Positions 1 to 64,000 of a DNA stretch of 64,000 bases are shown here, one piece after another. Numbering within the stretch: the first letter of the stretch is position 1; each line of letters opens with the position of its first letter. The translations under genes were made by a program, and so were the position numbers. The notes beneath the pieces are model-generated. The model was not told where the DNA came from, did no database searches, and was given only the letters and a program-made list of their open reading frames with translations. The DNA comes from Flavobacterium bizetiae (GTDB taxonomy: Bacteria; Bacteroidota; Bacteroidia; Flavobacteriales; Flavobacteriaceae). The stretch covers positions 1-64,000 of the forward strand of contig NZ_CADCSU010000055.1 in NCBI RefSeq assembly GCF_902804475.1, written 5' to 3'.

Positions 1-22
1 ATTTAGAATAATTAAAAATAAT

Positions 23-53
23 TTGCAAGTACTATTTTTTGATGTTAATTTTG
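23..53 (+). promoter_or_regulatory. Promoter of the iron-uptake operon
   Basis: A TTG at 23-25 and TAATTTTG at 46-53 are separated by 20 nt, matching the Bacteroidota sigma-A consensus (TTG about 19 nt upstream of TAnnTTTG). Transcription would begin near 60, leaving a leader of about 20 nt before the ATG at 80. No Fur-like palindrome was recognised by eye. Confidence 0.6.
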
Positions 54-79
54 TGCCAAATTAATTTCAACTTTAAGTA

Positions 80-2458
80 ATGCAAATAAGCAAGATATTT
101 TCTTTAACCTTGATTCTCTTAATTTCAATTCAGGGTTTCTCACAAAGCAAAAAAGTAATTTTAAACGGAATCATTTTAGAAAATACTGGTAAACCTGCTG
201 AAGGTGTTTCTGTAGCACTAAAAGGAACAGCTTATTCTACTTTAACGAATGAAAAAGGAGAATATGAAATAGCAGCAGAACCAGGGAATTATGTGTTATC
301 TGTTAGTTCTGTAGGATTTAAATCTAAACAAACAAAGATTAATCTGCAATCAGACCAAACGTTGCCAAGCATTAGTATCGAAGAGGATATGGCTACTTTA
401 AACGAAGTTCAGGTTAAAGGAATATCGAAAGTAACTAAAATAAAAGAATCTGCTTTTCAGGTTAATGCGGTTGACACTAGAGCTATGGCCAATATTACAT
501 CCAATTTGAGCCAGGTATTAAATAAAACTACCGGAGTAAAAGTTAGGGAGCAAGGAGGTATGGGATCTGATTTTGATTTTTCTATCAATGGTCTGTCTGG
601 TAGTGCTGTAAAGTTTTTTATTGATGGAGTGCCTTTGGATATAATGGGAAGTTCAATGTCTTTAAATAATATACCCGTTAATTTATCTGAAAGAATTGAA
701 GTATATAAAGGTGTAGTGCCAGTAAACTTAGGTTCTGATGCTCTTGGTGGCGCTGTAAATATAATTACGAATCAGCAAATATCAGATTATTTTGATATGT
801 CTTATAGTTTCGGATCTTTCAATACACATAGTGCCTCATTGACAGGGCAGGTTCGTAATAAAAAATCAGGACTGACTTTTAAAACTTCCGGTTTTTTAAA
901 TTATTCTGATAATGATTATAAAATGAGAGATGTACAAGTAATAGAAGTTATTGATAAAGATAATTCTCGTTTTGTTACTGGTGATTTTAAAAGATTCAAT
1001 GATCAATATAAGGCTGCTATGGGGCAGGCTGAAGTAGGTTTCGTTGATAAATCATGGGCTGATGTGTTTTTTGTTGGAGGAAGTTATTCGGCAACAGAAA
1101 AAGGAATACAGACAGGTACAAACCAAGACGTAGTATACGGTCAAGTACGTAGAGGTGGAGATGCTTATTCATTTTCACTACGATATCTAAAAAAGAATTT
1201 ATTCACGAAAGACCTTGATTTAAGCTTTTTTTCTTCCTATTCAGACGATCAATATACTATTACAGATACTGCGTTTAGAAAATATTATTGGGACGGAAGT
1301 TTTGTGCCTACTACTTCTTCTGAAATGGGAGGGCCTGCAACTAAATGGAATATTCAACGTCCAAAATATTTTATCGGATCGAATCTTAGCTACAAAATAA
1401 ACGATAATAATTCGTTAAGTCTCAACTATACTTTGGATAAGGTAGACAACAAAACTTATGACGAATTACTTACCGATAAAGATCATAATCCAGGGAAACT
1501 TACAAAAAATATTATAGGGCTATCCTATCAACAGAATTTCTTTGAAGAAAAACTAACCAATACGTTTTTCGGAAAATATTACGGTATGTTGTTAGAGCAA
1601 CCTTTTGCTATTACTGATTCTGGAACGGGAGCGGGCCAAACTATTAAAGATAACAATGGTTACACCGGATATGGAATTGCATCACGTTATAAAATAACCC
1701 CATCTATAGGTGTAAAAGCATCGTATGAAAAAGCATATCGCCTACAAAGAGTAGATGAAGTATTTGGTAATGGATACTCGGTTGTAGCAAATCCTGCCCT
1801 TAAGCCAGAGAATAGTAACAATTATAATTTGGGAGCTTATTGGAAAAATGAAGCGGAAAATCACCATTTTTTTGTTGAAACAGGAGGATATTTAAGAAAT
1901 GCAAAAGGTTTTATTTCTGCAGTTGTTTATCAATCAAATAGTCAAATAAGCAGATTCGAAAATACCTCAAATGTTCTGATCAAAGGACTTGAGGCTGATA
2001 TTAAATACAATTATCAGAATAAAATAAACGCCGGGATAAATTTTACTTATCAAAGTACGCTTGATAATACAAAATATCCTAATGGATCAAATTCAGGAAC
2101 AATATCAGCTACATACAAAGATAATTTGCCTAATAGACCCTGGATGTTTGGTAATGCCAATTTAGGATATAGAAAGGCAAACTTCCTCAAAGAAGGAAAT
2201 AATCTACAGTTTAATTGGGACATGCAATACACTCACTGGTATTATCTCACTTGGGAAAACTATGGCGCAAAAGAAGGGAAAAGTATAATTCCCGATCAAT
2301 ACATACAAAATGCATCCGTTTCTTATTCTATGCACTCTGGAATGTATAATATTTCTTTAGAGTGTAACAATTTGACAAATGATTTGGCTTATGATAATTT
2401 TAGGCTACAAAAGCAAGGGCGATCCTTTTCAATTAAATTTCACTACTTCCTAAAATAG
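80..2458 (+). CDS. TonB-dependent outer-membrane receptor, XusA-like
   Basis: Outer-membrane active transporter powered by TonB. The 792-residue protein has a signal peptide (about residues 1-21, ending FSQS), a carboxypeptidase-regulatory-like beta-sandwich (about 27-100, starting VILNGIILENTGKPAEGVSV), a plug domain (about 105-235, with FFIDGVPLDIMG and the LGGAVNIIT end motif) and a 22-strand-type barrel ending in an aromatic C-terminus (KFHYFLK). The barrel lacks the SusC extension, being far shorter than the roughly 1000-residue SusC proteins. It is followed by a DUF4374 lipoprotein and a PepSY protein, the same composition as Bacteroides XusABC, in which XusA imports ferric enterobactin. 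A ferric-siderophore substrate is therefore inferred; heme or another metal chelate cannot be excluded. Confidence 0.85.
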   Translation: MQISKIFSLTLILLISIQGFSQSKKVILNGIILENTGKPAEGVSVALKGTAYSTLTNEKGEYEIAAEPGNYVLSVSSVGFKSKQTKINLQSDQTLPSISIEEDMATLNEVQVKGISKVTKIKESAFQVNAVDTRAMANITSNLSQVLNKTTGVKVREQGGMGSDFDFSINGLSGSAVKFFIDGVPLDIMGSSMSLNNIPVNLSERIEVYKGVVPVNLGSDALGGAVNIITNQQISDYFDMSYSFGSFNTHSASLTGQVRNKKSGLTFKTSGFLNYSDNDYKMRDVQVIEVIDKDNSRFVTGDFKRFNDQYKAAMGQAEVGFVDKSWADVFFVGGSYSATEKGIQTGTNQDVVYGQVRRGGDAYSFSLRYLKKNLFTKDLDLSFFSSYSDDQYTITDTAFRKYYWDGSFVPTTSSEMGGPATKWNIQRPKYFIGSNLSYKINDNNSLSLNYTLDKVDNKTYDELLTDKDHNPGKLTKNIIGLSYQQNFFEEKLTNTFFGKYYGMLLEQPFAITDSGTGAGQTIKDNNGYTGYGIASRYKITPSIGVKASYEKAYRLQRVDEVFGNGYSVVANPALKPENSNNYNLGAYWKNEAENHHFFVETGGYLRNAKGFISAVVYQSNSQISRFENTSNVLIKGLEADIKYNYQNKINAGINFTYQSTLDNTKYPNGSNSGTISATYKDNLPNRPWMFGNANLGYRKANFLKEGNNLQFNWDMQYTHWYYLTWENYGAKEGKSIIPDQYIQNASVSYSMHSGMYNISLECNNLTNDLAYDNFRLQKQGRSFSIKFHYFLK

Positions 2459-2511
2459 ACTTAAACGAAATTCTATTTTTTTAATAATTATATAAAAAAA
2501 ACATTTTAAAC

Positions 2512-3744
2512 ATGAAACGATTTATTAAACCCTCTTTTTATTTTCTATTTCTTAGTACACTGATAATGGGTATTACTATTTCCTGCTCTAGTAATGATGA
2601 TTCTGGAAATAATGATAATTCTGGTGATGGAAAAGCTGATTACGCTCTATGGTTACAATTAGGGAGCTGGCCAAATACAACTCAATACATTGTAGGAGTT
2701 GATGATTTAACTAAAGGTACTGTAAGCTTGGTAGGTAATGGTGCCGAAGTTACAAGCAAGGCAGATTACGGAATTATTGCCAAAAACGGATTCTATTACT
2801 ATCCAAGTACAAGTTCTAATTTTGGTAAAATGACTAAATTCGAATTTAAAAACAATCAATTAGCTGTTGTAAAAGAAGTTCCTTTTACATATCAAAAATC
2901 CATAACTAATTATGCGTGGGTTGATGACAATACGCTATTATTGTTTGGTACGAATGGTGATGGAAACAAGGTATTATATACTGTTGTAAACGCTACAACA
3001 CTTGAAATTAAAAATGGAGAATTGGCATTGCCAGCGATTCCAACTGGATATACATCTTATAGTCAGGGAAATATTGAATATTCAAACGGAAAAATATATA
3101 TAGCATTCTCTAATATGGCTGTTTGGCCAGCACTTGCTGAGTCAGGGATGAATATTGCAGTAGTAAACTATCCAAGTTTTGCTGTTGAAAAGATTATTAA
3201 AAGCTCAGATGCTGATGGAAAAGGAGGATCTAACATGTGGATGCCAACTTCTTGTACTGATGAATCTGGTGACGTTTATATGATGTTTTTCGCTGATTGG
3301 ATGACTCCTACTACCAGCCCAACAAAAGTATTTAGAATCAAAAAGGGTGCAAGTGCATTAGATACTACTTATAATTTTGATCTTGGTACTGCTTTAGGTG
3401 GAGAAACTGCCAGTGGTTTATGGTATGTTGGTAATGGTAAGGCAATTGTTAAATACTTAGATTCAAAAATTGTAGCTGCAAATCCTTCTACATTATTTAA
3501 TACAAAATTTGCCTTGATAAATGTTGCTACCGGCACGGTAATTAAAAAATTAGATTTACCTGCAGATAAAGGAAGCCAGTTACAAAACGTAATTACATCT
3601 GATGGTAAAGTATTTATTCAGGTTAATGCCGAGACTACTAAAGATTATATTTGGGAAGTGAATACTACAACAGGTGCTGTAACTTCAGGTGTAGAAATTG
3701 TTGGTGGTTATGATTATATTTTACGTTTAGATAATTTAAAATAA
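2512..3744 (+). CDS. DUF4374 surface lipoprotein, XusB-like
   Basis: Exported lipoprotein of 410 residues. The N-terminal signal ends in a lipobox (ITISC, lipidated Cys at residue 25) and is followed by an acidic and Ser/Asn-rich linker (SSNDDSGNNDNSGDG), resembling the export signals that place Bacteroidota lipoproteins on the cell surface. The rest, with its repeated G-x-W, Y-Y and NG-x-Y motifs, reads as a beta-propeller and fits the DUF4374 family. It lies 53 nt after the receptor gene in the same direction and is followed by a strong terminator at 3777-3810. In Bacteroides the equivalent protein XusB binds ferric enterobactin at the surface, so siderophore capture for the neighbouring receptor is the likely job. 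Substrate is inferred. Confidence 0.75.
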   Translation: MKRFIKPSFYFLFLSTLIMGITISCSSNDDSGNNDNSGDGKADYALWLQLGSWPNTTQYIVGVDDLTKGTVSLVGNGAEVTSKADYGIIAKNGFYYYPSTSSNFGKMTKFEFKNNQLAVVKEVPFTYQKSITNYAWVDDNTLLLFGTNGDGNKVLYTVVNATTLEIKNGELALPAIPTGYTSYSQGNIEYSNGKIYIAFSNMAVWPALAESGMNIAVVNYPSFAVEKIIKSSDADGKGGSNMWMPTSCTDESGDVYMMFFADWMTPTTSPTKVFRIKKGASALDTTYNFDLGTALGGETASGLWYVGNGKAIVKYLDSKIVAANPSTLFNTKFALINVATGTVIKKLDLPADKGSQLQNVITSDGKVFIQVNAETTKDYIWEVNTTTGAVTSGVEIVGGYDYILRLDNLK

Positions 3745-3776
3745 TCTAACCCAAAAAAGACTAAATTATTTTTTTG

Positions 3777-3810
3777 AACCGCAGGCCATTTTGGTGGCTT
3801 GTGGTTTTTT
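3777..3810 (+). terminator. Intrinsic terminator after the DUF4374 gene
   Basis: A 12-bp stem (left arm 3777-3788, right arm 3795-3806, two G-U pairs) with a 6-nt loop is followed by a T run at 3807-3810. It lies 33 nt after the lipoprotein stop and overlaps the first codons of a longer TTG-initiated version of the PepSY frame, so that version is unlikely to be real. It probably attenuates rather than fully separates the downstream gene, since no separate promoter was found. Confidence 0.75.
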
Positions 3811-3830
3811 ATCTTTTATACCTTTTAATT

Positions 3831-4988
3831 ATGTTTTCTTCGTTATCAAAATCAAAAAATCAAAAAAGTAAAAAATCCCGTTTTAGTAAAATCAATTCCT
3901 GGTTGCATTTATGGCTTGGTTTAGCTTCAGGAATAATCGTTTTTATTATGGGAATTACCGGTTGTATTCTGGTTTTTGAACAGGAAATAAAAGAATTAAC
4001 ATCACCATATTTAAGTGTAGAAGCGCAAGGTCCTGAAAAATTGTTACCGCCTTCAAAAATTTACGCTGCAGTTCATAAGGCCTTGCCTAATAAAGAAATT
4101 CATGGCGTTTGGTATAATGGTTTAGATAAGTCAATTAAAGTCGATATCGAATCAGATTCGTTGATTTATGTAAATCCGTATAACGGTAAAATTACCGGAA
4201 TGGTGCATCATGAAGATTTCTTTCATTTTATGGATGAAGGGCATCGTAATCTTTGGTTAGAGCGGGAAATAGGTTCTCAAATAACGGCCTGGGCAACAGT
4301 TGTATTCTTCTTTTTGTTAGTTAGCGGATTGATAATGTGGTTTCCGAAAAAATGGAATAAAACGACCCGAAACAGTAGTTTTAAAATAAAATGGGATGCC
4401 AAATTCAAACGTCTGAATTATGATTTGCATAATGTTCTGGGGTTTTATACACTCATTTTGGCTGTGCTTATTGCGTTTACAGGACTGTTAATGAGTTTTC
4501 ATTGGTTAAGGGAAACTACGTATTGGGTAGCAGGAGGATGGGCAGATGATAAGAAAGAACAAGTTGTTGCAGAAAAAAAAGATACTTTATCGCAACAGCA
4601 ATTAGATAAGCTGGCTGGAGCCGATTTTATCTGGAAGAAAGTAAGAACAGAAATTGCTAAAGAAAATAAAGAAGCTGTTATCATTCATTTTCCGGATGAA
4701 CCCAAAGATGATTTTTATGCCTGTACAGATATGAATAAAGGAGTATGGAGAGATTTATACTTTGATTCCCAGACATTAGAATTACTTCCAAACTCGCATC
4801 AGTATATTGGTGATGAACGTTTTGCGAAATGGCTGATGCGATCTAATTACAGCCTTCATATTGGCGCAATAGGCGGTATACCTACTAAGATTGTTTATTT
4901 TCTAGGCAGTTTAATATGCGCCAGTTTACCGGTTACCGGATTTTATATTTGGTGGGGAAGAAAGAAAAAACAAAAAACCAAAGCATAA
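3831..4988 (+). CDS. PepSY-associated TM protein, XusC-like
   Basis: Inner-membrane protein of the PepSY_TM family (385 residues from the ATG at 3831). Visible features are a first TM helix (LGLASGIIVFIMGITGCILVFEQ is within it), a periplasmic PepSY-like domain (about 45-150, containing NPYNGKITGMVHHEDFFHF), a second TM (TAWATVVFFFLLVSGLIMWF), a third (NVLGFYTLILAVLIAFTGLL) and a C-terminal TM (GSLICASLPVTGFYIWWG). Histidines at the membrane faces fit heme or iron redox chemistry. A longer TTG start at 3774 would add 19 residues, but those codons are the terminator hairpin. The family is often a ferric-siderophore reductase and the third Xus gene is of this type, so reduction of imported iron complexes is inferred. 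Confidence 0.75.
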   Translation: MFSSLSKSKNQKSKKSRFSKINSWLHLWLGLASGIIVFIMGITGCILVFEQEIKELTSPYLSVEAQGPEKLLPPSKIYAAVHKALPNKEIHGVWYNGLDKSIKVDIESDSLIYVNPYNGKITGMVHHEDFFHFMDEGHRNLWLEREIGSQITAWATVVFFFLLVSGLIMWFPKKWNKTTRNSSFKIKWDAKFKRLNYDLHNVLGFYTLILAVLIAFTGLLMSFHWLRETTYWVAGGWADDKKEQVVAEKKDTLSQQQLDKLAGADFIWKKVRTEIAKENKEAVIIHFPDEPKDDFYACTDMNKGVWRDLYFDSQTLELLPNSHQYIGDERFAKWLMRSNYSLHIGAIGGIPTKIVYFLGSLICASLPVTGFYIWWGRKKKQKTKA

Positions 4989-5131
4989 TCTGCTTTAATT
5001 TTATTTAATTTTTTTGTTGGTTAGTGTTTAAAAGTCTTTTGCGAGAAGTAACATTCTTCAGGAGACTTTTTTCTTGTTTTAAAACGAAGGAGAGTATACA
5101 TTTCAATTAGTTCTTCAATAATGATATTGTT

Positions 5132-5204
5132 TGTCAGACTGAGCGAAGTCGAAGTCTCATATGCTGAATCACTTCGCGGAACTTAGACTTCGCTCAGTCT
5201 GACA
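5132..5204. repeat. REP-like palindrome with 19-bp perfect arms
   Basis: The left arm 5132-5150 is TGTCAGACTGAGCGAAGTC, and 5186-5204 is its exact reverse complement, with 35 nt between. This motif type (CTTCGCTCAGTCTGACA) is a recognisable intergenic repeat in many bacterial genomes. Only one copy is seen in this window. Confidence 0.8.
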
Positions 5205-5307
5205 TTATTGTTTATATCAGTAAAATAAAAACCAGCCTAAATCCGCTTAAATCCGTGTCATCCGCGGCCCATTATCAATACCATTTGCGGTAGGTGTATT
5301 AAAACAG

Positions 5308-5338
5308 AAAGAGCCTGATAACTACAACAGGCTCTTTT
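5308..5338 (-). terminator. Intrinsic terminator of the leftward receptor gene
   Basis: Arms AAAGAGCCTG and CAGGCTCTTT with a 10-nt loop lie 48 nt beyond the stop of the 5386-7509 gene, with T-rich sequence on the transcribed side. Confidence 0.75.
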
Positions 5339-5385
5339 CCATCAAAAAAAAACAAAAACAAGGGGGAAACTAAAAATCCAAAATA

Positions 5386-7509
5386 TTAAATTCTGTATGT
5401 AAAGGCTATCGTAGCAATACGGTTATCAAGGTCATACCTTTTATTTATACTCGTTTGCGCAATAACTGAATTGATGTGAAAATTATTGGTATTGAAAATA
5501 TCAGTAACATTCAATTTGATATTTCCTTTTTTGGCCAATACTTGTTTCGAAATTCCGATACTGAAATCAAAGAAAGCATCTCTCTCATAAATACCAAGAT
5601 TCGATTTTGACTGATATTGTGCGTTGGCTTCTGCTTTCCAGCTTTCTGTAATAGTAAATGAGTTTTGTACACTTAAATTTAAAGTTACAATAGGATCGAT
5701 TTTGTCTGTATTCACTACATTGCCCATAAATTTATTTTCGAAAATATTGAATAGTGTATTTACAGACCACCATTTATAAATTTCGGCTGTATTGGTAATA
5801 TTGGCTCCATAATTATAAGACTTGTCAACATTAATTTGCGACGTAACAGTCGTGTAATTATCTGGATTATAAACATAAACTTCTGTAAAAACATCTTTGG
5901 TTTTGCTAAAGTATAGCGAAGCCATAAAAGCACTTTTCCAGGAATAACCAATTTCTGTCGAATGCGTGATTTCAGGAACCAGATTCGGATTTCCCTGAGA
6001 GTAATTGAATGAATCATCATAAAAACGAAACGGATTCAAATCAAACTGGCTCGGTCTGTTGATTCTTTTACTGTAAGAAGCATGTATCGAATGGTTCGTG
6101 CTCAGTTCATATTTCATAGAAACACTCGGAAACCATTTTAAATAATCGTCTTTGTGCTCTTCATTCAACGTTTTTTGCAAAATATTGATTGCAGTATATT
6201 CAGTACGCAAACCACCCTGAATATTCAATTTTTCCATCTGATATTTATAATTGGCGTAAGCCGCATAAATTTGTTCTTTATATTCGAAATGATTGGTCGA
6301 ATTAAGATCTACAATCCATTGATTATTGTCGTTGTATTCGTAAACTGATGGATTATCGTTATTTTTTACACTGGCTTTAAATCCCCATTCGATCGATTGT
6401 TTTTCCTTAAGCGGATTGGTAAAATCAATTTTTCCGGTAAAAACTTTCAATTGCGAAGGAATAAAACCTCTTCTATCATTAATGCTAGTTGTGCTTAAAG
6501 GATCGATATTCTTTGCGCTCTGAAACTGATTCGATCTGAATTTTGAAGTTTCATATTCAAAATCGAATGACATATTTTTTCCTTCGGTATTAAATTTATG
6601 AACCCCTGAAAAAGCATAGGTATAATCATTCCATTTCTCTTTACTGTCATTATAAGTTGAGGCATCAAACTGTACCTGATCCATTGCATTAAGCAGCGTA
6701 TTTCTACCATTGGCAATATTTTCATATCGCCCCAATTTAGCATCAACATATACTTCTAAATTTGTTTTAGGAGAAACTTCATAAGTTGTTCCTACTTTAA
6801 AGTTGTTAGAAGTTAGCGGTTCATCAGTAGTTGAGGTTTGATGATTTTTTGTCGAAATCGTCTGGCGGGTTGCATCAGTATATTGATTTTGGTCAAACTC
6901 CTTGCGTTCTTCTTCTCCTCTAAAAGTGTAGCTGTAGTTTCCGTAAACGCCAAATTTGTCTTTGTTGTAACTTAAGTTGGCGCCAGAATTGGTTCTGTTT
7001 TTTCGGCCTCTTCCGTAGTTTGTAAAAACGGTTCCTTTAAGTCCGCCGGCATTTGGTTTCTTTAAAATAATATTAATGATTCCGGCTTTTCCGGTGGCAT
7101 CATATTTAGAAGAAGGATTTGTAATAACTTCTATTTGTTTGATATTTGATGAGGTAGTCGATTTTAAATAATTCGCCAATTCCTTTTGCGAAAGCTGCGT
7201 TAATTTGCCATTTATCATTACACCAACACCTTGTTGTCCGCGAATCGATAATTCTCCATCCTGAGACACCACAACGCCCGGAGCACGCGATAAAACATCT
7301 AATGCGGTCCCGCCTTCAGAAACAATGCTGTTTTCAACATTAAAAACTAATCGATCTGATTTTTGAGTATATAGAACTTTCTTTTTTGTAATTACAATTT
7401 CATCTAATGCATTGATCGAAGTTTCGACAATACTGTCGGTTTCTTTTTCGGTCTGCGAGTATCCGTAGACTGAAAATGCAAGCATAATAGATGTTATAAA
7501 ATTCTTCAT
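5386..7509 (-). CDS. TonB-dependent receptor-like outer-membrane beta-barrel protein
   Basis: A 707-residue outer-membrane protein with a signal peptide (1-18, ending YGYSQ), a plug domain (about 35-155: DEIVITKKK, VLSRAPGVVV, LSIRGQQGVGVMINGK, the IEVITNPSSKYDATGKAGIINI end motif) and a long C-terminal barrel of the outer-membrane beta-barrel family 14 type ending in aromatic ATIAFTYRI. Members usually carry a carboxypeptidase-regulatory-like domain between signal and plug; here the plug follows almost directly, so that domain is missing. There is no SusD-like or lipoprotein partner beside it, so the substrate is unknown. It is transcribed alone, with a terminator at 5308-5338 and a 500-nt upstream gap. 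A matching TATATTTG box (complement of 7747-7754) lies about 240 nt upstream but with poor -33 spacing. Confidence 0.8.
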   Translation of the reverse strand: MKNFITSIMLAFSVYGYSQTEKETDSIVETSINALDEIVITKKKVLYTQKSDRLVFNVENSIVSEGGTALDVLSRAPGVVVSQDGELSIRGQQGVGVMINGKLTQLSQKELANYLKSTTSSNIKQIEVITNPSSKYDATGKAGIINIILKKPNAGGLKGTVFTNYGRGRKNRTNSGANLSYNKDKFGVYGNYSYTFRGEEERKEFDQNQYTDATRQTISTKNHQTSTTDEPLTSNNFKVGTTYEVSPKTNLEVYVDAKLGRYENIANGRNTLLNAMDQVQFDASTYNDSKEKWNDYTYAFSGVHKFNTEGKNMSFDFEYETSKFRSNQFQSAKNIDPLSTTSINDRRGFIPSQLKVFTGKIDFTNPLKEKQSIEWGFKASVKNNDNPSVYEYNDNNQWIVDLNSTNHFEYKEQIYAAYANYKYQMEKLNIQGGLRTEYTAINILQKTLNEEHKDDYLKWFPSVSMKYELSTNHSIHASYSKRINRPSQFDLNPFRFYDDSFNYSQGNPNLVPEITHSTEIGYSWKSAFMASLYFSKTKDVFTEVYVYNPDNYTTVTSQINVDKSYNYGANITNTAEIYKWWSVNTLFNIFENKFMGNVVNTDKIDPIVTLNLSVQNSFTITESWKAEANAQYQSKSNLGIYERDAFFDFSIGISKQVLAKKGNIKLNVTDIFNTNNFHINSVIAQTSINKRYDLDNRIATIAFTYRI

Positions 7510-7940
7510 GATATCTGGATTTGATTTTGTAATAGGGGTTTTAATGTAATGGTACGTTGAATTTGTAAAGCAGAAATAAGAACTAAATCTCTTTTAAATC
7601 GCTATTTTCTAATTTAAAATGATTTGTTCTACTTTATCAGAAAGAGTTTTTCGAAGATTTGAAAAATAGTGAAAGAGCTTAGAAAAAGGGACTTTTGTAG
7701 AATTGATTGCAGAAAACATTATAGTGGCATTTGAAGTTTCAGTGTTCAAATATAACACTATTTATAACAAGTCTAAATAAAAATAGTTAAAATTTGATAT
7801 GGGATTGTATAATGAATTGATAATTAATGCTTCGTGATTTCGAGAAAAATAGAAAATTGTAAAATAATAAGACTATTATAAGGTAAAATCTTAAAGAATA
7901 TAATGATTTCAGGTTTATAATATTTGGATAGATTGTATTA

Positions 7941-7976
7941 AAAAAGCCAATTCTTCACGAATAAAGAATTGGCTTT
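7941..7976 (-). terminator. gldA terminator
   Basis: A 14-bp stem (AAAAGCCAATTCTT and its complement, loop CACGAATA) sits 42 nt past the gldA stop and is followed on the minus strand by a T run. Confidence 0.85.
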
Positions 7977-7982
7977 TGTATG

Positions 7983-8007
7983 TAAACTGAGACTGAGACT
8001 GAAAACT
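7983..8007. repeat. ACTGAGACTG-type simple repeat, copy 1
   Basis: Short iterations of AAACTGAGACTG and GAAAACTGCG occur here between the gldA stop and its terminator. The same vocabulary recurs at 55029-55110, also at the 3-prime end of a leftward gene. Confidence 0.55.
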
Positions 8008-8017
8008 GCGATGCTCT

Positions 8018-8914
8018 TTATTTCGTAATTTCCCTAAAAACCGCTTCAAGGTTTTTATTTTTTTGATTAAGTTGTAATGTTTTTAAACCATTTTCGTTAG
8101 CGAAATCAAAAATAGCAGGACGCATATCTTTTTCGGCAACAAAAGTAAGTTCCCAGGTCATATCGTGAATATTTCGATATGACGTAATGTTTTCAAGTCG
8201 TGCTAAAAGTTGTTCTTCGATCTGGTAATCAAATTCAACTTCAATAACTTGTTCTTTATTTTCAGATACTAAATGATCTAATTTTTTATCGGCAACAATT
8301 TGGCCTTTGTCAATAATAATAACACGGTCGCAAATGGCTTCGACTTCCTGCATAATATGAGTAGATAAAAAAACCGTTTTATCTTTCCCCACATTTTTAA
8401 TTACGTTACGAATTTCCATTAACTGATTAGGGTCCAAACCAGTAGTTGGTTCGTCAAGAATCAAAACATCAGGATTGTGCAGCAAAGCATTCGCAAGTCC
8501 CACACGCTGGCGGTATCCTTTAGACAATTGTCCTATTTTTTTATGGCTTTCCGGTGTCAGTCCTGTCAGTTGAATCACTTCTTCAATTCTTGATTTTGGA
8601 ACCTGATATACATCGGCATTAAAAGCTAGATACTCACGAACATACAAATCCAAATATAGCGGATTATGTTCTGGTAAGTAACCAATAGAACGTTGCACTG
8701 CCTTTGCGTTCGTCATGACATCATGGCTATTTACAAGGGCTGAGCCATCATCGGCAAGTAAATAGGTAGTCAAAATTTTCATTAAAGTAGATTTTCCTGC
8801 TCCGTTTGGACCAAGAAATCCAACGATTTCTCCTTTTTGAATCGAGAACGAAATTGAGTTTAACGCTTTTTGAGTTCCGTAACTTTTTGATATGTTGTTT
8901 ACTTCTATCGACAT
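8018..8914 (-). CDS. gldA: Gliding-motility ABC transporter ATPase GldA
   Basis: Cytoplasmic ATPase subunit of an ABC transporter. The 298-residue protein has Walker A (GPNGAGKST, about 35-43), Q-loop region (IGYLPEHNPLY), ABC signature (LSKGYRQR, about 133-140), Walker B (VLILDEPTTGLDP) and the H-loop (LSTHIMQEVEAICDR), then a C-terminal domain of about 80 residues. Length and sequence match F. johnsoniae GldA, which works with GldF and GldG and was the first gliding gene described. GldF and GldG are not encoded nearby, which is usual for gldA. The gene stands alone with its own terminator. A TACTTTTG box (complement of 8931-8938) lies just upstream, giving a very short leader. Assignment to gliding rather than another ABC-2 exporter rests on similarity. 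Confidence 0.85.
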   Translation of the reverse strand: MSIEVNNISKSYGTQKALNSISFSIQKGEIVGFLGPNGAGKSTLMKILTTYLLADDGSALVNSHDVMTNAKAVQRSIGYLPEHNPLYLDLYVREYLAFNADVYQVPKSRIEEVIQLTGLTPESHKKIGQLSKGYRQRVGLANALLHNPDVLILDEPTTGLDPNQLMEIRNVIKNVGKDKTVFLSTHIMQEVEAICDRVIIIDKGQIVADKKLDHLVSENKEQVIEVEFDYQIEEQLLARLENITSYRNIHDMTWELTFVAEKDMRPAIFDFANENGLKTLQLNQKNKNLEAVFREITK

Positions 8915-9059
8915 GACTTTTTATTTGCTACAAAAGTAAACAGAAATACGATCGATTGCTACGATTTTGTCTTTTAAAGAAATCATAAAAAAAACTTAAA
9001 GGTCAACAGCTACGGCATCGTTATTGCTAAAGCAGTAGTAATTAAAAAAATAATTTATA

Positions 9060-9641
9060 ATGAAAAAAATTTTACTTATTCTGGCTTTAGCTATGTTTAG
9101 CTTTGCAAATGCACAAAAAGGAACAATCTTAGTTGGTGGAAACATCGGATATGTTTCTGATAAAACTGAATTTAGATTTGGTGAAACAAAAACAAATACA
9201 TTTACTTTTTCTCCTAAAGTTGGTTACCAATTCAATGACAACTGGACTGTTGGGGGTGAGTTTACAGTGTCTTCATCTAATGATGAGAACGCAGTTAGAG
9301 AAATAAAAGAGAATGGTTTTAAACTTGGAGCATTTGTTCGTTACTCAGTGCCATTGAGTCAAACTTTTTCTGTTTTTGCAGATATGGGTGCAGGTTTTCA
9401 AAATGAAAAAACAAAAGTTTATGGTGCTGATAATAGTTACTCAAAAACTAAAGCAGATGGTATGTACGTAGGTATTACTCCGGCACTTTTCATTAACATG
9501 AAAAAAGGTTTTGGTCTTAACTTCAGTATTGGTGGTTTAGGTTACGAAACAATGAATGTTGAGAATAACGGAGGAGATAATAGCCGTTTCTACTTCAACT
9601 TTGGACAAACATTTAACATTGGAGTTTCAAAAAATTTCTAA
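9060..9641 (+). CDS. Small outer-membrane beta-barrel protein, copy 1 of 3
   Basis: Predicted 8-stranded porin-like outer-membrane protein of 193 residues with a signal peptide (MKKILLILALAMFSFANAQ, cleavage after ANA) and amphipathic strands typical of the outer-membrane beta-barrel family: VGYQFNDNWTVGGEFTVSS, FVRYSVPLSQTFSVFADMGAGFQNE, TPALFINMKKGFGLNFSIGG, and a C-terminal Phe (ISKNF/VSKNF) used for barrel insertion. It shares these blocks with the next two genes; this copy is closest to copy 3. Its own terminator follows at 9667-9698, so it is a separate transcript. Function unknown; no ligand-binding motif is visible. Confidence 0.8.
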   Translation: MKKILLILALAMFSFANAQKGTILVGGNIGYVSDKTEFRFGETKTNTFTFSPKVGYQFNDNWTVGGEFTVSSSNDENAVREIKENGFKLGAFVRYSVPLSQTFSVFADMGAGFQNEKTKVYGADNSYSKTKADGMYVGITPALFINMKKGFGLNFSIGGLGYETMNVENNGGDNSRFYFNFGQTFNIGVSKNF

Positions 9642-9666
9642 TTTTTAGAAATATATTTCAATTTCG

Positions 9667-9698
9667 AAAAAGCATCAGCTATAGCTGATGCTTTTTTT
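9667..9698 (+). terminator. Terminator of beta-barrel copy 1
   Basis: Arms AGCATCAGCT and AGCTGATGCT with a 2-nt loop, flanked by an A run and a T run, lie 26 nt after the stop. Confidence 0.9.
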
Positions 9699-9838
9699 GT
9701 TTTGTAGCGTTTTTGTTGTGTTTTGTTATTGTTTGCTAAAACGTTAAAATGCGGATTTATAGATATTTGTCGTGTGATTTGTTTTTTGTAATGGCATTGT
9801 TGTTGTTAAAACAGTATTAAAATTTAAATATCACATTT

Positions 9839-10417
9839 ATGAAAAAAATTCTAGTTATCGCTGCATTGGCTATGTTTAGCTTTGCAAATGCTCAAAAAGG
9901 ATCAATTTTAGTTATGGGAAGTGTTGGTTACAATTCTCAAAAGGATTCAAATTCTATTTCAGATACCAATCAACATTCTTTTTCTTTTTCGCCAAAAGTG
10001 GGATATCAGTTTCACGAAAATTGGACAGGTGGTATTGAAGGTCGGGTAAGCACTCTTAAGCAAGAGCTTAGTAATCACACTGAGTCTAAAAATACAAGTT
10101 TTGGAGTAGGCGGGTTCATACGTTATTCTAAGCCGTTAAATGAAACTTTTTCTGCTTATGCAGATTTTGGAGTTGGATATCAAAATACTAAAACAACAAA
10201 CAACATAGGGGTTCCTAATACAGAAGGATATGGAGTTTATGCTGCTATTACTCCTGCAATTTTCATCAATGTGAGTAAAGGTTTTGGTCTGAATTTTAAT
10301 ATTGGGGGATTAGGGTATTCTACTTTAAAATATGACGGAGTTAATGGAAATAGAATTAAATCTTTTAATTTCAATTTAGGACAAGCATTTTCTGTAGGGA
10401 TTTCGAAGAATTTTTAA
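9839..10417 (+). CDS. Small outer-membrane beta-barrel protein, copy 2 of 3
   Basis: Paralogue of the flanking genes, 192 residues. The signal peptide MKKILVIAALAMFSFANAQ is nearly the same as in copy 1; shared strand motifs are FSFSPKVGYQFHENWTGG, FIRYSKPLNETFSAYADFGVGYQN, ITPAIFINVSKGFGLNFNIGG and the C-terminal ISKNF. It is the most diverged of the three, for example in the loop region QKDSNSISDTNQHS. The variable segments fall between strands, as expected of exposed loops. Flanked by terminators on both sides, it is probably transcribed alone. Function unknown. Confidence 0.8.
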   Translation: MKKILVIAALAMFSFANAQKGSILVMGSVGYNSQKDSNSISDTNQHSFSFSPKVGYQFHENWTGGIEGRVSTLKQELSNHTESKNTSFGVGGFIRYSKPLNETFSAYADFGVGYQNTKTTNNIGVPNTEGYGVYAAITPAIFINVSKGFGLNFNIGGLGYSTLKYDGVNGNRIKSFNFNLGQAFSVGISKNF

Positions 10418-10439
10418 ATCTATGATATATTTCGATTTC

Positions 10440-10472
10440 AAAAAGCATCCGTCGCGGCGGATGCTTTTTTTT
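10440..10472 (+). terminator. Terminator of beta-barrel copy 2
   Basis: Stem AGCATCCG / CGGATGCT with flanking A and T runs, 22 nt after the stop. The outer part of the stem (AGCATC) is shared with the copy 1 terminator, while the inner pairs differ. Confidence 0.9.
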
Positions 10473-10584
10473 ATGTTTAAATATTTGTTTTGTTCAAGCA
10501 GAGTTAAGCCACTGTTTTAGTTTTCTTTATTTAATGTGATGATTTTAACAAATTGTTAATAAATGTGTTGCGATTGGATACTGG

Positions 10585-10592
10585 TATTTTTG
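10585..10592 (+). promoter_or_regulatory. Possible -7 box of beta-barrel copy 3
   Basis: TATTTTTG fits the TAnnTTTG consensus 38 nt before the ATG. A TTG at 10568-10570 is only 14 nt upstream, shorter than usual, so the call is weak. Confidence 0.35.
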
Positions 10593-10629
10593 TTGTTATG
10601 TCTATCTAAAATTTAACACTTATTTACAC

Positions 10630-11211
10630 ATGAAAAAAATGCTACTTATTCTTGCATTAGCTACAGTAAGCTTTGCAAATGCCCAAAAGGGAACAATTTT
10701 AGTTGGTGGAAACATTGAGTACAATTCTATAACTTATGATCATCCATTAGTGAAAACACAAACAAACGAATTTGGATTTTCTCCAAGAGTGGGTTATCAG
10801 TTTCATGATAACTGGACTATTGGAGGTGAATTTACCGTGTCATCTTCAAAACAAAATGGGGGTGGATTAGAAAATAAAAGTAATACTTTTTCATATGGTG
10901 CCTTTGTACGATATTCAGTTCCGTTGAGTGAGACTTTTTCTGTATTTGCTGATTTAGGAGCCGGTTTTCAGAATCAAAAAAGTAAAAACCTGGAAAATGG
11001 ATCAGTAACTTTAGATAGTAAAGCAGACGGTTTCTATGCAGGAATAACTCCGGCTCTTTTTATCAATATGAAAAAAGGTTTTGGTTTAAACTTTAGTATT
11101 GGCGGTTTAGGCTATGAAACATTAAATTTTGATTCTACTGATACCGATGTTTGCAGATTCTATTTCAATTTTGGTAAAACAGTTACTATTGGAATTTCTA
11201 AAAACTTCTAA
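10630..11211 (+). CDS. Small outer-membrane beta-barrel protein, copy 3 of 3
   Basis: Third paralogue, 193 residues, with signal peptide MKKMLLILALATVSFANAQ. It shares long blocks with copy 1: KGTILVGGNI, VGYQFHDNWTIGGEFTVSS, FVRYSVPLSETFSVFADLGAGFQN, ITPALFINMKKGFGLNFSIG and ISKNF at the end. The inter-strand loops differ (for example QNGGGLENKSNT). Copies 1 and 3 are closer to each other than to copy 2, although copy 2 lies between them, so the order of duplication was not simply sequential. Its own terminator follows at 11225-11253. Function unknown. Confidence 0.8.
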   Translation: MKKMLLILALATVSFANAQKGTILVGGNIEYNSITYDHPLVKTQTNEFGFSPRVGYQFHDNWTIGGEFTVSSSKQNGGGLENKSNTFSYGAFVRYSVPLSETFSVFADLGAGFQNQKSKNLENGSVTLDSKADGFYAGITPALFINMKKGFGLNFSIGGLGYETLNFDSTDTDVCRFYFNFGKTVTIGISKNF

Positions 11212-11224
11212 TCCTTAATTTTAT

Positions 11225-11253
11225 AAAAACACTCCAATTGGGGTGTTTTTTTT
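11225..11253 (+). terminator. Terminator of beta-barrel copy 3
   Basis: Arms AAAAACACTCC and GGGGTGTTTTT (one G-U pair) with an AATT loop and a T run, 13 nt after the stop. Confidence 0.85.
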
Positions 11254-11288
11254 ATGGTTTGTTATTTTGAAAATAAAAACGCCTCATT

Positions 11289-11359
11289 TAGCCCCGATAG
11301 AAGCGGTATCCTTTTTCTGGCTCCTTTAGCCAGGAAAAGATATAGTGAATAGCGGGACA
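11289..11359 (+). repeat. Dispersed stem-loop element, copy 1
   Basis: The element reads TAGCCCCGATAGAAG, then ATCC, a 12-bp stem (CTTTTTCTGGCT / AGCCAGGAAAAG, loop CCTTT), then GATATAGTG and ATAGCGGGAC. Copies occur at 25013-25080 (same orientation) and, inverted, at 41913-42022 and 54767-54847. Flanks are conserved while the upper stem changes on both sides. Confidence 0.8.
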
Positions 11360-11529
11360 GAAGGTGTTTTGAAAACTGATTTTTTCTGCTTCAAAAAAAA
11401 CTAAACGCGATCAAACACAGCACAGCATTAGAATTTTAGGGCTGTTTTTTATACAACGATTTCGTAAATTTATTCGGTGTTTTTGGCCCAAACACGATAA
11501 AAATCACGTTTTCTGTAAATTTCGACTTT

Positions 11530-11537
11530 TACATTTG
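11530..11537 (+). promoter_or_regulatory. -7 box before the transporter/pfl genes
   Basis: TACATTTG fits TAnnTTTG and would start transcription near 11544, so the transporter mRNA would have a leader of only about 10-20 nt. No well-spaced TTG is present at -33. Confidence 0.4.
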
Positions 11538-11552
11538 TAAGACGCATTTTAA

Positions 11553-12746
11553 ATGTTTCGTCTTATGATAAAAGCAAATAAGTGGGTAATTGTATCGGCA
11601 GGAATGTTATTGCAATTATCAATTGGGTCTATTTACGCTTACAGTGTTTGGATTAATCCTATTCATTCTCTAAATGACTGGGATGCGCATCAATTGAAAC
11701 TATCTTTTAGTTTGGCTATTTGTTTTTTAGGACTTACAGCTGCTTTTATGCAAAAGTTTGTTCGCAAAATCGGACCTAAAAAGGCCGGATTACTCGCTGC
11801 ATTATTTTTTGGTATAGGATTAATGGGCAGCGGATGGGCTATTGCAGAAAAATCATTGCCGTTGTTTTATTTATTTTATGGCGTAATAAGCGGTATCGGA
11901 TTGGGGTTTGGCTATATCACACCTATTTCGGTCGTTGTAAAATGGTTTCCTGAAAAGCCCGGTTTTGCAGGAGGATTGGTTATCATGTCGTTTGCCGTAG
12001 GCTCGATATTAGCCTCACGTATTATTTTACCATTAACACAATCATTAGGGGTTTCCCAGAGTTTTTATTTGTTGGGAGTTGCTTATTTTCTAATAATGGT
12101 TGTAGCTTCTTTATGCCTTTCTCTTCCTTCTTCTGTTACTTCGGCAGAAGATGATCTCAAAAATAATTCTCCTATTCCTTTAAAGGAATTACTAACTGAT
12201 GTTCGTTTCTACAGTCTTTGGTTCATGTTGTTTTTAAATACAACTTGTGGTATTGCATTAATTTCTATTGCTGCACCAATGGCAAAAGAAATAATTCATA
12301 TTGATGATCGACAAGCGATTAATTTTGTTGGATTCATTGGTTTTTTCAACGGATTTGGCAGATTGTTTTGGTCTAGTATATCAGATAAAATTGGCCGATG
12401 GTCTACTTTTTTTCTGTTTTTTGCGATTGGTGCCTGTTGTTTTCTGGTATTAAGCCAGAGCAATACCCCAATTGTATTCCAGCTTTTGGTTTTTATTATT
12501 ATAAGTTGTTACGGAGGTGCTTTTGCAGCAATGCCTGCTTTTGTTAAAGATGTTTACGGACCTTATAAAATGAGTTCTCCTTTTGGTTTTATATTAATTG
12601 CCTGGTCTGCTGCAGCTTTTGTGGGACCGTGGTTAATTTCACTAACCAAAAATTATACTGCAATCTTTTATTTGTTTGCAGGAATTTTAAGTTTTACTGC
12701 AATAATGTGTTTGCTGGTAAAACCAAGGCTTATTTATCGAAAATAA
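11553..12746 (+). CDS. MFS transporter of the oxalate/formate antiporter (OFA) family
   Basis: Inner-membrane carrier of 397 residues with about 12 hydrophobic helices. The first helix region (GSIYAYSVWINPI) and the G-x-G-rich helix 4 (GVISGIGLGFGYITPISVVVKWFP, followed by G-x-A-G-G) are hallmarks of the OFA subfamily of the major facilitator superfamily. An alternative ATG at 11565 would remove four residues. It lies 108 nt upstream of pflB in the same direction, where many bacteria have the formate channel gene focA, so formate export or exchange for another small carboxylate (pyruvate, lactate, oxalate) is the likely role. Substrate is inferred from context, not visible in the protein. Confidence 0.75.
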   Translation: MFRLMIKANKWVIVSAGMLLQLSIGSIYAYSVWINPIHSLNDWDAHQLKLSFSLAICFLGLTAAFMQKFVRKIGPKKAGLLAALFFGIGLMGSGWAIAEKSLPLFYLFYGVISGIGLGFGYITPISVVVKWFPEKPGFAGGLVIMSFAVGSILASRIILPLTQSLGVSQSFYLLGVAYFLIMVVASLCLSLPSSVTSAEDDLKNNSPIPLKELLTDVRFYSLWFMLFLNTTCGIALISIAAPMAKEIIHIDDRQAINFVGFIGFFNGFGRLFWSSISDKIGRWSTFFLFFAIGACCFLVLSQSNTPIVFQLLVFIIISCYGGAFAAMPAFVKDVYGPYKMSSPFGFILIAWSAAAFVGPWLISLTKNYTAIFYLFAGILSFTAIMCLLVKPRLIYRK

Positions 12747-12854
12747 TTACGATTTTTATAAAAATAAGCCTTATAAATGATTATTATCATAGTTTTCGGC
12801 CTAAAAAGTACCGAAATTTGATCATATAATAAACGCAATTAAATTATTTGAGTT

Positions 12855-15089
12855 ATGAAAGCAAATGTCGAAAAAAAGGTATTTACACCCGGAAAATGGG
12901 GAGCATCAGTGAACGTTCAGGATTTTGTGTTAAAAAACATTACTCCCTATGAAGGAGATTCTTCTTTTCTATCCGGACCATCATTAAAAACTACCAATTT
13001 GTGGAATATCTGTAAGGAAGCTTTATTAAAAGAACGAGCAAGTAACGGGTGTTTGGCAATAGATGTAGAAACGATTTCAACTATAAACGGATTTAAGCCA
13101 GGATATATTAAAAAGGAAGATGAAGTTGTGGTTGGTTTACAAACAGATCAGCTTTTAAAAAGAGCAATGAAGCCCTTTGGAGGAATTAAGCTGGTAGAAT
13201 CTGCGGTAAAAGAGAGAGGATTAAAAGTTTCTGATCGTGTAATCGATATTTTCAACTATGCTAAAAATCATAACGAAAAAGTTTTTGATGCGTATGATAA
13301 AGAAATAAGAGATTATCGTTCTAAACATATATTAACGGGTTTGCCTGATAATTATGCCCGCGGACGTATCATAGGTGATTTCCGTCGTATGGCTTTGTAT
13401 GGAGTGAATCAGCTTATTGCCTTTAAAAAAGAGGATCATGCCAAAGTGGGTGGTGAAATGACAGAACATAAAGTTCGTTTGCGTGAAGAAATTTCGGCTC
13501 AAATTAGTGCCCTGCAAGATATGCTTGTAATGGCAGCAGATTATGGTTTTGATATTTCTCTTCCTGCACAAAATGCAAAAGAAGCAGTGCAATGGGTTTA
13601 TTTTGCTTATCTGGCTGCGGTTAAGGAGCAGGATGGAGCTGCAATGTCATTAGGAAATGTCTCTTCATTTCTTGATATCTACATACAAAGAGATCTTGAA
13701 GAAGGATTAATTACTGAATTTGAAGCACAGGAATTAGTAGACCAGTTTGTAATGAAGTTACGAATGGTGCGTCATTTAAGACCAGGTGCTTATGATGAAA
13801 TATTTGGTGGAGACCCAACATGGGTAACGGAATGTATTGGAGGTATGTTTAATGACGGAAGAACGAAAGTAACCAAAACATCATTTAGATTCCTACAGAC
13901 ATTATATAACTTGGGAGCATCTCCAGAGCCTAATTTAACGGTTTTATGGTCAGAAGATCTTCCGCAAGGATTTAAGGATTTCTGTGCACAAGTTTCAATT
14001 GATACATCATCTATTCAATACGAAAATGATGATTTAATGCGACCAAACAGAGGTTCTGATGATTACGGAATTGCTTGTTGTGTATCTCATCAGGAAATTG
14101 GTAAATCTATTCAGCACTTTGGAGCACGTGCCAATTTGCCTAAAGCATTATTAATTGCTTTAAACGGAGGTAGAGAAGAACGCGGTGGAGCATTAATTAT
14201 GAAAGATATTCCGTTTATTCATGACGAAGTATTAGATTATAATGTAGTAAGCAATGTTTTCAAACGTACACTGAAAGAAGTTGCCAGAGTATATGCTAAG
14301 TCTATGTATGTTATTCATTATATGCATGATAAGTATTACTACGAAAGAGCACAAATGGCGGTGATTGATTCTGATCCGCATATTGATATTGCGTACGGTG
14401 CAGCAGGAATTTCTATTATTGCAGATTCATTATCAGCAATAAAATATGCTAAAGTAAGACCAGTAAGAAATGAAAACGGAATTACAGTAGATTTTAATAT
14501 CGAAGGTGATTATCCTAAGTTTGGTAATGATGACGACAGAGTAGATTCTATTGCTCAGGAAATTACCGCTTTCTTTATCAAAGAACTTAGAAAACATACT
14601 GCATATAAAAATGCAACACCAACACTTTCATTATTAACGATTACATCGAATGTAATGTACGGAACGAATACCGGAGCGACTCCTGACGGACGTAAAGATG
14701 GTGAGTCTTTTGCCCCGGGTGCTAACCCAATGCACGGACGTGATTCTAGCGGAGCAATTGCTTCATTAAATTCTGTTGCAAAACTAGATTATAACGATGC
14801 TCAGGATGGTATTTCTAATACATTCTCTATGATTCCGAAATCATTGGGAGATACCAGAGAAGAGCAAGTAACCAATTTAGTGAATGTTATGGATGGTTAT
14901 TTTGCACAAATGGCACATCACTTAAATGTAAACGTATTAAATCGCGAAACCCTTCAAGATGCCTATAATCATCCTGAAAATCATCCACAATTGACCATAA
15001 GAGTTTCGGGTTATGCTGTTAATTTTGTGAGATTATCAAGAGCGCATCAATTAGAAGTTATAGCGCGTACTTTTCACGAAGCAATGTAA
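12855..15089 (+). CDS. pflB: Formate C-acetyltransferase (pyruvate formate-lyase)
   Basis: Cytoplasmic glycyl-radical enzyme converting pyruvate and CoA to acetyl-CoA and formate in anaerobic metabolism. The 744-residue length is normal. The catalytic Cys pair is present ([10 protein letters not shown]408-C409) and so is the radical glycine in the C-terminal RVSGYAV motif (G719). Other family blocks include [27 protein letters not shown] and the C-terminal [12 protein letters not shown]. The activating enzyme gene follows 90 nt downstream and a candidate formate carrier precedes it, so this is a complete fermentative module. Since the enzyme is destroyed by oxygen, its presence suggests growth in low-oxygen habitats. 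A hairpin between pflB and pflA may lower expression of the activase. Confidence 0.95.
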
Positions 15090-15112
15090 ATCGGCCAAGC
15101 GTGAAATTAGAG

Positions 15113-15147
15113 ATAGGTTGGCTAGAAATTAGCCAGCCTATTTTTTA
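15113..15147 (+). terminator. Hairpin between pflB and pflA
   Basis: Arms ATAGGTTGGCTA and TAGCCAGCCTAT (one G-U pair) are followed by a T run. The position, 23 nt after pflB, suggests partial termination that sets a high enzyme-to-activase ratio. Confidence 0.75.
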
Positions 15148-15179
15148 TTTTATTATATTCAACTATTATTTAAGAAACT

Positions 15180-15962
15180 ATGTATTTCCAACTACAAGAT
15201 ATTGAAGCTGCCAAGCTAAACATTGATGATCCTGATCATTTACGAATACATTCTCTGGAAACCTTTGGTACCCATGATGGCCCCGGTATCAGGATGGTGG
15301 TGTTTGCGCAGGGATGTCAGTTCAGGTGTTTGTATTGTCAGAACCCTGATACACTCGATGTTAAAGGAGGTTCATTAGTAGAAATAGAAGAATTAGTGAA
15401 AAGGGCCGTTCGTCAAAAAAGTTATTTTGGTAAAACGGGGGGAGTTACAGTTTCAGGAGGAGAGCCTTTACTTCAAAGAAATAAATTACTTCACTTTTTT
15501 AAACGTTTACATGAAGAAGGCATAAATACGTGTTTAGACACCAACGGAAGACTAAACAATCATCAGGCACAAGAACTTTTTGATAATACCGATCTTTTAT
15601 TATTAGATGTAAAACATATTAATGATAAAATACATCATGAATTAACCGGTTTAACCAATAAAAACACACTAGAGGTTGCGGCATATAGAGAATCTACTGG
15701 AAAACCAATGTGGTTACGCTATGTTTTAGTTCCCGGCTGGACAGACCAACCCGAATATCTTGAAGAATGGGGGCAACATTTTACCAATTATAAAACGGTT
15801 GAACGCGTAGAGATTATTCCTTTTCACCAACTTGGATCTCAAAAATGGGAATTGCTTAATATGCCCTATGCTCTAAAAGATACTGTACCGCCAACAGCAG
15901 AAAGTAAAGCCGAAGCATTTGCTGTTTTTAGTAAATATTTCAAAAATGTAATCCTTAAATAA
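15180..15962 (+). CDS. pflA: Pyruvate formate-lyase-activating enzyme
   Basis: Radical S-adenosylmethionine enzyme that abstracts hydrogen from the PflB glycine to generate the active radical. The 260-residue protein shows the cluster-binding CxxxCxxC motif (GCQFRCLYC, C46, C50, C53), preceded by the family motif THDGPGIRMVVFAQGC, and the SAM-contact motif GGVTVSGGEPLLQ. Its frame begins MYFQLQDIEAAKLN, about 20 residues longer at the N-terminus than the E. coli enzyme. It follows pflB in the same direction and has its own terminator-like hairpin downstream at 15999-16035. Confidence 0.93.
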   Translation: MYFQLQDIEAAKLNIDDPDHLRIHSLETFGTHDGPGIRMVVFAQGCQFRCLYCQNPDTLDVKGGSLVEIEELVKRAVRQKSYFGKTGGVTVSGGEPLLQRNKLLHFFKRLHEEGINTCLDTNGRLNNHQAQELFDNTDLLLLDVKHINDKIHHELTGLTNKNTLEVAAYRESTGKPMWLRYVLVPGWTDQPEYLEEWGQHFTNYKTVERVEIIPFHQLGSQKWELLNMPYALKDTVPPTAESKAEAFAVFSKYFKNVILK

Positions 15963-15998
15963 AGTATTGTCTTTTAAAATAATAATCTTACAGCACAA

Positions 15999-16035
15999 AG
16001 GACTATCTTTTAATTATGCAGGGATAGTCTATTTT
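15999..16035 (+). terminator. Terminator after pflA
   Basis: GACTATC (16001-16007) pairs with GATAGTC (16023-16029), with a T-rich tail. The stem is only 7 bp with a 15-nt loop, so the call is moderate. Confidence 0.5.
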
Positions 16036-16082
16036 GTTTGGATGAAATCCTAAAATAAAATGTATTTTTGACGCTTAGATGA

Positions 16083-16117
16083 GAAATCTACAATCTACAA
16101 TCTGAAATCTAAAATAC
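16083..16117. repeat. AATCTA-type simple repeat before dgt
   Basis: Iterated AAATCTACAATCTACAATCT and variants fill the sequence just before the dgt start. Similar iterations (AAATCTAAAATCT) occur at 36190-36235 upstream of rng. Confidence 0.5.
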
Positions 16118-16121
16118 AACA

Positions 16122-17468
16122 ATGAACTGGGAACAACTTTTATCACTCAAACGCCAAGGCGATACAAGCAAGAGATTACGTGTAGAACAAGATGATACCC
16201 GACTGGGTTTTGAGGTAGATTATGATAGAATTATTTTTTCGGCTGCATTTCGATCACTTCAGGATAAAACTCAGGTTATTCCGCTTTCAAAAACAGATTT
16301 TGTGCACACCAGACTAACACATAGTTTAGAGGTTTCGGTTGTGGGACGTTCTCTGGGACGTTTAGTTGGAAAAAAAATCATAGAAAAATATCCCCATTTA
16401 AAAGAAATTCACGGTTATCATATGAATGATTTTGGTGCTATTGTAGCTGCGGCTTCTTTGGCACACGATATTGGGAATCCGCCTTTTGGTCATTCTGGCG
16501 AAAAAGCAATTGGAGAGTATTTCTCGATAGGAAACGGGTTGCAATACAAAGATCAGTTAACAGCCAAACAATGGCAGGATTTAATTGATTTTGAAGGAAA
16601 TGCAAACGGTTTTTCAGTTCTTACGGCAAGTCGCCCGGGAATCGAAGGGGGACTTAGAATTTCATACGCTACTTTAGGTGCTTTTATGAAATATCCAAAA
16701 GAAAGTTTGCCTAAAAAGCCAACAAATGATATCGCCGATAAAAAATACGGTTTCTTCCAGACAGATAAAACCTTTTTTGAAGAAGTAGCAAAAGATATGG
16801 GTATGATTGCCAATAAATCAGGAGATGATGTTGGTTTTGAAAGACATCCTTTGGCTTATTTGGTAGAAGCGGCAGATGATATTTGCTATACTATTATCGA
16901 CTTTGAAGACGGAATAAATTTAGGATTAGTATCTGAAGATTACGCTTTAGAATACCTGATAAAACTGGTAAAAGACAATATTGGAGTTGCGAAATACAAG
17001 ACTTTAACAACAAAAGAAGACAGAATCAGTTATTTGCGTGCGCTTGCAATAGGAACTTTGATCAACGATGCTGTAAATGTGTTTATAGAGAATGAAGAAG
17101 CGATTCTGGCCGGAAAATTTCCTTTTGCTCTAACAGATAAAAGTAAATACAAAGCGCAGATGAATGACATCATCAATTTAAGCATTGATAAAATTTACCA
17201 AAGCCGTGAGGTTATAGAAAAAGAAATTGTAGGTTATCAAATCATTCAGACTTTATTGGATAAATTTATAACCGCTTTTAATAATAAATACGAAGGAACT
17301 GCTTCTAACTACGATAAATTGATTCTGAAAATGTTGCCGGAAAAGCATCAATTAGAGAAAGAGAATTTATACGAGCGCTTATTGCATATTTGCCATTATG
17401 TTTCGCTTTTAACAGACGGAAACGCGCTGGAATTATTCGAAACCATTAACGGAAGAAAGAAGAATTAA
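16122..17468 (+). CDS. dgt: Deoxyguanosinetriphosphate triphosphohydrolase-like protein
   Basis: HD-domain dNTP triphosphohydrolase that cleaves dGTP (or other dNTPs) to the nucleoside and tripolyphosphate. The 448-residue protein has the family N-terminus (RLRVEQDDTRLGFEVDYDRI, FRSLQDKTQV), the metal-binding RLTHSLEVS, the HD core (AHDIGNPPFGHSGE) and a later Asp in EAADDICYTIIDFEDG, so all metal ligands are present. The ATG follows a simple repeat rather than a recognisable promoter. It is convergent with the DUF3078 gene, sharing a bidirectional terminator at 17492-17538. Placement beside dxs, DUF3078 and tadA appears to be core flavobacterial gene order, which is recollection not checked here. 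Confidence 0.9.
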   Translation: MNWEQLLSLKRQGDTSKRLRVEQDDTRLGFEVDYDRIIFSAAFRSLQDKTQVIPLSKTDFVHTRLTHSLEVSVVGRSLGRLVGKKIIEKYPHLKEIHGYHMNDFGAIVAAASLAHDIGNPPFGHSGEKAIGEYFSIGNGLQYKDQLTAKQWQDLIDFEGNANGFSVLTASRPGIEGGLRISYATLGAFMKYPKESLPKKPTNDIADKKYGFFQTDKTFFEEVAKDMGMIANKSGDDVGFERHPLAYLVEAADDICYTIIDFEDGINLGLVSEDYALEYLIKLVKDNIGVAKYKTLTTKEDRISYLRALAIGTLINDAVNVFIENEEAILAGKFPFALTDKSKYKAQMNDIINLSIDKIYQSREVIEKEIVGYQIIQTLLDKFITAFNNKYEGTASNYDKLILKMLPEKHQLEKENLYERLLHICHYVSLLTDGNALELFETINGRKKN

Positions 17469-17491
17469 ACAAAAAATTTCCTCTTGGATAT

Positions 17492-17538
17492 AAAAAAACA
17501 CCCGATAGAAATACTTGTTTCTATCGGGTGTTTTTTTT
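17492..17538. terminator. Bidirectional terminator between dgt and DUF3078 gene
   Basis: ACACCCGATAGAAA pairs with TTTCTATCGGGTGT, flanked by A and T runs so that it can end transcripts from both sides. It lies 23 nt after dgt and 20 nt after the leftward gene. Confidence 0.9.
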
Positions 17539-17558
17539 GCTTAATAGCTATACTGTTT

Positions 17559-18560
17559 TTATTGAAAAGCGTATACAAGACCAACGCCTAAAACCTGTCT
17601 TAACTGAGCTCTTGGTCCGTCATTTACCTGAGAAGTAGATCCCGTGGCAGGATCAACAACATCTTTTTTGGTTTTGATATCATCATCATAAACTAAATGA
17701 ATCCCGATATTCGCTTTTACATACGCATTTACAACAAGATCTAAGCGAGTATCATAATCGATATCGACATTCCCAAATTTGTTCAGATAATCGGTGTATA
17801 AGCTTAATCTGTTTTCATAGAATATGTTTTTGTAGATTTCATTTTTCATATATCCAGTTAATAAAATACCAAACTCGGCTTTTACTTTCTGTCCGTTTTC
17901 AACTATAATCTGGCTGTTAGGGTCCATCGGATCCGGCGCATAAATCGCTTTTTTAACACCAAAAGATCCCTGGTTCGCTAAATCCTGATCTAATACTAAA
18001 GTTGTTTTTAACGTAATTGGAGAGAAATAAAAAGTTCTGTTTTTCTTTTTATTTGAGTTTTCAGCTCCAGCTCCTAAAAATACATAAGCCGGTGCAAAAG
18101 GTTTCGAAATGGCTATATCCCTGTTTGGGTAATTATATCCATTTGTAAATTGCGTGTTGAAATTAAATTTAGCAGAATAGTACCAATTCGAAATTGTATC
18201 TTTTCTGAATCCGTAAGTAGAATTCAGCATAACAGCATCATCCGTTTTTCTAAGTTCAGTACCGTCTTGTTTATTTAAACCATATTTTATAATCAATTCG
18301 TTCGCCCATTTATGATTTCCCTTTATATAAGTTCTTCCAAATTCCCCTTTAAACAAACCTGAGATCGAACTTGTTCCCCCTGCGCTCCAGTTCACAAAAG
18401 CAATTTCAGAAATGTCAAATCCCAACTGATTTTTCTTAGTCCAATTAGATGGTGGTGGAGGCAGTTGATTAGGCGCTAAAGTCGTTTGAATGATTTGAGC
18501 AAAGTTATGTGAGGTACACAAAAGCAATAAAAGCAAAAGGGTAGAACGCAATAATTTCAT
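17559..18560 (-). CDS. DUF3078 exported protein
   Basis: Predicted outer-membrane protein of 333 residues with a signal peptide (about 1-21, ending NFAQ) and repeated amphipathic beta-strands. The DUF3078 hallmark FVNWSAGGTSSISG lies near residue 55. Strand-like blocks (WANELIIKYGLNKQD, WYYSAKFNFNTQF, RLSLYTDYLNKFGNVDIDYD) and an aromatic end (GLVYAFQ) indicate a barrel. It begins 32 nt after dxs in the same direction and is probably in one transcript with it. The family is widespread in Bacteroidota but has no known function; the link to isoprenoid synthesis is only positional. Confidence 0.8.
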   Translation of the reverse strand: MKLLRSTLLLLLLLCTSHNFAQIIQTTLAPNQLPPPPSNWTKKNQLGFDISEIAFVNWSAGGTSSISGLFKGEFGRTYIKGNHKWANELIIKYGLNKQDGTELRKTDDAVMLNSTYGFRKDTISNWYYSAKFNFNTQFTNGYNYPNRDIAISKPFAPAYVFLGAGAENSNKKKNRTFYFSPITLKTTLVLDQDLANQGSFGVKKAIYAPDPMDPNSQIIVENGQKVKAEFGILLTGYMKNEIYKNIFYENRLSLYTDYLNKFGNVDIDYDTRLDLVVNAYVKANIGIHLVYDDDIKTKKDVVDPATGSTSQVNDGPRAQLRQVLGVGLVYAFQ

Positions 18561-18592
18561 TATGAATTTAGTTTTTTAATAGTGCAAAATAA

Positions 18593-20380
18593 TTATTTTG
18601 TCTCGTTTTCGAAAAGATTTACCAAACTTTTAACGTCTATTTTGCATAATTGTTGTAATTGATTAGCAGTTCCATGCTCAATAAACACATCAGGAACACC
18701 TAAAATTTCTATCTTATTTTTAAAATTATATAATGCGGCAAACTCTAAAATGGCCGTTCCAAAACCTCCGTTTACAGTCCCTTCTTCTATAGTTATAATC
18801 CTTTCGAAATCAGTGAAAATGCTATTTAAAGATTTGATGTCTAATGGTTTAATGAATGGAAAGTCATAATGTGCAATTGTCTCAGAATTATTACATTCTT
18901 TAAGTGCTAAAATAACATTATTTCCAATAGTTCCGGTAGATAAAACAGCAGTTTTTGTTCCCGATTTTAATTGACTAGCCTGTCCTATAATAATTTTTTC
19001 ATAATGTCCGAAATTTTCTACTTCCCAATTAGGTAAGACACCACGACCTCTTGGATATCGAATCGCGATAGGATGATTTAATCCCAATTGAGCTGTATAT
19101 AAAATGTTTTGCAACGCAATTTCGTTGATGGGAGCATAGATAATCATATTAGGAATTGGGCGCAAATAAGCAATATCAAAAACACCATGATGTGTTGCGC
19201 CATCTTCGCCAACCAAACCAGCTCTGTCTAAACAAAGAATAACAGGTAAATTTTGTAAAGCTACATCATGAATAACCTGATCATAAGCCCGTTGTAAAAA
19301 AGTAGAATAAATAGTGCAATACACAATCATACTCTGAGTCGTCATTCCCGCAGCAAGTGTTACCGCATGTTGTTCGGCAATTCCCACATCAAAAGCGCGT
19401 TCCGGAATTTCATCCATCATGAACTTTAAAGAACTACCAGATGGCATTGCAGGTGTAATTCCGATAATTTTATCATTCTTTCGCGCTAAGTCTAAAACCG
19501 TCAATCCAAAAACATCCTGATATTTTGGAGGTAAATTTTCTTCAGATTTTAAAATAATTTCTCCAGTCGAAGCATCGAATTTTCCTGGTGCATGATATTT
19601 TACCTGATTTTCTTCGGCTTGTTGCAGGCCTTTACCTTTCGTGGTAACAATATGAAGGAATTTTGGTCCTTTTATATTTTTTAATCGGGTTAATTCTTTA
19701 ATTAAAGCTGAAATGTCATGACCGTCAATTGGCCCCGAATAATCGAAGTTAAGAGACTTGATCATGTTGTTCTTCTTCGGGTTCTTTCCTTCTTTTACAG
19801 CAGTTAGGTATTTTTTTAGAGCACCAACGCTAGGGTCAATTCCAATAGCATTATCATTTAGAATCACCAGTAAATTGGCATCTGTAACACCGGCATGATT
19901 TAAACCTTCAAAAGCCATTCCTGAAGCAATCGAAGCATCGCCAATTACTGCAATATGCTGTTTGTCTAAATCGCCTTTTAATTGAGATGCAATCGCCATT
20001 CCGAGTGCGGCAGAAATAGAAGTAGAAGAATGCCCAACGCCAAAAGTATCGTAAATACTTTCGCTTCTTTTAGGGAAACCTGAAATTCCGTCGATTTGCC
20101 TGTTGGTATGAAAGATTTCCCTTCTTTCGGTCAAAATTTTGTGTCCGTAAGCCTGATGTCCAACATCCCAAACCAATAAATCTTCAGGTGTATTAAAAAC
20201 ATAGTGTAAAGCAATTGTCAATTCAATAACACCAAGACTAGCGCCCAAATGTCCTTCTTTTACAGAAACAACATCAATAATAAACTGACGCAATTCTTGC
20301 GCAATTTGAGGAAGTTGCGCTTCGGTTAATAAGCGTAAATCAGTTGGATTGTATATGCCGGAAAGTAAATTGCTTTTCAT
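18593..20380 (-). CDS. dxs: 1-deoxy-D-xylulose-5-phosphate synthase
   Basis: Thiamine-diphosphate enzyme that condenses pyruvate and glyceraldehyde 3-phosphate in the first step of the MEP isoprenoid pathway. The 595-residue protein has the N-terminal DXS motifs (EGHLGASLGVIELTIALHYVF, VWDVGHQAYGHKIL), the ThDP and metal motif (GDASIASGMAFEGLNHAG ending NDN), and the transketolase-like second half (FDVGIAEQHAVTLAAGM, DRAGLVGEDGATHHG). It is somewhat shorter than the E. coli enzyme (620). A TAAATTTG box (complement of 20395-20402) lies 15 nt before the start codon, implying a very short leader. The DUF3078 gene follows closely. Confidence 0.95.
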   Translation of the reverse strand: MKSNLLSGIYNPTDLRLLTEAQLPQIAQELRQFIIDVVSVKEGHLGASLGVIELTIALHYVFNTPEDLLVWDVGHQAYGHKILTERREIFHTNRQIDGISGFPKRSESIYDTFGVGHSSTSISAALGMAIASQLKGDLDKQHIAVIGDASIASGMAFEGLNHAGVTDANLLVILNDNAIGIDPSVGALKKYLTAVKEGKNPKKNNMIKSLNFDYSGPIDGHDISALIKELTRLKNIKGPKFLHIVTTKGKGLQQAEENQVKYHAPGKFDASTGEIILKSEENLPPKYQDVFGLTVLDLARKNDKIIGITPAMPSGSSLKFMMDEIPERAFDVGIAEQHAVTLAAGMTTQSMIVYCTIYSTFLQRAYDQVIHDVALQNLPVILCLDRAGLVGEDGATHHGVFDIAYLRPIPNMIIYAPINEIALQNILYTAQLGLNHPIAIRYPRGRGVLPNWEVENFGHYEKIIIGQASQLKSGTKTAVLSTGTIGNNVILALKECNNSETIAHYDFPFIKPLDIKSLNSIFTDFERIITIEEGTVNGGFGTAILEFAALYNFKNKIEILGVPDVFIEHGTANQLQQLCKIDVKSLVNLFENETK

Positions 20381-20446
20381 TGTATGGTAAAAAGCAAATT
20401 TACGGTTTTAAATTTAATTAGAACATAAGGTTCTATTAGCAGTGTT

Positions 20447-21220
20447 TTACTTTTTAATTGTAATCGGTAAAACATAAGTTGATCGAACAATTTTATTTTT
20501 TAGTTTTCCGGGAACCCACTTTGGAGTTTTTTCTAAAATTCCGATAATATCTTTTTCACTTGCAGATGTTGTATTTTCAAGTATTTTAAAATTGCTAAGA
20601 CTTCCGTCGCCTTCAATTACAAATAAAACGGATATTTCTCCTTGTTTTGCTGTGATAAGATTTTTTGAAAAATTAGAATTGAATTTTTTTATTCCATTTT
20701 TTGGAACAGCTGCAATGTCTAAATCATTTGAATTATAAATAATTCCGTAATGTCCAGATTGAGGTTCCTCTTGTTCAGATTGAGAATGTTCTTCGGCGTT
20801 AAGTTTCTCTATAGGCATCAAAATAATTCCAGTAGTAGCATGTTGTTCTGGTTTGACATCTTCTACAACTTCAATTCTATCTATTTTTTTCTTATTTCCG
20901 TCTTTGTCTTGGCAACTAAATAATGTAGTGCCCATAGCTATAAAAAGTGCTAATAAAAACATTTTTCGATAATGGATTTGGCTGTGTAATATTTGAGATG
21001 GAATCTGAATATTTATTTCACTTAACTGTTCACTTTTAAGTTTTCCACAGACATTTTTATGTGAAATAAAATACTGCTGGATTTCCTCCGGAAGCATTGC
21101 CGTGAAATCAACAACAGTTTTAGAACAACTCAAACAAAATCTTCCATTGTCTTTTGGTGTCATCTTATCCCAGTTTTCGTGGCAAGGTTCTGGAATTGTT
21201 ATTTTAAAATTTCTTTCCAT
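20447..21220 (-). CDS. Cys-box / TonB-like C-terminal domain protein, copy 1 of 4
   Basis: 257 residues with a three-part layout. An N-terminal box (about 1-65) holds four conserved cysteines in PEPCHENWDKM, GRFCLSCSKTVVDF and VCGKLK. A hydrophobic segment (MFLLALFIAMGTTLFSC, about 87-103) ends in a lipobox-like LFSC followed by QDKDGNKKK. The C-terminal part (about 165-257) resembles the TonB C-terminal fold (EISVLFVIEGDGSLSNFKIL, WVPGKLKNKIVRSTYVLPI). It is the last gene of a tandem array of four. The Cys spacing suggests metal or redox chemistry, and the C-terminal domain suggests envelope interaction, but no function is known. It cannot be a standard TonB because the Pro-rich spacer is absent. 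Confidence 0.7.
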   Translation of the reverse strand: MERNFKITIPEPCHENWDKMTPKDNGRFCLSCSKTVVDFTAMLPEEIQQYFISHKNVCGKLKSEQLSEINIQIPSQILHSQIHYRKMFLLALFIAMGTTLFSCQDKDGNKKKIDRIEVVEDVKPEQHATTGIILMPIEKLNAEEHSQSEQEEPQSGHYGIIYNSNDLDIAAVPKNGIKKFNSNFSKNLITAKQGEISVLFVIEGDGSLSNFKILENTTSASEKDIIGILEKTPKWVPGKLKNKIVRSTYVLPITIKK

Positions 21221-21229
21221 GATTAAAAT

Positions 21230-22162
21230 TTAATTTATTTGGCTTATGCGGTCATCATTTTTGTTCACAAGATTAATTGAAACTATTTTTGAAAGATTCC
21301 TTTTTCTTCTTTCAGTATTCAGGCTATCTTTCTCTACGACAATATTCAATCTAATAACGGTTGAAATGCCTTTACCATTAATTATACCTGGTTTCCATTT
21401 TTTAGATTCTTGTAAAACTTTAATTATTTCTTCTCCGGTTTCATGGCCAATATTATCAAAAACCTTTATTTCATTTAAAGTTCCGGTCTTGTCGATTACA
21501 AAAGAAACTTTAATTTCTCCCGAGATACGTTTGGCTTTTTTAGGAATTTGAAATTCATTTTTAATAAACTCCGTAAATTTTTCAAACCCGCCCGGATAAT
21601 CTGGTATTGTCTCGATATATTCAGGCGGTGGAATGCCAGTGAGAGTTTCATGAGGATAATTGTCTATATATACGCTAGATCCGGTGGGCTCGATTTTTAT
21701 TGTAGTTACATATTGAGTAGATAGATGTGGAGGTGTTGGTTCTTTTAATATGCTATCCTCGCTATTAAATTTTGTGTCAGTTTTTGGTAAAGAATCTTCG
21801 ACAAGTTCTATTTTATCAATTTTCTGTTTGTTTCCATCTTTATCAGCGCAACTAAACAAAGTTGTGCCCATAGCAATAAACAATGCTAATAAAAATATTT
21901 TGTGATAGTGCGTTTGTGTGTAAAGAATACGACTTGGAATCTGGATTGTAATCGCCTCTAATTGAGATTTCTTAAATCTTCCACATACATTGTTGTTTCG
22001 ATTTTGAATGAAGTAGTTTTGAATTTCATCCGGTAACATAGTTGTGAAATCTACAACTGTTTTAGAACAACTTAAACAAAAACGACCATTATCTTTAGGT
22101 TGCATTTTATCCCAATCTTCGTGGCAAGGCTCGGGAATCGTTAGTTTGTGTTTATTGTTCAT
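21230..22162 (-). CDS. Cys-box / TonB-like C-terminal domain protein, copy 2 of 4
   Basis: Paralogue of 310 residues, the longest in the array. It has the N-terminal box (PEPCHEDWDKM, GRFCLSCSKTVVDFTTMLPDEIQ, VCGRFKKSQLEAI), hydrophobic segment IFLLALFIAMGTTLFSC followed by ADKDGNKQK, a linker with TPPHLST and TGIPPPEYIETIPDYPGGFE, and the best-preserved TonB-like domain (FTEFIKNEFQIPKKAKRISG, KVSFVIDKTGTLNEIKVFDN, GEEIIKVLQESKKWKPG). A charged tail (RRKRNLSKIVSINLVNKNDD) of about 25 residues is unique to this copy. Its ATG overlaps the stop of the upstream copy by 4 nt (ATGA-type), and it ends 10 nt before copy 1, so all four genes look co-transcribed. Function unknown. Confidence 0.7.
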   Translation of the reverse strand: MNNKHKLTIPEPCHEDWDKMQPKDNGRFCLSCSKTVVDFTTMLPDEIQNYFIQNRNNNVCGRFKKSQLEAITIQIPSRILYTQTHYHKIFLLALFIAMGTTLFSCADKDGNKQKIDKIELVEDSLPKTDTKFNSEDSILKEPTPPHLSTQYVTTIKIEPTGSSVYIDNYPHETLTGIPPPEYIETIPDYPGGFEKFTEFIKNEFQIPKKAKRISGEIKVSFVIDKTGTLNEIKVFDNIGHETGEEIIKVLQESKKWKPGIINGKGISTVIRLNIVVEKDSLNTERRKRNLSKIVSINLVNKNDDRISQIN

Positions 22163-22986
22163 TGCTTAATTGTAATGGGTAAAACGTAAGTTGATCGAAC
22201 GATTTTGTTTTTTAGTTTTCCAGGAATCCAATTTGGCGCCGTTTTTAAAACTCTAATAGCTTCTTCTCCTATTTCTTTCGGTGTATTTTTAGCAATGTTG
22301 AAATTACTCAGACTCCCATCTTTTTCGATAACAAATATAAGTGAATATTTATCTTTGAATCTTTTTTCTGCTTTTGGAGTATTATAATTTTTGGTAAAAA
22401 AGGCAAGAAAATTTTCCATTCCTTTTTCCGGAACGGGTAAAACATCTAGATCAGTTGAATTATAAATAATGTCATAACTTAAAGGCTTTTCATTCATCAT
22501 TATCAATCCAGTTGTAAAGCTACCAACATGTTTTTCGGCATGTTTTTCTTTTTTAGATTCGATCTGATGACCGTAACACCAAGAAGTTGTTTCGTTTTCT
22601 TCTTGAGTTTGTCCTGTATTATTTACAATCTCGATTTTATCAATTTTATGTTTGTTTCCGTCTTTATCCTGACAACTAAACAATGTTGTTCCCATGGCGA
22701 CAAACAAAGCCAATAAAAACATTTTATGATAATTGGTTTGTGTATATAAAACCCGACTTGGAATTTGAATGGTAATGGTTTCTAATTGCGAATTTTTAAA
22801 TCTTCCACAAATTCTTTCATTTTGATTTTGAATAAAAAAATGCTGAATTTCTTCAGGCAATAGCGAACTAAAGTCAATAACCGTTTTAGAGCAGTTCATG
22901 CAAAAACGACCATTGTCCTGCGGAGTCATTTGGTCCCAGTTTTCGTGACAAGGTTCAGGAATCGTTATTTTAAATTTTCTATCCAT
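22159..22986 (-). CDS. Cys-box / TonB-like C-terminal domain protein, copy 3 of 4
   Basis: 275 residues from the ATG at 22986. A longer frame starts at 23034, but its extra 16 residues overlap copy 4, while the ATG at 22986 aligns with the conserved MxRKFKITIPEPCHENW start of the family. It keeps all box cysteines (PCHENWDQM, FCMNCSKTVIDF, ICGRFKNSQ), the hydrophobic segment MFLLALFVAMGTTLFSC and the C-terminal domain. Its first third is almost the same as copy 4 at DNA level, while its last 20 residues (GKLKNKIVRSTYVLPITI) equal those of copy 1, so it looks like a mosaic made by recombination between copies. The linker has an unusual His/Glu-rich run (SKKEKHAEKHVG). Confidence 0.7.
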   Translation of the reverse strand: MDRKFKITIPEPCHENWDQMTPQDNGRFCMNCSKTVIDFSSLLPEEIQHFFIQNQNERICGRFKNSQLETITIQIPSRVLYTQTNYHKMFLLALFVAMGTTLFSCQDKDGNKHKIDKIEIVNNTGQTQEENETTSWCYGHQIESKKEKHAEKHVGSFTTGLIMMNEKPLSYDIIYNSTDLDVLPVPEKGMENFLAFFTKNYNTPKAEKRFKDKYSLIFVIEKDGSLSNFNIAKNTPKEIGEEAIRVLKTAPNWIPGKLKNKIVRSTYVLPITIKQ

Positions 22987-22987
22987 A

Positions 22988-23839
22988 TTATTGCTCAAGT
23001 GAAATGGGTAAAGCATACAATGTTCGAACATCATGATTGTCTAATCGACCTGGAATCCATTTTGGAGCCATTTTTAAAACCCTGACAGCTTCTTCGCCAG
23101 TCCCGGATCCTGCATCTTTAATTATTTTGAAGGTACTCAGACTGCCATCTTTTTCTATAATAAAGGTAATGTAAATTTTACCAGTAATTTTTTCTGTTTT
23201 ATTGGGGTTAACGTAATTGTCTTTAATAAAGCTATAAAAATTTTCAATTCCCTTTTCCGGAACGGGTGAGATATCTAAACTTGCGGAATTAAAAATACCA
23301 TCATAATCGACAGGGTCAGAAACTGAACTATGATCTACTGCAATTACTTCTCCTTTTGTAACATAAGATACCGCAGCAAAATTTGTTGAAGTTATTTTTG
23401 AAGGTTGCGGTTTTTGAAGTAAAGAATCTTTAGCTGCTGGTAATTTTGTAGAATCGCTTCGGTTTCCGGTATCTTGAATAACTTCTATCTTATCAATTTT
23501 ATGTTTGTTTCCGTCCTTATCCTGACAACTAAACAATGTTGTCCCCATAGCAACAAACAAAGCCAATAAAAACATTTTATGATAATTGGTTTGTGTATAT
23601 AAAACCCGACTTGGAATTTGGATGGTAATGGTTTCTAATTGCGAATTTTTAAATCTTCCGCAAATTCTTTTATTTTGATTTTGAATAAAAAAATGCTGAA
23701 TTTCTTCAGGCAATAGTGCACTAAAGTCAATAACCGTTTTAGAGCAGTTCAGACAAAAACGACCATTGTCGTGCGGAGTCATTTCGTCCCAGTTTTCGTG
23801 ACAAGGCTTAGGAATTGTTAATTTAAATTTTTGCTCCAT
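22988..23839 (-). CDS. Cys-box / TonB-like C-terminal domain protein, copy 4 of 4
   Basis: First gene of the array, 283 residues from the ATG at 23839. A TTG at 23851 would add four residues but is not favoured. It has PKPCHENWDEM, GRFCLNCSKTVIDFSALLPEEIQ, ICGRFKNSQLET, the segment MFLLALFVAMGTTLFSC followed by QDKDGNKHK, and a TonB-like end (FYSFIKDNYVNPNKTEKITG, FIIEKDGSLSTFKIIKDAG, WIPGRLDNHDVRTLYALPI). The stop lies one base before the start of copy 3. The gene is divergent from tadA with a short AT-rich gap of about 60 nt that must carry both promoters. Function unknown. Confidence 0.7.
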   Translation of the reverse strand: MEQKFKLTIPKPCHENWDEMTPHDNGRFCLNCSKTVIDFSALLPEEIQHFFIQNQNKRICGRFKNSQLETITIQIPSRVLYTQTNYHKMFLLALFVAMGTTLFSCQDKDGNKHKIDKIEVIQDTGNRSDSTKLPAAKDSLLQKPQPSKITSTNFAAVSYVTKGEVIAVDHSSVSDPVDYDGIFNSASLDISPVPEKGIENFYSFIKDNYVNPNKTEKITGKIYITFIIEKDGSLSTFKIIKDAGSGTGEEAVRVLKMAPKWIPGRLDNHDVRTLYALPISLEQ

Positions 23840-23886
23840 ATCTAAATTCAAAATTTAAATATAATAAAAATTAAAGTGTAAAGTTC

Positions 23887-23894
23887 TATTTTTG
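23887..23894 (+). promoter_or_regulatory. -7 box immediately before tadA
   Basis: TATTTTTG fits TAnnTTTG. With the usual distance the transcript would begin at or next to the ATG at 23900, so the mRNA may be leaderless. The -33 TTG is missing at the expected place. Confidence 0.45.
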
Positions 23895-23899
23895 CAATT

Positions 23900-24343
23900 A
23901 TGATAAATCCTTTTACCGACGAATATTTTATGAAAAAAGCTTTACAGGAAGCTGAAATCGCTTTTGAGAAAGGCGAAATTCCTGTTGGGGCTATAATTGT
24001 TGTTGCAGACAGAGTGATCGCAAGTAGTCATAATTTAACCGAATTATTGAATGATGTTACGGCTCATGCCGAAATGCAGTCGATAACCGCAGCAGCAAAT
24101 TTTCTGGGTGGTAAATATCTAAAAGATTGTACTTTGTATGTTACTCTCGAACCTTGCCAAATGTGTGCAGGTGCTTTGTATTGGAGTCAGATTTCGAAAA
24201 TTGTTTTTGGCGCCCGAGATGAACAACGGGGTTTTATAACTATGGGAACAAAACTACATCCTAAAACTACCGTAGTTTCCGGAGTTATGGCGAATGAAGC
24301 TGCAGATTTAATGAAACGTTTTTTTATTGAAAGACGTAAATAA
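23900..24343 (+). CDS. tadA: tRNA-specific adenosine deaminase
   Basis: Zinc enzyme converting adenosine to inosine at the wobble position of tRNA-Arg(ACG). The 147-residue protein shows the deaminase signature: H56-A-E58 (TAHAEMQ) with catalytic Glu, and PCQMC (C86, C89), followed by the family block ISKIVFGARDEQRG. The start MINPFTDEYFMKKAL is in line with flavobacterial homologues as I recall them. A second ATG at 23930 would delete residues of helix 1. It is divergent from the Cys-box array and is followed 12 nt later by the SUKH-like gene, with which it may share a transcript. Confidence 0.92.
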   Translation: MINPFTDEYFMKKALQEAEIAFEKGEIPVGAIIVVADRVIASSHNLTELLNDVTAHAEMQSITAAANFLGGKYLKDCTLYVTLEPCQMCAGALYWSQISKIVFGARDEQRGFITMGTKLHPKTTVVSGVMANEAADLMKRFFIERRK

Positions 24344-24355
24344 TCACTAATCATC

Positions 24356-24988
24356 ATGATGGATTTCGCTATAATAAAAAAGCTTTTTGGCATAACTGAA
24401 TCTAATGGTTTTGCTGAAAATGAGATTCAAATTATTAAAAATATCTTCGGAAAACTTCCACAAGTATTTATTGATTATTATACAGAATTGGGTAAAATTC
24501 AAAACCTAAATTATACTCAGGATTCTTTAATAATTCCCGAACGTTTTCAGTATTATAAACATGATGACTATTTGATTTTTTATACCGAAAATCAGCGTGT
24601 TTGTGTTTGGGGCATTCATAAAGAGGATTTATCGATTCAGAATCCGCCGGTTTATATGAGTTATGATCAGGAAAAATGGAATTTGGAAACCAAAAACTTA
24701 ACTGATTTTTTTACTGCAATGGCTTTTCTTCAGGCTGGTTTTGGGCTGGAATTTCCCGGTAATACATTTTATGAAATAGAGCCGAATGATCTGGATTTTA
24801 TCATCAAAAATTATTCAAACAAACAGGTGTCATTTAAGCAATGGCTTGAAGGGATACAATTTTACGGAAACCATGATGATGAGGTCATTATAATTACGGG
24901 CGGTAACCAAATGTTTTACGCCGCAAATTCTCAAGAACATCTTAGTGAGATGGATGAGGTCTTGTCTCAACTTGGAGAAGAACTTTAA
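24356..24988 (+). CDS. SUKH-like (SMI1/KNR4 superfamily) protein
   Basis: 210-residue soluble protein without signal or TM. The segment LPQVFIDYYTELGKIQ, then DDYLIFYTENQRVCVWGI and later FFTAMAFLQAGFG resemble the SMI1/KNR4 (SUKH) fold, in which a helix with an L-P-x-x-Y motif precedes a mixed sheet with Trp and Asp. SUKH proteins often act as immunity proteins against polymorphic toxins, but no toxin gene is adjacent, so a housekeeping role or an orphan immunity gene are equally possible. It starts 12 nt after tadA. Family assignment is by pattern only. Confidence 0.5.
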   Translation: MMDFAIIKKLFGITESNGFAENEIQIIKNIFGKLPQVFIDYYTELGKIQNLNYTQDSLIIPERFQYYKHDDYLIFYTENQRVCVWGIHKEDLSIQNPPVYMSYDQEKWNLETKNLTDFFTAMAFLQAGFGLEFPGNTFYEIEPNDLDFIIKNYSNKQVSFKQWLEGIQFYGNHDDEVIIITGGNQMFYAANSQEHLSEMDEVLSQLGEEL

Positions 24989-25012
24989 AAAGATCTTATG
25001 AAAATGACTTCC

Positions 25013-25080
25013 TAGCCCAGATGGGAGCGGCATCCTTTTTAGTGCTTCTTTAGCAGTAAAAAGATATAGTGGACAGCTGG
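25013..25080 (+). repeat. Dispersed stem-loop element, copy 2
   Basis: Same layout as copy 1: TAGCCCAGATGGGAGCGGC, ATCC, a stem CTTTTTAGTGCT / AGCAGTAAAAAG with a TCTTT loop (mismatch at one place), then GATATAGTG and ACAGCTGG. The stem bases differ from copy 1 on both sides. The remaining 195 nt to the next gene are AT-rich with no clear feature. Confidence 0.7.
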
Positions 25081-25275
25081 AATATGCTCCTAAACACCTT
25101 TATAATACTCTGAATACTTCAACAAAAGTTAAATAATCATTATTAGAGAATTTTCTTCTTAAAGCAATAGGAAAATATTTTATATTTATCTTACTTTAAT
25201 TTGTAGTTTGATATTGTCGTTTTAACGGTAAATCATGCTACATTTCTAATTTGCTAACCATTAACTCTAATAAAA

Positions 25276-28200
25276 GTGAAAGTAAAAGGATTAAGTCTCG
25301 TATTTTTTGTGTTTTTTATTTTTCAGTCCTGCGGCAGAAAATCGGCGGCAGATTTCAATTCAGATTTTTCACTATTTAAAGAGTATATCACCAGTTTTAC
25401 GGGCGGGATTGTTTCTTCGGATTCTGATATTCGCGTGGTTTTGGCTTTCGATAAAAATGACTGGAAACCCAATCAGGAATTAGATGACGATTTGTTTGAT
25501 ATCTCACCAAACGTTCGCGGAAAAATTGTAGCACTTTCTACCAATACAATTGCGTTTATTCCTGAGAAAAAACTAAAAGCAGGAACAGAATATCAGGTTA
25601 CTTTAAACTTAGATAAACTGACTGCTATTCCGAAAGAGAAAGAAAAAGAGTTGTCTAAATTCAACTTTACGGTTAAAACGGTTAAACAGGATTTTACCAT
25701 AAATACTGGCGATATACAGTCGTACAGTAAAGAATATCAGTATTTAAATTGCGTTTTGAAAACAGCAGATAATATTGATCTTGAAACAGCTAAAAAATTA
25801 GTTGAAGCCAAACAAAAAGGCAATAATCTTAAAATTAAATTTGAGAAAACAACGGGTTCAGGTAAAGAATTCCGTTTTATAATCGACAGCATTCAGCGTT
25901 ATGCTGAAACATCAAATCTTGAAATTATCTACGATGGAAATGATTTTGACATTGACCAGAAAGGACAAATCGATTTTCCTGTTACGAGCATCAACGAATT
26001 TAAAATTGTAAAAGTTGAGGTTCCGGACGGCAACAATCAATCGGTTTTAATTAATTTCTCTGAACCATTAGAAAAAGGTCAGGATTTTGCCGGATTGGTT
26101 TCTATTCAAAATACTAATAATTTGAAATTTTCTACTCAAGGAAATTTACTAAAAGTATATTTTACAAATGAAACGGCAGCCAGAAAAGAAAAGCCGGTTC
26201 CTGTTGAAGAAGAAGTTGTTACCGCAACGGTAGATTCTGCAGCAGTTGCAGTAGATTCGGCATCTGTAGTGGTCGATACTGCTCAGGTTGAAGATATAGT
26301 GGAAGTTGTTCCTGACGAAGAACCGGAACAAGTAATTACAGGAGAATTGCTTTTGGAGGTTTTCCAGGGAATTGAAAGCCAGTATGGCAAGAAAATGGAG
26401 GCCAACTATACAGAGAAAATCTCTTTTGATCAGATAAAACCAAGTGTTCGTTTTATTAAAAACGGAACTATTCTGCCAAGTTCAAATAATCTGAAATTGA
26501 ATTTTGAAGCCGTAAACTTAAGTGCTGTTGATGTAAAAGTGTATAAAATTTACAAAAACAATATCCTGCAGTTTCTTCAGTACAATGAATTGAATGGTGC
26601 GCAGAATCTTAAGAAAGTAGCGCAGCCCATTGCCAAAACGACTCTTAATTTAAAAGAAAGCACACTCGTAAATCTTACCAAATGGAATACGTATGCTTTA
26701 GATTTATCTAAAATTATCAAACCAGAGCCGGGAGCAATTTACAGAGTTGAATTTGAATATAAAAAGAAATACTCGCTTTATAAATGCGAAACATCAGATG
26801 GAGATCAGGAGGAAACAGAGGAAGAAGAAGTTGATGAAAATGATGTAAACTACAGCGGTAACTCTTACGACGATTATTACTATGATGATTACAACTGGAG
26901 AGAAAGCCAGGATCCGTGTACTGGTTCGTATTATTATAATGCCAAAATTGCAACCAATATTCTGGCTTCAGACTTAGGCGTTATTGCCAAAAGAGGAGAG
27001 AACAAATCGTATTTGTTTGCGGTAAATAATATTGTTACGACAGCACCAATATCAAACTCAAGAGTTGATTTGTATAATTTTCAACAGCAAAAAATAGCAT
27101 CGGAAGCGACAAGCAGTGAAGGAATTGCTTCTTTCCAATTAGATAAATTCGCTTATTTTGCTATTGTTACTTTGGGTGATCAGTCTACTTACGTGAAACT
27201 TGACGATGGACTTTCATTATCGGTTAGTAATTTTGATGTTGCCGGAGAGACTTTACAAAAAGGTTTAAAAGGATTTATTTACGGAGAGAGAGGTGTTTGG
27301 CGTCCGGGAGATAATTTGTATTTGTCTTTCATCTTAAATGATGCTTCGAATAAACTTCCGAAATCGCATCCAATTAAATTTAGGCTGAATGACCCGAACG
27401 GAAAAACGGTTTATCAAACTGTTCAAAAAGCAAATGATTTAAATCATTATGCCTTTACGGTTCCTACCAATCAGGACGCGCCAACCGGAAATTGGGAAGC
27501 CATGGTAAGTGTAGGAGGCGCAAGATTCTATAAAAGCATTAAAATAGAAACGATAAAACCAAATCGTTTAAAAATCAAAAATACGTTTAGCAGAAAAACA
27601 CTTTCATCATCGTATCCAAATACAGATAATATAGAAGTAACCTGGCTTCATGGAGCAATTGCAAAGAACCTGAATGTAGAAATGCAGGCTAAGTTCTCGC
27701 AGCAGACTACGACTTTTAAAGGATATGAAAAATATACTTTTGATGATTTGGTTCGTCAGTTTAGTACCGAAGAAATCAATGTTTTCTCAGGAAAATTAAA
27801 CGAAAGCGGAAAAGCATCCGTAAACATTCAGCCAAGATTGCAAGGTCAGGCGCCGGGAATGCTGCGCGCTTCGTTTATTACAAAAGTATACGAAGAAGGC
27901 GGTGATTTTAGTACCGATGTTATTTCTACAACTTATTCGCCATACAAAACCTATGTAGGGCTAAAAGCACCTGAACCAAACAAGTACAGTATGCTTGAAA
28001 CCAGAACGGCAAATCGTTTTGATATTGTTACGGTTGATGAAAACGGAAGACCAAAAGCAGTTAGAAATCTGGAAGTTAAAGTCTTTAAAGTAGATTGGCG
28101 CTGGTGGTGGGATTCATCAAGCGATAATTTATCGAATTATAATTCTTCAAATGCTACAACTTCATATAAAACTTTTGTCGTTAATACGGATTCAAACGGA

Positions 28201-30951
28201 AAAGGAAGTATTCAATTTACCTTGACCGATGAAGAATGGGGACGTTATTTAATTAGGGTTTCAGATCAGGAAGATGGTCATGCCACGGCTTTAACCGTAA
28301 ATATCGATTGGCCAATCTGGTCAGGAAAAACTCGTAACAGAGATGCTTCTACAGCCAATATGTTAGTTTTTTCTACCGATAAGAAAAATTATGCTGTTGG
28401 AGAAAAAGCACAGATTTCTTTCCCATCAAGTGAAGGTGGTCGTGCTTTGATTTCGATAGAAAACGGCTCAAGAGTAGTACAGACGCTTTGGGCAGAAACT
28501 AAAAATGGCGAGACAAAAGTTGAAGTTCCAATTACCGGGGCAATGGCGCCAAATGTTTATTTTAATATTACATTATTACAGCCTCACGCTTCGACCAAAA
28601 ACGATTCGCCAATTCGTATGTACGGAATCGTACCAATTGAAGTGGTTGATAAAAATACCATTTTGGCACCAACTATTAATATGCCAGATGTCTTGAAACC
28701 AGAACAGCCATTTACGGTTAAAGTAGGCGAGAAATCAGGCAGGGAAATGACGTATACAATTGCGGTTGTCGACGAAGGACTTTTAGACTTAACCCGTTTT
28801 AAAACGCCAAATGCATGGGATAGTTTCTATGTTCGTGAAGCACTTGGAGTAAAAACCTGGGATGTTTACGATGATGTAATTGGTGCTTATGGCGGAAAAA
28901 TAAACCAGATTTTCAGTATTGGAGGAGATCAGGATTTAGGCGGCGGAAAAGCTAAAAAAGCAAACCGTTTTAAACCGGTTGTATTGTATTACGGTCCGTT
29001 TAAATTAGGAAAAGGAGAAACGAAATCACATCAATTAAAATTACCAAAATATATTGGTTCGGTTAGAACGATGGTAGTTGCCGGAGATGCTGCAACAAGT
29101 GCTTACGGAAGCGTAGAAAAAGCGACTCAGGTTAAGAGTCCGTTGATGGTTTTAGCTTCGTTGCCGAGAAAAATTTCGCCATCAGAAAAAGTGACACTTC
29201 CGGTGACTGTTTTTGCCACGGAGAATAAAATTAAAAATGTTTCGATTCAGATAAAAACCAGCAACGGATTAAAAGTAGCTGGAAGTGCTGTTCAAGCATT
29301 GAATTTTGCGCAACCAGACGAAAAAATGGCGTATTTCAATTTAGTTGTTGGCGCTGCAACCGGAATTGCAAAAGTGCAGGTAATTGCGACTTCAGGAACC
29401 GAAAAATCGGTTTATGAGGTTGAAATCGATATGACAAATCCAAATCCGGTAACCAGTACTTTTACCGATGTTATATTAGCTCCAAACAGCACTAAAACAC
29501 TTTCGTGGAAAACATTTGGAGTGGCCGGAAGTAATAAAGCCAGATTAGAAGTTTCGTCTATGCCATCAATGAATTTGAACGGAAGAATGCAATTTTTAAT
29601 TCAGTATCCGCATGGATGTGTAGAGCAGACAACTTCATCGGTTTTCCCGCAATTATTTTTAGGCGATGTTGCTGATATCGATGCTAAACGCAAAGAAATC
29701 ATTCAAAAGAATATCACAGCCGGAATTGCAAGATTGGGTAATTTCCAGTTATCAAACGGCGGATTGCCTTACTGGCAGGGGAATGCGATTGCTGATGATT
29801 GGGGAACTTCTTACGCTGGACATTTCTTAATTGAAGCAGAGAAAAAAGGATATGTACTTCCAATTAATTTCAAATCAAAATGGCTTTCGTATCAGCAAAA
29901 AGAAGCCAAACAATGGCGTTTTGAGCCAAAATATGGTAATGATCTGGCTCAGGCGTATCGATTATATACTTTGGCTTTAGCAGGAAATGCTGATTTATCT
30001 GCCATGAACCGACTTCGTGAAACAAAAGGAATTTCGAACGAAAGTAAGCTTCGTTTGGCTGCTGCGTATGTTTTAGCGGGACAAAAATCAGCTGGGCAAA
30101 GTTTATTCCTAAAAACAAGTATTGACGGAGATTCAGACGGATACAATTATTACTATTATGGTTCAAGCGAAAGAAACAGAGCAATGGCGCTGGAAACAAT
30201 GCTGCTTTTAGGACAAACGCAAAAAGCATTTGCAATGGCGACAAAACTAGCCAAAGAAATGTCGGCCAATCAATGGATGAGCACACAGACAACTGCGTAT
30301 TGCTTGTATTCGATGTCGAAATTTGCAATCAGCAATGGTCCAAAAGGAATTAATATCCAGTTTAGCAAAAACGGAAAAGGAGAAACAATAAACACTAGTA
30401 AATCGGTTGCAGATCGTAGTTTGTCTGTCGCTTCCGGAACAAATAGTAGCACATTGAAAAACAATAAAGCGAATACAGTTTATGTTCGTGTATTGAATAC
30501 CGGAATATTACCAATAGGACAAGAAAATGCGGTTCAAAGTGATGTTTCGGCCAGTATTGTTTTCAAAGACAGAAAAGGAGGTATAATCAATGTTTCGAGA
30601 ATTAGTCAGGGAACAGAATTTATTGCCGAAGTTACCATTAAAAACCAAAGAGGCGAAAGCGTTCAAAATGTGGCGTTATCTCAAATTCTGCCTTCCGGAT
30701 TCGAAATTGTCAATACACGTTTCACAGATTATGGAGATGCAGTAAATAATATCGCTGATTATATCGATATTCGAGACGATAGAACGAATTTCTACTTCGG
30801 AATGAAATCAAGAGAAACCAAAGTTTTCCGAATTCTGCTAAACGCATCTTATTTAGGGAATTATTATCTACCTGGCTTACAATGCGAAGCGATGTATGAT
30901 AATACATTCTTAGCCAGAACAAAAGGATTCTGGGTTGAGGTTGTGAAATAA
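25276..30951 (+). CDS. Bacterial alpha-2-macroglobulin lipoprotein
   Basis: Giant 1891-residue periplasmic or surface protein thought to trap attacking proteases. A GTG start gives a signal ending in a lipobox (FIFQSC, Cys19). The macroglobulin domains include GFIYGERGVWRPGDNLYL (about 665-685), the MG bait-region neighbourhood, and the thioester motif GCVEQTTSS with Cys near residue 1447, so the reactive thioester is intact. The thioester and receptor-like domains follow to the C-terminus. A low-complexity acidic/Val stretch (residues about 310-355) and a Tyr/Asp-rich stretch (about 510-550) look like linkers. pbpC follows 217 nt downstream, the same pairing as E. coli yfhM-pbpC, suggesting defence together with peptidoglycan repair. 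Confidence 0.9.
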   Translation: MKVKGLSLVFFVFFIFQSCGRKSAADFNSDFSLFKEYITSFTGGIVSSDSDIRVVLAFDKNDWKPNQELDDDLFDISPNVRGKIVALSTNTIAFIPEKKLKAGTEYQVTLNLDKLTAIPKEKEKELSKFNFTVKTVKQDFTINTGDIQSYSKEYQYLNCVLKTADNIDLETAKKLVEAKQKGNNLKIKFEKTTGSGKEFRFIIDSIQRYAETSNLEIIYDGNDFDIDQKGQIDFPVTSINEFKIVKVEVPDGNNQSVLINFSEPLEKGQDFAGLVSIQNTNNLKFSTQGNLLKVYFTNETAARKEKPVPVEEEVVTATVDSAAVAVDSASVVVDTAQVEDIVEVVPDEEPEQVITGELLLEVFQGIESQYGKKMEANYTEKISFDQIKPSVRFIKNGTILPSSNNLKLNFEAVNLSAVDVKVYKIYKNNILQFLQYNELNGAQNLKKVAQPIAKTTLNLKESTLVNLTKWNTYALDLSKIIKPEPGAIYRVEFEYKKKYSLYKCETSDGDQEETEEEEVDENDVNYSGNSYDDYYYDDYNWRESQDPCTGSYYYNAKIATNILASDLGVIAKRGENKSYLFAVNNIVTTAPISNSRVDLYNFQQQKIASEATSSEGIASFQLDKFAYFAIVTLGDQSTYVKLDDGLSLSVSNFDVAGETLQKGLKGFIYGERGVWRPGDNLYLSFILNDASNKLPKSHPIKFRLNDPNGKTVYQTVQKANDLNHYAFTVPTNQDAPTGNWEAMVSVGGARFYKSIKIETIKPNRLKIKNTFSRKTLSSSYPNTDNIEVTWLHGAIAKNLNVEMQAKFSQQTTTFKGYEKYTFDDLVRQFSTEEINVFSGKLNESGKASVNIQPRLQGQAPGMLRASFITKVYEEGGDFSTDVISTTYSPYKTYVGLKAPEPNKYSMLETRTANRFDIVTVDENGRPKAVRNLEVKVFKVDWRWWWDSSSDNLSNYNSSNATTSYKTFVVNTDSNGKGSIQFTLTDEEWGRYLIRVSDQEDGHATALTVNIDWPIWSGKTRNRDASTANMLVFSTDKKNYAVGEKAQISFPSSEGGRALISIENGSRVVQTLWAETKNGETKVEVPITGAMAPNVYFNITLLQPHASTKNDSPIRMYGIVPIEVVDKNTILAPTINMPDVLKPEQPFTVKVGEKSGREMTYTIAVVDEGLLDLTRFKTPNAWDSFYVREALGVKTWDVYDDVIGAYGGKINQIFSIGGDQDLGGGKAKKANRFKPVVLYYGPFKLGKGETKSHQLKLPKYIGSVRTMVVAGDAATSAYGSVEKATQVKSPLMVLASLPRKISPSEKVTLPVTVFATENKIKNVSIQIKTSNGLKVAGSAVQALNFAQPDEKMAYFNLVVGAATGIAKVQVIATSGTEKSVYEVEIDMTNPNPVTSTFTDVILAPNSTKTLSWKTFGVAGSNKARLEVSSMPSMNLNGRMQFLIQYPHGCVEQTTSSVFPQLFLGDVADIDAKRKEIIQKNITAGIARLGNFQLSNGGLPYWQGNAIADDWGTSYAGHFLIEAEKKGYVLPINFKSKWLSYQQKEAKQWRFEPKYGNDLAQAYRLYTLALAGNADLSAMNRLRETKGISNESKLRLAAAYVLAGQKSAGQSLFLKTSIDGDSDGYNYYYYGSSERNRAMALETMLLLGQTQKAFAMATKLAKEMSANQWMSTQTTAYCLYSMSKFAISNGPKGINIQFSKNGKGETINTSKSVADRSLSVASGTNSSTLKNNKANTVYVRVLNTGILPIGQENAVQSDVSASIVFKDRKGGIINVSRISQGTEFIAEVTIKNQRGESVQNVALSQILPSGFEIVNTRFTDYGDAVNNIADYIDIRDDRTNFYFGMKSRETKVFRILLNASYLGNYYLPGLQCEAMYDNTFLARTKGFWVEVVK

Positions 30952-30959
30952 ACTTTTTT

Positions 30960-31022
30960 TGCCACAGATTACACAGATTAGCACAGATTTTAAAATCTTT
31001 TTTAATCCTTTAATCTGTGGCA
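30960..31022. repeat. Inverted repeat of ACAGATT motifs
   Basis: TGCCACAGATTA at 30960 pairs with TAATCTGTGGCA at 31011-31022, with further iterations of CACAGATT between. It starts 8 nt after the macroglobulin stop. It may act as a weak terminator, being followed by CAAAAAAAAT rather than a T run. Confidence 0.7.
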
Positions 31023-31054
31023 AAAAAAATTTGCGGACTTAGCAAAATAAAGTC

Positions 31055-31118
31055 TCTCGCAGATTCAGCAGATTGGGCAGATCAAATAAAATCTGCCCAA
31101 TCTGCTGAATCTGCGAGA
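31055..31118. repeat. Perfect 28-bp inverted repeat before pbpC
   Basis: The arms 31055-31082 and 31091-31118 are exact reverse complements over 28 bp, built from repeats of GCAGATT, with an 8-nt loop CAAATAAA. It stands 50 nt before the pbpC start. No T run follows on the plus strand, so it is not a classical terminator; it may stabilise or process the RNA. Confidence 0.9.
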
Positions 31119-31168
31119 AAAAAAATCTTAGCGAATAATTTCGTGCCTTTGCGGTAAAATAATCAGAA

Positions 31169-33544
31169 TTGAAAAATAAATTAAAAGCGTTTTTCCAACG
31201 CATTATAGACTGGATAAAAAGAAATAAAATAAAATCAGCAATTGCTTTTGTTCTCTTGCTGATTTACTATTTTTCGATACCCCGAACTTTATTTAAAGAA
31301 CCTTACTCGACCGTTATTGAGAGTAGAGAAGGAGAATTACTCGGCGCTAAAATTGCCCGTGACGGACAATGGCGTTTTCCAGCACAAGACAGCGTTCCGG
31401 ATAAATTCAAAAAATGCATTGTTTATTTTGAAGACGAATACTTTTATAAACATCCGGGATTTAATCCGGTTGCCATGGTAAATGCCTTTAAGCAAAACAG
31501 AAAAGCAGGAAAAGTGGTTAGGGGAGGAAGTACTTTAACCCAGCAAGTAATCCGATTATCCCGAAAAGGAAAAAACAGAACCTATTTTGAAAAAATAATC
31601 GAAATTATTCTCGCAACCCGACTAGAGTTGGGTTATTCTAAAAATGAAATTCTCGAAATGTATGCCGCTCATGCTCCATTTGGAGGAAATGTTGTAGGAC
31701 TGGAAATGGCTTCATGGCGTTATTTTGGCGTGCAGTCCAATCAATTATCGTGGGCAGAAAATGCGGTTTTGGCTGTTTTACCCAATGCACCAAGTTTAAT
31801 TTATCCCGGAAAAAATCAGATAAAATTACTCAAAAAACGCAATCAGCTTTTGCTAAAATTGCATAAAGAAGGAATAATCGACAAGCAGACGTATGAACTT
31901 TCGATAGAAGAACCTTTACCTCAAAAACCGTATGATCTGCCACAAATCGCACCGCATTTATTGCAGAGAACAGCCAAAAACGAAGAAGGAACCAGAGTAA
32001 AAACCACGATTGATTACGCACTGCAGACCAGAGTAAATCAAATTGCAAGGTATTATTACAATCAGTACAAACAAAATGAAGTTCATAATCTGGCTATTTT
32101 GGTAATTGATGTTCAGAACAGAAATGTGATGAGTTATGTTGGCAACGCTCCAACGGATAAAGACCATCAAAAAGATGTTGATATTATTGATGCGCCAAGA
32201 AGTACAGGAAGTATCTTAAAACCGCTTTTATACGGTGCAATGTTAGACGATGGCGAATTACTGCCTAATACTTTAGTGGCCGATATTCCAACGCAAATTT
32301 CCGGATATACACCTCAAAATTTCAATCTTACTTTTGATGGTGCGGTGCCTGCTCATAGAGCTTTATCGCGTTCGTTGAATATTCCTGCGGTTTTAATGCT
32401 TCAGGAATTTACGGTAAACAAGTTTTATGAAGAACTGCAAAAATTCAAATTAAAGAATATAAATAAAATGCCCGATCATTACGGGTTATCGCTTATTTTG
32501 GGCGGAGCCGAGAGTAATTTGTGGGATTTATGCCGAACCTACGCTAATTTATCTTCTACATTAAATTACTACTCTAAGCATCAGGATAAATACCGAACCA
32601 ATGAGTTTACAGAGCTAAATTACAAAAACGATTTTAAGCCCGATTTTGGTTCAGAAACGGATCAAAAGAATATTTTGGGCGCGGGATCAATTTGGTTAAC
32701 GTATAATGCAATGGAAGAGGTTAATAGGCCGGAAGGAGACGAAGCCTGGAAGTTTTATGACAGCTCATTGAAAATTGCCTGGAAAACAGGAACAAGTTTC
32801 GGGAATAGAGATGCCTGGGCAATAGGAACAAATTCAAGATATGTAGTTGGAATTTGGGTTGGAAATGCAACCGGAGAAGGAAGACCTACTTTAACCGGAG
32901 TTAACAGCGCAGCGCCAATTTTATTCGATGTTTTTAATTTACTGCCAAGACAAAGATGGTTTGATACGCCTTATAAAGATCTGGCCGAAGTTGAGGTTTG
33001 TCGTTTAAGTGGTTATTTAGCAAAAGAAAACTGCCCGAAAATCAAACAATGGGTTGCTAAAAAAGGGAAATCGACAAAGGTTTGTCCTTATCACAGAATG
33101 ATTCATTTAGATAAGACAGAACAATTTCAAGTAAACAGCAGCTGCGAAAGTGTAGAAAATATTGTAACTAAAAACTGGTTTGTACTGCCTCCGGTAATGG
33201 CTTGGTATTACAAAAGCCAGCATATTGAATATCTGCCTTTACCACCATTTAAAGAAGGCTGCGAAGGAACGCAAACCACTACAATGGATTTTATTTATCC
33301 AAAAGCAAACAGTAAAATCTACTTAACAAAGGATTTTAACAGCAATGTCCAGCCGGTAATTTTAAAAGTAGCGTATTCTGAAAGAGATAAAGAATTATTC
33401 TGGTATGTTGATGATGTGTATAAAGCCACAACAAAAACATTTCATGAATTGCCAATTACACCAACCGCAGGAATACATTATATTACGGTTATTGATGCTT
33501 CCGGAAATGAAATTAGACGCAGAATTGAAATTGTAAGGGAATAA
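31169..33544 (+). CDS. pbpC: Penicillin-binding protein 1C
   Basis: Bifunctional peptidoglycan synthase (class A PBP) of 791 residues in the inner membrane facing the periplasm. One TM (about 20-37: SAIAFVLLLIYYFSI), a glycosyltransferase domain with catalytic EDEYFYKHPG (about 87-96) and RGGSTLTQQ, a transpeptidase domain with STGSILKP (nucleophile Ser near 345), SRSLNIP and WKTGTS (near 541), and a C-terminal BiPBP_C beta domain (about 700-790). The start is TTG at 31169; no in-frame ATG precedes the TM. It follows the macroglobulin gene as in E. coli, where PbpC is thought to rebuild the wall after protease attack. Confidence 0.92.
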   Translation: MKNKLKAFFQRIIDWIKRNKIKSAIAFVLLLIYYFSIPRTLFKEPYSTVIESREGELLGAKIARDGQWRFPAQDSVPDKFKKCIVYFEDEYFYKHPGFNPVAMVNAFKQNRKAGKVVRGGSTLTQQVIRLSRKGKNRTYFEKIIEIILATRLELGYSKNEILEMYAAHAPFGGNVVGLEMASWRYFGVQSNQLSWAENAVLAVLPNAPSLIYPGKNQIKLLKKRNQLLLKLHKEGIIDKQTYELSIEEPLPQKPYDLPQIAPHLLQRTAKNEEGTRVKTTIDYALQTRVNQIARYYYNQYKQNEVHNLAILVIDVQNRNVMSYVGNAPTDKDHQKDVDIIDAPRSTGSILKPLLYGAMLDDGELLPNTLVADIPTQISGYTPQNFNLTFDGAVPAHRALSRSLNIPAVLMLQEFTVNKFYEELQKFKLKNINKMPDHYGLSLILGGAESNLWDLCRTYANLSSTLNYYSKHQDKYRTNEFTELNYKNDFKPDFGSETDQKNILGAGSIWLTYNAMEEVNRPEGDEAWKFYDSSLKIAWKTGTSFGNRDAWAIGTNSRYVVGIWVGNATGEGRPTLTGVNSAAPILFDVFNLLPRQRWFDTPYKDLAEVEVCRLSGYLAKENCPKIKQWVAKKGKSTKVCPYHRMIHLDKTEQFQVNSSCESVENIVTKNWFVLPPVMAWYYKSQHIEYLPLPPFKEGCEGTQTTTMDFIYPKANSKIYLTKDFNSNVQPVILKVAYSERDKELFWYVDDVYKATTKTFHELPITPTAGIHYITVIDASGNEIRRRIEIVRE

Positions 33545-33548
33545 TAGA

Positions 33549-34418
33549 TTAATATTTGAAATTTAAACGGAGATTCTTATTATCGGTGAATCTGATAGTA
33601 GCTCCAAATGTAAAGCCTTTTATTACTGGAATATTTTCCTGATTGAATGGAACAGAATAGCCAATTCCCAGATCCATGATGCTTAATAATGAGAGACCGG
33701 CAATCGCGTAAGCGTTTCTGTGTGAGCCTCCAACTTTTGCAAAAAGCCATTTCTCGGAGAGATTGTAAGACAAATGAAAATCTGGCAAGCCATAAGTTTT
33801 GTCATCGTAGCGCATAATTCCATATCCTAAACCAAGAAGCAGTTTATTATCATTTTGGCAATCTAAGCAAAATTCCAGACCAGCTGTATATTGACTTTTT
33901 AATGCAATTGAATATGAGATATAAAAAGCCGGGCTCAGGTCTACAGATTCTTTACTGAAAGAGTTTCGTTCAGAGGGAAATTTAACGGGTCCCATTAGTT
34001 TTTTGCGATATTCGCGTGGAGAGGTATTTTTAGATTGAATAAGATGACCATCTTCGCTATACCATTTTGCTTCACCTATCGAGGAGTATTCATTCAGTCT
34101 ATATTTACCTGTTAAATATCCTTGAAACTGTAACTGATTGTTTTTTATGTAGTAATCTTTAACGGGAAAAATTTCAGAAGGAATAATGTAGTCATTTTTC
34201 TTTGGAGTATAATTTAAAGCATCTTCTGTTTTAATTTCTTTATCAGAAATTCTATAATAAACAGCAAGTTCTTTTTTGGATTCTCTGTTCCAGTGCTTGT
34301 CAAAAAAAATAGTGTCATTTTGGGCTTTTATTTTAGAAGAAAACAAAAAAACAAAGATGATAAAATATAAAACCATCTTTTTTTGATTCAGGAAGCAAAG
34401 TATCGGGTTTGTTGACAT
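33549..34418 (-). CDS. Exported protein of unknown function, barrel-like C-terminus
   Basis: 289 residues; I do not recognise the family. A likely signal peptide runs from Met15 (MVLYFIIFVFLFSSKIKAQ), so the true start may be at 34376. The N-terminal part contains a MORN/YwqK-like pattern (LQFQGYLTGKYRLNEYSSIGEAKWYSEDGHLIQ), as in toxin-antitoxin YwqK-type repeats. The C-terminal half (AFYISYSIALKSQYTAGLEF, LLGLGYGIMRYD, FHLSYNLSEKWLFAKVGG, LGIGYSVPF, GFTFGATIRF) alternates polar and hydrophobic residues and ends with NLRLNFKY, which fits outer-membrane strands. It converges on pbpC with 4 nt between the stops. Expression and role unknown. Confidence 0.6.
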   Translation of the reverse strand: MSTNPILCFLNQKKMVLYFIIFVFLFSSKIKAQNDTIFFDKHWNRESKKELAVYYRISDKEIKTEDALNYTPKKNDYIIPSEIFPVKDYYIKNNQLQFQGYLTGKYRLNEYSSIGEAKWYSEDGHLIQSKNTSPREYRKKLMGPVKFPSERNSFSKESVDLSPAFYISYSIALKSQYTAGLEFCLDCQNDNKLLLGLGYGIMRYDDKTYGLPDFHLSYNLSEKWLFAKVGGSHRNAYAIAGLSLLSIMDLGIGYSVPFNQENIPVIKGFTFGATIRFTDNKNLRLNFKY

Positions 34419-34550
34419 GTATTTATTGAATTGGTAGTTAATAAATCATTGTAAACATAGTCAAATGCCTTTTTCATCATGGTAATGAAAAGTTTTTTTT
34501 GTGCCGTTATAAGACGAAAAACAAATTTGAAATTTAATTTAAAAGCACAA

Positions 34551-34582
34551 AAAAACCGCCAGTCTTTCGAGAGGCGGTTTTT
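34551..34582 (-). terminator. rng terminator
   Basis: Arms AAAAACCGCC and GGCGGTTTTT with a GTCTTTCGA-type loop lie just 6 nt beyond the rng stop; the minus-strand side ends in a T run. Confidence 0.9.
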
Positions 34583-34587
34583 GTTTT

Positions 34588-36132
34588 TTATTCTGAAATA
34601 ACATTTCCTTTTTTATCATAGAAATGGTATTCTAAGTACGTGTAAGCGTCACGAGGTATGATTTTCACCCATTTCTTATGTTCAAAAAACCATTTTGAAC
34701 GTAATGATGGAAAACCTTTACTGAGGTATGCAGCCACAAACGGATGTACATTAAGTACAACACCCTTGTGGGTTTTTAAAATTCTGTCTAAATCAGATGC
34801 GATTCTGTCAATGATCAAAATTGGCGCTTCAATTTCACCATGTTCATTGTTTGGATCTTCTTCTCTAGTCTTAATATTAACTTCGGGTCTCACGCGTTGT
34901 CTGGTAATTTGAACTAAACCAAATTTACTAGGCGGTAAGATTTTATGCTTTGCTTTATCGTCGCTCATTTCTTCTCGCAAGAAGTCGAACAGAACCTTCC
35001 TGTTTTCAGGATTAGACATATCGATAAAATCAACTACGATTATTCCGCCCATATCACGCAAACGAAGTTGTCTGGCAATTTCAGCGGCAGCAATCATATT
35101 TACTTCCATGGCGGTGTCTTCCTGGTTAGTCGCCTTATTCGAACGGTTTCCGCTATTTACGTCTATAACGTGAAGAGCTTCAGTGTGTTCGATGATAAGA
35201 TACGCTCCTTTACTCATGGAAACGGTTCGTCCAAATGAAGTTTTGATTTGTCTCTCTATATTGTATTTCTCGAAAATTGGATTGTCATTTGATTGATAAA
35301 ACTTAACAATCGATTGTTTTGAAGGTGCAATTTCTTGCAGATATTCCTTCGTTTGATGGTACAACTCTTCGTCATCTATCTGAATACCACTAAAGGTATC
35401 GTTGAATACATCTCTTAATATCGAAGAAGCTCTGTTGAGCTCTCCTAATACTTTTGAAGGATGATGAGCAGTTGGTAATTTTTTACACATTGCAGTCCAT
35501 CTGCCAAGCAGGTTCTGCAAATCTTTTTCTAATTCGGCTACGTTTTTGCCTTCGGCTACTGTGCGAACAATAACACCAAATCCTTTAGGTTTGATCGATA
35601 GAACAAGTTTTTTTAAACGATCCTTTTCTTTTTTGTCTTCTATTTTTTGAGAAATAGAAACACGGTCAGAAAACGGAACGAGAACAATAAATCTTCCTGC
35701 CAATGAAAGCTCAGCGCTTATCCTTGGACCTTTGGTCGATATAGGTTCTTTTACAACTTGAACTAAAACAGATTGATTGGCACTTAAAATATCAGTAATG
35801 ATGCCATCTTTGTCAATCTCTTTTTCAAACTGAAAGGTTTTTAGGGAGAAATCTTTTATTTTACCTGCGCTTACAAGTTTTATGAATTTCAGTTGGGAAG
35901 CTAAGTTAGGTCCTAAATCGTGATAATGTAAAAAGGCATCTTTTTCGAAGCCCACATTTACAAAAGCAGCGTTAAGACCAGCAACGGGTTTTCGTATTTT
36001 GGCGATAAAAATATCACCAACCTGAAAGTTGCTTTTCTCTTCTTCCTTGTGTAATTCAATTAGTTTTCCATCTTTTAATAAGGCAAAATCTACGGCTTCA
36101 GAACTAGATCTAATGATTAATTCTTTATTCAC
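34588..36132 (-). CDS. rng: Ribonuclease G / E family endoribonuclease
   Basis: Single-strand-specific endoribonuclease for rRNA 5-prime maturation and mRNA decay, 514 residues, the size of RNase G without the scaffold tail of RNase E. The S1-like domain (about 35-120) starts VGDIFIAKIRKPVAGLNAAFVN. The catalytic region holds the metal aspartates in HVIDVNSGN and VVDFIDMSNPENR, joined by IARQLRLRDMGG. The closing part (RQRVRPEVNI, FEHKKWVKIIPR) is typical. The RNase E zinc-link CPxC motif is absent, as in many Bacteroidota members. It lies downstream of HU and a small basic protein gene in the same direction, but 300 nt separate them, including a terminator, so it is likely a separate unit. 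Confidence 0.9.
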   Translation of the reverse strand: MNKELIIRSSSEAVDFALLKDGKLIELHKEEEKSNFQVGDIFIAKIRKPVAGLNAAFVNVGFEKDAFLHYHDLGPNLASQLKFIKLVSAGKIKDFSLKTFQFEKEIDKDGIITDILSANQSVLVQVVKEPISTKGPRISAELSLAGRFIVLVPFSDRVSISQKIEDKKEKDRLKKLVLSIKPKGFGVIVRTVAEGKNVAELEKDLQNLLGRWTAMCKKLPTAHHPSKVLGELNRASSILRDVFNDTFSGIQIDDEELYHQTKEYLQEIAPSKQSIVKFYQSNDNPIFEKYNIERQIKTSFGRTVSMSKGAYLIIEHTEALHVIDVNSGNRSNKATNQEDTAMEVNMIAAAEIARQLRLRDMGGIIVVDFIDMSNPENRKVLFDFLREEMSDDKAKHKILPPSKFGLVQITRQRVRPEVNIKTREEDPNNEHGEIEAPILIIDRIASDLDRILKTHKGVVLNVHPFVAAYLSKGFPSLRSKWFFEHKKWVKIIPRDAYTYLEYHFYDKKGNVISE

Positions 36133-36430
36133 ACTGTAAATTTTTATCTGTTTTTTCAGAAAATAGAGTATAGAGAGAAGAGCATAGATTTAAAATAAAT
36201 CTAAAATCTAGTGTCTAAGATCTAAAATCTTATCTACAGATGGATTAAACAATATTTTTTTAACAGGTATTGAACCCGGGAGGGAAAGTTTAAATCTCAA
36301 TTTTTAAATTCCAAATTCCAATTCAATCAATATTGATTTCTTAATTTTTGGATTTTGGATTTTATTTTTTGGAATTTTTGAAATTTCCCAAATTTCAATG
36401 AACGTTTAAAAAGAAAAAAGTAGTTTAAAA
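36133..36430. other. Intergenic region upstream of rng
   Basis: 298 nt of AT-rich DNA. It holds AATCTA-type iterations (36190-36235) and a run of variants of TTCCAAATTCCAA and TTTGGATTTTGGAATTT (36299-36395), which form imperfect inverted repeats, then the terminator at 36415-36439. The rng promoter must lie in it but no full consensus was recognised. Confidence 0.5.
36299..36395. repeat. TTCCAAATT / AATTTTTGG simple inverted repeats
   Basis: Short imperfect iterations of TTTAAATTCCAAATTCCAA are followed by TTTTTGGATTTTGGATT and TTTTGGAATTTTTGAAATTT. A related stretch (TTGGAATTTGGAATTTTTT) occurs at 40480-40500. Confidence 0.5.
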
Positions 36431-36439
36431 CTACTTTTT
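36415..36439 (-). terminator. Terminator overlapping the stop of the small basic gene
   Basis: AAAAAGTAG and CTACTTTTT form a stem around TTTAAAA. The stop codon (complement of 36431-36433) and the last Lys codons lie inside the right arm, so the gene ends within its own terminator. Confidence 0.75.
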
Positions 36440-36523
36440 CTTTTTGTGACGGTTAGCTCTCGCTCTTTTTTTTCTTTTGTGCGTAGCTACCTTATGTCTC
36501 TTTCTTTTTTTACCACTTGGCAT
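36431..36523 (-). CDS. 30-residue Lys/Arg-rich protein, probable ribosome-associated
   Basis: A 30-residue frame begins MPSGKKRKRHKVATHKRKKR and ends in ANRHKKKK, with about two thirds of residues being Lys, Arg or His. I recall nearly identical tiny proteins in many Bacteroidota, usually next to HU or rng. The composition resembles small ribosomal proteins such as bTHX or bL34-like peptides. It starts 31 nt after the HU stop in the same direction and is probably expressed from the HU promoter. The frame was read from the DNA because it is too short for standard gene calling. A role in the ribosome is inferred from composition only. Confidence 0.75.
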   Translation of the reverse strand: MPSGKKRKRHKVATHKRKKRARANRHKKKK

Positions 36524-36554
36524 ATCGTGTCGATTTTATGATTAATTAATAGTA

Positions 36555-36845
36555 TTATTTTGCTTCGTTATTTGTTTTTACTCCTTCTACAAAAACTTTT
36601 GCAGGTTTAAACGCAGGAATGTTGTGTGCTGGAATTTTGATAGTGGTGTTTTTAGAAATGTTTCTACCTGTCTTTTCAGCTCTGGTTTTTACGATAAAAC
36701 TACCAAAACCTCTTAGGTAAACATTGTCTCCAGTTTCTAGTGAAGTTTTCACTTCTTCCATAAAAGTTTCTACTGTTGCTTGAACATCTCCTTTTTCAAG
36801 ACCTAGTTTCTCTGAAATTTTCGCTACGATATCTGCTTTCGTCAT
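36555..36845 (-). CDS. HU family DNA-binding protein
   Basis: Nucleoid protein of 96 residues that bends DNA as a dimer. It has the HU/IHF layout: N-terminal helices (MTKADIVAKISEKLGLEKGDVQATVETFMEEVKTSL is within them), the beta arm region (GDNVYLRGFGSFIVKTRAEKTGRN, KTTIKIPAHNIPAFKPAK) and a short tail. The GFGSF motif is fully kept. It has a near-consensus promoter on the minus strand (36895-36926), giving a leader of about 40 nt, and shares its upstream gap divergently with mutY. The 30-residue basic gene follows and both end at 36415. Confidence 0.93.
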   Translation of the reverse strand: MTKADIVAKISEKLGLEKGDVQATVETFMEEVKTSLETGDNVYLRGFGSFIVKTRAEKTGRNISKNTTIKIPAHNIPAFKPAKVFVEGVKTNNEAK

Positions 36846-36894
36846 TTTCTTTCCTATTTTATTTTATAAATGGTGTACTATTTTTTTGAGTTTG

Positions 36895-36926
36895 CAAATA
36901 TAGGAATTAAAAAAATAATTAATCAA
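36895..36926 (-). promoter_or_regulatory. HU promoter
   Basis: On the minus strand a TTG (complement of 36924-36926) is followed after 21 nt by TATATTTG (complement of 36895-36902), an excellent Bacteroidota consensus, strong as expected for HU. Confidence 0.7.
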
Positions 36927-36959
36927 GCTAATTCGTTAAATTTTAATTACATAAACATT

Positions 36960-36967
36960 TACTTTTG
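36960..36967 (+). promoter_or_regulatory. -7 box of mutY that sets its start
   Basis: TACTTTTG fits TAnnTTTG. Transcription would begin about 36974, downstream of the TTG at 36965 that a longer reading frame would use, so the ATG at 36986 is the start. Confidence 0.5.
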
Positions 36968-36985
36968 TATTCTAAGTATTTTGCA

Positions 36986-38032
36986 ATGAATTTTTCTAAC
37001 ATATTGATAAAATGGTATTTACAAAACAAACGTGATTTGCCATGGCGAAAAACGGCCAATCCATACCATATTTGGCTCTCAGAAATTATGTTGCAACAGA
37101 CTAGAGTTGCGCAAGGAACGCCTTATTTTTTTGCTTTTACGGAGGAATTTCCTACTGTATTTGATTTGGCAAATGCCTCAGAAGAGCAGGTTTTGAAACT
37201 TTGGCAGGGATTAGGGTACTATTCCAGGGCCAGAAATTTACATAAAACGGCGCAACATGTCGCAAATGACCTTAATGGAGTCTTTCCTTCGAACTATGCA
37301 GCTTTATTAAAATTAAAAGGAGTTGGTGAATATACCGCCGCGGCAATTGCTTCTTTTTCTTATAATGAAGCCGTTCCTGTTGTTGACGGAAATGTATTTC
37401 GTGTGCTTTCTCGTTATTTTGATATCGAATCAGATATTTCTCTGCCTGCAACAAAAAAAGAATTTACAGAGTTGGCTTATGAGTTAATGCCTAAAGATAA
37501 TCCTGCGATTTTTAATCAGGCGATTATGGAGTTTGGCGCTTTGCAATGCGTGCCTAAAAGTCCGGATTGTTCTATATGTGTATTTAATGACAGTTGTCTG
37601 GCGCTTCAAAAAAAGAAAGTATCGGTTTTGCCGGTAAAATCTAAAAAGCTTAAAGTAACGAATCGCTTCTTTAATTATTTAATTTTAGAAGATGTTTTAG
37701 GAAATACATTAATACAAAAAAGAACCGCTAAAGGAATCTGGCATAATTTATATGAGTTTCCACTTTTCGAAACTACTGAAATTGTTGATTTTGATATTGT
37801 TTCGCAAGCCGTCAAAAATGATGTTTTTCCTTCCTATACTATATTAGGTATAGAGGAGTGTAATGAAACAACTGTAGTTCATAAACTTTCGCATCAACAT
37901 CTTCATATTCAGTTTTGGAAGGTTAAAATAGCGGAAAAAATCGAAAACGGATTGAATTCCAGTCAATTAAAAACTTTTCCTTTTCCTGTTGTCATTTATA
38001 ATTTTATAGAAAAGCAAGAAATAAATTGCTAA
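36986..38032 (+). CDS. mutY: Adenine DNA glycosylase
   Basis: Base-excision enzyme removing adenine mispaired with 8-oxoguanine; 348 residues from the ATG at 36986. It contains the catalytic Glu in LSEIMLQQT, the helix-hairpin-helix LKGVGEYTAAAI with catalytic Asp in PVVDGNVFRV, the 4Fe-4S cluster ligands in the Cx6Cx2Cx5C pattern (CVPKSPDCSICVFNDSC) and a C-terminal NUDIX-like domain (about 225-345) that recognises 8-oxoG. A frame from a TTG at 36965 adds seven residues but would start inside the promoter. It is divergent from HU and followed by ssb, gldE and gldD, the flavobacterial order. Confidence 0.93.
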   Translation: MNFSNILIKWYLQNKRDLPWRKTANPYHIWLSEIMLQQTRVAQGTPYFFAFTEEFPTVFDLANASEEQVLKLWQGLGYYSRARNLHKTAQHVANDLNGVFPSNYAALLKLKGVGEYTAAAIASFSYNEAVPVVDGNVFRVLSRYFDIESDISLPATKKEFTELAYELMPKDNPAIFNQAIMEFGALQCVPKSPDCSICVFNDSCLALQKKKVSVLPVKSKKLKVTNRFFNYLILEDVLGNTLIQKRTAKGIWHNLYEFPLFETTEIVDFDIVSQAVKNDVFPSYTILGIEECNETTVVHKLSHQHLHIQFWKVKIAEKIENGLNSSQLKTFPFPVVIYNFIEKQEINC

Positions 38033-38039
38033 AAAAATG

Positions 38040-38047
38040 TATCTTTG
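38040..38047 (+). promoter_or_regulatory. -7 box of ssb that sets its start
   Basis: TATCTTTG fits TAnnTTTG and would start transcription near 38054, beyond an upstream ATG at 38037. This favours the ATG at 38070 as the ssb start. Confidence 0.45.
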
Positions 38048-38069
38048 GGATAAATACCACTATAAAATT

Positions 38070-38510
38070 ATGAATGGAACATTAAATAAAGTGATGCTAA
38101 TTGGCCATTTAGGCGATGATGTAAAAATGCATTATTTTGATGGCGGAAACTGTATAGGTCGTTTTCAATTGGCTACAAACGAGGTTTATATCAATAAAAC
38201 AACCAATGAAAAAATAACTTCAACAGAGTGGCATAATTTAGTTGTGCGCAATAAAGCCGCCGAAATTTGCGAAAAATACCTTTCTAAAGGAGATAAAATC
38301 TATATAGAAGGACGTATAAAATCGCGCCAATGGCAGGCTGAAGACGGTACTACTAAATATACCACCGAGATTCAGGTGACTGAGTTTACTTTCTTGACTA
38401 CCAAAAAAGAAACCGGAAATCATAAACCACATCAGGAATCAGAACCAGCAAAAAACACTAACTTTGATGCGACGAATGAAGGTTTGCCTATAAATGACTT
38501 GCCTTTTTGA
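38070..38510 (+). CDS. ssb: Single-stranded DNA-binding protein
   Basis: 146-residue protein covering single-stranded DNA in replication and repair, from the ATG at 38070, which aligns with the family start MNGTLNKVMLIGHLGDD. The OB-fold (1-105) includes RFQLATNEVYINK, STEWHNLVV and YIEGRIKSRQWQAEDG. A flexible linker (about 106-138) leads to the C-terminal tip INDLPF that recruits partner proteins. An earlier ATG at 38037 would add 11 residues not seen in the family. It lies 37 nt after mutY and 24 nt before gldE. Confidence 0.93.
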   Translation: MNGTLNKVMLIGHLGDDVKMHYFDGGNCIGRFQLATNEVYINKTTNEKITSTEWHNLVVRNKAAEICEKYLSKGDKIYIEGRIKSRQWQAEDGTTKYTTEIQVTEFTFLTTKKETGNHKPHQESEPAKNTNFDATNEGLPINDLPF

Positions 38511-38533
38511 TTGTTTAACTAATCCTTTTTAAT

Positions 38534-39829
38534 TTGGACCCGGAGCCCAGTTTATTTTTTAATACCACTTTAGACATCAATTTAATAATTGGTTTTGTCG
38601 GAATATTTATTTTGCTGTTTCTTTCGGCAATTGTTTCAGGTGCCGAAGTAGCGCTTTTTTCTTTATCGCAAAAAGACATTGATGAAACATTACATGAAAA
38701 TAATCCGAGAGGAAAAATTATTTCAAATCTTTTAGATAAACCCAAAAAACTTTTAGCCACCTTATTAGTCGCCAATAATTTCTTTAATATTGGAGTTGTT
38801 ATTTTGTTCTCATTTATCGGGCAAAATATTTTTGCTAATGTAAGTTCGCCTGTCTTTAAATTTATTCTTGAAATTGTTCTGGTTACTTTTCTTATTTTGC
38901 TGTTTGGCGAAGTTTTGCCTAAAGTTTATGCCAGCCGTAACAATATAAAATTCGCAAAACGCGTTGCATACCCAATCGCTATTTTAGATACATTGCTATC
39001 TCCAATAAGTTTGCCTATGCGAAGCCTTACGTTATATTTGCACAACAAATTAGGGAAACAAAAAAATAGTTTTTCGATAAATCAGCTTTCGCAAGCCTTA
39101 GAACTTACAGATTCTGAAGGAACATCGAGCGAAGAACAAAAAATATTAGAAGGTATTGTTTCCTTTGGAAATACAGATACGAAACAAGTTATGAGTCCCA
39201 GGATTGATATTTTTGCATTAGAAATATCAGAACCTTTTTCAGTAATTTGTCCTAAAATAATCGAAAAAGGATTCTCAAGAATTCCGGTGTACAGAGATAA
39301 TATCGATCAAATCGAAGGCGTTTTGTTCGTTAAGGATTTATTACCTCATATTGATAAAGAAGAGTTTGACTGGTCATCCTTAATAAGAGAAGCGTTTTTT
39401 GTTCCTGAAAATAAAAAGCTCGATAATTTATTAAAGGATTTTCAGAGCCTTAAAAGCCATTTGGCCATTGTGGTTGATGAGTATGGAGGAACTTCCGGAT
39501 TGGTTTCTTTAGAAGATGTTATCGAAGAAATAGTAGGGGATATAAGCGATGAGTTTGACGATGAGAATTTGAATTTCTCCCAAATCGATGAAAAGAATTT
39601 TCTTTTTGAAGGAAAGATTAACATGAAGGATTTTTACAGAATCGTTGATGTTAACGAAGATGTTTTCGAATCACATAAAGGAGAAGCCGAAACATTGGCA
39701 GGATTCATTCTTGAAATTCTGGGCAATTTCCCTAAAAAAGATCAAAAAGTAGCTTTTGATAATTGTGTCTTTACCATAGAAACAGTCGATAAAAAGCGTG
39801 TAAAACAAATAAAAGTAACAATAGATTAA
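38534..39829 (+). CDS. gldE: Gliding motility-associated protein GldE
   Basis: Inner-membrane protein of 431 residues with a DUF21 domain (about 1-200; helices IIGFVGIFILLFLSAIVSGAE, FFNIGVVILFSFIG, FILEIVLVTFLILLFGEVLPK), two CBS domains (about 205-330; MSPRIDIFALE, FSRIPVYRDNIDQIEGVLFVKDL, HLAIVVDEYGGTSGLVSLEDVIEEIVGDISDE) and a CorC_HlyC C-terminal domain (about 345-430). This is the HlyC/CorC magnesium-transport layout. Placement directly before gldD identifies it as GldE; in F. johnsoniae overexpression of GldE partly restores some gldB mutants. It starts with TTG at 38534, as no ATG lies near, and gldD starts right at its end. Confidence 0.9.
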   Translation: MDPEPSLFFNTTLDINLIIGFVGIFILLFLSAIVSGAEVALFSLSQKDIDETLHENNPRGKIISNLLDKPKKLLATLLVANNFFNIGVVILFSFIGQNIFANVSSPVFKFILEIVLVTFLILLFGEVLPKVYASRNNIKFAKRVAYPIAILDTLLSPISLPMRSLTLYLHNKLGKQKNSFSINQLSQALELTDSEGTSSEEQKILEGIVSFGNTDTKQVMSPRIDIFALEISEPFSVICPKIIEKGFSRIPVYRDNIDQIEGVLFVKDLLPHIDKEEFDWSSLIREAFFVPENKKLDNLLKDFQSLKSHLAIVVDEYGGTSGLVSLEDVIEEIVGDISDEFDDENLNFSQIDEKNFLFEGKINMKDFYRIVDVNEDVFESHKGEAETLAGFILEILGNFPKKDQKVAFDNCVFTIETVDKKRVKQIKVTID

Positions 39830-40390
39830 ATGTTTAAAAAAACAATTTCAATAGCAACAATTTTACTGGCATTGACTGTTTTAAGTTGTAAAGATGATGT
39901 GGTGCCTAAGCCATCAGGTTTTCTTCGTTTAGATTATCCCGAAGCTAAATATGTTAGTTTTGAAAATAATTGCCCGTTTGCTTTTGAAATGAACGAAGCA
40001 GCAGTTATAAAAGGTGAAAAAGATTGCGGATTTGCTATTACATATCCTAAAATGAAAGCCACTATTTACCTGACATATAAACCCGTAAATGGTAATATTG
40101 AGAAATTGCTTAAAGATGCTCAAAAACTAACTTACGAGCATGTTATTAAAGCTGATGACATCTTAGAACAGCCTTATTTAAACCCTCAAAAAAAGGTTTA
40201 CGGAATGTTTTACCAAGTGGACGGAAATGCAGCTACAAACTCGCAGTTTTACGTTACAGATAGTACAAAGCATTTTATAACAGGATCAGTTTATTTTTAT
40301 GCTAAGCCAAACTTTGATTCTATTATGCCCGCAGCAAGTTATATTAAAAATGACATGCAGCGATTAATGGAAACTTTGAAGTGGAAATAG
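39830..40390 (+). CDS. gldD: Gliding motility lipoprotein GldD
   Basis: Lipoprotein of 186 residues required for gliding and linked to the type IX secretion and gliding machinery. The signal ends in lipobox LTVLSC (Cys20) followed by KDDVVPKPSGFLRLDYPEAKY, matching GldD. The rest (FAFEMNEAAVI, CGFAITYPKMKATIYLTYKPV, GMFYQVDGNAATNSQFYVTD, TGSVYFYAKPNFDSI) has the length and composition of the family. Its ATG directly follows the gldE stop (TAAATG), so the two are translationally coupled. A bidirectional terminator at 40405-40444 ends the unit. How GldD functions is not known. Confidence 0.92.
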   Translation: MFKKTISIATILLALTVLSCKDDVVPKPSGFLRLDYPEAKYVSFENNCPFAFEMNEAAVIKGEKDCGFAITYPKMKATIYLTYKPVNGNIEKLLKDAQKLTYEHVIKADDILEQPYLNPQKKVYGMFYQVDGNAATNSQFYVTDSTKHFITGSVYFYAKPNFDSIMPAASYIKNDMQRLMETLKWK

Positions 40391-40404
40391 AAAAATCAAA
40401 TCAT

Positions 40405-40444
40405 AAAAAAAGGGCGTTCAGTTTAATTTGAACGCCCTTTTTTT
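40405..40444. terminator. Bidirectional terminator after gldD
   Basis: AAAGGGCGTTCA and TGAACGCCCTTT with a short loop (GTTTAATT), flanked by an A run and a T run, serves gldD and perhaps the leftward HMA gene at 40520. Confidence 0.9.
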
Positions 40445-40519
40445 ATGTCTTAAAATTAAATCATAAACCTGTACTATTGTTGGAATTTGGAATTTTTTAA
40501 AAAATTGAAATTTAATTTT

Positions 40520-40903
40520 TTAAGATTTAGCATTTAAAACTTTATATGTTTTACCATCTCCCGTTGCCTGAACAACTTTGGTTAGGTTTTCTTGATTCTG
40601 AATCGTTTTATCAAATACAACAGTAGCTGTTTTTTTATCAAAATCAACAGTAGCTTTTTCTACTCCGTCAAGATTAGATAATTCTTTTTCGATTGTTTTT
40701 GCGCAACCCATAGCACAAGTCATTCCTTCGATTTCAAAACTTGCGGTTTGTACATTTTCTGCAGCAATTGCTTTGTGTTCTTTAGGCGCTTCTTTTTCAG
40801 CTTGAGCTTTAATTAAAGCCATGCTTTTGTCCTCTTCTTTTTTGCAGCTTACCAATACTAAACCCGCTATGGCGAAAGTGGCTATAATCTTTGTGAATTT
40901 CAT
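40520..40903 (-). CDS. HMA-domain lipoprotein with CxxxC metal site
   Basis: 127-residue secreted lipoprotein. The signal ends in a lipobox (VLVSC, Cys20) followed by the acidic run KKEEDKS, then a linker, then one heavy-metal-associated domain (about 53-122): FEIEGMTCAMGCAKTIEKELSNLDGV. The usual metal motif GMTCxxC is here CAMGC, with three residues between the cysteines, a variant I associate with Bacteroidota. It is likely to bind copper or a related metal in the periplasm or on the surface. No copper ATPase is nearby. A TAATTTTG box (complement of 40939-40946) lies upstream. Confidence 0.8.
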   Translation of the reverse strand: MKFTKIIATFAIAGLVLVSCKKEEDKSMALIKAQAEKEAPKEHKAIAAENVQTASFEIEGMTCAMGCAKTIEKELSNLDGVEKATVDFDKKTATVVFDKTIQNQENLTKVVQATGDGKTYKVLNAKS

Positions 40904-40995
40904 TCTATATAATTTTAATTAGACAGTTGTGTTCTTTGCAAAATTAATAAAAAGGAAGAGGTCAGTTCATAAATTTATTACAAATTTGCATCAAA

Positions 40996-41871
40996 ATGGT
41001 ATTTATGGACGCAAAGCAATTAAGGTGGGCTTATTTATTTGTTCTTTCTCTTATTTGGGGAAGTTCTTTTATTTTAATAAAAAGGGGCCTGGTTGGTTTA
41101 ACTGCTGTTCAGGTAGGTTCATTCCGAATTATTTTTGCGGCTCTTTTTCTATTGATTTTTGGCTTTAAAAGTCTAAAGAAAATTTCGCGTCGCCAATGGA
41201 AATTTGTTGCCATAACATCCGTTTTTGGAACTTTTACTCCCGCCTTTCTTTTTGCAATTGCCGAAACCCAGGTCGATAGTTCGATTGTGGCCATTTTAAA
41301 TTCGCTTACACCATTAAATACTTTGGTTTTAGGAATACTTCTGTTTGGAATCCAATTTCAAAAACGACAGGTTTTAGGTGTTTTTGTTGGGCTAGTTGGG
41401 TGTTTATTGTTGGTTTTAAGCGGAGCATCTGCTCATCCCGGACAAAATTATTATTATGTGGGTTTGGTGGTTATTGCGACACTTTGTTATGCAATCAATG
41501 TCAATTTAATCAAGAAATACCTATCAGATTTAAATTCGGTAAGTATCACAACCGGAAACTTTGCTGTTTTGCTTCTGCCGGCTTTGATTATTTTGAGTTT
41601 TACAGATATTACACAAAGAATAAGTTTTGATGCTGCCCAACATTCCATTTTCTTTGTAATGATTCTGGGAGTTGTAGGAACCGGAATCGCCAATGTTTTG
41701 TTCTTTAAATTAATACAAATGTCTTCACCTGTATTCGCAACATCAGTAACCTATTTAATCCCGATAGTAGCTTTCTTTTGGGGATTATTAGATAACGAAA
41801 TGCTAACGCCAATTCAGTTTTTTGGAGCATTTATTATTTTAATCGGAGTTTATTTATCGGCCAAAAAGTAA
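40996..41871 (+). CDS. EamA family transporter
   Basis: Drug/metabolite transporter of 291 residues with about 10 TM helices in two EamA repeats (LRWAYLFVLSLIWGSSFILIKRG at the start; a second half beginning YYYVGLVVIATLCYAINVNLIKK). Typical EamA motifs such as WGSSFI and SPVFATSVTYLIPIVAFFWG are present. The substrate is unknown; many members export amino acids or metabolites. An alternative ATG at 41005 would give MDAKQLRW. The gene is alone, converging with the M16 operon across a repeat-rich gap. Confidence 0.88.
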   Translation: MVFMDAKQLRWAYLFVLSLIWGSSFILIKRGLVGLTAVQVGSFRIIFAALFLLIFGFKSLKKISRRQWKFVAITSVFGTFTPAFLFAIAETQVDSSIVAILNSLTPLNTLVLGILLFGIQFQKRQVLGVFVGLVGCLLLVLSGASAHPGQNYYYVGLVVIATLCYAINVNLIKKYLSDLNSVSITTGNFAVLLLPALIILSFTDITQRISFDAAQHSIFFVMILGVVGTGIANVLFFKLIQMSSPVFATSVTYLIPIVAFFWGLLDNEMLTPIQFFGAFIILIGVYLSAKK

Positions 41872-41912
41872 ATTTTGTCTGTAAAATGTTATTTCGATTA
41901 TGCTATTTTTCA

Positions 41913-42022
41913 GGAGCTAATCCCGCACCCGAGCCTGAAAGTGCGAACTGGCGAAGCAATCCATTCCAATCTTTTGTGGCGAACACCGCCACAAAAGGAT
42001 TTCCACTTCTATCGGGGCTAGG
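41913..42022 (-). repeat. Dispersed stem-loop element, copy 3 (inverted, with insert)
   Basis: Reverse orientation of copies 1 and 2. The stem is CTTTTGTGGCG / CGCCACAAAAG with loop AACAC, flanked by GGAGCTAATCCCG on the left and CACTTCTATCGGGGCTAGGG on the right. An extra stretch of about 30 nt (41929-41960) interrupts the left flank. Confidence 0.75.
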
Positions 42023-42124
42023 GCAATCATTTTCATAATAATGTTTTCGTTAAAAGATTGTGATTATGATGAAGTAAAAAGGGTTTTGACTCCATTCAGC
42101 CTGATAAAAAATAACGCATAAAAA

Positions 42125-42159
42125 AAGCTTTGTCAAAGTTTTAAACTTTGACAAAGCTT
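42125..42159. terminator. TTTGTCAAAG palindrome, copy 1, bidirectional terminator
   Basis: AAGCTTTGTCAAAGTTT and its exact complement form a 17-bp stem at the end of both the EamA and the M16 operon. Copy 2 lies at 48323-48353 in the same convergent setting. Confidence 0.8.
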
Positions 42160-42203
42160 CTAAAAATCTTAGAATCTTAGCAACTTAGTGCCTTAGAACC
42201 TTC

Positions 42204-44252
42204 CTAAAGAAAATCTTTCTCAGAAACTCCTTCGTTAATTTTAATTTCAGACATTTTGATATCCAATTCAAAACCTACATTCTGAACTAAATTAAAAGGA
42301 ACTTTTACTCCTTTTACTTCTCTGTAATCGTTGAAGTTTGTTATTTGCGAAGATGATTTTCCGTCTTGCTCACGAACTTTACCTTTTGCTGTTTTTAAGC
42401 CTGATTTTACATCGTAATAATACGTTGTTTTTCCGTCTTTAATTACATAAGCATCGCTGCCGTTTATAGGTTCTATTCCTTCTACTTTTAAGTCTGTTCT
42501 TTTTTGTAATTGCAACTCTTCAAAAGGAGCAGCGCTGGCTTTCATATCGGCAAGATCTGCGCCTTCAAGATTCTTGCGCTGACCTTGTTGCTCGATGTAA
42601 GCTCCTTTTTCATTTACAACCTGTTTCATTAAATTCATGGTTCCCATTGCAAGCGAAACCATCATTTTTCCTTTCGAATCTAATTTAGATGTAAAAGTTA
42701 AAGGACCCGGAGCCTGAGGAACCGTTGTAGTTCCTGTCATAGCCAAAGTTTTAACCGCAGAAACTGCTTTTTCTCCTCCAATTGCTTTTAGATAATTTTC
42801 GAAAACAGTTTTGGCAGTAATTCCCGCCGGAGCTTCTTTTTTAGTAACTGGTTTTTCAACAGGATTTCCGTATTTATCAAAATAGAAAATCGGAATTTGA
42901 AGTTTTTCTAAACCGCTAATAACATCAGAACCTTTTCCTGCAATTACAATTCGCATATTGTCTAGCAAGAAATATTTGTTTGCAACGCGATAAATATCTT
43001 CAGCCGTAACATTGTTTATGGTCTGAATGTATTTTTCGTAAAAATCAGCCGGAAGATTTTCTGTTTCAATGTTCAAAGCATATCGGGCAACAGTTTGTGG
43101 TTTTTCAACCTGCATTACAAATCGGCCAATATATCCCGCTTTTACATTTCTTAAAACCTCCTGAGGAACTTGTTCAGTTCTGATTCTTTTAATTTCTTTT
43201 ATAAATTGAACCACTGCGCTATCAGTAACCGTGTTTCTTACAGCCGAAGATGCTTTAAATTTAGTTACATATTTTCCTGCTCCAATACTTGAACTTGCGC
43301 CATAAGTCCAGGCATGTTGCTCACGTAAATTCATGTTTAAGTAGCTGTTAAAATCTCCTCCTAAAATTTGATTGGCAATTACAGCAGGGAAAAAATCAGG
43401 ATCACTCATTTTTAAATTCACAGTATTTACTAATGAGATTTCAGATTGTACCGCATTTGGAACATCTACAAAATCAATTTGAAGTTGAGGCACATTTTCC
43501 GGATTTGGGTAAGTGTTTTTTGGAGCAACTTGTTTTTTCCATCCTCCAAAAAGTTTTTCTACGGCTGCTTTTGTTTCTTTAAATTTAATGTCACCAATAA
43601 TTACCAAGTAAGCATTTTCAGGAACAAAATAAGTCGCGTAATTCGCCTGAACATCTGCAAGTGTCACGTTTTTTACCGTTTCTTCTGAAAGATATTCTCC
43701 TGACGGATGATTTTTTCCAAAAGCTAAAACATCAACAACGCGATTTGCAATTGCAGGAACGCTTTTTTCATCGGCTTTAAGCCCTTCGATTAATTTTGCT
43801 TTTTCTTTATCAAATTCAGTTTGAGTAAAATTCGGTTGCAAAGCACCTTCTGCCAAAAGCTCCAGAACACGTCCTGAATATTTAGAAAGAGAACTTGCAT
43901 AAGCACCTGTTGATGAAAAATTAATGCTTGCTCCGTAAAAGTCGATTTCTTCGTTAAAAGCCTCTTTGGTTGTTTTTTTAGTTCCGTTACCAATTAAGCT
44001 GCTGGTAAGTTCATCGACACCTTTTTTGTTTCCTTCTGTAAAAGGAGCATTATTTAGAGTCAAATTAAAACTTACTCTTGGTAATTTATGATTTTCAACC
44101 ACCAAAACTTTCATACCGTTTGCCAAAACAAAAGTTTGCGGTTTTTTGATATTGACTACTGGCGAAGGCCCTGGTTTGGGTTGTGGACGATTTTGTGCTT
44201 GCATAATTCCAGTCAGGAATAAAAGGATTAAAAATGTATGTATTTTTTTCAT
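42204..44252 (-). CDS. M16-family peptidase-like protein with LolA-like C-terminal domain, apparently inactive
   Basis: 682 residues with signal peptide (about 1-19, ending GIMQAQ), an M16 N-domain (about 35-235), an M16 C-domain (about 240-445) and an extra C-terminal part (about 470-682) reading like a LolA/DUF4292 outer-membrane lipoprotein domain (VFENYLKAIGGEKAV, YYYDVKSGLK). The zinc motif HxxEH is replaced by VDELTSSL after GNKKG, so it lacks the catalytic residues; the partner encoded just upstream has them. Such pairs (one active, one not) are known from M16B heterodimers. The spacing between the two genes is 12 nt, so they are one operon. Confidence 0.85.
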   Translation of the reverse strand: MKKIHTFLILLFLTGIMQAQNRPQPKPGPSPVVNIKKPQTFVLANGMKVLVVENHKLPRVSFNLTLNNAPFTEGNKKGVDELTSSLIGNGTKKTTKEAFNEEIDFYGASINFSSTGAYASSLSKYSGRVLELLAEGALQPNFTQTEFDKEKAKLIEGLKADEKSVPAIANRVVDVLAFGKNHPSGEYLSEETVKNVTLADVQANYATYFVPENAYLVIIGDIKFKETKAAVEKLFGGWKKQVAPKNTYPNPENVPQLQIDFVDVPNAVQSEISLVNTVNLKMSDPDFFPAVIANQILGGDFNSYLNMNLREQHAWTYGASSSIGAGKYVTKFKASSAVRNTVTDSAVVQFIKEIKRIRTEQVPQEVLRNVKAGYIGRFVMQVEKPQTVARYALNIETENLPADFYEKYIQTINNVTAEDIYRVANKYFLLDNMRIVIAGKGSDVISGLEKLQIPIFYFDKYGNPVEKPVTKKEAPAGITAKTVFENYLKAIGGEKAVSAVKTLAMTGTTTVPQAPGPLTFTSKLDSKGKMMVSLAMGTMNLMKQVVNEKGAYIEQQGQRKNLEGADLADMKASAAPFEELQLQKRTDLKVEGIEPINGSDAYVIKDGKTTYYYDVKSGLKTAKGKVREQDGKSSSQITNFNDYREVKGVKVPFNLVQNVGFELDIKMSEIKINEGVSEKDFL

Positions 44253-44264
44253 GATTCGATAAGC

Positions 44265-45587
44265 TTAGTTTTGAACTTTAGTTGAAGGAACGTAGTCTAA
44301 AATTAAACGCTGGTTAGGGTTTAAATACTTTTTAGCCACTTCTCTAATCTCTTCTCTGGTAATAGAGTGGTAAATGTCAATCTCAGTATTGATTAAATTT
44401 ACATCTCCGTAAAGTAGGTAATAAGAAGCCAGATTTTCGGCGATTCCCTCTACGCTTGCGTTAGCGTTCACAAAATTATTGTCGAATTTGTTTTGTAGTT
44501 TTTCGTAATCTTTTTCAGAAATCAGGTCCGTCTGAATTTTTACAATTTCTTCGTCCATTTCTTTTAAAATGTCGGCTGTTGTATTAGGCGCCATTGGCAA
44601 GCCATATAAAATGTACATTCCGTAATCTTCCTGACTAAAACCTACCGCTCCAATTTGAAGCGCCATTTTTTTATCATCTACTATTTTCTTGTACAATTTT
44701 GAGCTTTTTCCGTCACTTAAATAAGAAGAAATCAAGTCTAAAACCCTTGCATCTCTTGTTTTCATCGAAGGAGTTCTGTAAGAAGCTACAATCATCGGGA
44801 TCTGAATATTCGGATCTTCGTAAGTTGCTTTTATAGTCTGGTTGATAGGTTCTTCGACAAAAGTTTGTTTCTTAACTTCTTCACCACGCGGAATTGGAGC
44901 AAAATATTTCTGAATCCATTCTTTTGTTTTTGCTTTATCAAAATCTCCGGCAACAACTAAAACCGCATTGTTTGGCGTGTAGAATTTTTTATTAAAAGCC
45001 TGAAACTCTTCCAGCGTTGCAGCATCAAGATCTTTCATCGATCCGATAGTTGTCCAGCGATACGGATGATTTTTGAACATGTTCTTTTTAACTTCCGGCA
45101 AAATGTTTCCGTAAGGCTGATTGTCGTAACGCATTCTTTTTTCTTCCTTTACCACCTCATTTTGTGTTTCAACACCAATCTTGTTGATAATTGGGTGCAT
45201 CAATCGCTCAGATTCCATCCATAGACCTAATTCTAAACTGTTTGATGGAAAAACTTCGTAGTAATACGTTCTGTCGTCAGAAGTATTGGCGTTGTTTACT
45301 CCGCCATTTGCAGTAACGATTTTCATCCATTCGCCGCGTTTTATATTTTGAGTTCCTTCAAATAATAAATGCTCAAAGAAATGCGCAAAACCAGTTCGGT
45401 CCGGGCGCTCGTCTTTTGATCCCACGTGGTACATTACCGAAGTAATCACAACGGGAGCCGATGGATCGTTGTGCAAAATAACATGCATGCCGTTATCTAA
45501 ATTATATTCTTCAAAAGCTACCTTTTGAGCATGAGCCACTCCGCCGAGCATTAGTGCTGCACTTAACATCATTATTGATTTTTTCAT
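44265..45587 (-). CDS. M16-family zinc metallopeptidase (active subunit)
   Basis: 440-residue exported peptidase with a signal peptide (1-20, ending GVAHA). The inverted zinc motif HxxEH is intact (FAHFFEHLLFEG, H69, E72, H73) and a downstream Glu (NEVVKEEKRM) is the third ligand. The N-domain starts NGMHVILHNDPSAPVV, and the C-domain includes VVAGDFDKAKTKEWIQKYF and YLSDGKSSKLYKKIV. It is probably a periplasmic peptidase degrading small peptides, with the inactive-looking downstream gene as its partner. It is the first gene of the two-gene unit, divergent from rplU. Confidence 0.88.
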   Translation of the reverse strand: MKKSIMMLSAALMLGGVAHAQKVAFEEYNLDNGMHVILHNDPSAPVVITSVMYHVGSKDERPDRTGFAHFFEHLLFEGTQNIKRGEWMKIVTANGGVNNANTSDDRTYYYEVFPSNSLELGLWMESERLMHPIINKIGVETQNEVVKEEKRMRYDNQPYGNILPEVKKNMFKNHPYRWTTIGSMKDLDAATLEEFQAFNKKFYTPNNAVLVVAGDFDKAKTKEWIQKYFAPIPRGEEVKKQTFVEEPINQTIKATYEDPNIQIPMIVASYRTPSMKTRDARVLDLISSYLSDGKSSKLYKKIVDDKKMALQIGAVGFSQEDYGMYILYGLPMAPNTTADILKEMDEEIVKIQTDLISEKDYEKLQNKFDNNFVNANASVEGIAENLASYYLLYGDVNLINTEIDIYHSITREEIREVAKKYLNPNQRLILDYVPSTKVQN

Positions 45588-45800
45588 AAAGATTAATAAT
45601 TTTTATTTACCTATATATGTAGGTAGCCAAGAGTTGATTATCGTTACATCAAAATTAACTTTTTTTAATTATCAATTATGGGTTAGGGTCTGTTTTGGTG
45701 ATACTTTAACAGTATTATACGGCTAAATGTTTCTTTTTAAGCCATGAAACGCCTTGAAAAACAGACTTTAAAACGAAATAAATATTTTTAGAATAAGAGA

Positions 45801-45830
45801 TTGCACAGTAAATTATTAATTGTATATTTG
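45801..45830 (+). promoter_or_regulatory. rplU promoter
   Basis: TTG (45801-45803), 19 nt, then TATATTTG (45823-45830) is a perfect Bacteroidota sigma-A promoter. Transcription begins near 45837, leaving about 24 nt before the ATG, too short for a structured r-protein leader. Confidence 0.85.
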
Positions 45831-45860
45831 CAACCTTAAAAATCAATAAATCAATTTGGT

Positions 45861-46298
45861 ATGTATGCAATCGTAGAGATAGCAGGGCAACAATTCAAAG
45901 TAAGCAAAGACTTAAAGGTTTATGTTAACCGTTTGACTAATGAAGAAGGTTCAAAAGTTTCTTTTGACAAAGTTCTTTTATTAGACGATAATGGAAATGT
46001 AACTTTAGGCGCCCCAGCTATAGAAGGTGCTTCAGTAGAAGCTAAAGTGTTACAACACTTAAAAGGAGATAAAGTTATCGTTTTCAAAAAGAAAAGAAGA
46101 AAAGGATACAAAAAGAGAAATGGTCACAGACAATATCTTACTCAAATTGTAATTGAAGGTATTACTGCAGCTGGAGGAACTAAAAAAGCAGCAGCTAAGA
46201 AAGCAGTTGTGGCAGAAGAAGTAGCTACTGAAGAAGTAGAAGCTCCTAAAGCTAAAAAAGTAGCTCCAAAAGCAAAAAAAGAAGCTACTAAAGAATAA
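45861..46298 (+). CDS. rplU: 50S ribosomal protein L21
   Basis: Large-subunit ribosomal protein. The first 100 residues are the L21 domain (MYAIVEIAGQQFKVSKDLKV, VLLLDDNGNVTLGAP, VIVFKKKRRKGYKKRNGHRQ). The total of 145 residues exceeds E. coli L21 (103) by an Ala/Lys/Glu-rich tail (about 105-145, alternating basic and acidic: KKAAAKKAVVAEE, PKAKKVAPKAKKEATKE), which looks disordered. It is transcribed with rpmA (24-nt gap). The tail is unusual but similar extensions are seen in Bacteroidota. Confidence 0.96.
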   Translation: MYAIVEIAGQQFKVSKDLKVYVNRLTNEEGSKVSFDKVLLLDDNGNVTLGAPAIEGASVEAKVLQHLKGDKVIVFKKKRRKGYKKRNGHRQYLTQIVIEGITAAGGTKKAAAKKAVVAEEVATEEVEAPKAKKVAPKAKKEATKE

Positions 46299-46322
46299 TA
46301 ACAATATTTAAACTCATACGTC

Positions 46323-46583
46323 ATGGCTCACAAGAAAGGTGTCGGTAGTTCGAAGAATGGTAGAGAATCAGAATCAAAACGTCTAGGCGTTAAGATTTTT
46401 GGTGGACAAGCTGCTATTGCTGGGAACATCATCGTTAGACAAAGAGGTTCAAAACATAATCCAGGTGAAAACGTTTACATCAGTAAAGATCACACACTAC
46501 ACGCAAGAGTAGCTGGAGTTGTTAAGTTCCAAAAGAAAAAAGATAACAAATCTTATGTATCTATCCTTCCATTCGAAGCATAA
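46323..46583 (+). CDS. rpmA: 50S ribosomal protein L27
   Basis: 86-residue protein at the peptidyl-transferase centre. Starts [20 protein letters not shown] and contains [21 protein letters not shown], the standard bL27 blocks. No N-terminal cleavage extension (as in Firmicutes) is present. It follows rplU and is ended by a terminator at 46603-46632. Confidence 0.97.
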
Positions 46584-46602
46584 TCATTAGACTACTTATT
46601 AC

Positions 46603-46632
46603 AAAACCCGTTCTGAAAAGAGCGGGTTTTTT
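46603..46632 (+). terminator. rplU-rpmA terminator
   Basis: AAAACCCGTTCT pairs with AGAGCGGGTTTT (one mismatch or wobble) and is followed by a T run. Confidence 0.85.
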
Positions 46633-46760
46633 ATTTTTATGACTTAACCAGATAAGTTATATAAGAAAATTTAAGGTTGCTGTGTTTTGTTATTTGTTTA
46701 AAGTAGAGGTAATTGGGTTTGTTTTGAGCCAATTCAAAAACCTGTAGAGAGAAAAAAAAA

Positions 46761-46918
46761 TTACCGCAAAGAACGCAAAGTTTTTAAATGTTAAGTTTAG
46801 CAAAACAAAAAACACAAAGTTCACAAAGCTTTGTGTGCTTTAATTGTGTAAACACGGCTTAAATCTTAGCGAACTCTGCGAATCCCGATGGCTATCGGGA
46901 TTGCGCTCTTTGCGGTAA
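46761..46918. repeat. Nested inverted repeat (CTTTGCGGTAA family)
   Basis: Outer arms 46761-46778 and 46901-46918 match over 17 of 18 bases (TTACCGCAAAGAACGCAA). Inside lie an AATCCCGAT / ATCGGGATT hairpin (46881-46902) and CTTAGCG/ACAAAGTTCACAAAG-type iterations. A half-copy (TGCCTTTGCGGTAA) is at 31143-31157. Confidence 0.75.
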
Positions 46919-47009
46919 AAAAAATAGTGAGTTTTGTTTTTGTTATTGGAAATCGAAATTTTACCACAGTATTATTTGTATTTTTGATTGGATTAATACA
47001 TTATAAGCC

Positions 47010-48293
47010 TTGAAAAAAATAGTATTCCTTTTATTTCTTTTCTGTACAAGCCTATTCGCAAAAGAAATTCATTCTGCTGAACAAGTAGTATCATTAAACG
47101 ATTCTCAAAAAAAGATTTTATACGAGTTTGCTGTTCTTCAAAAAAGAGGCTCCGACGCTAATACTTATTGGCAGCAACATAAGAATCAGTTTTCTGCAAT
47201 TAATGATTCGGTAAGAGATCAATTGGCGAATGAAATTTATGCTAATTCTCATATCGTTTACACTCCTGTAAAAGATTCTGCGATTCAATTGTGGATGCAG
47301 ACACAAACGTTAACTAATTGGATGTTGTATTTGGCCGCCTTTACTGCAATATGTGCTATAATAGGTTTGTTGCGCAATTATTGGAGTTCGCTTATTGATA
47401 TTCTTATCAGGCAATTTGAGCCATTATTCAGATTTTTATTCTCGGCAATTTTAGTAACCTACGAATTATTCTTTCTCGGAATCATCTTTGTTATTGGCGG
47501 ATGTTATATAGAAGAAATGACCTTGCGTACCGTAATAATCCATGTAGGTTTGTTTTTGTTGTGGAGTCAGTCTACGGCAATTTTTACTCAGAAATATTTA
47601 GTGAAGAAATACATTTTTGAAATACGAAACACTTTCTGGGGAAGCAATAAGTGGGAAGTAGTAAAAACAATTTGTCTTCCTGCTATTATTGTTACGATTG
47701 CTCTTTTGTATGTGTTGTATAAGATTCCGGAGGATGTATTATACAATTATGAAATTGTTGTATCTGGAATGGCAGTACTTTGTGCTTTGCCTTTCTGGCG
47801 TATATTAGACAAGTATTTTAGCCGAATTCTTATTCCGTACAAAGATACTTATATCGAAAGAAGTATTTATTCGCTTGCAGCCTGTGTTGTCTTGGCAATT
47901 GCTATTGATGGCTTTTTTATAATACAAAACAATCCGCTTTTTTCTTATGTTGTAATCGCTTTGACAAGTTTGCTGATTATCTCATTTTTGATTTTATCAC
48001 TTAAGGAGAATTTCAAACGCAATTATAAAAATTACTATTATATACAAATCATTACCATTCTCTTTCTTGTATCAGTATTGTTGTATAGTTTTCATATTCA
48101 TTCCGCCCAGATTATTTGGGCATCTTTAGTAGGAACAAGTATTTATATCATTATCAAATTTTGGGAGATTTTGTTTCTTTTCACGCGCTGGAAGAGAAGC
48201 AGAACTACTACATGGGGATTTTTAGGAATGGCTGTTTTATTATGGTTGTTAGCGAAAGGTATTTTGTATGTTTCGGCAATGTTGTATGTGTAG
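47010..48293 (+). CDS. Polytopic membrane protein of unknown function
   Basis: 427 residues starting at TTG (47010). A signal-like N-terminus (MKKIVFLLFLFCTSLFAK) precedes an 80-residue extracytoplasmic segment (with SLNDSQKKILYEFAVLQKRG), then about ten TM helices (for example MLYLAAFTAICAIIGLL, ILVTYELFFLGIIFVIGG, LPAIIVTIALLYVLY, VVLAIAIDGFFII). I do not recognise the family; the shape resembles sugar or polyprenyl-linked acyltransferases or mechanosensitive-channel-like proteins, but no motif supports either. It is transcribed alone, with a convergent terminator shared with the AsmA gene. Confidence 0.65.
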   Translation: MKKIVFLLFLFCTSLFAKEIHSAEQVVSLNDSQKKILYEFAVLQKRGSDANTYWQQHKNQFSAINDSVRDQLANEIYANSHIVYTPVKDSAIQLWMQTQTLTNWMLYLAAFTAICAIIGLLRNYWSSLIDILIRQFEPLFRFLFSAILVTYELFFLGIIFVIGGCYIEEMTLRTVIIHVGLFLLWSQSTAIFTQKYLVKKYIFEIRNTFWGSNKWEVVKTICLPAIIVTIALLYVLYKIPEDVLYNYEIVVSGMAVLCALPFWRILDKYFSRILIPYKDTYIERSIYSLAACVVLAIAIDGFFIIQNNPLFSYVVIALTSLLIISFLILSLKENFKRNYKNYYYIQIITILFLVSVLLYSFHIHSAQIIWASLVGTSIYIIIKFWEILFLFTRWKRSRTTTWGFLGMAVLLWLLAKGILYVSAMLYV

Positions 48294-48322
48294 GTTGAAA
48301 TGACAAGATTGCGAAAAAAAAA

Positions 48323-48353
48323 CCTTTGTCAAAGTTTTAAACTTTGACAAAGG
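48323..48353. terminator. TTTGTCAAAG palindrome, copy 2, bidirectional terminator
   Basis: CCTTTGTCAAAGTTT and its complement form a 15-bp stem between two convergent genes. The core is the same as the copy at 42125-42159, while the outer bases differ. Confidence 0.8.
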
Positions 48354-48396
48354 CATATATCAGTAATTGGGATTTTAAATTTAAGAAGTTGAAATT

Positions 48397-51159
48397 TTAA
48401 TTCTCAGTATCCTTAGTCTCTTCAAGATCTTCTGTTTTACGGCCCACTTTTACTTTAGGACTATTCTGTGTTCCTGTAACGGTTAGCGGAATACCAAAAA
48501 TACCAAAAGGAGGTAAGCCTAAACGCATTTTTAAGTTCAGTTTTCCGTCAAGGCTTGTTGTGCCTTCGATTCTTGGCCTGAAGCCTGCAAACTTAAATTT
48601 AAAACGTTCTACAGTGATGATATTATTTTTGATTGTAGTTTTAATGTCTACTTTCGATAAATCAGGATTCTTTATAGATTCAGTATTGGTTTCTTTGCTT
48701 ACGGCACTAAACATTTTTAATCCTCGCACTTTCACATCTTTTATAGAAAGTATTCCGCCACCCACAAGCGATGGATAAACGGGATCCATGTTACCATTTA
48801 AACGACCTTTTAACTGGTAATCTACAGAAACAATTCCTTGTGCTTTTTCGGCAGCGCTGGCCATTTTTCTGAATACTTCAATTTCGTTGTAAGCTTTTTT
48901 AATATCAAAATCAGCCGCTTTAATAGCGTATTCAAAATTGGCTTTTTTAGGAGTTACAGCCTGATATGTTGCGTTCATGCTAACTTTGCAGCCAATCAGG
49001 TCAAAACCGGTATTCTGCATGCTCAGTTTGCCTTTGTTCATATTTAAATTTCCAACTGCATTTTGAAGATTTAATTTATCAAAATTTACTTTTTGGGCAT
49101 TAGCAACAAATTGCAAATTCAAATTGGTCGGAATAATAATTACGCCGGTTTGTTTTGCTTCTATTGAAGTTGGCGCAGGAGCTTCGGTTTTAGTTTGTGT
49201 TACAGAAGTATTTGCAGGGGTGCTCGACATAAATTCATCAACATTGATGTATCTTGACGTAACTTTAAAAGAACCTCTTAAAACGCCTGTATTTGTAGTT
49301 ACATAATTAAAAACATTCTGCAAATAACCATTCATCTTAAAATCTGATTGACCGTAAGCAGCCAAAAAGTTATTAAAAGACATTTTATCCTGATTGATCT
49401 TAAATATTCCTTCTTTGATAATGAATTTTTTTGGCAAATATTCTGATGCAATACCAATGTTTCTTAGTTCAAGCGTTCCTTTGTTGTAAAGTTTACTATA
49501 GCGTCCTTTTTCGGCATCGCTTTGTTTGCCTTTCAAAACTAAATCAGCTTTTACGAAACCATCTAAATCAAGTCCTTTTTGAGAGAAAACTTTATAGATT
49601 TTGTTTACATCAAGTTCACCTTTTGCTTTAATATCATAAGCCAGATCATCAAAATTACTCAAATCAGCCTCTACAAAAACAGGTTTTCCTTCAAAAGTAA
49701 ACTGAGTAGGTTTTAAGCTCACTTTTAAAGCATCAAAAGTTCCTTTCTGATTCTCAATTTTAGATTTTATCGTAATATTTGTGATCGGATTTGGGTAATA
49801 TGGAGTTTTTAAATATCCGTTTTCTAAATCGATAACGCCATTTGTAACCGGTAAAAGTTTCTTTTTTAGATCGAATTTTCCGTTTGCTTTTACATCTCCG
49901 GCCAAACTTCCTTTTAAAACAATATTCGGAATTCCGAGCGCTTTCATTAATTTTTCAAGATCAATTTTAGCTTTAAAATCAGCATCGATATTTGGAGTAT
50001 TGATGCCTTCAACATAAAATTTAGACTTTAAATAATCCTTGTTAATGTTTAAAGATACATTTTTAGCATCAACAATAACAAGATCCGGATTTAACGACGG
50101 AACCTTTGTTTTTATGTCTAAGTTTAAATTAGAAACCGGAAAAGCACTTTTGTTATAATTCACAAAACCGCTATCGATTTTTACATCCAGATTAAGATCC
50201 GGCGCTATATTTTTTGATGCAATATAATCTCCTTTTAGTGTTAAAAGTAAATTGGTATTTCCTTTTAATTCAGTTTTAGAAAGCCATGTAATGTATTTTG
50301 GAGGGAAAGCAGTAAAAACATCATTCAGTTTACTATTATCAGATTTAATAACAAAATCCATGTTGTAACCATCTTTCAGGAAATCAAATTTTCCTTTAAA
50401 ATCGACCAAAAGCTGATTGATTTTTAAGTTGTTTTGCTGAAAGAAAAAAGACAACGAATTTACATTTACTTTTGTGATCAGATCCGCATCAATTTTCTTG
50501 TTCATTAAATACGGTTCGCCTTCGTAAACAATATTTAGTTTCTCGATTTTAGCTTTCGAATACAAGTCAAAAACAGCTTTATTTAAATCTCCTTTTCCTA
50601 AATAATTAAAACCAAAAGCATCAAAATGAACTTTTGTCGATAAATCGTCATAGATTATTTTACTGTTCAAAATCTCAATTCGTTCCAGTTTTAAAGCCGT
50701 ATCAGTACTGTCTTTAGCATCTGAAGCTTGCGCAGAAGATTTGTAAACGTTGTAATTTGCCTCTCCTTTTGGGTTTACTTTTATATTGATAAACGAATCA
50801 GATAAGTAAATCTGATCAATTTTTACTTCCTTGCTAAAAACTAAACTCGCCACATTTATTCCAAAAGAAACCTCTTTTGCAGTGATGAATTTTTCGCTTG
50901 TATAAGGCGCAGATCCGTTAAGGCTTAAATCATTTAAGGTTAACGTAAGCGAAGGAAAATGATGGAAAAACGAAACCGAAACATCAGAATAATTCAATTC
51001 TGCGCTCAGTCTTTCGTTTGCTGTTTTTTTAATTTGCTCCTTAATTTTATCGGCAAAAACAATAGGAGTCAAAAACAATAATCCTATAATAACGACAAAA
51101 GTTATTCCAAGATATTTTGCTATTTTTAATAAAATCGACTTCGTTTTATTCGTAGACAT
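48397..51159 (-). CDS. AsmA family protein
   Basis: 920-residue envelope protein of the AsmA-like superfamily of predicted bridge-like lipid carriers. One N-terminal TM (about 12-32: YLGITFVVIIGLLFLTPIVF) anchors a long beta-rich periplasmic part with AsmA blocks (FADKIKEQIKKTANERL, LTLNDLSLNGSAPYTSEKFI) and a C-terminal AsmA_2-like region (about 680-890: FDLIGCKVSMNATYQ, VDYQLKGRLNGNMDPVYPSL). The C-terminus ends in charged residues. The family maintains outer-membrane lipid balance, as for YhdP and TamB. Likely role is inferred. It starts 40 nt after miaE in the same direction and both may form a unit. Confidence 0.85.
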   Translation of the reverse strand: MSTNKTKSILLKIAKYLGITFVVIIGLLFLTPIVFADKIKEQIKKTANERLSAELNYSDVSVSFFHHFPSLTLTLNDLSLNGSAPYTSEKFITAKEVSFGINVASLVFSKEVKIDQIYLSDSFINIKVNPKGEANYNVYKSSAQASDAKDSTDTALKLERIEILNSKIIYDDLSTKVHFDAFGFNYLGKGDLNKAVFDLYSKAKIEKLNIVYEGEPYLMNKKIDADLITKVNVNSLSFFFQQNNLKINQLLVDFKGKFDFLKDGYNMDFVIKSDNSKLNDVFTAFPPKYITWLSKTELKGNTNLLLTLKGDYIASKNIAPDLNLDVKIDSGFVNYNKSAFPVSNLNLDIKTKVPSLNPDLVIVDAKNVSLNINKDYLKSKFYVEGINTPNIDADFKAKIDLEKLMKALGIPNIVLKGSLAGDVKANGKFDLKKKLLPVTNGVIDLENGYLKTPYYPNPITNITIKSKIENQKGTFDALKVSLKPTQFTFEGKPVFVEADLSNFDDLAYDIKAKGELDVNKIYKVFSQKGLDLDGFVKADLVLKGKQSDAEKGRYSKLYNKGTLELRNIGIASEYLPKKFIIKEGIFKINQDKMSFNNFLAAYGQSDFKMNGYLQNVFNYVTTNTGVLRGSFKVTSRYINVDEFMSSTPANTSVTQTKTEAPAPTSIEAKQTGVIIIPTNLNLQFVANAQKVNFDKLNLQNAVGNLNMNKGKLSMQNTGFDLIGCKVSMNATYQAVTPKKANFEYAIKAADFDIKKAYNEIEVFRKMASAAEKAQGIVSVDYQLKGRLNGNMDPVYPSLVGGGILSIKDVKVRGLKMFSAVSKETNTESIKNPDLSKVDIKTTIKNNIITVERFKFKFAGFRPRIEGTTSLDGKLNLKMRLGLPPFGIFGIPLTVTGTQNSPKVKVGRKTEDLEETKDTEN

Positions 51160-51198
51160 AACAAATTGTGGTATTTATAGGTAAGATTAAATTGAATA

Positions 51199-51780
51199 TT
51201 ATCCGTGAACAGTTTCGCTTTTACCATAATTGGTAATAATAGAACCTTCGTATTCAATCCATTCTTTCCAGCGTTTATCGATATCTATATTGTCTGTATA
51301 TTTTCGTGCAAATCCTAAAAATGTTGTATAATGTCCCGCTTCAGAAATCATTAAATCACGATAGAATTTAGCTAATTCTTCGTCTTTAATATTCTCTGAT
51401 AATACTTTAAAACGTTCGCAGCTTCTCGCTTCGATCATAGCCGAAAACAACAAACGATCGCAAAGTGCATCTTTTCTGCTTCCGTCTTTTTTCATGAATT
51501 TAAAAAGTTCGTTTACATAATGATCTTTTCTTTCGCGTCCCAAAGTTAAACCTCTTTTTTTGATAATGTCGTGAACCATTTGCAAATGCTCTAATTCTTC
51601 TCTCGCAATTACAAGCATTTCAGTAACTAATTCTTCTAACTCAGAATTGTAAGTTACTAAACTAATGGCGTTTGAAGCTGCTTTTTGCTCACACCAGGCA
51701 TGATCTGTCAGTATTTCTTCGATATTCGACTCGACTATATTTACCCAACGAGGGTCTGTGGCTAATTTTAATCCTAACAT
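51199..51780 (-). CDS. miaE: tRNA-(ms2io6A)-hydroxylase
   Basis: Diiron monooxygenase of 193 residues that hydroxylates the isopentenyl group of ms2i6A37 in tRNA. The ferritin-like iron ligands are present: Glu in SNIEEILTDHAWCEQKAA, the EExxH motif REELEHLQMVH, and the second half SCERFKVLSEN and SEAGHYTTF. The size and start (MLGLKLATDPRWVNIVESNIE) match the family. The enzyme needs oxygen, which fits an aerobe with fermentative capacity. A TAATTTTG box (complement of 51806-51813) lies 25 nt upstream. It is divergent from the glycosyltransferase gene. Confidence 0.9.
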   Translation of the reverse strand: MLGLKLATDPRWVNIVESNIEEILTDHAWCEQKAASNAISLVTYNSELEELVTEMLVIAREELEHLQMVHDIIKKRGLTLGRERKDHYVNELFKFMKKDGSRKDALCDRLLFSAMIEARSCERFKVLSENIKDEELAKFYRDLMISEAGHYTTFLGFARKYTDNIDIDKRWKEWIEYEGSIITNYGKSETVHG

Positions 51781-51894
51781 AATTTTATTGAAAAAAAGTA
51801 TTCTGCAAAATTAGTCATTTTTATCACTGAAATTTAGGAAATATCGTGTAAATACGCTCAAAAAAGCATTATTTTGTAGCTTGAAACGATATAA

Positions 51895-53139
51895 ATGAAT
51901 CAGATAAAAAAACTTTTAATCATTGGCCCCGTTTGGCCTGAACCAAATTCATCTGCAGCGGGCGGAAGAATGATGCAATTGATCTCTGTTTTTAAGCAAA
52001 ATGGATTTGAAATTACATTTGCAAGCGCGGCTTTAGACAGTGATTTTATGGTCGATTTATCTGAATTTGGAGTAAAGAAAGTTTCAATAGAACTCAATAA
52101 TGCTAGTTTTGACGATTTTGTAATCGAATTAAATCCGGATGTTGTTTTATTTGATCGTTATACGATCGAAGAACAATATGGCTGGCGGGTATCTGAAAAT
52201 TGCCCTAAAGCAATTCGTTTATTAGATACCGAAGATTTGCATTGTTTGAGAGCGGCAAGAGAAAAAGCGTTTAAAGAAAAAAGGACTTTTGAGCTTCATG
52301 ATTTATTGTCTGAAGATATTACAAAACGTGAAATTGCCAGTATTTTAAGATGCGATCTTTCTTTTATAATTTCTGAATTTGAAATGAAATTACTGAAAGA
52401 TCTTTTTAAAATAGACGCTGCTTTGTTGCATTATCTTCCTTTTTTAGTAGATGAAATGTCAGAAGAAGATCTTTTGAAATTACCATCATTTGAAGAACGA
52501 AAAAACTTTGTGTTCATAGGGAATTTTATTCATGAACCCAATTGGAATACCGTGCAGTACTTAAAAGAAACCATTTGGCCAATAATAAAAAAACAATTTC
52601 CGGAAGCGGTTTTAGAGGTTTATGGCGCTTATCCTTCGCAAAAAGTATTGCAATTGCATCAGCCTAAAAACGGTTTTTTTATTATGGGAAGAGCAGCTGA
52701 TGCCAATGAAATTGTAAAAAAAGCACGTGTAGTTCTCGCGCCAATTCGTTTTGGAGCAGGTTTAAAAGGAAAATTATTAGAAGCCATGCAATGCGGAACG
52801 CCAAGTGTAACTTCGACAATTGGTTCTGAAGCGATGCATGCCAATTTACCATGGAATGGTTTTGTAACGGATGATGTTGAATTGTTTGCAAAAAAAGCGG
52901 TTGAATTGTATCACGACGAAAACCTTTGGAAACAATCTCAAAAAAATGGAGTTGCAATTGTCAACGAATGTTATCAATTGAGTAAATATTCTACAGCATT
53001 AATAGCAGCAGTTAATTCATTATTAAATGATTTTGAAAGTCATCGTTTGCATAATTTTATGGGAAGTTTGTTGCAGCATCATGCTTATAAAAGTACCATG
53101 TATATGTCAAAATGGATTGAAGCTAAAAATAAAAATTAA
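51895..53139 (+). CDS. Glycosyltransferase, GT-B fold, family 4-like
   Basis: 414-residue cytoplasmic enzyme of the GT4 type with a Rossmann start (KKLLIIGPVWPEPNSSAAGGRMMQLI), a hinge near 200, and the nucleotide-sugar domain with FVFIGNFIHEPNWNTV, VLEVYGAYPSQKV, and the family block APIRFGAGLKGKLLEAMQCGTPSVTSTIGSEAM in which the E-x7-E type pattern is reduced to K-G-K-L-L-E-A. Acceptor and sugar are unknown; the location is outside any polysaccharide cluster. Its stop overlaps the stop of the leftward AraC gene by 4 nt, so the transcripts run into each other without a terminator hairpin. Confidence 0.85.
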   Translation: MNQIKKLLIIGPVWPEPNSSAAGGRMMQLISVFKQNGFEITFASAALDSDFMVDLSEFGVKKVSIELNNASFDDFVIELNPDVVLFDRYTIEEQYGWRVSENCPKAIRLLDTEDLHCLRAAREKAFKEKRTFELHDLLSEDITKREIASILRCDLSFIISEFEMKLLKDLFKIDAALLHYLPFLVDEMSEEDLLKLPSFEERKNFVFIGNFIHEPNWNTVQYLKETIWPIIKKQFPEAVLEVYGAYPSQKVLQLHQPKNGFFIMGRAADANEIVKKARVVLAPIRFGAGLKGKLLEAMQCGTPSVTSTIGSEAMHANLPWNGFVTDDVELFAKKAVELYHDENLWKQSQKNGVAIVNECYQLSKYSTALIAAVNSLLNDFESHRLHNFMGSLLQHHAYKSTMYMSKWIEAKNKN

Positions 53140-54008
53140 TTTACCATTTTTCCAAATCCTACAGTTTCACGATACAATTGTGGCGAAACATCAGCATTCG
53201 TTTTAAAAAATCGGCTAAAATAATGTTCGTCGTCATAACCCAGTTCGTACGCGATTTCTTTAATCGTTTTATTGGTCATGTACAATTCTCTTTTCGCTTC
53301 AATAATAATTCTTTCGGCGATTAAATCAGTAAGCGTTTTGTTGAAATAATTTTTCGATAATTTAGCTAAGGCTTTCGCCGAAATATTTAGCATTTCTGCA
53401 TAATGTCCCGCAGAATGTTTGGTTTTAAAATGCACTTCAATAGCATCTTTTAAATCCTGAAGAATAAAAGGTTCTTTACTGTCAGGAACTGCTTTCATTT
53501 CTTCTAATTGCTCGTTTTTAAGCCTTGATGCAGTAATTAAAAATATCTTTAAATAAGAAATTAATAACTCATATTGCGCCAATTCTGCATTTTGAATCTC
53601 AGTTTTCATCTGGTCTAAAACCATTTTAAAAGTAGCAGCAGCTTCGCTTGTAATTCGTGTAAAAGGCGGTTGATATACATTATTAAACAAAACACCATTA
53701 CATGAAACCTCTTTTTGATGGTAATGAATGCAGTAAAAATCAGGGTGAAAATGAATCGCAATTCCTTCAATTGGCTCGCTTACGCAAAGCATGAAAGGCT
53801 GATAAGGCGAAAAGGCGAGGAGTGAGTTTTCTTCAAAATGATGTTCGGCAAAATCAGCTTTTACTTTGCCTTTTCCTTTCGTTACCCAAATTAAAGAGAA
53901 ATAATTATTGCGTTGCAAATGATCAAAATGGCTGTTGTCATCAAACGGAAGCAGTTTGAAAGCGAGATTTCCGGTTTGCGGATTAATTAAAGTAAAAACA
54001 TTGCTCAT
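53136..54008 (-). CDS. AraC family transcriptional regulator
   Basis: 290-residue regulator with an N-terminal cupin-like sensor (about 1-150; FSLIWVTKGKGKVKADF, LLAFSPYQPFML) and a C-terminal double helix-turn-helix (about 190-285; HSAGHYAEMLNISAKALAKL, TIKEIAYELGYDDEHYFSRFFK). The second HTH has the usual AraC motif with GYDDEHYFSRFFK. It follows the AhpD-like gene by 78 nt in the same direction and probably controls it. The effector is unknown. Confidence 0.88.
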   Translation of the reverse strand: MSNVFTLINPQTGNLAFKLLPFDDNSHFDHLQRNNYFSLIWVTKGKGKVKADFAEHHFEENSLLAFSPYQPFMLCVSEPIEGIAIHFHPDFYCIHYHQKEVSCNGVLFNNVYQPPFTRITSEAAATFKMVLDQMKTEIQNAELAQYELLISYLKIFLITASRLKNEQLEEMKAVPDSKEPFILQDLKDAIEVHFKTKHSAGHYAEMLNISAKALAKLSKNYFNKTLTDLIAERIIIEAKRELYMTNKTIKEIAYELGYDDEHYFSRFFKTNADVSPQLYRETVGFGKMVN

Positions 54009-54086
54009 ATTTTGTGCGTTTTTAAAATATAAAGATAGTTATGAAATGAATTCACAACTATCTTTATAATTCGTTTTTTGTCTGAA

Positions 54087-54638
54087 TTATTTTTGAAGTT
54101 CTAAACTTGCAACCTCCGGGAAATCGATTTGAGTATTTGCAGTATTATTAAAATAGTTCGTTAAAACATTCAAAGCTACATGCGCTACAATTTCTGCAAT
54201 TTCGGCTTCTGAAGCTCCGGCATTTTTAATAGCCTGAACATCTTCGTTGCTTACCAAGCCATTTTTGCGAACTAATGTTTTAGCAAATTGTAGAATCGCT
54301 TCCGTTTTTGCGTCAGCAGAATTTCCTGTTCTCGCATCGTGCAAAACCTGTGCATCTGCTTTTAATAATTTTCCGCCAATAAAAGTGTGGGCAGCTACGC
54401 AATAGTCACATGAATTGCTTTCAGAAACTGTCAAGGCTAATAATTCGCCAGTTTTCGCACTTAATTTTCCGTGGCTTAAAGCGCCGCTTAAATTTAAATA
54501 TCCTTCAAGAACCGCCGGAGAATTTCCCATTGTTCTCATCATGTTAGGTACAACGCCTAATTTAGCCTGTACAGCGTTGAATAAATCTTTAGTTTTTCCT
54601 GTTGCTTCTTCTGGGTTTAATGCTGTTAATCGTGTCAT
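54087..54638 (-). CDS. Carboxymuconolactone decarboxylase / AhpD-like protein
   Basis: 183-residue soluble protein of the AhpD-like fold, with the redox motif CDYCVAAH (Cys-x2-Cys-x3-His) after ESNS and a Glu in the LLALTVSESNSC segment. Such proteins have alkylhydroperoxidase or related activity. The N-terminal MTRLTALNPEEATGKTKDLF and the middle LSGALSHGKLSAKTGELLALTV match CMD families near peroxiredoxins. It is upstream of an AraC regulator; no partner peroxidase is adjacent. Function in oxidative-stress defence is inferred. Confidence 0.82.
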   Translation of the reverse strand: MTRLTALNPEEATGKTKDLFNAVQAKLGVVPNMMRTMGNSPAVLEGYLNLSGALSHGKLSAKTGELLALTVSESNSCDYCVAAHTFIGGKLLKADAQVLHDARTGNSADAKTEAILQFAKTLVRKNGLVSNEDVQAIKNAGASEAEIAEIVAHVALNVLTNYFNNTANTQIDFPEVASLELQK

Positions 54639-54766
54639 TGTATTTAATTTTTTATGTTAATTATTAGTTGTTGTCTTTTGACATTACAAAGGTGCGACGA
54701 TTACAGAATCTGGAACATGGAGGATTTACGCTATGTGATGGACAATTTTCCCTGAGTTGTTTTTTT

Positions 54767-54847
54767 AGGAGCTAATCCCGCTATCCGTTACAATCTTTTG
54801 TGGCGAACCCCGCCACAAAAGGATTTTCACTTCTATCGGGGCTAGGG
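54767..54847 (-). repeat. Dispersed stem-loop element, copy 4 (inverted)
   Basis: Same stem as copy 3 (CTTTTGTGGCG / CGCCACAAAAG, loop AACCC), without its insert. Left flank GGAGCTAATCCCGCTATCCG, right flank CACTTCTATCGGGGCTAGGG. Confidence 0.8.
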
Positions 54848-54882
54848 CAGTTGTTTTCATAAGAGTGTTTTCGTTTGTTTAG

Positions 54883-54977
54883 TCATTGCGAGGAACGAAG
54901 CAATCACATGCGGGTGCTTTGTTTGTTATTGATGATTGCGTTTGTTGTTAGTATGATTGCTTCGTTCTTCGCGATGA
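54883..54977. repeat. GCGAGGAACGAAGCAATC inverted repeat
   Basis: Left arm 54883-54906 and right arm 54954-54977 match in 22 of 24 bases as inverted copies, around 47 nt. The motif TCATTGCGAGGAACGAAGCA is a recognisable widespread bacterial intergenic repeat. Confidence 0.8.
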
Positions 54978-54989
54978 TAAATAAGAATA

Positions 54990-55028
54990 AAAAAATCCCC
55001 AATTACAATTTGTAACTGGGGATTTTTT
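54990..55028. terminator. Terminator downstream of the M1 aminopeptidase gene
   Basis: AATCCCCAATTACA pairs with TGTAACTGGGGATT (one mismatch), with A and T runs on the two sides, so it can terminate both ways; here it serves the leftward peptidase gene 87 nt away. Confidence 0.8.
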
Positions 55029-55110
55029 AGTTTACAATCGCAGTCTTCGGCCAGATCGTAAGCTGAAAACTGAGACTGCGACCGTAAACTGCGACTATAA
55101 ACTGCGACTG
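55029..55110. repeat. ACTGAGACTG-type simple repeat, copy 2
   Basis: Iterations of AAACTGAGACTGCGACC, GTAAACTGCGACT and ATAAACTGCGACTGAAAAC, between the aminopeptidase stop and its terminator, as for copy 1 at 7983-8007. Confidence 0.6.
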
Positions 55111-55114
55111 AAAA

Positions 55115-56962
55115 CTATTTCAAAACACCTTCAACTGCCTGAACAGTTGTAGCATGATAACCTGATTTTGCTTTGTCGAAAATTTTGTTTGCCCAAACTT
55201 TTCCTTCCGGAGTTTTTGCCATTTCTTTATAAAGCATCATTACTGATCCGGTTCTGCTGCTTCCAATTAAAAATTGTTCAATTGCAGGATTGGCGGCTTT
55301 GTATTGGTGGCTGATTGCCTGAACAAACCATTGACGTTTAATGATGAAATTACCGCCATTGGTAAAGTTAAATTCTTTATCGATCGCTTCCATTTCTTTT
55401 GCTGTAATATCAGCTGGAAGATGGTCTATAAAATGCTGTTTTTCGGCTGTTGTAGTGATTTTTTTGCTTAAACCTGCAACGCCCGTTTCTCTCCAGCTTT
55501 TTTGAATTTTATCAATTGCATCAAAATCAGCAGAGCTTACAGGAGTAATATTTGAGGGAATTCCAGGTTTGTAAATCCAGTCTTCTGCTTTTATTTTATC
55601 TGCAAGTGCTTTGTCTCCTTTTATAAGATTCTCGTTGTAGTATTTAAGAAAATCTTCTGTTGTGATAGATTTAAAGGCGTGTGCATCGAAATAATTTTTA
55701 ATAAAAACGTCAAACTTTTCACGTCCAACAGCATTTTCTATTACTCTTAAAAAAGCATATCCTTTTACGTATGGAATCATGCTGATTCCGTCATCAGGAT
55801 TTCTTCCTGTCAGGCTCACTTTTAATCTTGTGTCTGGACTTGTATCTCCATATTCCGCTACATTATCAACTAATTCTTTACGTGTAATAACGTTTTGCAT
55901 TTCAAATTCTTTCTCTCCAAAAATGGCTTCGCCAATGCGGTGTTCTACATAAGTGGTAAAACCTTCGTTTAACCAAATATCATCCCAGGTTGCGTTTGTA
56001 ACTAAGTTTCCGCTCCAGCTGTGACCTAATTCGTGCGCTAATAAACTAGTTAAAGAACGATCTCCTGCAATTACTCCCGGAGTAAGGAAAGTTAAGTTAG
56101 GATTTTCCATTCCTCCGTAAGGGAAACTTGGAGGTAAAACCAAAACATCGTAACGTCCCCAACGGTAAGGTCCGTAAAGTTTTTCGGCAGCTACAACCAT
56201 TTTTCCAAGTTCAGCAAATTCCCAAGCCGATTTTTTTAGCATCGATGGTTCTGCATAAACTCCGGTTCTGTTATCAATAGATTGAAATTCAAGATCTCCA
56301 ACGGCAATTGCCATTAAATAAGAAGGAATTGCTTTGTCTTGTTTAAAAGTATAAACTCCTGTATCGTTTTTCTTCTGAGGATTTACAGCACTCATTACAG
56401 CTAATAAATCTTTAGGAACTGTAACTTTTGCATTATACGTAAAACGAATTCCCGGAGAATCCTGACACGGGATCCAGGTACGAGACCAAACGCTTTCTCC
56501 CTGAGAAAATAAGAAAGGTTTCTTTTTGTCTGCAGTTTGTTCTGGTTTTAGCCATTGTAATGCAACGGCATCTTTAGTGGTGCTGTAGTAAATGTTTACT
56601 TTAGTAGTAGTAGGTTCGATGGTAATGTGAAGTGGTTTTCCGTGAAATTCCACGTCTTTTCCAAGCTCAAATTTAGTCTCTTTTTCATCATCACCTAAAG
56701 TTACTTTTGTAATGTTAAGTGTGTTTTCGTCAAAGATAATTTCGTTTCCTTTGCTTGCGTTGTCAATTAACCAGGAAGCTTTTCCTGAAATAGTTTGAGT
56801 ATCAAAGTCAACTTTTATATCCAGATCTAAATGTTTTACAACAGCAAGTTCTGGTTTAGAATAACTGTGTTCGTCTGTAACAGCAGCGGTTTTTTCGATT
56901 TGTTCCTTTTTCTGGCAGGCTATTACTGTCAGGAATAAAGTGGCAAGGATTAGTTTTTTCAT
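55115..56962 (-). CDS. M1 family aminopeptidase lipoprotein
   Basis: 615-residue zinc aminopeptidase related to leukotriene-A4 hydrolase. The signal ends in a lipobox (LTVIAC, Cys16), so it is lipid-anchored. It has the exopeptidase motif GGMENPNLTF, the zinc motif HELGHSW (about 312-318) with Glu downstream in LNEGFTTYVEHRI, and a C-terminal helical domain. Substrates are peptides, perhaps nutrients at the surface. It has its own terminator and lies downstream of the pdhC terminator, with the gap of 135 nt presumably carrying its promoter. Confidence 0.9.
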   Translation of the reverse strand: MKKLILATLFLTVIACQKKEQIEKTAAVTDEHSYSKPELAVVKHLDLDIKVDFDTQTISGKASWLIDNASKGNEIIFDENTLNITKVTLGDDEKETKFELGKDVEFHGKPLHITIEPTTTKVNIYYSTTKDAVALQWLKPEQTADKKKPFLFSQGESVWSRTWIPCQDSPGIRFTYNAKVTVPKDLLAVMSAVNPQKKNDTGVYTFKQDKAIPSYLMAIAVGDLEFQSIDNRTGVYAEPSMLKKSAWEFAELGKMVVAAEKLYGPYRWGRYDVLVLPPSFPYGGMENPNLTFLTPGVIAGDRSLTSLLAHELGHSWSGNLVTNATWDDIWLNEGFTTYVEHRIGEAIFGEKEFEMQNVITRKELVDNVAEYGDTSPDTRLKVSLTGRNPDDGISMIPYVKGYAFLRVIENAVGREKFDVFIKNYFDAHAFKSITTEDFLKYYNENLIKGDKALADKIKAEDWIYKPGIPSNITPVSSADFDAIDKIQKSWRETGVAGLSKKITTTAEKQHFIDHLPADITAKEMEAIDKEFNFTNGGNFIIKRQWFVQAISHQYKAANPAIEQFLIGSSRTGSVMMLYKEMAKTPEGKVWANKIFDKAKSGYHATTVQAVEGVLK

Positions 56963-57000
56963 TTTATGAAGAATTGAATTAGTGGAGGAAAATTAAACAA

Positions 57001-57035
57001 AAAATCCCGTTTTGAATAAACAAAACGGGATTTTA
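57001..57035 (-). terminator. pdhC terminator
   Basis: AAAATCCCGTTTTG pairs with CAAAACGGGATTTT, a 14-bp stem with loop AATAAA, followed by a T run on the minus strand, 62 nt beyond the pdhC stop. Confidence 0.9.
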
Positions 57036-57097
57036 TATAAATAACCTTAAGCTTCGCTCAAAATGATCTTTTGATTTCGCTCAGGATAAACATCAAA

Positions 57098-58744
57098 TTA
57101 TGCCAACATTGTAACCGGGCTTTCGATGTATTGTTTTAATGTTTGTAAGAATTGAGCGCCAGTTGCACCGTCAATTGTTCTGTGGTCGCACGCTAATGAT
57201 AACATCATTGTGTTTCCTACTACAATCTGACCGTTTTTAACTACTGGTTTCTCAACAATTGCACCTACAGAAAGGATAGCAGAGTTTGGTTGGTTGATAA
57301 TTGAATTGAATTCAGTGATACCAAACATTCCAAGGTTAGATACTGTAAAAGTACTTCCTTCCATTTCTTGTGGTCCAAGTTTTTTGTTTTTAGCTCTTCC
57401 GGCAAGATCTCTTACTGAAGCGCCAATTTGAGATAAACTCATAGCATCTGTAAATTTCAATACAGGAACTACTAATCCGTCTTCAACAGCTACGGCAACA
57501 CCAATGTTAACGTGGTGGTTGATGATGATAGCATCTTCTTTCCACTGAGAGTTAATTTTTGGATGTTTTTTCAATGCTAAAGCACAAGCTTTAATTACCA
57601 TATCGTTAAAAGATACTTTTGTATCCGGAACAGTATTGATTGTCGCTCTTGAAGCCATAGCTTCGTCCATGCTTACTTCGATCACTAAGTTGTAGTGAGG
57701 TGCAGTAAATAATGACTCAGCAAGACGTTTAGCGATAATTTTACGCATTTGAGAGTTTTTGATCTCTTCGGTGAAAACTTCTCCGGCAGGAACAAATACT
57801 TTTGGCGCAGCAGGAGCAGCAGTTTCAGCTTTTGGTGCAGCAGCAGTTGCTGTTGCAGCTGGTTGCGCTTGTGCAGATGGAGTAAAGTTTTCGATATCGC
57901 TTTTTACGATACGTCCGTTTTCTCCAGAACCTTTAACCTGATTCAATTGGATTCCTTTGTCAGAAGCGATTTTTTTCGCTAATGGCGAAGCTAAAATTCT
58001 TCCGTTTGAAGTTTCAGCAACAGCTTCTGTAGCTTTTTCAGCAGCAGGAGCAGCTTTTTCTTCAGTTGCAGGAGCACTTGCAGTTGTAGTTCCTCCAGCA
58101 GTATAATTGTCAGCAATTCCAGAAATATCAGTTCCGGCAGGTCCGATAATAGCTAATAAACTATCAACAGGAGCCGTGTTTCCTTCCTGAATTCCGATGT
58201 ATAATAATGTTCCTTCGTTGAAAGACTCAAACTCCATAGTAGCTTTGTCAGTTTCAATTTCAGCAAGAATATCACCTTCAGCAACAGCATCACCTACTTT
58301 TTTCAACCATGTTGCTACAGTTCCTTCTGTCATTGTATCACTCAAACGTGGCATAGTTACTACTACAACACCTTTTGGTAATTCAGTTGCAGCTTTTGCA
58401 GGAGCAGCAGTTTCTGTTTTTGCTTCAGCAGCAGGAGCAGCATCCGCTTTTGGAGCTTCTGCAGCAGGAGCGTCACCACCAGCTAAAAGAGCAGAAATAT
58501 CTTCTCCTTCGTTACCAATGATTGCTAATAATGAATCAACTGGAGCAGTTTCTCCAGCCTGAATTCCGATATGTAAAAGAGTTCCTTCGTTGAAAGACTC
58601 AAATTCCATTGTTGCTTTATCTGTTTCAATTTCAGCAAGGATATCTCCTTCGCTAATTTTGTCGCCTACTTTTTTTAACCAAGTCGCTACCGTTCCTTCC
58701 GTCATAGTATCGCTCAAACGAGGCATTGTTACTTTTATGGCCAT
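57098..58744 (-). CDS. pdhC: Pyruvate dehydrogenase E2, dihydrolipoyllysine acetyltransferase, with two lipoyl domains
   Basis: Core of the pyruvate dehydrogenase complex, 548 residues. Two lipoyl domains nearly the same (MPRLSDTMTEGTVATWLKKVG; lipoyl Lys43 and Lys167 in ETDKATMEFE) are joined by Ala/Pro linkers. An E1/E3-binding peripheral domain follows (about 248-285: RILASPLAKKIASDKGI) and then the acetyltransferase domain with catalytic HRTIDGATGA near the C-terminus. The E1-alpha gene ends 6 nt upstream, so both are co-transcribed. E1-beta and E3 are not in the window. Confidence 0.95.
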   Translation of the reverse strand: MAIKVTMPRLSDTMTEGTVATWLKKVGDKISEGDILAEIETDKATMEFESFNEGTLLHIGIQAGETAPVDSLLAIIGNEGEDISALLAGGDAPAAEAPKADAAPAAEAKTETAAPAKAATELPKGVVVVTMPRLSDTMTEGTVATWLKKVGDAVAEGDILAEIETDKATMEFESFNEGTLLYIGIQEGNTAPVDSLLAIIGPAGTDISGIADNYTAGGTTTASAPATEEKAAPAAEKATEAVAETSNGRILASPLAKKIASDKGIQLNQVKGSGENGRIVKSDIENFTPSAQAQPAATATAAAPKAETAAPAAPKVFVPAGEVFTEEIKNSQMRKIIAKRLAESLFTAPHYNLVIEVSMDEAMASRATINTVPDTKVSFNDMVIKACALALKKHPKINSQWKEDAIIINHHVNIGVAVAVEDGLVVPVLKFTDAMSLSQIGASVRDLAGRAKNKKLGPQEMEGSTFTVSNLGMFGITEFNSIINQPNSAILSVGAIVEKPVVKNGQIVVGNTMMLSLACDHRTIDGATGAQFLQTLKQYIESPVTMLA

Positions 58745-58750
58745 AATATA

Positions 58751-59749
58751 TTATAGTTTATGAGGTGTGAATGGATAGTCTTCTTGTGCGTATACTACAT
58801 CGTATAATTGTTCTAATTCAGGATATGGAGATTCTTCAGCGAATTTCACACATTCTTCAACCAAGTCTTTTACTCTTTGGTCAATTACTTCAATTTCTTC
58901 TTCTGTAGCATACTTTTGATCCATAATTACATCTAAAACCTGAGTAATAGGGTCAATTTTTTTGTATTCTTCAACCTCTTCTTTAGAACGGTATAATTGT
59001 GCATCAGACATAGAGTGTCCTCTGTAACGGTACGTTTTCATTTCAAGGAAAGTTGGTCCGTCACCACGACGAGCTCTGTCAATAGCTTCAGTCATTGCTT
59101 CAGCAACTTTTACAGGATTCATTCCGTCAACTGGTCCGCAAGGCATTTCATATCCTAAACCAAGTTTCCAGATATCAGTATGGTTTGCAGTTCTTTCTAC
59201 AGAAGTTCCCATTGCATAACCGTTGTTTTCAACGATAAATACAACTGGCAATTTCCATAGCATAGCCATGTTGAAAGCTTCGTGAAGAGAACCTTGCCTT
59301 GCAGCACCATCACCAAAATAGGTCATAGTAACTCCGCCAGTTTCAAAATATTTATCAGCAAAAGCTAAACCAGCTCCTACCGGAATTTGTCCACCTACGA
59401 TTCCGTGTCCTCCGTAAAAACGGTGTTCTTTAGAGAAAATGTGCATAGAACCTCCCATACCTTTAGAAGTTCCTGTTGCTTTTCCTAAAAGCTCAGCCAT
59501 TACACGTCGGGGATCAACTCCCATACCAATTGGTTGTACGTGATTTCTGTAAGCAGTAATCATCTTGTCTTTAGTCAGGTCCATAGCGTGCAAAGCACCC
59601 GCTAGTACAGCTTCCTGACCATTATATAGGTGTAAAAAACCTCTAACTTTTTGTTGAATGTATAATGCTGCAAGTTTGTCTTCAAACTTTCTCCAAAGTA
59701 GCATGTCTTCGTACCACTTTAAATATACTTCTTTTGTAACTTCTTTCAT
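58751..59749 (-). CDS. pdhA: Pyruvate dehydrogenase E1 component, alpha subunit
   Basis: 332-residue thiamine-diphosphate subunit of heterotetrameric E1. It shows the TPP-binding motif GDGAARQGSLHEAFNMA ending in ENNGYAMGTS (about 146-182), the family blocks RGFLHLYNGQEAV and MHIFSKEHRFYGGHGIVGGQ, and YRYRGHSMSDAQLYRSKEE, where regulatory phosphorylation occurs in eukaryotic homologues. It is the first gene of the pdhA-pdhC pair. The beta subunit is encoded elsewhere, a common arrangement in flavobacteria. Confidence 0.95.
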   Translation of the reverse strand: MKEVTKEVYLKWYEDMLLWRKFEDKLAALYIQQKVRGFLHLYNGQEAVLAGALHAMDLTKDKMITAYRNHVQPIGMGVDPRRVMAELLGKATGTSKGMGGSMHIFSKEHRFYGGHGIVGGQIPVGAGLAFADKYFETGGVTMTYFGDGAARQGSLHEAFNMAMLWKLPVVFIVENNGYAMGTSVERTANHTDIWKLGLGYEMPCGPVDGMNPVKVAEAMTEAIDRARRGDGPTFLEMKTYRYRGHSMSDAQLYRSKEEVEEYKKIDPITQVLDVIMDQKYATEEEIEVIDQRVKDLVEECVKFAEESPYPELEQLYDVVYAQEDYPFTPHKL

Positions 59750-59907
59750 CTGAATTCTTTCTTTTGCTAAAGTTTGTTTGTGTTATCAATTGTTGCCTAT
59801 AACGCAAAATAGTTTCCTCCCACAAATTTGCGCCCGAAAGGTCGGGATGCAAAAATAAGACATTCCTATTAAGAAGTAAAATTTAAAAGGGACTTTTTGG
59901 CTTTTTT

Positions 59908-60390
59908 TTACAAGAACTTTTTATCAAACATAAAAGGAAGCAAATTTTTTAGGGATGCTGATTTATAAACCTGACCAATTTCGCCCATAAAATAGATTTC
60001 TATTGGGGTGTCTTGCCTGATTTCGTATTCGGCAATAGATTGGCGGCAAGAACCACACGGCGGAATTGGCGCTGTAGTCTGATTCGTATCTGAAGCTGCT
60101 GTAATAGCAATTTTTAGAATTTTGGCTTCAGGATAAACGCTTCCGGCATGAAAAATGGCAACTCTTTCGGCACATAATCCAGATGGATAAGCGGCATTTT
60201 CCTGATTTGATCCCAAAACTATTTTTCCGTTATCTAATAATAATGCAGCTCCAACTCTAAATTGAGAATAGGGTGCGTATGCTTTTTTGCGAATTTCTAC
60301 AGCCTCATTCATTAAATCCTGAATGTCTTGTGAGAGTTCTTGTAAAGTATTGAAAACTATAAATGATGATGTAATGCTAATTTCTTTCAT
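59908..60390 (-). CDS. cdd: Cytidine deaminase
   Basis: 160-residue zinc enzyme for pyrimidine salvage converting cytidine to uridine. It has the N-terminal AVEIRKKAYAPYSQFRVGAA block, the catalytic GLCAERVAI (zinc Cys and Glu; Cys in place of His) and the PCGSCRQ motif with two more Cys ligands, so the site has three cysteines, as in tetrameric CDAs. It lies downstream of porV in the same direction but behind a terminator, and 158 nt upstream of pdhA. Confidence 0.93.
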   Translation of the reverse strand: MKEISITSSFIVFNTLQELSQDIQDLMNEAVEIRKKAYAPYSQFRVGAALLLDNGKIVLGSNQENAAYPSGLCAERVAIFHAGSVYPEAKILKIAITAASDTNQTTAPIPPCGSCRQSIAEYEIRQDTPIEIYFMGEIGQVYKSASLKNLLPFMFDKKFL

Positions 60391-60402
60391 TCTTTTTATG
60401 GG

Positions 60403-60441
60403 AAAAAAAATCCAAATCTCTAAAAAGTAGAAATTTGGATT
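60403..60441 (-). terminator. porV terminator
   Basis: AATCCAAAT pairs with ATTTGGATT around a CTCTAAAAAGTAGAA loop, with a T run on the minus-strand side, 27 nt beyond the porV stop. Confidence 0.75.
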
Positions 60442-60467
60442 GTTATTATTTTTATTGTTTTATTCGT

Positions 60468-61673
60468 TTAGTAAACTTCGTATTTGTCGCCAAAGTTAAA
60501 GGTTAAAGAAAAGCGAAGTGTATTTTCTAAAGGATTTTTGATTTTTGAGGCTGAAAATAAATAAGAAACGTCAAGTTTTACTACATTATATTTGAAACCT
60601 GCTCCTAAAGAGAAAAACTGAACGCCTCCTTTTTGTGGGCTTTGGTGGTAATATCCTGCTCTCATCGAAAAAGCATCCTGATAAGTATATTCTCCGGCTA
60701 CACTATAGGTGATTTCTTTTAATTCTTCGCTAAAACCACCTGGAGCATCTCCAAATGATTTAAAAATTCCGGAAACCCAACCGATATCATTGTAGTTTTT
60801 GTAGTTCATGGCATTTGCCTGTTCCTGAGAAATTTCTCCCGGATCATTATAATCACCATCTCCGTTTAAATCTACCGGAGTTCCAGGTCCCGGAGGAGTA
60901 GGTACTAAAAGTTTGGTAAACTCTACGCTTAGTCCCACTTTATTGTAGTCGTCCAGAATGAAGTCAAATCCACCACCTACTCTTAAGTTGGCCGGTAAAA
61001 AGTTTGAACTTAAGTCATCGTTGTCGTAGCTTATTTTTTGTCCAAGGTTTTGCATATTGAAACCCGCTCTCCATCTTCCGTTAAAGTCAGAATAAGCAAT
61101 TTCTTCAGATTGGTAAAAACCTGCAATGTCAACTGCAAAAGTGCTGGCTGCCGAAGCATCGACATCTTCTGAAGCAATTTTTAGATTTGAATTGATGAAT
61201 CTTGCTGCAACTGCCATCGAGAATGTTTCACTTAATTTCAAAGAATAAGATCCGTCTAAGGCAAATTCATTTGGTGATACTATTCTGGCAGCTTCATTTG
61301 GATCTCCGGTTGTTCTTAACTCGATATCTCCAAAACCAAAATAGCGAAGACTTCCTGCGAAGGCACTTCTTTCATTAATTTTGTTGTAATACGTTACCTG
61401 ACCTAGCGAAATGTCATTTGCTAAATCTGTTAAGTAAGGAGTGTAACTAATAGAAAACCCTTGCTTATCTACTGAAAAAGCGTATTTCGCCGGATTCCAT
61501 TGTTGAGAAAATGCATCTGCTGATGTGGCTACACCCTGATCAGCTAAACCTGCTGCTCTGGCATCTGCTGCAACTAATAAAAAAGGAACTCCCGTTGTAA
61601 TAGGTCGGTTGTCCTGGGCCTGTGCTTTAAAAAGAATAAAAGAACAAATTAAAAGTAGTGATATTTTTTTCAT
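60468..61673 (-). CDS. porV: Type IX secretion outer-membrane protein PorV (LptO)
   Basis: 401-residue FadL-like outer-membrane barrel that shuttles substrates from the SprA translocon to PorU. Signal peptide 1-19 (ending FKAQAQ), then the PorV start ITTGVPFLLVAADARAAGLADQGVATSADAFSQQWNPAKYAF, a Ca-binding-like loop (DLNGDGDYNDPGE) and an end with LRFSLTFNFGDKYEVY. It lies directly after porU, as in F. johnsoniae. A strong promoter of its own overlaps the porU stop (61699-61727). Confidence 0.93.
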   Translation of the reverse strand: MKKISLLLICSFILFKAQAQDNRPITTGVPFLLVAADARAAGLADQGVATSADAFSQQWNPAKYAFSVDKQGFSISYTPYLTDLANDISLGQVTYYNKINERSAFAGSLRYFGFGDIELRTTGDPNEAARIVSPNEFALDGSYSLKLSETFSMAVAARFINSNLKIASEDVDASAASTFAVDIAGFYQSEEIAYSDFNGRWRAGFNMQNLGQKISYDNDDLSSNFLPANLRVGGGFDFILDDYNKVGLSVEFTKLLVPTPPGPGTPVDLNGDGDYNDPGEISQEQANAMNYKNYNDIGWVSGIFKSFGDAPGGFSEELKEITYSVAGEYTYQDAFSMRAGYYHQSPQKGGVQFFSLGAGFKYNVVKLDVSYLFSASKIKNPLENTLRFSLTFNFGDKYEVY

Positions 61674-61698
61674 TTAGGGACTTAATGTATTTATGATA

Positions 61699-61727
61699 CA
61701 AATATATATAATATTATAAGATGACAA
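61699..61727 (-). promoter_or_regulatory. porV promoter overlapping the porU 3-prime end
   Basis: On the minus strand TTG (complement of 61725-61727), 18 nt, TATATTTG (complement of 61699-61706) is a near-perfect Bacteroidota promoter about 26 nt before the porV start. The -33 part lies within the last codons of porU. Confidence 0.75.
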
Positions 61728-64000
61728 GCTTTTCGTATTTTTCTGCCTTTTTATTTGTCAAATTAGATCTGACCGTAAGTTTATAAATATAAACACCTTT
61801 TCCTATCCGGTCGCCAAAATCATCTTTTCCGTCCCAGGTTATTTCTCTCGATAAGAACCCTTCTGTGGTGATGACCTGGTTTTTTGTCCAGACTACTTTT
61901 CCTGTAATAGTCATTACCTGAACCTGCACATCCAGGGGTTCGTAAGGTCTGTTGTGTGAAAACCAAAACTGCGTATAAGTAGAAAAAGGATTAGGATAAT
62001 TAAGAACGTGAGTAAGTGTTAGCGATTCATCTCCAACAACTATAAACTGTATTTCGCTTGTAACCGGATTGTTATATACATCCCAGGCCGTAAAACTTAT
62101 AGTGTGCATACCGGGAGCTAAATTTCTTAACGGGAAACGCAAATTTCCGTTAGTATAATCGTCTAATTTTGTTTGATAATAATCATTCAAAATATAGGGA
62201 TTACTAACGTCTCCGTCCAGAATTGCTACAATGTCATGCCCGATTCCGCTTGCTGTATTTATGCCATTTTCATCTTCCAGAAACGCCAGTAAAAAAGGCG
62301 ATTCGTTTGTGGTACCACCGGATACAAAAGTTTCATCGTTCATATATAACTTAACTTTCGGACTTATATTGTCCTGAGGTGCATTTTCATTTATTCCTCC
62401 TATTTTTATGGTGGTATTGTAGCCGGTTTGATTTTCCAAAGCCTGATTTTTTTTCGAATAAAAACTAATTCGGCCATAATCAACAGGAACACGAATATCT
62501 CGTGGTACAACAAAGCTAAATTCGAACTGGCCATTGGTTACGGATGCATTACCTCTAAAGATTGTTTCTCCTAGTATTTTAAATGACATTGCAGGACTAT
62601 AACCATCATTATTTAGGGTAGTTGTGGTGATTAATTTGTCGAAAATTGCCGTTGCCAATTCGCCATTATAATTACTTAAAAGATTATTATTTTCGTCGGT
62701 AATCTCGCCTGAAATTTTAATTTTTGCCAAAGATTTAAAATCCGGAATTGTTTGTGAAATCACAACATCGTTAACTTTTGTTAGATTAATTTTTGGTTTC
62801 GGAATTGCTAGCATCAGGGCAGGATCTCCAATATAAAAAATGACATTACTGGCAGAACTTGGATTTTCGTTTTTAGAAATTCGAAGCGCTTCGGCGATGC
62901 TGGTGTATTGATTAGATCCGTACGAAAGCAGGTTTTTGCTTAAACTGTCATTAAAATCTTCCGCATTAAATTGTCCTATGGCACGAATGGTTGTTAGCAT
63001 AGAAATTGCGCCGCCTTTCGGATTCCAAAAAGTGTATTCTCCGGCTGTAGGCCTTGTAGGATCATCAAATCTTGAAAACTCACAAGTTATGGTTATAAAT
63101 AAAGGATACTTATATTGATTGTTTAGGTTTTGACCGTCTGATTTTTCCCAGATGCGTTCGCTTGCCAGGCCATCTTCGCCGCCATGACCTAAATAATTAA
63201 AGATTAAAGCGCCTTTTTCGAAAGCGTTAAATAAATCAGTTCTTGCTTTAGGATACCTTGATCCTCCGGCAGAAGCTTCTTGTGTGTAGGCATCCAGAAT
63301 GATTTTGTCTACATTTAAAAAAGGTTTTTGAATACCTATATTATCCGCCAGATTGTTTTGATGAAATTGTAATGTTGCGTCTGAGGTCTGGTCAGAATCA
63401 TCACTTACCATAACAATGTTATTGCGCCAGTTTCCGTAGGATTTCGTGTCGTGGTATTCCAGTACTTTATTGATCATTTCGCCTGCCTGTGCATTGTCGG
63501 AAACTAACATTCGGCCAACTGCAATATCAATTCCGCCAAAAGGAGAAACGACCACTCCTTCATTATTGTCCATTAGGCCGTAAAAGTCATCAGATGCAAA
63601 TGAAGCTTCTCCGGTCGAGTTGCTAATTACAGATTGATATATAGGTACAATATTATTGTTATTTATAATTCTGTCTTTATAATCAAAAGAAGCATCTCCA
63701 AATAAATTGAGGTATTTTATTTTCTTATCTGGTGATGATGCATTGTCGTAAATGTATTTGATGCAATTTCGTATAGCGGCAATATCTTGTTTTCCGGAAG
63801 AAAATTCCTGATAGATATTTTCTAATGCAATTACTTTTACATTTAAATTAGAATGTGTTCTATGAAAATTGGCTAGTTTTTCGGCTTGAGAAACTAAAAA
63901 TTTTGGCGTAACTATGGCATAATCGATATCCTGAAAGTTGTTTTGGTTATTCTTGAAAAGTGTTCCTTTCAAATTTTGATTGGCAATTTTTGATTGGTTT
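61714..64000 (-). CDS. porU: Type IX secretion sortase PorU, C-terminal part, cut by window edge
   Basis: C25 (gingipain-like) cysteine peptidase that cleaves the C-terminal signal of type IX cargo and attaches it to the surface. About 760 residues are visible; the frame is open to the edge, and an apparent start at 63972 is a TTG inside it. The catalytic His is in FNYLGHGGEDGL and the Cys in ITITCEFSRF, then the family end LNYPNPFSTYTQFWF with a type A C-terminal domain (ITWDGKDDFGDRIGKGVYIYKLTV). PorV follows it directly. In F. johnsoniae gldJ lies beside porU, so it is expected just right of the window. Confidence 0.92.
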   Translation of the reverse strand, partial: NQSKIANQNLKGTLFKNNQNNFQDIDYAIVTPKFLVSQAEKLANFHRTHSNLNVKVIALENIYQEFSSGKQDIAAIRNCIKYIYDNASSPDKKIKYLNLFGDASFDYKDRIINNNNIVPIYQSVISNSTGEASFASDDFYGLMDNNEGVVVSPFGGIDIAVGRMLVSDNAQAGEMINKVLEYHDTKSYGNWRNNIVMVSDDSDQTSDATLQFHQNNLADNIGIQKPFLNVDKIILDAYTQEASAGGSRYPKARTDLFNAFEKGALIFNYLGHGGEDGLASERIWEKSDGQNLNNQYKYPLFITITCEFSRFDDPTRPTAGEYTFWNPKGGAISMLTTIRAIGQFNAEDFNDSLSKNLLSYGSNQYTSIAEALRISKNENPSSASNVIFYIGDPALMLAIPKPKINLTKVNDVVISQTIPDFKSLAKIKISGEITDENNNLLSNYNGELATAIFDKLITTTTLNNDGYSPAMSFKILGETIFRGNASVTNGQFEFSFVVPRDIRVPVDYGRISFYSKKNQALENQTGYNTTIKIGGINENAPQDNISPKVKLYMNDETFVSGGTTNESPFLLAFLEDENGINTASGIGHDIVAILDGDVSNPYILNDYYQTKLDDYTNGNLRFPLRNLAPGMHTISFTAWDVYNNPVTSEIQFIVVGDESLTLTHVLNYPNPFSTYTQFWFSHNRPYEPLDVQVQVMTITGKVVWTKNQVITTEGFLSREITWDGKDDFGDRIGKGVYIYKLTVRSNLTNKKAEKYEKLVIL

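Follow-up and report, generated by a model that had tools for sequence, protein, structure and literature searches.

Within the window, the whole 64,000-nucleotide stretch of Flavobacterium-like DNA analysed here, four paralogous genes lie in tandem on the minus strand between positions 20447 and 23839. In each of the encoded proteins a four-cysteine box comes first, a lipobox lies internally and the C-terminal domain is TonB-like; the earlier note had described this arrangement, and the open reading frames, the motifs and a model of gene 1 confirm it. The features of the locus are as follows.

22988..23839, minus: array gene 1 (P0004), 283 aa, first in transcription order (ORF and sequence)
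23612..23839, minus: gene 1 four-cysteine box, residues 1-76 (profile match, the copy itself being part of the profile)
23528..23575, minus: gene 1 hydrophobic core of the export signal, residues 89-104 (signal-pattern procedure, sequence)
23525..23527, minus: gene 1 lipobox cysteine 105 (LFS|C), predicted lipidated mature N-terminus (sequence)
23477..23524, minus: gene 1 conserved post-cysteine stretch QDKDGNKHKIDKIEVI, putatively TonB-box-like (sequence)
22991..23284, minus: gene 1 TonB C-terminal fold, residues 186-283 (AlphaFold model and structure match)
22159..22986, minus: array gene 2 (P0003), 275 aa (ORF and sequence)
22759..22986, minus: gene 2 box (profile match)
22672..22674, minus: gene 2 lipobox cysteine 105 (sequence)
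22174..22362, minus: gene 2 TonB_C region, Pfam residues 209-271 (below cut-off in the protein scan)
21230..22162, minus: array gene 3 (P0002), 310 aa (ORF and sequence)
21935..22162, minus: gene 3 box (profile match)
21848..21850, minus: gene 3 lipobox cysteine 105 (sequence)
21341..21538, minus: gene 3 TonB_C (above Pfam cut-off)
20447..21220, minus: array gene 4 (P0001), 257 aa (ORF and sequence)
20999..21220, minus: gene 4 box, residues 1-74, fourth cysteine in CGKLK (profile match)
20912..20914, minus: gene 4 lipobox cysteine 103 (sequence)
20462..20647, minus: gene 4 TonB_C region, Pfam residues 192-253 (below cut-off)
18593..20380, minus: dxs, downstream flank, co-directional, 66-base gap preceded by a TAAATTTG element (ORF and family scan)
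23900..24343, plus: tadA-type deaminase gene, divergent upstream flank, 60-base gap (ORF and family scan)

From gene 1 to gene 4, successive genes are spaced by 1, -4 and 9 bases. All four proteins share the motifs PCHE[ND]W and GRFC-x2-C-x-K-T-V-[VI]-D-F as well as a fourth cysteine, which sits in CGRFK in three of them and in CGKLK in gene 4, and in all four an L-F-S-C at residue 103-105 closes the hydrophobic segment. The gene 1 query retrieves the other three paralogues with E-values of 1e-112, 3e-88 and 4e-59, and the box is also present in 52 other genomes among the 395 sampled, which bears out its earlier reported presence in other Bacteroidota proteins; on these two grounds the four-gene pattern is more than chance. 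With the array's own genome counted, the box is found in at least 53 of the 395 sampled genomes of the phylum; one scan yielded at least 555 box-related stretches, and 203 distinct box proteins were retained out of 223 profile matches. The array's nearest neighbours on either side comprise dxs and tadA, a gene of the DUF3078 family and an ORF without family (the family scan of neighbours covered 10 of the window's 48 ORFs of at least 100 aa); ExbB/ExbD was not found among them, nor a sigma factor gene beside the array. The earlier suspicion that the array is an insertion between tadA and dxs is well founded: of 8 genomes lacking the array, 7 have a gap of 41-94 bases between the two and the eighth has them on different contigs, and both border the array in 73 of 79 named loci. 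Around the wider members, no neighbour family occurs more than three times among the best 25 of 114 families in a scan of 55 of the 178 listed neighbours.

What do these genes export? In the protein scan, only gene 3 passes the Pfam cut-off for TonB_C. However, residues 181-283 of the gene 1 AlphaFold model reach a block pLDDT of 87-98, and this part matches the TonB domain 6i97_D with a Z-score of 10.2 (rmsd 1.9, 86 residues aligned) and 5lw8 with a Z-score of 9.2. Judged by this model, the C-terminal domain of the array proteins is TonB_C, in agreement with the fold originally proposed. Among 62 scanned box members, the mature parts carry CarbopepD_reg_2 (34), TonB_C (5) and Plug (4) domains, and SusC/RagA models match 34 of the 62; the exported parts are largely TonB or receptor-interface domains. 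The array's genome has 48 SusC-type places above cut-off, and also contains box-less TonB_C proteins with ordinary N-terminal signals. A TonB-box-like motif, [MLVI]G[EKGDSTL][VIPLMA].[VILM], occurs in 31 of 57 mature parts, compared with a mean of 5.0 and a maximum of 10 in 200 shuffles, and an earlier form of it in 81 of 114 array-type members (shuffled 7.3) and 23 of 60 others (shuffled 3.4); as the motif was drawn up with the sequences in view and some members are related to one another, we take it as a lead only.

The hydrophobic core begins at residue 87-89 in the array proteins, behind the box, and the AF2 model of gene 1 places a helix at 77-102. Of the 203 box proteins, three were too short to be tested for a cleavage signal; 114 of the remaining 200 are of the array's own type and hence not independent. 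In 184 of the 200, the segment closes with a signal-peptidase motif. By strict patterns, a lipobox is present in 151 and a signal-peptidase-I site in 33, the latter with Gln at +1 as in the rule for Bacteroidetes published in PMC5837995, while 16 show neither. Of 39 testable proteins from wider loci, some from the same genus, 26 fit the strict patterns and 33 looser ones, leaving 13 and 6 without them, respectively; in the control, 7 of 27 non-box ORFs with a similarly placed first hydrophobic segment fit the loose patterns, these ORFs being called by script rather than annotated, with box proteins excluded. The charge distribution points both ways. In the array type, K/R counts are 2.0 before and 3.9 after the segment, higher on the outer side, whereas net charge, at 1.8 before and 1.35 after, leans N-inside, being larger before the segment in 54 of the 114 members and smaller in 23; the other 86 box proteins have 1.9 before and 0.5 after. 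No clear export signal was found ahead of the box, which is therefore expected to remain cytosolic. A plain lipoprotein whose two ends both lie in the periplasm, an outcome the earlier note had allowed for, therefore does not fit.

The box itself is strongly conserved. Of the 203 proteins collected, 201 carry it in frame with all four cysteines, and these are invariant in an alignment of 62 rows. Residues 11-70 of gene 1 are modelled with a block pLDDT of 86-95 in the full model and 85-90 in a box-only model, the mean of the latter being 82. A scan of the four array proteins against Pfam and NCBIfam up to an E-value of 1 yielded nothing covering the box, and the 62 scanned members revealed no recurrent box-like family. 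A PHROGs search with four boxes gave weak matches (best E 0.025) and a PDB sequence search short, chance-like ones (best E 0.077). With the box model, Foldseek (best E 2.3) returned no PDB counterpart, and VIA-align reached a Z-score of 2 with none of 22 chains; neither result is proof of a new fold. Our literature searches found nothing on this four-cysteine box. The box putatively binds a metal, probably zinc, at a site where its four cysteines would come together as in a zinc-ribbon or treble-clef domain. A by-eye likeness to DUF1289 (PF06945, E. coli YdhL), PC...GFC-x2-C...MSD.E, prompted an hhalign comparison of A4 against YdhL alone; with a probability of 7.4 and a different cysteine spacing, DUF1289 is unsupported as the box family, and YdhL, unlike the box proteins, has no visible export signal. 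Four exceptional genes deserve mention: one array copy (L102) has lost the CxxC half of the box with signal and cargo retained, and three (L089, L146, L158) have a stop codon between box and signal. These fit a dispensable box, decay or a natural split alike.

Different cargoes stand behind one kind of box, and within arrays the cargoes diverge while the leaders stay alike. In 29 close cross-genome pairs, dN/dS is 0.11 for the box, 0.11 for the signal, 0.19 for TonB_C and 0.49 for the linker; judged from such sequence comparisons, constraint is stronger on box and signal than on the cargo. A tree of 70 boxes, poorly resolved as a whole, requires six changes of the TonB_C label (5-6 in bootstraps), and its well-supported branches force at least two.

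The anatomy, the signal motifs and their breadth, as far as they can be read from sequence, suggest that the product of each array gene is a precursor in two parts. Its N-terminal ~76 residues would form a small folded four-cysteine domain that remains cytosolic, and the hydrophobic stretch behind it would act as a cleavable Sec signal. As a lipobox or signal-peptidase motif ends this segment, the box should be cut from the exported part, by signal peptidase II before the lipobox cysteine in the array proteins and by signal peptidase I in many relatives. Moreover, two box relatives (L041 and L042) carry a C-terminal Por_Secre_tail above the Pfam cut-off, a type IX secretion tail with which the exported part cannot remain joined to a cytosolic box; cleavage between the two presumably takes place. 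It would liberate a lipoprotein of 155-206 residues with its TonB-like end facing the periplasm, which probably serves TonB-dependent receptors, on their periplasmic side, as adaptor or competitor rather than as a motor-driven energiser. We give this reading, a cytosolic box, a cleavable signal and an exported TonB-like lipoprotein, somewhat better than an even chance.

What, then, would the box do? We tentatively suggest that, before being cut off, it gates export in response to metal, to thiol state or to a partner in the cytosol; metal- or thiol-dependent export control seems its most likely job, with signalling by the leftover stub as the alternative. According to the latter, which we consider fairly unlikely, the box is left on a short membrane anchor, or freed by intramembrane proteolysis, and reports export traffic to cytosolic partners. 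The box being among the most constrained parts and common to unrelated cargoes, as if a product in its own right, would agree with this, as would the three genes with an intervening stop, which would yield the box alone. A eukaryotic precedent, of no known relation, is iRhom2, where signal peptidase parts the cytosolic N-terminal domain from the rest and the N-terminal part acts in the nucleus (PMC7618786). However, no partner gene is seen: the array adjoins dxs and tadA, and the 55 scanned neighbours of wider members show no recurrent family.

The earlier note favoured a permanent trans-membrane sensor-energiser, in which an uncut helix joins the box to the TonB domain and couples the cytosolic redox or metal state to receptors. 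An N-terminal box, a single hydrophobic helix and a TonB fold outside are as this requires, and one relative that misses even the loose signal patterns (L161) reads as a plausible plain membrane anchor. Against it stand the cleavable-looking signals, the two type IX secretion tails, and the lack of ExbB/ExbD among the nearest genes, although nearby ExbB/ExbD genes are not always required in known TonB systems, according to PMC12204202. Furthermore, a reading of the four array proteins found no proline-rich spacer, whereas the same genome's TonB, adjoining an ExbD gene, carries PPPPPPPP. The motor-binding motif of TonB, S-x-H-x-L-x-S (PMC12204202), is absent from the array proteins, but also from that TonB. 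On balance, the energiser is unlikely; the earlier interpretation is borne out for the TonB-like fold, the occurrence of the box elsewhere in Bacteroidota and the insertion, but not for this part.

In zinc anti-sigma proteins, a membrane segment links a Cys domain in the cytosol to a domain in the envelope, and the box proteins share this general plan. The box could accordingly be an anti-sigma-like or other regulator binding a cytosolic protein encoded elsewhere, yet neither a sigma factor beside the array nor a recurrent family among the 55 scanned neighbours of wider members is seen, and the signals look cleavable, making this quite improbable. Ordinary lipoproteins starting at the Met of the hydrophobic segment, with the box as a separate or accidental reading frame, would suit the Met directly before FLLAL in 81 of 110 array-type members and the three stops just ahead of that point, but the other 29 have a non-Met residue there and the box is in frame and constrained, so we judge an internal start very improbable indeed.

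In the two-part precursor reading, the array proteins combine features of several known systems. With TonB energy transducers (PF03544, TonB_C) they share the C-terminal fold and the periplasmic side, but differ in the cleavable-looking signal with lipobox, the extra cytosolic domain, and the lack of spacer and neighbouring ExbB/ExbD. With Bacteroidota Sec/SPI Q-rule substrates and SPII lipoproteins they share a hydrophobic core followed by A-x-A|Q or a lipobox (PMC5837995), here LFSC in all four, yet a conserved domain of ~76 residues precedes the signal, which is not at the extreme N-terminus; a position ~88 residues in is unusual for signal peptidase substrates. Extended signal peptides, such as staphylococcal YSIRK/GXXS, those of the two-domain NtraC model and the autotransporter ESPR, likewise have an extra conserved region ahead of the hydrophobic core. 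To our knowledge, none of these carries a folded four-cysteine domain. The extra regions of extended and long signal peptides are thought to act before or during export (PMC12004944, PMC2447879).

The probable cleavage of box from cargo hints that Bacteroidota possess a type of export leader, with a domain of its own, that has attracted little notice. It is possible, though we would not count on it, that such leaders occur phylum-wide with a folded, probably metal-binding four-cysteine domain, and that signal peptidase divides each precursor, leaving a sensor stub in the cytosol or held at the membrane and freeing an envelope protein of the TonB-receptor interface, turning export into a regulated, reportable event. 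If true, several hundred Bacteroidota box genes would encode two-part precursors with an unnamed cytosolic domain, and cytosolic metal or thiol state, Sec export and the energising of nutrient receptors would be linked in genomes rich in such receptors. We would expect most box genes to be annotated either as 'carboxypeptidase-like regulatory domain-containing protein' or as 'energy transducer TonB'; the plasmid matches carry these two names, and a plasmid record matching 96% of gene 1's protein at 28% identity is annotated 'energy transducer TonB (x2)'.

What is encoded between tadA and dxs? Four open reading frames, gene 1 being the first in transcription order, lie between dxs and the tadA-type gene:

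22988-23839, minus strand, gene 1
22159-22986, minus strand, gene 2
21230-22162, minus strand, gene 3
20447-21220, minus strand, gene 4

With intergenic gaps of 1, -4 and 9 bases they are packed like an operon, 66 bases from dxs and 60 from tadA. All four proteins share one layout: a four-cysteine box some 76 residues long, then a hydrophobic stretch with a terminal LFSC, a conserved stretch behind this cysteine, a variable linker and, at the C-terminus, a TonB domain. The earlier note's description of tandem paralogues combining box, hydrophobic segment and TonB-like end is confirmed by the reading frames, the motifs and a search with gene 1, which matches the other three proteins (E 1e-112 to 4e-59). 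Its TonB-like end is also borne out by structure: residues 181-283 of the gene 1 AlphaFold model form a block with pLDDT 87-98, and the top VIA-align matches for the model's C-terminus are TonB C-terminal domains (Z 10.2, rmsd 1.9, 86 aligned). In a protein scan of the four, TonB_C exceeded the Pfam cut-off for gene 3 only.

That the array is an insertion, as the note had also proposed, agrees with synteny. In seven of eight array-less genomes tadA and dxs are 41-94 bases apart, the eighth having them on separate contigs; of 79 named array loci with 3-kb flanks, 73 are flanked by both genes, three by one of them and three by neither. The element TAnnTTTG, the Bacteroidota promoter element, stands just upstream of dxs in six empty sites inspected and is kept in the window; the array was therefore added beside dxs without removing this element. 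No such element was found before gene 1 in the window.

The box extends well beyond this array. A profile of six boxes recovers those six in the window's genome; of 395 genomes drawn from the whole phylum, at least 53, this one counted, have a match, with no more than 14 candidates scored in each. A pattern scan of named genomes yielded at least 555 box relatives among at least 589 stretches; the best-matching 79 loci are nearly all titled Flavobacterium or Flavobacteriaceae genera, the remainder being Bacteroidota bins. Of 223 profile hits in fetched loci, 203 distinct box proteins remained once duplicates, fragments shorter than 75 residues and hits lacking a start methionine were removed; 201 of the 203 have all four cysteines. 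The exceptions are L146, its box shortened by a stop, and L102, which lost the CxxC half; the latter (2450-2998) is an array copy that still has its TonB domain and a hydrophobic segment, as well as a lipobox-like LYSC. AlphaFold predicts short strands round the CxxC, followed by a helix, another strand where the fourth cysteine lies and a final short helix, with a mean pLDDT of 82 for the box alone and a block of 86-95 for residues 11-70 of the full-length model. Neither sequence search nor fold comparison found a solved-structure counterpart, no Pfam or NCBIfam model for the box was found in scans of the four array proteins and 62 diverse members, and searches of open-licence PMC papers yielded nothing on it. 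To our knowledge, the extension of known extended signal peptides is short or unfolded; the leader, i.e. box plus export signal, resembles these in having an extension, but differs by a four-cysteine domain predicted to be folded.

The cargoes, the stretches beyond the signal, are diverse. Among the 62 diverse members, Pfam finds CarbopepD_reg_2 in 34, TonB_C in 5, Plug in 4 and Por_Secre_tail in 2, and SusC/RagA models match 34. As the carboxypeptidase-like domain is an N-terminal extension of many Bacteroidetes receptors and is implicated in TonB contact (PMC12204202), the cargoes are largely TonB-receptor-interface pieces. The motif [ML]G-E-V-x-V, a pattern set after viewing the sequences and hence a lead, occurs in 31 of 57 outer parts, versus 5.0 in shuffles, and resembles the LNEVVVxG behind the SusC extension in five of six receptors inspected. 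Three box lipoproteins (L040, L043, L046) have a mature part of only about 60 residues with an [ML]GE stretch and no recognisable domain; in several other box proteins (L129, L143, L154, L157, L163, L167, L168), a glycine motif like MGEVVV is soon followed by a basic aromatic C-terminal tail such as KRLWYKVKHLF. In the window's genome, 48 places of SusC/RagA type exceed the cut-off (56 matches), versus 11 TonB_C places. Since this genome encodes box-less TonB_C proteins with ordinary N-terminal signals, a lipoprotein and another bearing a Gln site, as well as a TonB with a proline-rich spacer whose gene adjoins an ExbD gene, the box is a modular addition.

Leaders and cargoes have diverged differently. 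Among the four window proteins, identity is 69-88% in the box, 72-100% in the signal region and 75-88% behind the cysteine, versus 8-25% in the linker and 27-57% in the TonB domain. Over 110 proteins of the array's own type, leaders are 77.5% identical within an array and 71.9% between arrays, cargoes 31% and 38%; the nearest leader lies in the same array in 10 of 63 cases, the nearest cargo in 0 of 63. Over 29 close cross-genome pairs, box and signal each have a dN/dS of 0.11, against 0.15 behind the cysteine, 0.49 in the linker and 0.19 in TonB_C; the box also has a dS of 0.46, above the 0.21 of TonB_C. These values fit leaders under strong constraint that are occasionally exchanged between paralogues; resolution of the box tree is too low for counting fusions.

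Under strict patterns, 151 of 200 testable box proteins have a lipobox at the end of the hydrophobic segment, 33 a small-x-small|Gln site and 16 neither; 114 of these proteins belong to the array type and have LFSC in common by descent. Glutamine at the first mature position is the Bacteroidetes Q-rule (PMC5837995). Among 1800 random 24-residue pieces of outer parts there were 5 lipoboxes and 56 Gln sites. As small residues often terminate membrane helices, harder controls were applied: 26 of 39 wider-locus box proteins fit the strict patterns, and 33 of 39 the loose ones, versus 7 of 27 non-box reading frames with a similarly placed first hydrophobic segment. A hydrophobicity scan of the first 60 residues of the 203 box proteins found no clear signal ahead of the box, eight reaching a weak threshold (seven at 1.31-1.36, one at 2.03). 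Net charge before versus after the segment (1.8 versus 1.35 in the array type, 1.9 versus 0.5 in others) leans towards N-inside; lysines and arginines in the array type are more numerous after the segment than before. A cytosolic box followed by a cleavable Sec signal is the natural reading of these sequences.

In most of the family, two parts are joined, judging by sequence, by a segment with signal-peptidase motifs. Cleavage would separate them, leaving the lipoprotein end to act at receptors in the periplasm and the box to act in the cytosol. As many cargoes share one leader and the signal stands directly behind the box, our first choice for the latter, a tentative one, would be metal- or thiol-dependent control of export. 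Its chief rival is that the box, as a stub left by the cut, would itself signal; such stub signalling has a eukaryotic precedent in iRhom2 (PMC7618786). The earlier note's permanent trans-membrane redox- or metal-sensing energiser, possible for a few members, fits most of the family poorly and was not borne out there, given the signal-peptidase motifs and, weighing most for topology since a box protein crossing the outer membrane cannot remain attached to a cytosolic box, the type IX tails (Por_Secre_tail above the Pfam cut-off) of L041, with a lipobox, and L042, with a Gln site.

Some box genes carry stops:

L089, 3760-4700, in-frame TAG between box and signal, frame open either side
L146, 3991-4560, in-frame TGA between box and signal, frame open either side
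L158, 4160-4920, in-frame TAA between box and signal, frame open either side
L132, 5320-6200, stop at the signal end

Decay, sequence error or natural splits may account for these copies, which are equally compatible with a box acting alone and with a dispensable one.

Elsewhere in the window are three tandem outer-membrane beta-barrel genes (9060-11211; 192-193 aa, OMP_b-brl) and a pyruvate formate-lyase-like gene with a glycine-radical domain (12855-15089).
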